From the NCBI GenBank assembly GCA_905480085.1, contig CAJQPD010000322.1:1-18655 (forward strand): a stretch of 18,655 nt of DNA. The letters are read 5' to 3'. The notes under the pieces are model-generated. The model saw nothing but the letters and a program-made list of their open reading frames with translations. It was not told where the DNA came from and did no database searches. The stretch comes from an uncultured Acidimicrobiia bacterium (GTDB lineage Bacteria; Actinomycetota; Acidimicrobiia; Spongiisociales; JAENVV01). The position numbers and the translations under genes were made by a program. Shown piece after piece: positions 1 to 18,655 of the stretch (its first letter is position 1; each line of letters starts with the position of its first letter).

Positions 1-418
1 CCTGAACGATCATGCCGCCCATCGAGTACCCGAACACCGCACTCCCCGTCAGACCAAGGGCGTCGAGGACGCCCGCCAGATCGTCGGCCGCATCGGCAAT
101 TTCGTAACGACTTCGGACTGCATCCGACTTGCCGGCGTCGCGGTTGTCGACTGCGATAACCCGGAACTGCCCGGCCAGAGCCGGCATGATCCTGGCATAG
201 ATGACGTTCGAGGGATCCCCCCACCCATGCACGAGCACGATCGGTAACCCGTCGACCGGGCCAACCTCCCGGATGAACACTTCTCGCCCGTTGACAAAGA
301 CCGTCCGGCCGGGTATTTCCATGGGATGAGTCTGATTTGGCGCAAATGACGGTCGTACCTCCGGCCCGAACAGGCGCCAGAGAATCAGGGCGAAAAACAA
401 CCTCTTGAACAGCTTCAC
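1..418 (-). CDS. alpha/beta hydrolase, N-terminal part (runs off left edge)
   Basis: The first 139 residues of an alpha/beta-hydrolase-fold protein are present; the gene continues beyond the left edge. The hydrophobic start (residues 5-18, [14 protein letters not shown]) may be a membrane anchor or signal. Residues 60-68 (IVLVHGWGD) are the HG oxyanion-hole strand, residues 88-99 ([12 protein letters not shown]) match the strand-4 region, and GYSMGG at 130-135 is the nucleophile elbow with Ser132. The acid and His of the triad lie outside the window. The GTG start at 418 overlaps the ferredoxin stop as GTGA, so the two are probably translationally coupled. Family members hydrolyse esters, haloalkanes, lactones or similar small molecules; the substrate cannot be told from this part. 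Confidence 0.9.
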
Positions 419-834
419 GTCAGGTCGTCCCTGGCAAAGATGAACTCGTCCACCGGGCTGCCACCGATCAAATGCTCGTCGATGATCCGATCCAGGACCT
501 CGACAGTCACGGAGTGGTACCACACGCCTTCCGGGTAGACGACGGCGATCGGTCCCATTTCACAGATTCTGAGACAATCGACCTTGTTGCGCAAGATGGA
601 CCCGTCGCCCGGATTGGGTGGGATGGGCGGCATCGAGAGCTGGGCTTGCCAGACCGGTGGTGCGCTTGTTGCACCCGCTTGTTTGAGGCGCGTCTTGAGG
701 TGCCGCCAGACTTCGTTCGTCTGCTCGACCGGGGCACACTTGGCCGTCGACTGATCAGCGCACAGGAAGATATGCCGCTGAATCTGGCCGATCGACAGCG
801 CTTGGGCAATCAACTCAATACGGTATGTTGACAT
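415..834 (-). CDS. thioredoxin-fold (2Fe-2S) ferredoxin
   Basis: A 139-residue cytoplasmic protein of the thioredoxin-like [2Fe-2S] ferredoxin family (Shethna type, related to NuoE). Four candidate cluster ligands are visible: Cys25 and Cys33 in [11 protein letters not shown], and Cys87 and Cys91 in KVDCLRIC. The family signature follows: [16 protein letters not shown] at 94-109, then an EHL-GG-PV ending. Such proteins carry electrons one at a time, but the partner is unknown. It starts 18 nt after the selD stop and its own stop overlaps the next start (GTGA), so it is probably in an operon with selD and the hydrolase. Being next to selD suggests, but does not show, a redox link to selenium metabolism. 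Confidence 0.9.
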
Positions 835-852
835 GGCGCGAGTCTAGGAGTG

Positions 853-1896
853 TCACCGAACGAGTCGGATGGTGCCTTCTGCCCCACTGTGGATCTCGCC
901 GATGACCGCACTCTCAAAGCACTCGTGTTCTTCAAGCCGATCCAATAGGTCCTGAGCTTCGGCCGGCGGGACGCAGATCAACAAGCCCCCGCTGGTCTGA
1001 GCGTCCGCAAAAAGCTGAAGCCAGGCAGGTTCAACATCCGATGTCACATGCGGGGACACCTCTTCAAGGTTCCGCTGACTGCCTCCGGGGAAGAACCCGG
1101 CCTCGAGCAGCTCCTCTACACCGTCCATCAACGGGACCTGATCGACCTCGATGAGCGCACTTACACCGGCCGACGTGAGTAACTCGCGCAGGTGGCCGAG
1201 TAGACCGTATCCGGTCACGTCCGTACAGGCGTGGGCATTGACCGCCGCCATGGCCAGCGATGCCCCGGCGTTCAATTCAGCCATGGTTTCGATGCAATAG
1301 CGGGCGAGTTCCTCGTCCACCTTTCCGGCTTTGAGAGCCGTGGTGATGATGCCCGTCCCGAGTGGCTTGGTCAGAACCAGTTGATCGGCCGGCCGGGCTC
1401 CGGCGTTGGTTTGGAGTCGACCCGGCTCAACGATGCCGGTTACGGCAAATCCGTATTTCGGTTCGGGATCATCAATCGAATGACCGCCAACGACCGTGCA
1501 GCCGGCTTCTTCCATGACGGAAAGGCCGCCTTCGATAACTCGCTCAAGCACGTCAAAGCCGATGACCCCCCGGGGCCACCCGACCTGTTGGAGTGCCGTG
1601 AGGGGGTCGCCACCCATCGCGTAGACGTCAGACAGGGCGTTGGCCGCGGCGATTCGCCCCCAGTCAAACGGGTCGTCAACGATCGGTGTGAAAAAGTCGA
1701 CGGTTTGAACGAGCGCGTCTCCACCGGGCGCCATGAAGACACCCGCATCGTCGGCATATTCGATTCCGACGATCAGATCGGGGTGCTGTGTGGCAGGGGA
1801 ATTGTGCAAGGGGCGCAGAACCTGCGCCAACTCAGCTGCGCTGAGTTTGCACGCTCAACCGGCGCCATGTGAAAAGGCAGTAAGCCGCTCAGACAT
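853..1896 (-). CDS. selD: selenophosphate synthetase SelD with in-frame UGA read as selenocysteine
   Basis: Selenide water dikinase makes selenophosphate from selenide and ATP; this is the selenium donor for Sec-tRNA. Reading from the ATG at 1896 gives MSERLTAFSHGAG-UGA-ACKLS, matching the SelD N-terminus SHGAG(C/U)GCK. Codon 14 (1857-1855) is TGA at the catalytic Cys/Sec position, followed by Cys16 and Lys17. The rest is canonical: YADDAG near residues 47-52 (metal/ATP Asp pair), SDVYAMGG, VVGGHSIDDPEPKYG and the C-terminal AIRS-like domain. Total length is 347 codons, typical for SelD. The sequence AAGGGG lies 5 nt upstream of this ATG. A caller that treats TGA as stop would start at TTG 1830 and lose the active site. 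A hairpin begins 8 nt after the UGA. SelD with Sec is known in other bacteria, for example Haemophilus. Confidence 0.96.
1829..1847 (-). promoter_or_regulatory. candidate bacterial SECIS hairpin in selD
   Basis: Immediately 3' of the selD UGA, the mRNA has an uninterrupted 8-bp stem AACTCAGC / GCTGAGTT closing a three-base loop GCA. The stem starts at nucleotide 8 after the UGA and the loop spans nucleotides 16-18. Published bacterial SECIS rules ask for a small apical loop with a G in its first two positions, about 16-37 nt after the UGA; this element fits. The element lies inside the coding sequence, so it also encodes KLSAAEL. Its function as a SelB-binding site is inferred. Confidence 0.75.
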
Positions 1897-1917
1897 GAAT
1901 CCCCTTTCCGGGACGGC

Positions 1918-2514
1918 TCAGATCCCGGTGCCGGTTTCTGAGCGTCTTGCGAAGTCACGGTCGTAGCGGCTGATGGTTTCAGCTGCCCGGTCAAGGATTT
2001 CATCGACTTCCCGTTCGGCATAGCCGCGCATGGAAATGGGAAACACTTTTCTCGCAACCTCGGAGGCGTCAACAAGCGGCGACGGTCTGCCCGTCTCACA
2101 TGCGTACAACGTTCCAGAGACCCGGTTCAGGAACCGGTCTACTTCCTTCAGGTTATAGCCTCGGAAGACGACCGTGAGGGCGAGTCCGGTGATTTCGTCG
2201 GAAGTGAGTCGCTGGAACGGCTTGGGAGGCGCCACTTCGTACCCGACTTGCGCCCGCTCATAGGCACCGACGATCCGGCCGGCCCGCTCAAGGAACTCAT
2301 CAACGGCTTCGTAGTCGTAGCCTCCGGTGACCCACGGAAAAGCTGCCAGTCGGATCTCGTCACTCGTGACGGGAAGCGCCTCGCCGAGGTTCCTCTCGAT
2401 CACGAGCAATGATCCAGCAACTCGACGCCTCATATGATCGACCTCACGGCGCGCGTAACCGCGACCGGTCCTCAAGAATCGTTGTCTTGCCGCCTCCGTT
2501 GCGGTCAGCGCCAC
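1918..2514 (-). CDS. DivIVA-type repeat protein
   Basis: A soluble protein of about 198 residues with four degenerate DivIVA-like repeats of the form (F)xxxRGYxxxEVDxFLxR: RGYARREVD near 18-26, GYDYEAVDEFL near 65-75, RGYNLKEVDRFL near 118-129 and RGYAEREVDEIL near 163-174. These are the N-terminal membrane-binding/polar-localisation motifs of DivIVA/Wag31, but the long C-terminal coiled coil is absent. Its role is unknown; a scaffold or cell-pole role is a guess. I place the start at GTG 2514 because GGAGG sits 8 nt upstream; a GTG at 2523 overlaps that ribosome site. It lies 21 nt before selD on the same strand. Confidence 0.85.
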   Translation of the reverse strand: MALTATEAARQRFLRTGRGYARREVDHMRRRVAGSLLVIERNLGEALPVTSDEIRLAAFPWVTGGYDYEAVDEFLERAGRIVGAYERAQVGYEVAPPKPFQRLTSDEITGLALTVVFRGYNLKEVDRFLNRVSGTLYACETGRPSPLVDASEVARKVFPISMRGYAEREVDEILDRAAETISRYDRDFARRSETGTGI

Positions 2515-2537
2515 CGCAAACACCTCCGTTGTGCCCG

Positions 2538-2543
2538 ATCATA
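2538..2543 (-). promoter_or_regulatory. possible -10 box for the DivIVA-selD operon
   Basis: TATGAT on the minus strand, about 24 nt before the GTG at 2514, would start transcription near 2531 and leave a short leader holding the GGAGG site. No good -35 hexamer is seen 16-18 nt upstream, so support is modest. Confidence 0.35.
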
Positions 2544-2589
2544 GAACTACACACATGAGATTTGTGGCATTGCGGGACTTTTCGGGTAG

Positions 2590-2595
2590 TAACCT
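2590..2595 (+). promoter_or_regulatory. possible -10 box for leaderless greA
   Basis: TAACCT ends 7 nt before the greA ATG and there is no Shine-Dalgarno sequence in front of that ATG. This spacing would place the transcription start at the A of the start codon, the usual arrangement of leaderless actinobacterial genes. The -35 region is unclear. Confidence 0.4.
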
Positions 2596-2601
2596 CTTCA
2601 A

Positions 2602-3081
2602 ATGAACAACGAAGAAACAACCTGGCTCACTCCGACCACTTTTGAGCGGTTGAAAGCCGAATATGCCGAGTTGACCGGACCCGGTCGCATCGAGATCGAA
2701 GAGCGGATCGCCGAGGCTCGCAGTCACGGAGACCTGCGCGAGAACGCCGACTACGACGCCGCCAAAAACGCCCAGGGCATGATGGAGGCACGCATCCGGC
2801 AACTCCGCCATATTCTCGAAAACGCCGTAGTGCGCGAAGCAAGCGACTCCGGCAAGGTGGAAGTTGGTTCGATCGTTGTCGCCGTCGATGCCGACGGCGA
2901 CGAAATGGAGTACTTCGTCGCAACCCCGGAGAACAAGGTTCGCGGCTACGTCCTCGCCTCACCGTCATCGCCGATGGGTCTTGCCCTCCTGGGGGCGACC
3001 ATCGGTCAGGAGGTCACCTACCAGGCTCCTGGTGGAACGTTCACCCTCAAAGTGATGGATATCAAGCCGTACCAGGGGTAA
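2602..3081 (+). CDS. greA: transcription elongation factor GreA
   Basis: A 159-residue GreA-family protein that binds the RNA polymerase secondary channel and stimulates cleavage of backtracked transcripts. Residues about 8-77 form the N-terminal coiled-coil hairpin; its tip HGDLRENADY (42-51) carries the conserved acidic residues Asp44 and Glu47. The C-terminal FKBP-like domain includes SPMGLALLG and VTYQAPGG. Length is normal for GreA. It is followed after 16 nt by mgtE and probably shares a transcript with it. It is divergent from the DivIVA-selD operon across 87 bp. Confidence 0.96.
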   Translation: MNNEETTWLTPTTFERLKAEYAELTGPGRIEIEERIAEARSHGDLRENADYDAAKNAQGMMEARIRQLRHILENAVVREASDSGKVEVGSIVVAVDADGDEMEYFVATPENKVRGYVLASPSSPMGLALLGATIGQEVTYQAPGGTFTLKVMDIKPYQG

Positions 3082-3097
3082 CCGGGAGGACGAATCC

Positions 3098-4477
3098 ATG
3101 GTCAAATTTCGTCTCAGGACCCCCCGCGAACACGCGACCCACCTACGGAAACGGGCGAAGACCGACCCGCGGGCGGTTGAGGAATACCTTGATAGCCACC
3201 TGGCCGAATGGACCGCCCTCGCCGAAGCCGACCCGGCCGACGCCGCCGACATTCTCGAAGAGCTCGGTGAAGACGCCGCCTCCGACTTGCTGCTTGAGCT
3301 GACCAGCCAGGGTGCGGCCGAGGTACTGGACGAACTTCGCAGCGACCTGGCAATCGACATTGTCGAAGGCTTCAGGCCCGAAGCTTCGGCAAGGATCTTG
3401 GCCGCTCTCACGCCGATGGAAGCTGCCGATATCATCGGCCATCTGGGGACCGAGCATCGCGATGCCGTGCTCGAAATCATGGCAGACGACATATCGAACA
3501 CTGTCGAGTCGCTGCTTCAGTATCCCCCGGATTCGGCGGGCGGCTTGATGACCACCAAAGTGGCGGCTTTGCCGGTAACCATCACCGCCGGGCAAGCCAT
3601 CGAAGCCGTGCGCAAGATGCACGAAGTTCTCGTAGACCTCTCATACGTGTATATCGTCGACGACGAGCAACGCCTCCTCGGGGTCCTATCGTTTCGGGAC
3701 CTGGTCTTCAATCCGCCAGAAGTTGGCCTTGAAGGGGTAATGGTGGCTCATCCGGTCACCGTCACGCCGTTCACCGACCGGGAGGAAGTAGCGGAACTCG
3801 CCACCCGGTACAACCTTTTCGGACTCCCCGTCGTCGAGACAAACGGTCGACTACTGGGCATGGTCACCATCGAAGCCGTCATCGACGCAGTTCAGCAGGA
3901 AGCATCCGAGGACTTCGCGGCTGCCATGGGGGCCGGTAAATCAGAGACCCCATACTCCTCGATTTCTCAATCGGTCCGGAACCGAATTCCCTGGTTGGCC
4001 GTCAACCTCGTCTTGGCCCTCGGCACCCTTGAAGCGATCAGTCGCCAGTCGGGTGTTATCGCCAACCTGCCGGTCCTGGCGGCCCTTATGCCCCTCGTCG
4101 CCACGCTGGGAGGAAACGCAGGCGCTCAGAGCCTGGCGGTCACGATCCGCGCCCTGGCCACAGACGACGTTCCCCGATCCGAGATACCAGGGATCTTGGG
4201 GAGACAGCTCGCCATCGGAGCCCTCTCCGGGTTGGCGGTCGGCACCCTCGCCTTCGCGGTCTCACTGACGAGAGCGGACGTTTCGGTGGCGGCAGTCGTC
4301 GGCCTCGCCTCGTTCACGAATCTGGTCATCGCCACGTCGGCCGGTTCCGGCATCCCGCTACTGCTGCGAAGCCTCGGCTTGGATCCTGCCCTGGCATCGA
4401 ACATTTTCGTGACCTTGATAACCGACCTGACCGGATTCGGCGGGTTCCTCGCCATGGCATCGGTCCTGCTGTTCTAG
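3098..4477 (+). CDS. mgtE: magnesium transporter MgtE
   Basis: A 459-residue MgtE-family Mg2+ channel/transporter of the inner membrane. The N-terminal acidic superhelical MgtE_N domain (about 35-140) is rich in DPADAADIL-type repeats, then come the linker PPDSAGGLM (143-151), two CBS domains (about 152-205 and 213-268) that sense Mg2+ in known members, and five membrane helices (about 297-459). Pore-region features are MPLVATLGGNAGAQS (331-345) and ITDLTGFGG, whose Asp443 corresponds to the conserved pore Asp of characterised MgtE. GGGAGG lies 8 nt before the ATG. No Mg2+ riboswitch is visible; only 16 nt separate it from greA. It ends 24 nt from a convergent gene, without an obvious terminator. 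Confidence 0.96.
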   Translation: MVKFRLRTPREHATHLRKRAKTDPRAVEEYLDSHLAEWTALAEADPADAADILEELGEDAASDLLLELTSQGAAEVLDELRSDLAIDIVEGFRPEASARILAALTPMEAADIIGHLGTEHRDAVLEIMADDISNTVESLLQYPPDSAGGLMTTKVAALPVTITAGQAIEAVRKMHEVLVDLSYVYIVDDEQRLLGVLSFRDLVFNPPEVGLEGVMVAHPVTVTPFTDREEVAELATRYNLFGLPVVETNGRLLGMVTIEAVIDAVQQEASEDFAAAMGAGKSETPYSSISQSVRNRIPWLAVNLVLALGTLEAISRQSGVIANLPVLAALMPLVATLGGNAGAQSLAVTIRALATDDVPRSEIPGILGRQLAIGALSGLAVGTLAFAVSLTRADVSVAAVVGLASFTNLVIATSAGSGIPLLLRSLGLDPALASNIFVTLITDLTGFGGFLAMASVLLF

Positions 4478-4501
4478 GACAGCCAGGCGACCGGACTCCA
4501 A

Positions 4502-6085
4502 TCAGGCAGGGAAGTCAATGATGGTGGCGCCCCCGGATCCCGCGTCAGACTCGAGCAACTTCATCAATGCCTCGACAACCTCGGGATCAAAGGCAGTACC
4601 CGAACCGCCAAGAATCTCGGCAATCGCCGCCGCCCTCGGTCGTCCGGGACGATCAGGTCGGTCTGCTCTCATCGCTTCAAAAACGTCCGCCACATGGGCG
4701 ATCCGGCCGAAAAGCGGTATCGCCTTGCCGCTGAGACCGTCGGGATACCCGCTGCCGTCGAATGCTTCATGGTGTGCGCGCACCGCTGCGGCAATCTCAG
4801 GACGCGTGGCATCGACCACGAGGTTGTATCCGTAAATCGGATGCTGTTGGACGGCCAATGTCTCGTCGTCGGTGAGCGGCCCCGCCTTCATCAGAATGCT
4901 CTCCGGCACCCCTAATACGCCGACGTCATGAAGGAGGGCAGAGACCCGCAGCCGTTCAACGTCGACCGCAGAAAGCCCTATCAGCTCGGCAAGTCGGACG
5001 GATAACTCGGCAACTCGTCGGGACCGGTTCACCAGGCGGGGAGCCTTCAGGCCCAGGGCGGCGAGGAGCGCAGCCACGACCGGACCCATCGATCCGATGA
5101 GTTCGACCGGGCCCGAATCGCCACCGACCAGTCGGGTGCAGTTCTTTCCAGCATGTTTGGCTTCGTACAGCGCCCGATCCGCTGCTTCGACGAGAGCCGC
5201 CCCGTTGGCAGCGTGATACGGGTGAACCGCCACCCCCAGGCTTATGGAAACCGACCCAACCGTTGGCAGGCTCAGGTGGTTGACGGCCATCCTGACCCGC
5301 TCGGCGGCTCGCAGTGCGCCATCAATATCGGTTTCAGGGATGATGAGGGCAAATTCTTCCCCGCCAACCCGACAGGGAATGTCGGATTCGCGGACCGAAC
5401 CAAGAATGGCCGTCCCCACGGCACGCAGGACCTCGTCACCGACGGAATGCCCGTACGCATCGTTCACGGCCTTGAAGTCGTCGATGTCGGCCATGATCAG
5501 AGCAAGTGGGCGGTCATAACGCCTGGCCCGCTCAAGCTCTTCGACCAGGCGCTCCCAGAAGAACCCGTGATTCTTGAGGCCGGTCAACCAGTCCGTTACC
5601 GAGACCGCTTCCAGCCGCGAGACGGTCGCCTCCAACTCGTGATTACGTTCTATCTCGGCTTCGTACCGTCGCTGGATTTCTTCAAGCAGGGGCCGGCTGG
5701 CCTCCGCAGACAACATTCCTGAGCCGGCTGACACTGCCCGGACGGCCGCTACCAGATCGTCGAGTTTGCCTTTGACGATGAAGGCAGCGGTTCCGGTGGC
5801 GACCATATCTACGACACAGTCCACGTTGGAAAACGACATCTGTGCGATCACATCGAGGCGGTAGCCGAGCAGGTCGCGCAGACGCCTCACCGTCGTGTCG
5901 GCACCCATGCCCTCGACACCAACATCGATCAAGACGATGGTTGGTTGGGCGGTCCTGGCAACCGCCAGGGCTTGCTCACCGGATGCGACAGATCCAACGA
6001 CTTCAATATTCGCTGCAATCATCGCCTGTTCGGAGACGGCCCTGGCCGTCACATCGGGATCCACAATAAGAATTCGCGAGCTCAT
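4502..6085 (-). CDS. response regulator with REC, GGDEF and degenerate HD-GYP domains
   Basis: A 527-residue cytoplasmic cyclic-di-GMP regulator. The receiver domain (1-120) has phospho-acceptor Asp54 (IVLIDVG) and Lys105 (FIVKGK). A coiled-coil linker (about 133-160) leads to the GGDEF domain (about 161-320), with an intact GGEEF active site at 241-245 and inhibitory I-site RESD at 232-235. The C-terminal HD-GYP-like domain (about 345-515) has HD at 386-387, His415, HHEAFDGSGYP at 438-448 and VAD at 465-467. The usual first His (H-S-x-R-V) is Arg354 and the usual Lys of HDxGK is Val390, so phosphodiesterase activity is doubtful while cyclase activity looks intact. No sensor kinase is adjacent. 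The lipoprotein gene lies 44 nt upstream on the same strand. Confidence 0.94.
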   Translation of the reverse strand: MSSRILIVDPDVTARAVSEQAMIAANIEVVGSVASGEQALAVARTAQPTIVLIDVGVEGMGADTTVRRLRDLLGYRLDVIAQMSFSNVDCVVDMVATGTAAFIVKGKLDDLVAAVRAVSAGSGMLSAEASRPLLEEIQRRYEAEIERNHELEATVSRLEAVSVTDWLTGLKNHGFFWERLVEELERARRYDRPLALIMADIDDFKAVNDAYGHSVGDEVLRAVGTAILGSVRESDIPCRVGGEEFALIIPETDIDGALRAAERVRMAVNHLSLPTVGSVSISLGVAVHPYHAANGAALVEAADRALYEAKHAGKNCTRLVGGDSGPVELIGSMGPVVAALLAALGLKAPRLVNRSRRVAELSVRLAELIGLSAVDVERLRVSALLHDVGVLGVPESILMKAGPLTDDETLAVQQHPIYGYNLVVDATRPEIAAAVRAHHEAFDGSGYPDGLSGKAIPLFGRIAHVADVFEAMRADRPDRPGRPRAAAIAEILGGSGTAFDPEVVEALMKLLESDAGSGGATIIDFPA

Positions 6086-6129
6086 ACTTCTTCTTTATCG
6101 GCGCCTGTGGGGCAAAGATTGACCGCTAA

Positions 6130-6672
6130 TCACGATCCGAGGGAAGCCTGGCCCATCGGTTCGTATGGGCCTCGGAAAATCAGCCGGATCCCATCGACCA
6201 GTTCGACCAGGAAGTGCTCTTCGAGAAGACTGACATCTTCAGCCAGGGCGTCAGCGGTGTCATATCGGCTCGCTGCACCGACCGCGGCAAGATCCGAGAC
6301 CACCCTGACCGAATTGGCAGCCGGATACTCTTCGACAATATCGCGCATGAGGTTTTCCATCTCATCAAAGGTGTATTCCTCGTCTCCAACCACCACGATG
6401 AGGGCATCGACCCCGCCGTTCATGGTCTTCAGCGACGCCACCTCATAGGCGATGGGATCCACGGCCGCCGGGGTTGAGCCGTTTGTCAGAGGGGCGGTCG
6501 AAGGGGTCGTGGTGGCCTGAGAATCACTCTGCGTCGCCGATCCGGAGCGAATCGTGGTGGCTGACGAACCGGCGAGGGTAAGGGCAGTGGTCGAGACGGC
6601 CTCGTCATCACCACGGTTGCAGGCAACGGTGGCCAACAGGAGTAGAACGAGCAAGGTGATTCGTGTTCTCAT
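6130..6672 (-). CDS. small predicted lipoprotein, unknown function
   Basis: A 180-residue protein with a lipoprotein-type signal peptide: MRTR, a hydrophobic run of Leu/Val, then LLATVAC with Cys18 as the likely lipidated residue (Thr-Val-Ala before Cys is an acceptable, not ideal, lipobox). A Ser/Thr-rich linker (about 25-70) precedes a compact acidic domain (about 72-175) containing DALIVVVGDEEYTFDEME. I do not recognise a family. AAGGA lies a few nt before the ATG. It precedes the c-di-GMP regulator with a 44-nt gap and may supply a surface partner for it, which is speculative. Confidence 0.8.
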   Translation of the reverse strand: MRTRITLLVLLLLATVACNRGDDEAVSTTALTLAGSSATTIRSGSATQSDSQATTTPSTAPLTNGSTPAAVDPIAYEVASLKTMNGGVDALIVVVGDEEYTFDEMENLMRDIVEEYPAANSVRVVSDLAAVGAASRYDTADALAEDVSLLEEHFLVELVDGIRLIFRGPYEPMGQASLGS

Positions 6673-6764
6673 ACCGTCCTTAACGAAGGTAGAAAGTCTA
6701 TGGTTCCCGCCCCAAAAAGACGATAGTATAAGGATCGGGTCTAGTTCGATATGGGTATGGGAGC

Positions 6765-8027
6765 ATGACCAGATTTTTGGGGATTCTGATGCTTGCGGGG
6801 CTGCTTATGGCGAGTCCGATAGTCGCAGGTGCCCAAACCACTCCCAACCCGGCCGACCGATTGGCGATGTGCGATCCCGTCACGCTCAGTGACCTCTTCC
6901 CGGAACCCGTCGACATGGAGCCCTTTGATTCGCCGATTTCGATTGGCGGTCGCGACCGTACACCGATCGCCCTCATCACGCCCCCCGTTACCGTCCCTCC
7001 CGAGACACCCGAGGTGGATTGTCGCCCGTTCGTCTACGAGATGGAATCGCCGGTTGGTCATGCTCCCGGGGTGATTTCCGGGTTCGGTGCCGACCGACCC
7101 GACGGCCGGAAGCACAAAGGTGCCGATGTAAGCGGATCAAAGCTCACGCCCGTATACGCGGTTTCCGACGGAGTGGTTTCATTCTTTGGCGGTGAATGCT
7201 GCAGCCTGGCTGTTCGGCATGCGGATGGATGGACCAGCTACTACATCCACCTGAACAATGACTCCCTCTGGGCTGACGACGGCGCCGGTTGGGGCATCGC
7301 CCCCGACCTCACCATTGGCACGCCCGTCAAACGTGGCCAACTCCTTGGCTGGATCGGCGACTCCGGTAACGCCGAAAGTACGGTTCCACACCTCCATTTC
7401 GAGTTGAGAATGCCCGACGGGACCGCGGTTGACGCAGTCCCCTCGCTCCAGGCTTCCGAGTCGACCTCGACCGCCGCAGCCATGGCCAGCCTGGCGGTCA
7501 ATCCGGGGACGGTCGCATTCGATATGACCGGCCCGTTCCGCCTCCCATACGTTGACGACGACGGGAGCCCCTATGAAGCAGCCATCGGCGAGCTAACCGC
7601 CCTGGGGTTGGTTACTGGCTGCGGACTGCCACTCGGTTCAGCCTTTTGCCCGGACGCCCCCGTCTACGGAGCCGACGTTGAGAGCTTCATTCACAACGCT
7701 TTCGGAATCGACCTATCGGCCAGGGACATCATCCAATACGAGCCTCCGACGGACACCAGGGCCCTGAGCGCCATCGTAAGCGTGTTCGACTGTGGAGTCG
7801 GTCGCTACTGCGACAGCGCGCCGCTGACCGCCAGAGGAGTGGCTGAAATGTTCGCGGCCATCGGTGATACCGCTCCGGTCCGCACCGGACCGACAGTGCT
7901 CGGACTGGCCGCTTGTGATCTGCCCCTGAGCGATCCCGATGTTGTGATCACCCGAGCTGAGTTCGCCGCCGCAGCCGCCGACCTCCTCGGACTAGCCACC
8001 GAAATCGGATGTGGGTCGGCCGACTAG
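6765..8027 (+). CDS. secreted M23-family peptidase with SLH-like C-terminal region
   Basis: A 420-residue exported protein. A Sec signal peptide (1-23, cleavage near AGA-QTT) is followed by a Pro-rich segment and an M23/LytM domain (about 93-225). The M23 zinc and catalytic residues are present: His117 and Asp121 in HKGAD, His162 in YIHL, and His209/His211 in HLHFEL. Such enzymes cut peptidoglycan cross-bridges or act as cell-wall hydrolase regulators. The C-terminus (about 250-420) has two SLH-like repeats with the LPYVDDDGSPYEAAIGEL and GC-x-LPLGSAFCP pattern seen in many actinobacterial exported proteins, suggesting wall attachment. The ATG at 6765 is the only start that leaves a full signal peptide. 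It is divergent from the lipoprotein gene. Confidence 0.93.
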   Translation: MTRFLGILMLAGLLMASPIVAGAQTTPNPADRLAMCDPVTLSDLFPEPVDMEPFDSPISIGGRDRTPIALITPPVTVPPETPEVDCRPFVYEMESPVGHAPGVISGFGADRPDGRKHKGADVSGSKLTPVYAVSDGVVSFFGGECCSLAVRHADGWTSYYIHLNNDSLWADDGAGWGIAPDLTIGTPVKRGQLLGWIGDSGNAESTVPHLHFELRMPDGTAVDAVPSLQASESTSTAAAMASLAVNPGTVAFDMTGPFRLPYVDDDGSPYEAAIGELTALGLVTGCGLPLGSAFCPDAPVYGADVESFIHNAFGIDLSARDIIQYEPPTDTRALSAIVSVFDCGVGRYCDSAPLTARGVAEMFAAIGDTAPVRTGPTVLGLAACDLPLSDPDVVITRAEFAAAAADLLGLATEIGCGSAD

Positions 8028-8034
8028 GCACGCC

Positions 8035-8853
8035 CTACTCGCAGGAGCTGACCGTATACCCGGCGTCAATCAATCCTGCCCGAAAGTCGCCCGCCAGGCG
8101 GTCCGTTACCGGTCCCGGTTCAAACGAGAGCTCGCCAAGGCGGACCACCGCGACGACTTCCTTGATCGTCGACATGGCAAACACCTCAGAGGCCGAGGCA
8201 ATTCGTGAGAGATGGAACCGACCCTCAATGACCTCGTCCACCAGATCGAGGACGTAGCGACGCGTGATCGAGTCGAGGATCAGCAGATCCAGCGCGGGGG
8301 TCTCGACTACCCCATCGATCACCCAGCCAATGGCGAACGTGGGACCTTCCAGGACGATGTCGTCATCGCTCACGAGCACGGCATCGGTGAATCCCCGCTC
8401 CCTGGCAACCCGGCTGGCGTTGACATTTGGCCCGTAGGACAGCGTCTTGGCTCCGGCCAATTCCCAGGGGCGCCCTGCCGAGTGCCAGGGTGCCCGAATC
8501 GGGAGCAGGGCCAGGCCGTCCAAACGGGCCGGCAGTGGTTCCGAGATTACGACAACGACCGGAGGAGCCACCGTCTGATCCGGTCCTCCGCGGGTGGCGA
8601 TCACTCGCACGATCCCATCCCCCGCCTGCCGGGCGGCGGTCGCAATCCACGCTTCAAGGTCGTCTGCGACCGGAAGCGTCATCCCCAGGGCTGCGGCCGA
8701 CCACTGCAAACGCTGGACATGTTCGGTCAGCGCAAAGGCGCGGCCACCATAGGACCGGAGTGCTTCGAAACAACCGTCCCCCCGAACAAATCCTGCGTCG
8801 TGCACCGACACCGTGCCGGCTTCCGACGGCTCTCCGTTGATCCAGACCGTCAC
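8035..8853 (-). CDS. class IV PLP aminotransferase / aminodeoxychorismate lyase-like
   Basis: A 272-residue fold-type IV PLP enzyme of the branched-chain aminotransferase / D-amino-acid aminotransferase / 4-amino-4-deoxychorismate lyase superfamily. Motifs in order: VHDAGFVRGDGCFEALR (17-33), the PLP-binding Lys136 in AGAKTLSYGPN, VLEGPTFAIGWV (167-178) with the conserved Glu169, and DSITRRYVL. The short length and FEALR motif suit PabC or BCAT-like enzymes; I cannot choose between them. The GTG start directly follows the nadE stop (TGAGTG), so it is probably coupled to nadE. It ends 7 bp from the convergent M23 gene. Confidence 0.88.
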   Translation of the reverse strand: MTVWINGEPSEAGTVSVHDAGFVRGDGCFEALRSYGGRAFALTEHVQRLQWSAAALGMTLPVADDLEAWIATAARQAGDGIVRVIATRGGPDQTVAPPVVVVISEPLPARLDGLALLPIRAPWHSAGRPWELAGAKTLSYGPNVNASRVARERGFTDAVLVSDDDIVLEGPTFAIGWVIDGVVETPALDLLILDSITRRYVLDLVDEVIEGRFHLSRIASASEVFAMSTIKEVVAVVRLGELSFEPGPVTDRLAGDFRAGLIDAGYTVSSCE

Positions 8854-10512
8854 TCATCCACCCCGATACTTGGACGTGATCGGTAGTCGCCGATCTTTTC
8901 CGAACGCCTTGACCGAAATCTTGACCCCGGGAGCAGCCTGCCGACGTTTGTACTCGTTTTGATCCACCAGTCCGCACACCCGGCGAACCACGGCCTCGTC
9001 ATAGCCCTCGGCGACGATCGACCCAATCGATCGATCTTCTTCGATATAGCGCTCAAGAATCGCGTCCAGGATCGGATACTCCGGGAGACTATCCGAGTCC
9101 TTCTGATCGGGGCGGAGTTCGGCCGATGGAGCCTTGTCGATGATGGACTGGGGAATGACGATTCCGTTGCGGTTGCGCCAGCGGGACAGTTCGTACACCT
9201 GCATCTTGAACACGTCTTTGAGCACCGCGTATCCGCCTGCCATGTCGCCATACAGGGTGGCGTAGCCCACGGCCATCTCTGATTTGTTCCCGGTGGCGAC
9301 CACCATGCCCCCGAATTTGTTCGAGACAGCCATGATGAGGGCTCCCCGCACCCGCGCCTGGAGGTTCTCCTCGGCGACCCCGAATTCGGTTCCGGCGAAT
9401 ACCGGCTCCAACGCCTTGAGGTGAGCCTGGAAGATGTCATCCATGGGGAGCACGTTGAAACGGATGCCAAGCCGATCGGCCAACTCCTTGGAGTCATGAA
9501 TTGATCCTTCGCTGGAGAATCGCGAAGGCATCGAGATCCCCCACACATTCTCGGGGCCGAGCGCGTCTGCCGCTAGCGCGGCTGTCAACGCCGAGTCGAT
9601 TCCCCCGGAAAGGCCGACGACGACATGTTCGAAGCCGTTTTTGCGAACATAGTCCCCAAGACCAGTAGCGAGGGCCGAGTAGAGCTCCTCGTTCGGGCCC
9701 ATGGGTGTCGCGAGCGAGCCTGCCGGGCCGGGAGCAACGCCGGCCAAAGGAACATCAACCACAAACCGGTCCTCGACGAATTGAGGCGAGCGATGCAGGA
9801 CCGATCCGTCGGCGGCCACCACCAACGACCCACCATCGAACACGAGCTCGTCTTGACCACCAACGAGGTTCACATAGACCAGGGGCACTCCGGCTGCCCT
9901 GGTCCGACCTACGAGCATCTGTTGGCGGGCGGCCGCCTTGCCAAAGTCGTAAGGGGACGCATTGATATTGATCAGTACCTCAGCTCCCGCCGCAGCTTGC
10001 TGGGCAGGGGGACCGTCGGCGAGCCAGATGTCCTCACAGACCGAGACACCCAGGTTCACACCGATAACCCGGTGGAGATCGGCAGGGGCGCCACCCCGGA
10101 CAAAGTACCGGCTCTCGTCGAAGACTCCGTAGTTGGGTAGCAAGACCTTGTGATAGGTGCCGACAATCTGACCCTGGTGCAGAATGGCAGCCGCATTCGC
10201 CACGGTGCGAGACGTGGCATCATCGGGTTCCTCATCGATCTCATCGGCCCGGTCGACAAAGCCGACGACGGCCACGATGTCGCCGACTTGCTCGGCAATT
10301 CTCTCAAGGGCATCGAGGTTGGCAGACACGAACCCATCGCGGAGTACCAGGTCCTCGGGCGGGTAGCCTGAAATCGACAGTTCGGGGAATACCACGATCC
10401 GGGCCTGCTGAGCGTGCGCCCATGCGATCGTTTCAACAATGCGACTGGCATTGGTATCCAGGTCCCCAACGGTGAGGTTCAGTTGAGCGCCGGCGATCCT
10501 GATGTGGTCCAC
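8854..10512 (-). CDS. nadE: glutamine-dependent NAD+ synthetase
   Basis: A 552-residue two-domain NAD synthetase that amidates deamido-NAD to NAD with ATP, using ammonia released from glutamine. The N-terminal carbon-nitrogen hydrolase domain (about 1-265) has the Glu-Lys-Cys triad: Glu44 (FPELSISGY), Lys122 (HKVLLPNY) and Cys159 (GVSVCEDIW). The C-terminal ATP pyrophosphatase domain (about 275-552) has the SGGIDS P-loop at 302-307 and ATGNKSE. Length fits bacterial glutamine-dependent NadE. The GTG at 10512 sits 7 nt after a TAGTCT -10-like box and lacks a clear Shine-Dalgarno site, so it is likely leaderless. The class IV aminotransferase follows without a gap. Confidence 0.96.
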   Translation of the reverse strand: MDHIRIAGAQLNLTVGDLDTNASRIVETIAWAHAQQARIVVFPELSISGYPPEDLVLRDGFVSANLDALERIAEQVGDIVAVVGFVDRADEIDEEPDDATSRTVANAAAILHQGQIVGTYHKVLLPNYGVFDESRYFVRGGAPADLHRVIGVNLGVSVCEDIWLADGPPAQQAAAGAEVLININASPYDFGKAAARQQMLVGRTRAAGVPLVYVNLVGGQDELVFDGGSLVVAADGSVLHRSPQFVEDRFVVDVPLAGVAPGPAGSLATPMGPNEELYSALATGLGDYVRKNGFEHVVVGLSGGIDSALTAALAADALGPENVWGISMPSRFSSEGSIHDSKELADRLGIRFNVLPMDDIFQAHLKALEPVFAGTEFGVAEENLQARVRGALIMAVSNKFGGMVVATGNKSEMAVGYATLYGDMAGGYAVLKDVFKMQVYELSRWRNRNGIVIPQSIIDKAPSAELRPDQKDSDSLPEYPILDAILERYIEEDRSIGSIVAEGYDEAVVRRVCGLVDQNEYKRRQAAPGVKISVKAFGKDRRLPITSKYRGG

Positions 10513-10518
10513 GCCGCA

Positions 10519-10524
10519 AGACTA
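10519..10524 (-). promoter_or_regulatory. -10-like box for leaderless nadE
   Basis: TAGTCT on the minus strand ends 7 nt before the first base of the nadE GTG, placing the transcription start at the start codon. The -35 is not convincing. Confidence 0.4.
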
Positions 10525-10554
10525 TCGCGCTCGACGGACCACCGGAGCAGACCC

Positions 10555-10560
10555 TAGGAT
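10555..10560 (+). promoter_or_regulatory. -10-like box for the amidohydrolase-peroxiredoxin operon
   Basis: TAGGAT is separated by 8 nt from the ATG at 10569, with no Shine-Dalgarno site between. A start at 10567-10569 would give a leaderless or almost leaderless message. It lies in a 56-bp divergent gap with the nadE box. Confidence 0.4.
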
Positions 10561-10568
10561 TGCCGCTC

Positions 10569-11717
10569 ATGTTTGAATTGAAAACGGACCTCATCGAGGC
10601 AGCCACAGAACTACGTCGCGCCATACATCAGAATCCCGAACTCGGATATCAGGAAAAGGACACAACCGATGCGGTCGCGACGGCTCTCGATGTACCGGGG
10701 ATCACCCTCACCCGGCGGACCGGGACCGGTCTCATCGCCGACGTGGGGGCGGCAGGCAAGAGAGTCGCTTTTCGAGCCGACCTCGATGCCTTACCAATCC
10801 ACGAACTTACCGATGTGGCGTTCGCTTCGAAAACCCCCGGCGTCATGCATGCCTGCGGGCATGACGCCCACACGGCCATTGGTGTAACGATCGCCAAGCA
10901 TTTCGCCGGGATGGAACTCCCCGGCCGGGTCCGGTTCATCTTCCAGCCTGCCGAGGAAAGTTTCCCGGGGGGAGCCCAGCTGCTCATGAACGAAGACGTT
11001 CTCGACGATGTCTCTGCAATCCTCGCTTTCCATGTCGACCCTTCGCTTGAAGTCGGCAAGGTTGGTCTCAAAGCTGGTGCGATCACCAGTTCCTCCGATC
11101 GTTTCGAGATCATGTTGTCCGGTCCCGGCGGCCACACGGCCCGGCCTCACGAAACGGTCGACCTCCTCCATGCCGCCGGTCGGATGCTCACCGACTTACC
11201 TGCCCAATTCGCCAGGAGCATTGACGCTCGCATCCCGGTAGCCATGGTGTTCGGCCAGATCGCCGGCGGTTCGGCCGACAACGTCATTCCGACAGAAGTC
11301 CGGATGTCAGGGACCTGCCGGGTGCTTGATGAGCCCACCTGGCAAAGTATCCCGGAACGTCTTGAGCGACTCGTTCAGGCCATCGTCGCTCCGACCGGCG
11401 CGATCGCCAAGCTGACGTACAGTCGAGGGATTGCGCCTGTCGTGAATGACCCGGCCACGTTGGCCACCGCCGGGTCGGCCATCGAGGGCGAACTCGGCGC
11501 CGGTTCGACGGTCGGCACCGACGCGTCCATGGGAGCCGAAGACTTCTCCTGTTACCTACAGAAGATCCCTGGAGCACTGATCAGACTCGGTGCTTGGGAC
11601 GGCGTATCGGAAAAGACTGCCTTGCATTCGGCCTTCTTCACGATCGACGAACGGGCAATCGAAGCCGGCGTGCGGGCCGGAGCGGCATCGCTCCTCGGGT
11701 TACTCGTCGCACCATGA
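10569..11717 (+). CDS. M20-family amidohydrolase
   Basis: A 382-residue metal-dependent amidohydrolase of the M20D group (hippurate hydrolase, N-acyl-amino-acid and IAA-amino-acid hydrolase relatives). Motifs: HQNPELGYQE near the N-terminus, FRADLDALPI, the metal-binding MHACGHDAH (about 92-100), FQPAEES with the catalytic/metal Glu pair near 129-130, the late metal-site His in LAFHVDP, and GGHTARPHETVDL in the dimerisation domain. GTDASMGAEDFS is the C-terminal family motif. I choose ATG 10569 over the TTG at 10560 because the TTG overlaps the -10-like box. Its stop overlaps the peroxiredoxin start (ATGA), so the two are probably coupled. The amide substrate is unknown. Confidence 0.93.
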   Translation: MFELKTDLIEAATELRRAIHQNPELGYQEKDTTDAVATALDVPGITLTRRTGTGLIADVGAAGKRVAFRADLDALPIHELTDVAFASKTPGVMHACGHDAHTAIGVTIAKHFAGMELPGRVRFIFQPAEESFPGGAQLLMNEDVLDDVSAILAFHVDPSLEVGKVGLKAGAITSSSDRFEIMLSGPGGHTARPHETVDLLHAAGRMLTDLPAQFARSIDARIPVAMVFGQIAGGSADNVIPTEVRMSGTCRVLDEPTWQSIPERLERLVQAIVAPTGAIAKLTYSRGIAPVVNDPATLATAGSAIEGELGAGSTVGTDASMGAEDFSCYLQKIPGALIRLGAWDGVSEKTALHSAFFTIDERAIEAGVRAGAASLLGLLVAP

Positions 11718-12268
11718 CGAGCGATTACCCGCTCCCCGAAGGTTTGCCGGCGCCGATCGACGATGGGGCGGCCGATCATCTCGTCGGACGAGTCATGCCT
11801 CAGTCCGCCTTCTTGTCCACCGGAGGCGGTGCGGTCGATCTTGCAATGCGTCCTGGCCTGACGATCATCTATCTCTATCCAAAGACCGGGCGACCGGGCG
11901 TGGCGCTGCCCGATGGGTGGGATGCGATTCCTGGAGCGCGCGGCTGCACACCGGAATCATGCGGTTTTCGCGATAAGTACCAGGACATCATCGGCGCCCA
12001 GGCTTCCGTGTTCGGATTCTCGAGTCAGGACACCCCTTATCAGTCGGAGATGGCCGAACGCCTTGGCCTGCCTTTCCCTATCCTCTCCGACCCGGACTTT
12101 CTCCTGGCCGACTCACTTGAGCTGCCGACGTTTGAGGCAGGTGGCGAACGCCTATACACCCGTCTTACGATGGCGATCCTGGACGGTCTAATCGAACATG
12201 TCTGGTATCCGATCTTCCCAACCGATACTCACGCGGAGGTCGTGGTCCGCTGGCTCGCTAGTCGCTAA
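11714..12268 (+). CDS. BCP-type peroxiredoxin
   Basis: A 184-residue thioredoxin-fold peroxidase of the AhpC/TSA family. The peroxidatic Cys78 lies in ARGCTPESCGFRDKY and a second Cys83 follows after four residues, the C-x4-C pattern of atypical two-Cys BCP enzymes. The strand TIIYLYPKTGRPG and the later LPFPILSDPDF segment match the fold. Both Cys are encoded by TGC here, unlike the SelU-like gene 0.4 kb away. The start ATG at 11714 overlaps the amidohydrolase stop by ATGA; longer upstream reading frames would only add sequence inside that gene. It should reduce hydroperoxides in the cytoplasm. Confidence 0.9.
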   Translation: MTSDYPLPEGLPAPIDDGAADHLVGRVMPQSAFLSTGGGAVDLAMRPGLTIIYLYPKTGRPGVALPDGWDAIPGARGCTPESCGFRDKYQDIIGAQASVFGFSSQDTPYQSEMAERLGLPFPILSDPDFLLADSLELPTFEAGGERLYTRLTMAILDGLIEHVWYPIFPTDTHAEVVVRWLASR

Positions 12269-12284
12269 GTATCGAATAGCCGAC

Positions 12285-12334
12285 CGTCTCCAGGGCCTTC
12301 GCAGGGCCGGTCGGAGTAAGCGCCCTGGCAGACG
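12285..12334. terminator. imperfect hairpin after the peroxiredoxin gene
   Basis: CGTCTCCAGGGC (12285-12296) pairs with GCCCTGGCAGACG (12322-12334), 12 bp with one bulged base, 16 nt after the peroxiredoxin stop. No U-run follows, so an intrinsic terminator role is only possible. An alternative 7-bp pairing, CCGACCG with CGGTCGG, overlaps it. Confidence 0.35.
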
Positions 12335-12340
12335 GAGGCG

Positions 12341-12360
12341 GGGCGGGACCGACCCCGCCC
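12341..12360. repeat. GC-only inverted repeat
   Basis: GGGCGGG and CCCGCCC form a perfect 7-bp stem around the six-base loop ACCGAC. It is strong but not followed by T or A runs on either strand. Confidence 0.5.
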
Positions 12361-12610
12361 GTCGAAGCCATCCACACCCGGCGCGATAACGACAAAGTAT
12401 CCCAAGTCGGTCCTACGACTCGGTCGAGCTAAGCCCCGGCCGCCGCCAGAGACAACCCAACGAATCGGGCGACCAACAAGGTTCGTCTGGTCCTGGCCAT
12501 CGCCGGGCTGGTTACGTGGCGGCTCGCCCGCCGCCCATCCTTCTCCTGACCGTCACCAGTCTCGGACCCCGCCTGGTCGACGCGGCCAACTTCGACGTAA
12601 AGTGGTGCTC

Positions 12611-12628
12611 GCCCGCGATGGGGCGGGC
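12611..12628. terminator. hairpin after the SelU-like gene
   Basis: GCCCGC and GCGGGC form a 6-bp stem with a six-base loop, 12 nt downstream of the minus-strand stop at 12641. A second pairing, GGGCA with TGCCC, overlaps its right side. It might help end transcription of the lipoprotein-SelU operon, but no U-run follows. Confidence 0.35.
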
Positions 12629-12640
12629 ACCGGCTGCCCG

Positions 12641-13174
12641 TTAGGGGATCGCCGCCATCACCTCGTCGAGATCGGCATGATCGCCGGCGTGGTCCTCGAA
12701 GTCGGCATACAACAGTTCGTCGCCCGGCCCGATCACCAGGGTGGCACCCAGCTGGAAGGGTCGGCGACCGCTCTTGTGTTGGCGATGTCCGGCCGCCAGG
12801 CTGCGAGCCCCGGCCGCCAGGGCGGACGGCTTGGCGATGGAAACCAATCCGAGCCGTCGGGTTCCGACGAGTTCGGCAGCCAACCCATCTTCGTCGAGGA
12901 GCACGTCGAAGGGTACCCGCTCATCTTCAATGAACGCCTGGGCATAACGCTTGCCACCGGTTCCAATGGCGACCACGGTCGCCCCTGTCGCGGTGATCTC
13001 TTCATATCTGTCGCGGACCTGACCGGCCCGCTCGCGGCAGGTCAGTCAGCCAAAGTGCCTGAGGAACAGGACCATGGCCGGCGCTTCCGCCCACCGGTCA
13101 CCGAGGCGATGCTCGACCCCCTCGGGGTCGATCAGCACGTGATCAGCTAGCTCACCGACGTCGAACGATCTCAT
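12641..13174 (-). CDS. SelU-like AhpC/TSA_2 protein with in-frame UGA (U-x-x-C selenoprotein)
   Basis: A thioredoxin-fold, peroxiredoxin-like protein (AhpC-TSA_2 / Prx-like 2 / SelU family), 177 residues. Translated from the ATG at 13174, it reads MRSFDVGELADHVLIDPEG, then VLFLRHFG-UGA-LTCRERAG. In Cys homologues this site is FLRHFGCxxCRE, so codon 43 (13048-13046) is the redox Cys position and the motif becomes U-x-x-C with Cys46. The frame stays open for 134 more codons with family features throughout: TVVAIGTGG, PFDVLLDEDGLAAELVG, LGATLVIGPGDELLY. A stop-at-UGA caller keeps only a fragment from about 12976. The start overlaps the upstream lipoprotein stop (ATGA). A hairpin begins directly after the UGA. 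It probably reduces or exchanges thiols or peroxides; its substrate is unknown. Confidence 0.92.
13019..13045 (-). promoter_or_regulatory. candidate bacterial SECIS hairpin in the SelU-like gene
   Basis: The 27 nt right after the UGA fold symmetrically: outer stem CTGACC / GGTCAG (6 bp), one U/C mismatch, inner stem GCC / GGC (3 bp), loop GCGAGCG with G first. The loop starts at nucleotide 11 after the UGA, slightly closer than the 16-37 nt usually quoted, although an alternative inner pairing (CCG / CGG, loop CGAG) exists. It also encodes LTCRERAGQ. SelB binding is inferred. Confidence 0.65.
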
Positions 13175-14115
13175 GGCCCGAACGATTCCATAGGCGTGAC
13201 GTTATCTTCGTCTGGCAAGTCGATGACGACGTTCTCGTTGTAATCGAACAGGTCATATTGCATCGACAAGACTCCCGCCGCGCTGACCTCTTCATACGAG
13301 ATCGCATATCGATAGATCCAGTTATCACCGGTGATCCAGACATCCATCGGCAGCTGGTCGATCCCTGAAGCTCGCAGCTCCTCCATCGTAACTCCACCAC
13401 CTAGGTCCCCAAGCTCCTCGATGTCGAACAAGATTCGATAATGAGTGGCTTCTTCCCCGCGAATCGTCTCCGTGCCGACCACCGACAGCTCGCCGCCGGC
13501 GTCGAGATACGAGGCAAGGGCGGCCACCGGGCTGGTGTTTTCAACCCCGGCCAGCCCCGCTGTATTGATCGCATCGTCGCTTGGCAGCTGAACCCAGTCG
13601 GTGGTGACACCCATGATCGCAAAGATCGGGAACTTCATGTAGGCGGTATCCCCGTCGAAAATGAACCGAACATCGGACAGATCTCCAAAGGCGGAAAGGT
13701 CGATGCCTTCGGTGGCGGCCGCGCCTTCAAACGCGTCGCTCATGTCCATCTTCATCTCAAGGCGTTCGGGATTGAACGATCCGTCCATGTAAATCGTGAA
13801 CGCTTGGGGCAATTCCGGGGTGGCCGCCAGCATCAAACTTGCCTCAAATCGTCCTGAGGTCGCCTCGGCGGACTGGACAGCCGCTTCGCGGAAGGCGGCC
13901 AGGTCAGAGGATGATGCCGGCGTACCCTGGGCGACCGTGGTTGTCGGGGAAGCCACGGTCGTCGGTGTCCCGGCCATGGTGGTGGTGGTTTCAGCCACCG
14001 TGACTTCGGTGACAACCGACGTCGTGGTGGTCGCTGGATCGTCCACCACATCTGTGGCGCCACCCCCGCAGGCGGCAAGTACCAGCATGAGTGCGGTAAT
14101 CCGGATCAGTTTCAC
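13171..14115 (-). CDS. exported lipoprotein, possibly LppX/LprG-like
   Basis: A 314-residue lipoprotein: signal peptide MKLIRITALMLVLAAC with a good lipobox and Cys16, a Thr/Val-rich disordered linker (about 22-70), then a domain of about 240 residues rich in beta-strand patterns (ASLMLAATPELP, MDGSFNPERLEMKMDMS, VRFIFDGDTAYMKFP, PMDVWITGDNWIYRYAI). The layout resembles the actinobacterial LppX/LprG lipid-binding lipoproteins, where a protein asks whether a test domain binds hydrophobic cargo; this match is from pattern only. It starts at GTG 14115 after a GGGGG run. Its stop overlaps the SelU-like start, so they are likely co-translated. Confidence 0.82.
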   Translation of the reverse strand: MKLIRITALMLVLAACGGGATDVVDDPATTTTSVVTEVTVAETTTTMAGTPTTVASPTTTVAQGTPASSSDLAAFREAAVQSAEATSGRFEASLMLAATPELPQAFTIYMDGSFNPERLEMKMDMSDAFEGAAATEGIDLSAFGDLSDVRFIFDGDTAYMKFPIFAIMGVTTDWVQLPSDDAINTAGLAGVENTSPVAALASYLDAGGELSVVGTETIRGEEATHYRILFDIEELGDLGGGVTMEELRASGIDQLPMDVWITGDNWIYRYAISYEEVSAAGVLSMQYDLFDYNENVVIDLPDEDNVTPMESFGP

Positions 14116-14253
14116 TACAGAGCCCCCTTCTGGCTTTTTCCAACCCTACCGTTCCGACCAGTATATGTACCTGTCCGAAACCGGACTCCTGATGGGAAAC
14201 TACCCGTTGCGATTCGCATCGGGTACCGTCGATGGGTCGACGAAAGGACAACC

Positions 14254-14946
14254 ATGTGGGTACGAGTGCGCGGCCTTCTCATCATCATCCGGGTGCTTGC
14301 CCCGCTATTGGCATTTCTGGCCATCTGGTTCGCCACCCACCAGGCCATCAACGCCGTCGAGGCAGCCACGGAGTCCTACCGCATCGAGGTTGATGCCCGG
14401 GTTGACAATATTCGGGATAGCGTCTCGGGAGCCACCGACGCGCTGACGACCCTGGGGGGCTACGCGGTCGGGGTTCGCGATGCGGTCAGCCGCCAGGTGG
14501 TCGCTATCCGTGACATCGGCAACCTCCAGGTCCCCTTGCCGACGGTCCTCGGGTATGACATTCCCGACATCGACGTGACCCTGCCCGGTTCCGTCGAGGT
14601 GAAACGATTGACCGACGGCATCGAAGCTGCCGGCCAGTCCCTCGGCGACAATCTGGAAGGTTTGACCGCTGTCGGCCAGGTGCCGGGCGAAGTGCGCGCC
14701 ATCGCCGACGAAACCACCGGGTTCGTAGGCTCGGTCCGTGACACCTTCGTCGGGTGGGCCAAGGCCATTGCCTGGATCGTCGGTTTGTTCCTGCTTGTCT
14801 TTGTCCTGACGAGGCTCGGCAACATGGCCCTTGAGCTTCGACGAGGTTGGCGAATGCTCACGACCGGCATGGACGTTCCCTCAGATGCGCTGGCGGCCCT
14901 CATCCGGCGCGTGACCCTCCTTGAGGAGCGCCTCGCTAACGGTTGA
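14254..14946 (+). CDS. two-TM membrane protein, unknown function
   Basis: A 230-residue protein with one membrane helix near the N-terminus (about 8-29, LLIIIRVLAPLLAFLAIWFA) and a second at about 166-187 (AIAWIVGLFLLVFVLTRL). The region between them is probably outside the cell and contains regular, helix-forming heptad-like stretches (about 35-95 and 115-165). A short cytoplasmic tail ends in a coiled-coil-like segment (LIRRVTLLEERLANG). AAAGGA precedes the ATG. I do not recognise a family. Its 3' end overlaps, tail to tail, the remnant of the glutamate synthase gene by 11 bp. Confidence 0.78.
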   Translation: MWVRVRGLLIIIRVLAPLLAFLAIWFATHQAINAVEAATESYRIEVDARVDNIRDSVSGATDALTTLGGYAVGVRDAVSRQVVAIRDIGNLQVPLPTVLGYDIPDIDVTLPGSVEVKRLTDGIEAAGQSLGDNLEGLTAVGQVPGEVRAIADETTGFVGSVRDTFVGWAKAIAWIVGLFLLVFVLTRLGNMALELRRGWRMLTTGMDVPSDALAALIRRVTLLEERLANG

Positions 14947-15732
14947 CGAAGACCTCGTGAGCGGTCCGACTGGCCGTCATCCCATTGATAATTTCGATTT
15001 GGTTGGCGTGCACCTGTGAGGGGTGATCTACCCCACAGGCCCTGGCCATACGCCCCAGTTCAAACCGCACGGTCTGGATGAATCGGCCCACCCGGACGCC
15101 CTTGTCGGTGGGGTCGAGGCCCCGTTGGAGCCATTTGGAGTTGGTGGCAACCCCGGTCGGACAACGACCGGTGTGGCACCGCTGGGCCTGGATGCAGCCG
15201 GCAGTCCCTCGCCCGAGCCGTGCAGGGCTCCGGCCAGCTTGGCTCCCTTGTTGAGGGCGGTTACTGCCGCCCCGGATAGGGATCCATAACTCATGGACGA
15301 GATGTTCACGATCGACAGAGGCGTAAAGGCTTTTGGGCGGCGGCGCGAACCACCGAGAACTTTGGCGGCAGGAATCATCTGACCGTCATCGAAAGTCTTG
15401 TCAGACTTCGGAAACGCGGCGTGTTTGATGATGACGTAGTTCTGCTGGAGATCGAGATCGTTGTCGGTACCAAACCCGAACAAGTTGTTCTCTTGCTTGG
15501 CCGACGAATAGATCCAACGTCGTTGGTCCCGGCTGAAGGGTCGATCGGCGTCGTTTTGCGTGACGATGTACTGGCGAAGTTCCGGGCCGAGTCACTCAAG
15601 CAGGTAGCGGAGATGTCCCACGACCGGAAAGCTGCGGAGGATGGCGTGCTTGGTCTGAACCAGGTCGTGGACGGCAACGAGAACGAGCGCTCCGGCGAGT
15701 CCGATACCGATCCAGGTCCACATGGGCGCCAT
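14936..15732 (-). pseudogene. FMN-binding glutamate synthase-family gene, broken by a stop and an internal deletion
   Basis: The intact family has an N-terminal membrane helix and a GltB-like FMN/Fe-S synthase domain of about 500 residues. From ATG 15732 the frame gives a membrane helix (TWIGIGLAGALVLVAVHDL) and RYLLE, then TGA (15594-15592), then resumes in the same frame with LGPELRQYIVTQNDADRPFS, FGFGTDNDLDLQQNY and ISSMSYGSLSGAAVTALNKG up to HGSGEG. At about 15205 the frame shifts and the protein jumps to its far C-terminus: GCIQAQRCHTGRCPTGVAT, with the 3Fe-4S ligands C-x5-C-x4-C, then WLQRGLDPTDKGVRVG, ending at TAG 14936. Only about 265 codons remain, so roughly 240 or more, including most of the FMN barrel, are lost. 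A product is very unlikely to work. Confidence 0.88.
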
Positions 15733-15830
15733 AATACGCAGCAGGCCTCTTCTCTCCCTGGCACCGGCCCTCAACCACGCCGACGCCCAAAACGGGCGTA
15801 CCGGACGTCAGCGTACAAAGTGGGGTAGGT

Positions 15831-15996
15831 CTAGAAGTCAACCACCGGGCGGATGAATTGAACCAGTTCTCTGGCGATCGATCGGGCTTCTTTCAGCGAC
15901 CCATCGGCATGTCGCAGATCGGCCGCAGCCGGGTCCACCGTGCCCGTGAACCAGAAAGTGCCCGTGAACCAGAAAACAGAAGTTTGTAAAGCCCGC
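15831..15996 (-). pseudogene. possible C-terminal stub of an unrecognised gene
   Basis: Minus-strand frame ending at TAG 15833-15831, with a protein-like end: VDPAAADLRHADGSLKEARS then IARELVQFIRPVVDF. Upstream it runs through two in-frame copies of an 18-bp tandem repeat (each FWFTGT) and then meets a stop near 15998; only TTG or an internal GTG could start it. The composition looks coding, and it lies upstream of the broken synthase on the same strand, so it may be a leftover of a lost gene. I cannot name the family. Confidence 0.3.
15940..15975. repeat. 18-bp perfect tandem duplication
   Basis: The unit gtgcccgtgaaccagaaa occurs twice back to back (15940-15957 and 15958-15975). Being a multiple of three, it keeps the minus-strand stub frame open. 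It fits a replication-slippage event. Confidence 0.95.
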
Positions 15997-16000
15997 AAAA

Positions 16001-16029
16001 TTCACTACATGCGAAAGAACGCATATACT
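16001..16029 (+). promoter_or_regulatory. sigma-70-type promoter for the DUF302 gene with operator-like repeat
   Basis: TTCACT (16001-16006), a 17-bp spacer and TATACT (16024-16029) form a good housekeeping promoter; transcription would start near 16036, leaving a leader of about 19 nt that contains AAGG before the ATG. The spacer contains the inverted repeat ATGCG-N6-CGCAT (16009-16024), well placed for a repressor or activator. Confidence 0.65.
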
Positions 16030-16054
16030 GATCTCACCAACCAGAAGGCAGCTC

Positions 16055-16453
16055 ATGGAAACCCACTCATATGGCATGACCGTTCGTACCGACCTGTCGA
16101 TGGAAGCTGCCGAGGCCGCCATTCGCTCGGCGCTCGCCGAGCAAGGGTTCGGCATCTTGACGGAAATCGACGTCGCCGAAACCCTCAAGAAGAATATCGA
16201 TGTAATCCGGGCTCCCTACCGAATCCTCGGGGCCTGCAATCCGGTACTCGCCAACCAGGCTCTTGAGATCGAAGAAGGAATCGGCCTGCTCTTGCCGTGC
16301 AACGTTGCGGTGTACGAATCGGGTGGCAGCACGATCGTGGCAGCCATGGAACCGGAACTCATGTCGGGCGTGACCGACAACGCCGCCCTCGCCGAGGTCG
16401 CTTCAGAGGCCAAACGACGCCTGATCCTGGCTCTTTCGACACTAGAGAACTAA
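16055..16453 (+). CDS. DUF302-domain protein
   Basis: A 132-residue cytoplasmic protein filling the whole DUF302 domain: the start [20 protein letters not shown], then [20 protein letters not shown], the [16 protein letters not shown] segment, and [12 protein letters not shown]. Two Cys (GACNP and LPCNV) are in positions typical of the family. DUF302 proteins are widespread, and their biochemical role is unsettled; some sit near metal or sulfur stress genes. The start is supported by AAGG six nt upstream and by a strong promoter. It precedes cspA, which has its own promoter. Confidence 0.93.
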
Positions 16454-16461
16454 GACTCGTT

Positions 16462-16489
16462 TTGGACAATTGGGATCTAGCCGTAGACT
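16462..16489 (+). promoter_or_regulatory. promoter for the cold-shock gene
   Basis: TTGGAC (16462-16467) and TAGACT (16484-16489) are spaced by 16 bp. Transcription would begin near 16496 and give a leader of about 46 nt with AGGAAG before the ATG. The leader is short compared with the long thermosensing cspA leader of enterics. Confidence 0.6.
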
Positions 16490-16541
16490 GTTCACTAATA
16501 GCGGCCGAAGATTGGCTGCTCTTTTAGGAAGTGAAATCGCA

Positions 16542-16742
16542 ATGGCACAGGGAACTGTGAAATTTTTCAACGCTGAGAAGGGCTTCGGCTTCATCTCGCG
16601 AGCAGACGGCGAAGACGTCTTTGTCCACTACTCCAATATCGAAGGCGCCGGCTACCGGTCGCTCGAAGAAGGCCAAACGGTCGAATTCGAGATTGGCGCC
16701 GGACGTAAGGGCGATGAAGCCCAGAACGTTCGGGTCGTCTAG
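16542..16742 (+). CDS. cspA: cold-shock domain protein
   Basis: A 66-residue single cold-shock domain, the normal length of CspA-type RNA chaperones that bind single-stranded RNA/DNA. RNP1 is KGFGFIS and RNP2 is VFVHYS; the start [18 protein letters not shown] is typical. ATG 16542 is chosen over an upstream frame-extended start because the family begins here. It has its own promoter and is followed by a strong intrinsic terminator, so it is probably monocistronic. Confidence 0.97.
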
Positions 16743-16769
16743 CGACAACCGCTTAAGAACCTTATTTGC

Positions 16770-16801
16770 GAAAAGGGCCGCTCAGATGAGCGGCCCTTTT
16801 C
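16770..16801 (+). terminator. strong intrinsic terminator after cspA
   Basis: A perfect 14-bp stem GAAAAGGGCCGCTC / GAGCGGCCCTTTTC with loop AGAT, ending in a T-run, 27 bp after the cspA stop. The A-run on the other side makes it potentially bidirectional. Confidence 0.95.
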
Positions 16802-16943
16802 TGTTAACCCGGATCTCGTAGTCGATAGTGGTTCCGAAGAACCGGTGAAGAGCGTCCAGGCGATCGTCGAACTGTCCCAGAACTGCTGCACGGACACCGG
16901 CAGTTCCGAGTAGCCTCGAGTCACTGGGAAGAACACCGAGCAC
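16782..16943 (-). CDS. doubtful 53-aa ORF ending in the cspA terminator
   Basis: A minus-strand frame from GTG 16943 to a TGA inside the terminator hairpin. It contains a protein-like stretch, GQFDDRLDALHRFFGTTIDY followed by EIRVN. A GAGGA precedes the GTG by only three nt and an in-frame stop lies just upstream. It could be a small gene, a degraded gene end, or chance. No family is recognised. Confidence 0.22.
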   Translation of the reverse strand: MLGVLPSDSRLLGTAGVRAAVLGQFDDRLDALHRFFGTTIDYEIRVNRKGPLI

Positions 16944-17125
16944 GCATCCTCATGGCGGCACCACAACACGCGCCGCCCCCCTCTAATCCGACGAAACGAA
17001 CCCGCTTTGCGGGGGTATCTTCGATCCATTCAGTAACTAGACATCTCGTGTCTGTCCGGAATAAACCTCAGCTCACCCCTAGATCCGCCGATACATAGGC
17101 AACCGACCAAAGTGGGGATGGCGAC
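16944..17125. other. intergenic region
   Basis: No gene is evident between the doubtful ORF and the 58-aa gene. It contains a short CCCGC-TTT-GCGGG hairpin (17001-17013) whose minus-strand copy is followed by a T-rich stretch (TTCGTTTCG), so it might end leftward transcription. I see no clear promoter for the next gene beyond weak AT-rich patches. Confidence 0.5.
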
Positions 17126-17302
17126 ATGACTCATCGATTCATCGTCAGAGATGGCGATCTATTTGCAACCTACGTGGGAGAAGTCGTGCTGTGGGGCCAG
17201 GACACGGTCACCGTCTTCACGAGGACCGAAGACGAATACGGTCACTCGCTTGTCTGCTTTCCCTCCGAAGCAATTGCCGAACACGACGTGCTCGTCGCCT
17301 AA
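17126..17302 (+). CDS. 58-aa acidic small protein, unknown function
   Basis: The ORF starts at ATG 17126 with GGGG seven to eight nt upstream and ends at TAA 17302. The product begins MTHRFIVRDGDLFATYVGEV and ends PSEAIAEHDVLVA; it is acidic, soluble and strand-rich, with no signal peptide or membrane helix. It is short enough to be missed by common length cut-offs. It converges with the MFS gene and the two stops overlap by 4 bp. The family is not recognised. Confidence 0.65.
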   Translation: MTHRFIVRDGDLFATYVGEVVLWGQDTVTVFTRTEDEYGHSLVCFPSEAIAEHDVLVA

Positions 17303-18480
17303 GGCGACACCAACGACTGGGCTCCTTGATCCCGGGGGAGCAGCCAGATCAGCGGCAGGCCGGCGAACATCGCAATGGCCCCAATCAGCATCGCCGTCGA
17401 TAGACCAAAGGCATCACCTACCGCCCCGTAGGCCACCGCAGCTATCGACCGGATTGCGAAATTGATCGACAGATAGACCCCATTGGCAAGCGCCCGACTG
17501 TCGGGGAACTGTTCCTGAACGAGTGCCAGCAGCACCGGTTGGATCGCCAGCAGAGTCAGGCCAACGATCGGGAGCAAGGCGATTCTGACCCAACCATCGG
17601 CCACCATAAACAGCCCAAGCGAGATGGGGGCCGCCACATGACTGAACACCAGCACGGCGCGCCGGCCGACTCGATCGCTGATCCACCCACCCGCGAAGGC
17701 TCCGACCACTCCGGCCGCTTCCACAATCGACAGGGCCGCACCGGCTACCCACAGGTTGCTGCCCTCCTCGGTGAGGAAAACCGGCATGAAGAGTGTCGCG
17801 GCCATCATCATCATGCTGCGCAACGCCACCAGAGCCGCCAGCACCAGCATCACGCCCCGCATGGCCTGAACCGCAGTTCGCCAATGAATCGGTTCGCTGT
17901 CGCCGCGGCTTCGCAATGGTACGTCGCGCAGCCGAACGTGAAGGACCACCGACGTCGCAATGCCCGCCAATGCCAGAAAGGCCATCGATCGCAGCGACAT
18001 CACGGCCAGTGCGCTGACCACCACCAGCGGACCGAGCGTGCGACCGAGTTCACCGCCCACCATCCAATACCCCATGCCCCTGCCCAAACGACGGCCAGAG
18101 AGAAAGCCGATGGCCACGGGTGCGGTCGCATGAAAGGCGGCAACGCTCACCCCGGCCACCAGCAGCAGGAGAGCCAGCACCGGATAACCGGGTGCCCAAC
18201 CCAGCAGGCTCATCGCGGTCGCCGTCACGCCAGGTGCCGCCACCACGATCCACCGCAAAGCAGTCCGATCAGCCAGATGCCCGATGAACGCCTGGAGTAG
18301 CGACGGCAATTGAATGAACGCCGACAGCATCCCGGCCGCCGTATTCGACAGCGTCAGGGTTTCGATGAAGCGGGGAAGGAGCGGTGGAAGGAAGGCGGTA
18401 AAGGTGTCGTGCACCGCATGCCCGCCCGCGATAGTGGCGATCCGGCCGGCCTCGAACTCGTCCCCGGTCTCTTCGATCAC
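17299..18480 (-). CDS. MFS transporter, fosmidomycin-resistance-like
   Basis: A 393-residue polytopic membrane protein with about 12 helices in two six-helix halves. The start GGHAVHDTFTAFLPPLLPRF and the following SNTAAGMLSAFIQLPSLLQA resemble the FsmR/fosmidomycin-resistance branch of the major facilitator superfamily; the loop GHLADR and, in the second half, GWISDRVGRRAVL are the MFS A-motif copies. Its substrate is unknown; a drug or metabolite exporter is the default guess. The GTG start at 18480 lacks a strong ribosome site (GGGG at about 12 nt). No regulator is adjacent. Confidence 0.88.
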   Translation of the reverse strand: MIEETGDEFEAGRIATIAGGHAVHDTFTAFLPPLLPRFIETLTLSNTAAGMLSAFIQLPSLLQAFIGHLADRTALRWIVVAAPGVTATAMSLLGWAPGYPVLALLLLVAGVSVAAFHATAPVAIGFLSGRRLGRGMGYWMVGGELGRTLGPLVVVSALAVMSLRSMAFLALAGIATSVVLHVRLRDVPLRSRGDSEPIHWRTAVQAMRGVMLVLAALVALRSMMMMAATLFMPVFLTEEGSNLWVAGAALSIVEAAGVVGAFAGGWISDRVGRRAVLVFSHVAAPISLGLFMVADGWVRIALLPIVGLTLLAIQPVLLALVQEQFPDSRALANGVYLSINFAIRSIAAVAYGAVGDAFGLSTAMLIGAIAMFAGLPLIWLLPRDQGAQSLVSP

Positions 18481-18631
18481 AGTGGGTTCGACCCCGATTC
18501 GCTGTCCTCCAGGTGAGATCCGGAGACTCTAGAGAGACCACTCGCCGGCCAGCGAATCTGCTGAGTGGCCACTGACCCTCGACCAGCGTGCCCCCTAACC
18601 AGGACCTTTACAACGGAGTGGGCGGGAGACG
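18481..18631. other. divergent intergenic region at right edge
   Basis: Contains an imperfect hairpin near 18539-18569 (CCACT...AGTGG around CAGC-GAATCT-GCTG) and a CTCTAGAG palindrome near 18528. No clear promoter hexamers; TTTACAAC near 18608 is the only AT-rich patch before the edge gene. Confidence 0.4.
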
Positions 18632-18655
18632 ATGACGACCCTCCTGGACCCCGAT
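18632..18655 (+). CDS. start of a gene cut by the right edge
   Basis: ATG at 18632 followed by eight sense codons in total (MTTLLDPD) up to the edge, with GGGAG just upstream. Too short to identify; called only because of the start signal and its divergent position to the MFS gene. Confidence 0.4.

Follow-up and report, generated by a model that had tools for sequence, protein, structure and literature searches.

The product of the gene described here is almost certainly a small redox enzyme with selenocysteine (Sec) at its active site, specified by UGA, normally a stop codon. The gene occupies positions 12641..13174 of the minus strand of the window, the 18,655-nucleotide stretch of DNA that we analyzed, and encodes an AhpC-TSA_2/PRXL2-like redoxin of 177 residues with Sec at position 43 (the coordinates include the TAA stop). 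Judged from its sequence, the product is very probably a thioredoxin-fold, peroxiredoxin-like selenoenzyme in which UGA 43 would be decoded as Sec through a hairpin at 13013-13031 and would serve U-x-x-C chemistry. The analysis shows the UGA/Cys alternation at this codon, the constrained hairpin, the predicted fold, the U-x-x-C motif and the SelD gene in the window. Sec is supported by codons frozen within the hairpin, by the lack of detectable selA in the Cys-form genomes and by at least five Sec/Cys changes in the tree. Its chemistry, its fold and its recoding each belong to a known kind, and the protein is a well-supported selenoprotein. Many related bacteria share its Sec form, which mostly appears in protein databases as a truncated protein.

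An in-frame UGA at the active site

The reading frame runs from the ATG at 13174 to the TAA at 12641-12643, and its single internal stop is the TGA at 13046..13048 on the minus strand. This TGA is codon 43, the first position of U-x-x-C, in the context FLRHFG-U-LTC-RE. A preliminary description of this DNA had given the same frame (ATG 13174, FLRHFG, TGA, LTCRE) and had placed the UGA at the N-terminal redox Cys; the sequence bears out the frame, and in relatives this position holds the leading Cys of C-x-x-C. Codon 46 (13037..13039, minus strand) encodes the Cys that forms the second redox residue of U-L-T-C and is invariant in the 26 rows of alignment A1.

Homology continues past UGA 43, as had been proposed. 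Both flanks have homologues, and three relatives from the genus align over the whole length with 97, 95 and 84% identity. Differences from one of them (G003) by codon position were 4/5/20 in 40 upstream codons and 13/8/69 in 129 downstream codons. Third positions therefore hold most of the differences on both sides of the UGA.

UGA and Cys alternate at codon 43

We surveyed a sample of 395 genomes of the class, scoring the nine best candidates per genome, so that copies may have been missed. At 1e-20, 61 genomes had a match. Below 1e-50 we found 52 rows in 51 genomes, 49 with one TGA and 3 without a stop; codon 43 was TGA in all 49 close UGA copies and Cys in the 3 stop-free copies. The family counts exclude 15 weaker rows (1.2e-28 to 7e-21), which included UGA and no-stop types and were for the most part paralogues, one of them (G352) being a piece at a contig end. 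They also exclude the weaker rows of a homologue search in 59 genomes (the genome of the window and 58 relatives). In 16 of these genomes that search detected a homologue (E ≤ 1.1e-24), which in every case had one internal TGA. Five Acidobacteria copies from a separate search also had TGA at codon 43. The Cys/Sec alternation that the preliminary description had looked to as a check on its reading was present, with 54 UGA and 3 Cys among 57 close-family genomic copies. Its impression that a Sec form is uncommon in such genomes did not hold: this form is the rule among copies in the class (49 of 52 close copies), and the selenoprotein was present in 51 of the 395 sampled class genomes.

Among the 120 database homologues listed of 320 found, only 5 span codon 43, and all 5 have Cys there. 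The other 115 begin at codon 44 or later, 47 of them at exactly codon 44. This pile-up suggests that gene callers begin after the UGA; some of the late-starting proteins may be cut by contig ends. An example of a late-starting entry is P0014, with 134 residues, which NCBI calls 'redoxin domain-containing protein [Acidimicrobiia bacterium]'.

One genome (G270) carried two near-identical copies of the Sec gene on separate contigs (G270:C103 and G270:C194; loci L187 and L188). We also observed a distant redoxin paralogue in relatives (L031, L033, L039) with RYFG-U-APC, apparently another Sec family with Sec at the same site, and a different redoxin (L038, L041) with DW-U-PYC, apparently a further Sec family.

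We built a midpoint-rooted tree from 61 rows, of which 53 are Sec and 8 are Cys forms. It requires at least five Sec/Cys changes, with five forced by well-supported branches; long branches that meet, those of three order-level copies and of the Acidobacteria, were flagged. Cys forms were placed among Sec forms, and genera g97 and g87 contained both. The simplest reading is a change, presumably from Sec to Cys, with loss of the machinery. Because Cys sisters occur within two Sec-holding genera, a side-by-side test of the benefit of Sec is possible, and with these natural sisters the evolution of a SECIS under protein constraint also becomes testable.

A conserved hairpin downstream of the UGA

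A conserved bacterial SECIS hairpin lies at 13013..13031 on the minus strand, 21 nt past the UGA, with a 7-bp stem (GCGGGCC/GGUCCGC) and the loop GGUCA. Alone it folds at −13.0 kcal/mol. We assessed constraint on the mRNA at synonymous sites in a codon alignment of the 26 nearest Sec copies (branch A); a near-copy, G270b, was removed before this test, the tree and the hairpin-model analysis. Excess homozygosity at codons +4 to +11 was 0.403 vs 0.033 elsewhere, and 0 of 20,000 permutations were as high (best of 80 windows, uncorrected for kinship). The codons GCC GGT CAG at +7 to +9 were identical in all 26 copies, although 19% of the Gly codons in these genes are GGT. This frozen block sits in the hairpin GCGGGCC-GGUCA-GGUCCGC, whose pair 18-30 was G-C in 21 copies, A-U in 2, G-U in 1 and broken in 2 (n = 26).

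A second branch (n = 24, including the five Acidobacteria copies) had a different frozen block, GCG CAG TTG at +8 to +10 in 24 of 24 copies, with TTG accounting for 15% of Leu codons in these genes. Excess homozygosity was 0.323 vs 0.067 (P = 5e-4, permutation that ignores kinship). This block sits in the hairpin CGCGC-AGUU-GCGCG, 25 nt past the UGA. The frozen codons of Sec forms were not kept in the three Cys forms, which use CTG, CTG and CTT where the second branch has TTG. In loop, stem and spacing, the hairpins of both branches agree with the bacterial SECIS model of PMC13188914.

Folding energy gave a weaker signal, and codon conservation is the stronger test. Over the 45 nt past the UGA, the mean z against synonymous shuffles was −0.80 for 26 sequences, including five from other redoxin families; at 14 control offsets z ranged between −0.36 and +0.76. 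In single sequences the model hairpin was marginal, with P = 0.043 for the window and a mean of 0.105 across the 53 Sec copies. It was absent at −4 kcal/mol from 3 of the 53 (G021, G337 and one Acidobacteria copy), and 11 of the 53, counted from the listing, missed the published −7.5 kcal/mol. One of the three Cys forms (G220) still had a model-like hairpin at −5.6. No Rfam model reached its gathering score when the window was scanned.

The preliminary description had pointed to a stable symmetric hairpin whose first base directly follows the UGA. This structure does exist, at 13019..13045 on the minus strand, but it is less well conserved, with two of its six outer pairs kept in only 22 and 18 of 26 copies. 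The 45 nt past the UGA fold no lower than synonymous shuffles of this sequence (P = 0.24), and as a SECIS the symmetric hairpin gives way to the better conserved one that overlaps it at 13013-13031.

SelD and the selenocysteine machinery

The window also encodes selD (selenide, water dikinase; 853..1896, minus strand), which has its own Sec UGA at 1855-1857. The protein reads HGAGUACK, with the UGA at the known Sec site, so that the second UGA noted earlier in this window is real. By eye, a probable selD SECIS hairpin lies at 1812..1828 on the minus strand, 33 nt past that UGA, with a 7-bp stem and the loop GUU. The UGA at the end of selD (853-855) is an ordinary stop. Counting the genome of the window, 30 genomes gave 31 selD matches; 27 of these have one internal TGA and 4 have none, one of the 4 being a partial match. 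By motif search, 16 of the 30 selD loci could be placed, and of these 13 carry UGA and 3 carry Cys.

Contig C322, which is the window, belongs to a 2.17 Mb genome bin that is 68.11% complete, and in this bin we did not find selA, or selB and tRNA-Sec over their cut-offs. Seven sub-threshold tRNA-Sec matches in the bin were rejected, as ARAGORN finds ordinary tRNAs at those loci. In the 59 genomes, selA was over cut-off in 52, selB in 51 and tRNA-Sec in 49, and all three were present in the genus relatives G001, G002 and G003. Selenocysteine machinery is thus ordinary in this order (selA, 52 of 59); being nearly universal, it discriminates little there. Among 14 named control genomes, selA was over cut-off in 1, selB in 2 and tRNA-Sec in 5, which makes the tRNA model the least specific.

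Across the class, selA went with the Sec form. Among the 22 other class genomes with the family, it was present in 18 of 19 Sec-form genomes vs 0 of 3 Cys-form genomes (P = 0.0026, Fisher test, uncorrected for kinship; the three Cys genomes are 88, 74 and 64% complete, and two belong to the same genus).

Alternative readings of the UGA

The codon could be a recent nonsense mutation in a Cys gene, or a sequencing or assembly error, and the fragmented bin with neither selA nor selB detectable over cut-off would fit such a view. The same UGA is kept in 49 of 52 close class copies and in the five Acidobacteria copies, which are independent genomes, and substitutions on both of its flanks have a coding pattern; we regard this explanation as practically negligible. 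It is also very unlikely that the true gene starts past the UGA (at most 134 residues), with the UGA ending an unrelated upstream frame. Database gene calls do start there, in 115 of 120 listed homologues, but the stretch of 42 residues that precedes the UGA shows homology with the N-terminus of full-length Cys forms, one of which (P0004) has 73% identity over 98% of the query. All 26 rows of A1 keep L38, R39, H40 and G42 of this part, which also supplies three predicted strands.

A near-cognate or reassigned tRNA could instead insert another amino acid at the UGA, such as Cys or Trp. The sequence alone is silent on the residue, and the bin has no tRNA-Sec over cut-off. Several observations argue the other way: the UGA that ends selD acts as a normal stop; absence of detectable selA accompanies the Cys form; the three Cys forms do not keep the frozen codons; and the known Sec site of the SelD encoded in the window is a UGA. 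We consider this reading extremely unlikely. We rejected all three alternatives.

Fold and family placement

The selenoprotein passed Pfam AhpC-TSA_2 (PF13911) with 45.8 bits against a gathering cut-off of 27, and it also passed AhpC-TSA (PF00578) and Redoxin (PF08534). Together with the UGA/Cys alternation at codon 43, this supports the earlier assignment as a U-x-x-C thioredoxin-fold selenoprotein of the AhpC-TSA_2 kind. The predicted fold has strands at 13-15, 21-23 and 33-37 before the UGA and a helix at 44-55 after it. The best solved fold match by two methods was human prostamide/PGF synthase (PDB 9us9 and 9usa), which we take to be PRXL2B and which was also the best PDB sequence match (E = 9.2e-7). 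In the predicted model compared with PRXL2B, the PRXL2 fold is present with U-x-x-C in the C-x-x-C register (FGCVVCR in the human enzyme, FGULTCR here). The human enzyme differs in being eukaryotic, in having Cys rather than Sec, and in its low identity (18-23%).

Eukaryotic SelU (PRXL2A), which presumably belongs to the same Pfam family, AhpC-TSA_2, likewise carries Sec in a thioredoxin-fold redoxin. Eukaryotic Sec insertion depends on a SECIS in the 3'-UTR, whereas the hairpin here is inside the coding region. The 'SelU type' label applied earlier stands only in the sense of an AhpC-TSA_2 member with a PRXL2 fold; the nearest NCBIfam model is instead a SelL-related redox protein, NF040769. 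All 26 rows of A1 matched this model, and the window protein scored 86.9 bits, below the curated cut-off of 120 bits. In a scan of 8 relatives, three passed that cut-off, namely L046, L047 and L144, the last a Cys form.

The canonical peroxiredoxin motif PxxxTxxC/U, of which PMC13188914 gives the form PxxxTxxU, is absent: positions −7 and −3 are L36 and H40, and H40 is invariant in A1. The same 2026 catalogue, which covers 119 prokaryotic selenoprotein families and subfamilies, gives the cd02970 peroxiredoxin-like family as UxxS, as does the consulted 2022 table for pfam13911 (PMC9312934). The catalogued 'Peroxiredoxin-like family protein (AhpC/TSA)' is a Sec form from the same Pfam family, AhpC-TSA_2, with UxxS there and UxxC here; under the rule of PMC13188914, families that differ in their Sec motif count as separate subfamilies. 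We found no UxxC form of this family in the accessible parts of the two catalogues, and the main text of PMC13188914, as far as accessible, mentions neither NF040769 nor PF13911. The window protein, which also passes PF00578 and PF08534, may fall under two entries there, 'Prx-like thiol:disulfide oxidoreductase PF00578 UxxC/UxxU' and 'Redoxin family PF08534 UxxC'. We recognized no paper describing this UxxC family in the open-access literature searched. A broader proposal, which we regard as speculative and rather unlikely, is that these proteins form an uncatalogued UxxC subfamily of the PRXL2 kind in Acidimicrobiia and Acidobacteria, with branch-specific SECIS elements and repeated Sec-to-Cys swaps on selA loss, acting on organic endoperoxides or lipid peroxides as a bacterial counterpart of eukaryotic SelU and PGF synthase.

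Proposed mechanism

The protein is a probable U-x-x-C peroxide or disulfide reductase. SelB, on binding the hairpin at 13013-13031, would with Sec-tRNA read UGA 43 as Sec, and translation would then run on to the TAA at 12641; the pattern of sequence evolution points to such recoding in vivo. The Sec43 selenolate, at the N-terminus of helix 44-55, would attack an oxidized substrate, for which an organic or lipid hydroperoxide, an endoperoxide or a disulfide are candidates. Cys46 would resolve the intermediate to give a Sec43-Cys46 selenenylsulfide, and a thioredoxin-type donor would reduce it; the enzyme is presumably cytosolic. It is quite possible, though somewhat less likely than not, that the selenoprotein acts mainly as a ResA- or SelL-like thiol-disulfide reductase or electron carrier and not on peroxides. 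The U-x-x-C motif with its invariant C46, the lack of PxxxT before the redox residue, and the ResA and SelL-related models among the matches are consistent with that role. The top fold match of the predicted model speaks for a different one, as it is a PRXL2 enzyme that by its name acts on prostaglandin-type substrates.

Gene neighborhood

Upstream of the selenoprotein gene is a lipoprotein-like gene (13171..14115, minus strand) whose stop overlaps the selenoprotein start as ATGA. It contains LAAC, presumably a lipobox, and a Pfam search of it gave no hit. The two genes abut likewise in G001, G002 and G003. Among 34 loci compared, neighborhoods outside the genus gave no functional link, and flanking genes were common only to the five genus loci (L015, L016, L017, L044 and L045). 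The neighborhood of L139 gave one weak Prx hit, on the selenoprotein gene itself. No match turned up among phage records.

A Cys peroxiredoxin-like gene (CTPESC; 11711-12268, plus strand) adjoins the selenoprotein gene in convergent orientation; it is present in G003 and unmatched in the stretches of G001 and G002 compared. Elsewhere in the window, the frame at 15028-15483 (minus strand) matches only 36 of the 369 positions of Pfam Glu_synthase, so that a break or frameshift may interrupt a glutamate-synthase-domain gene in this assembly.
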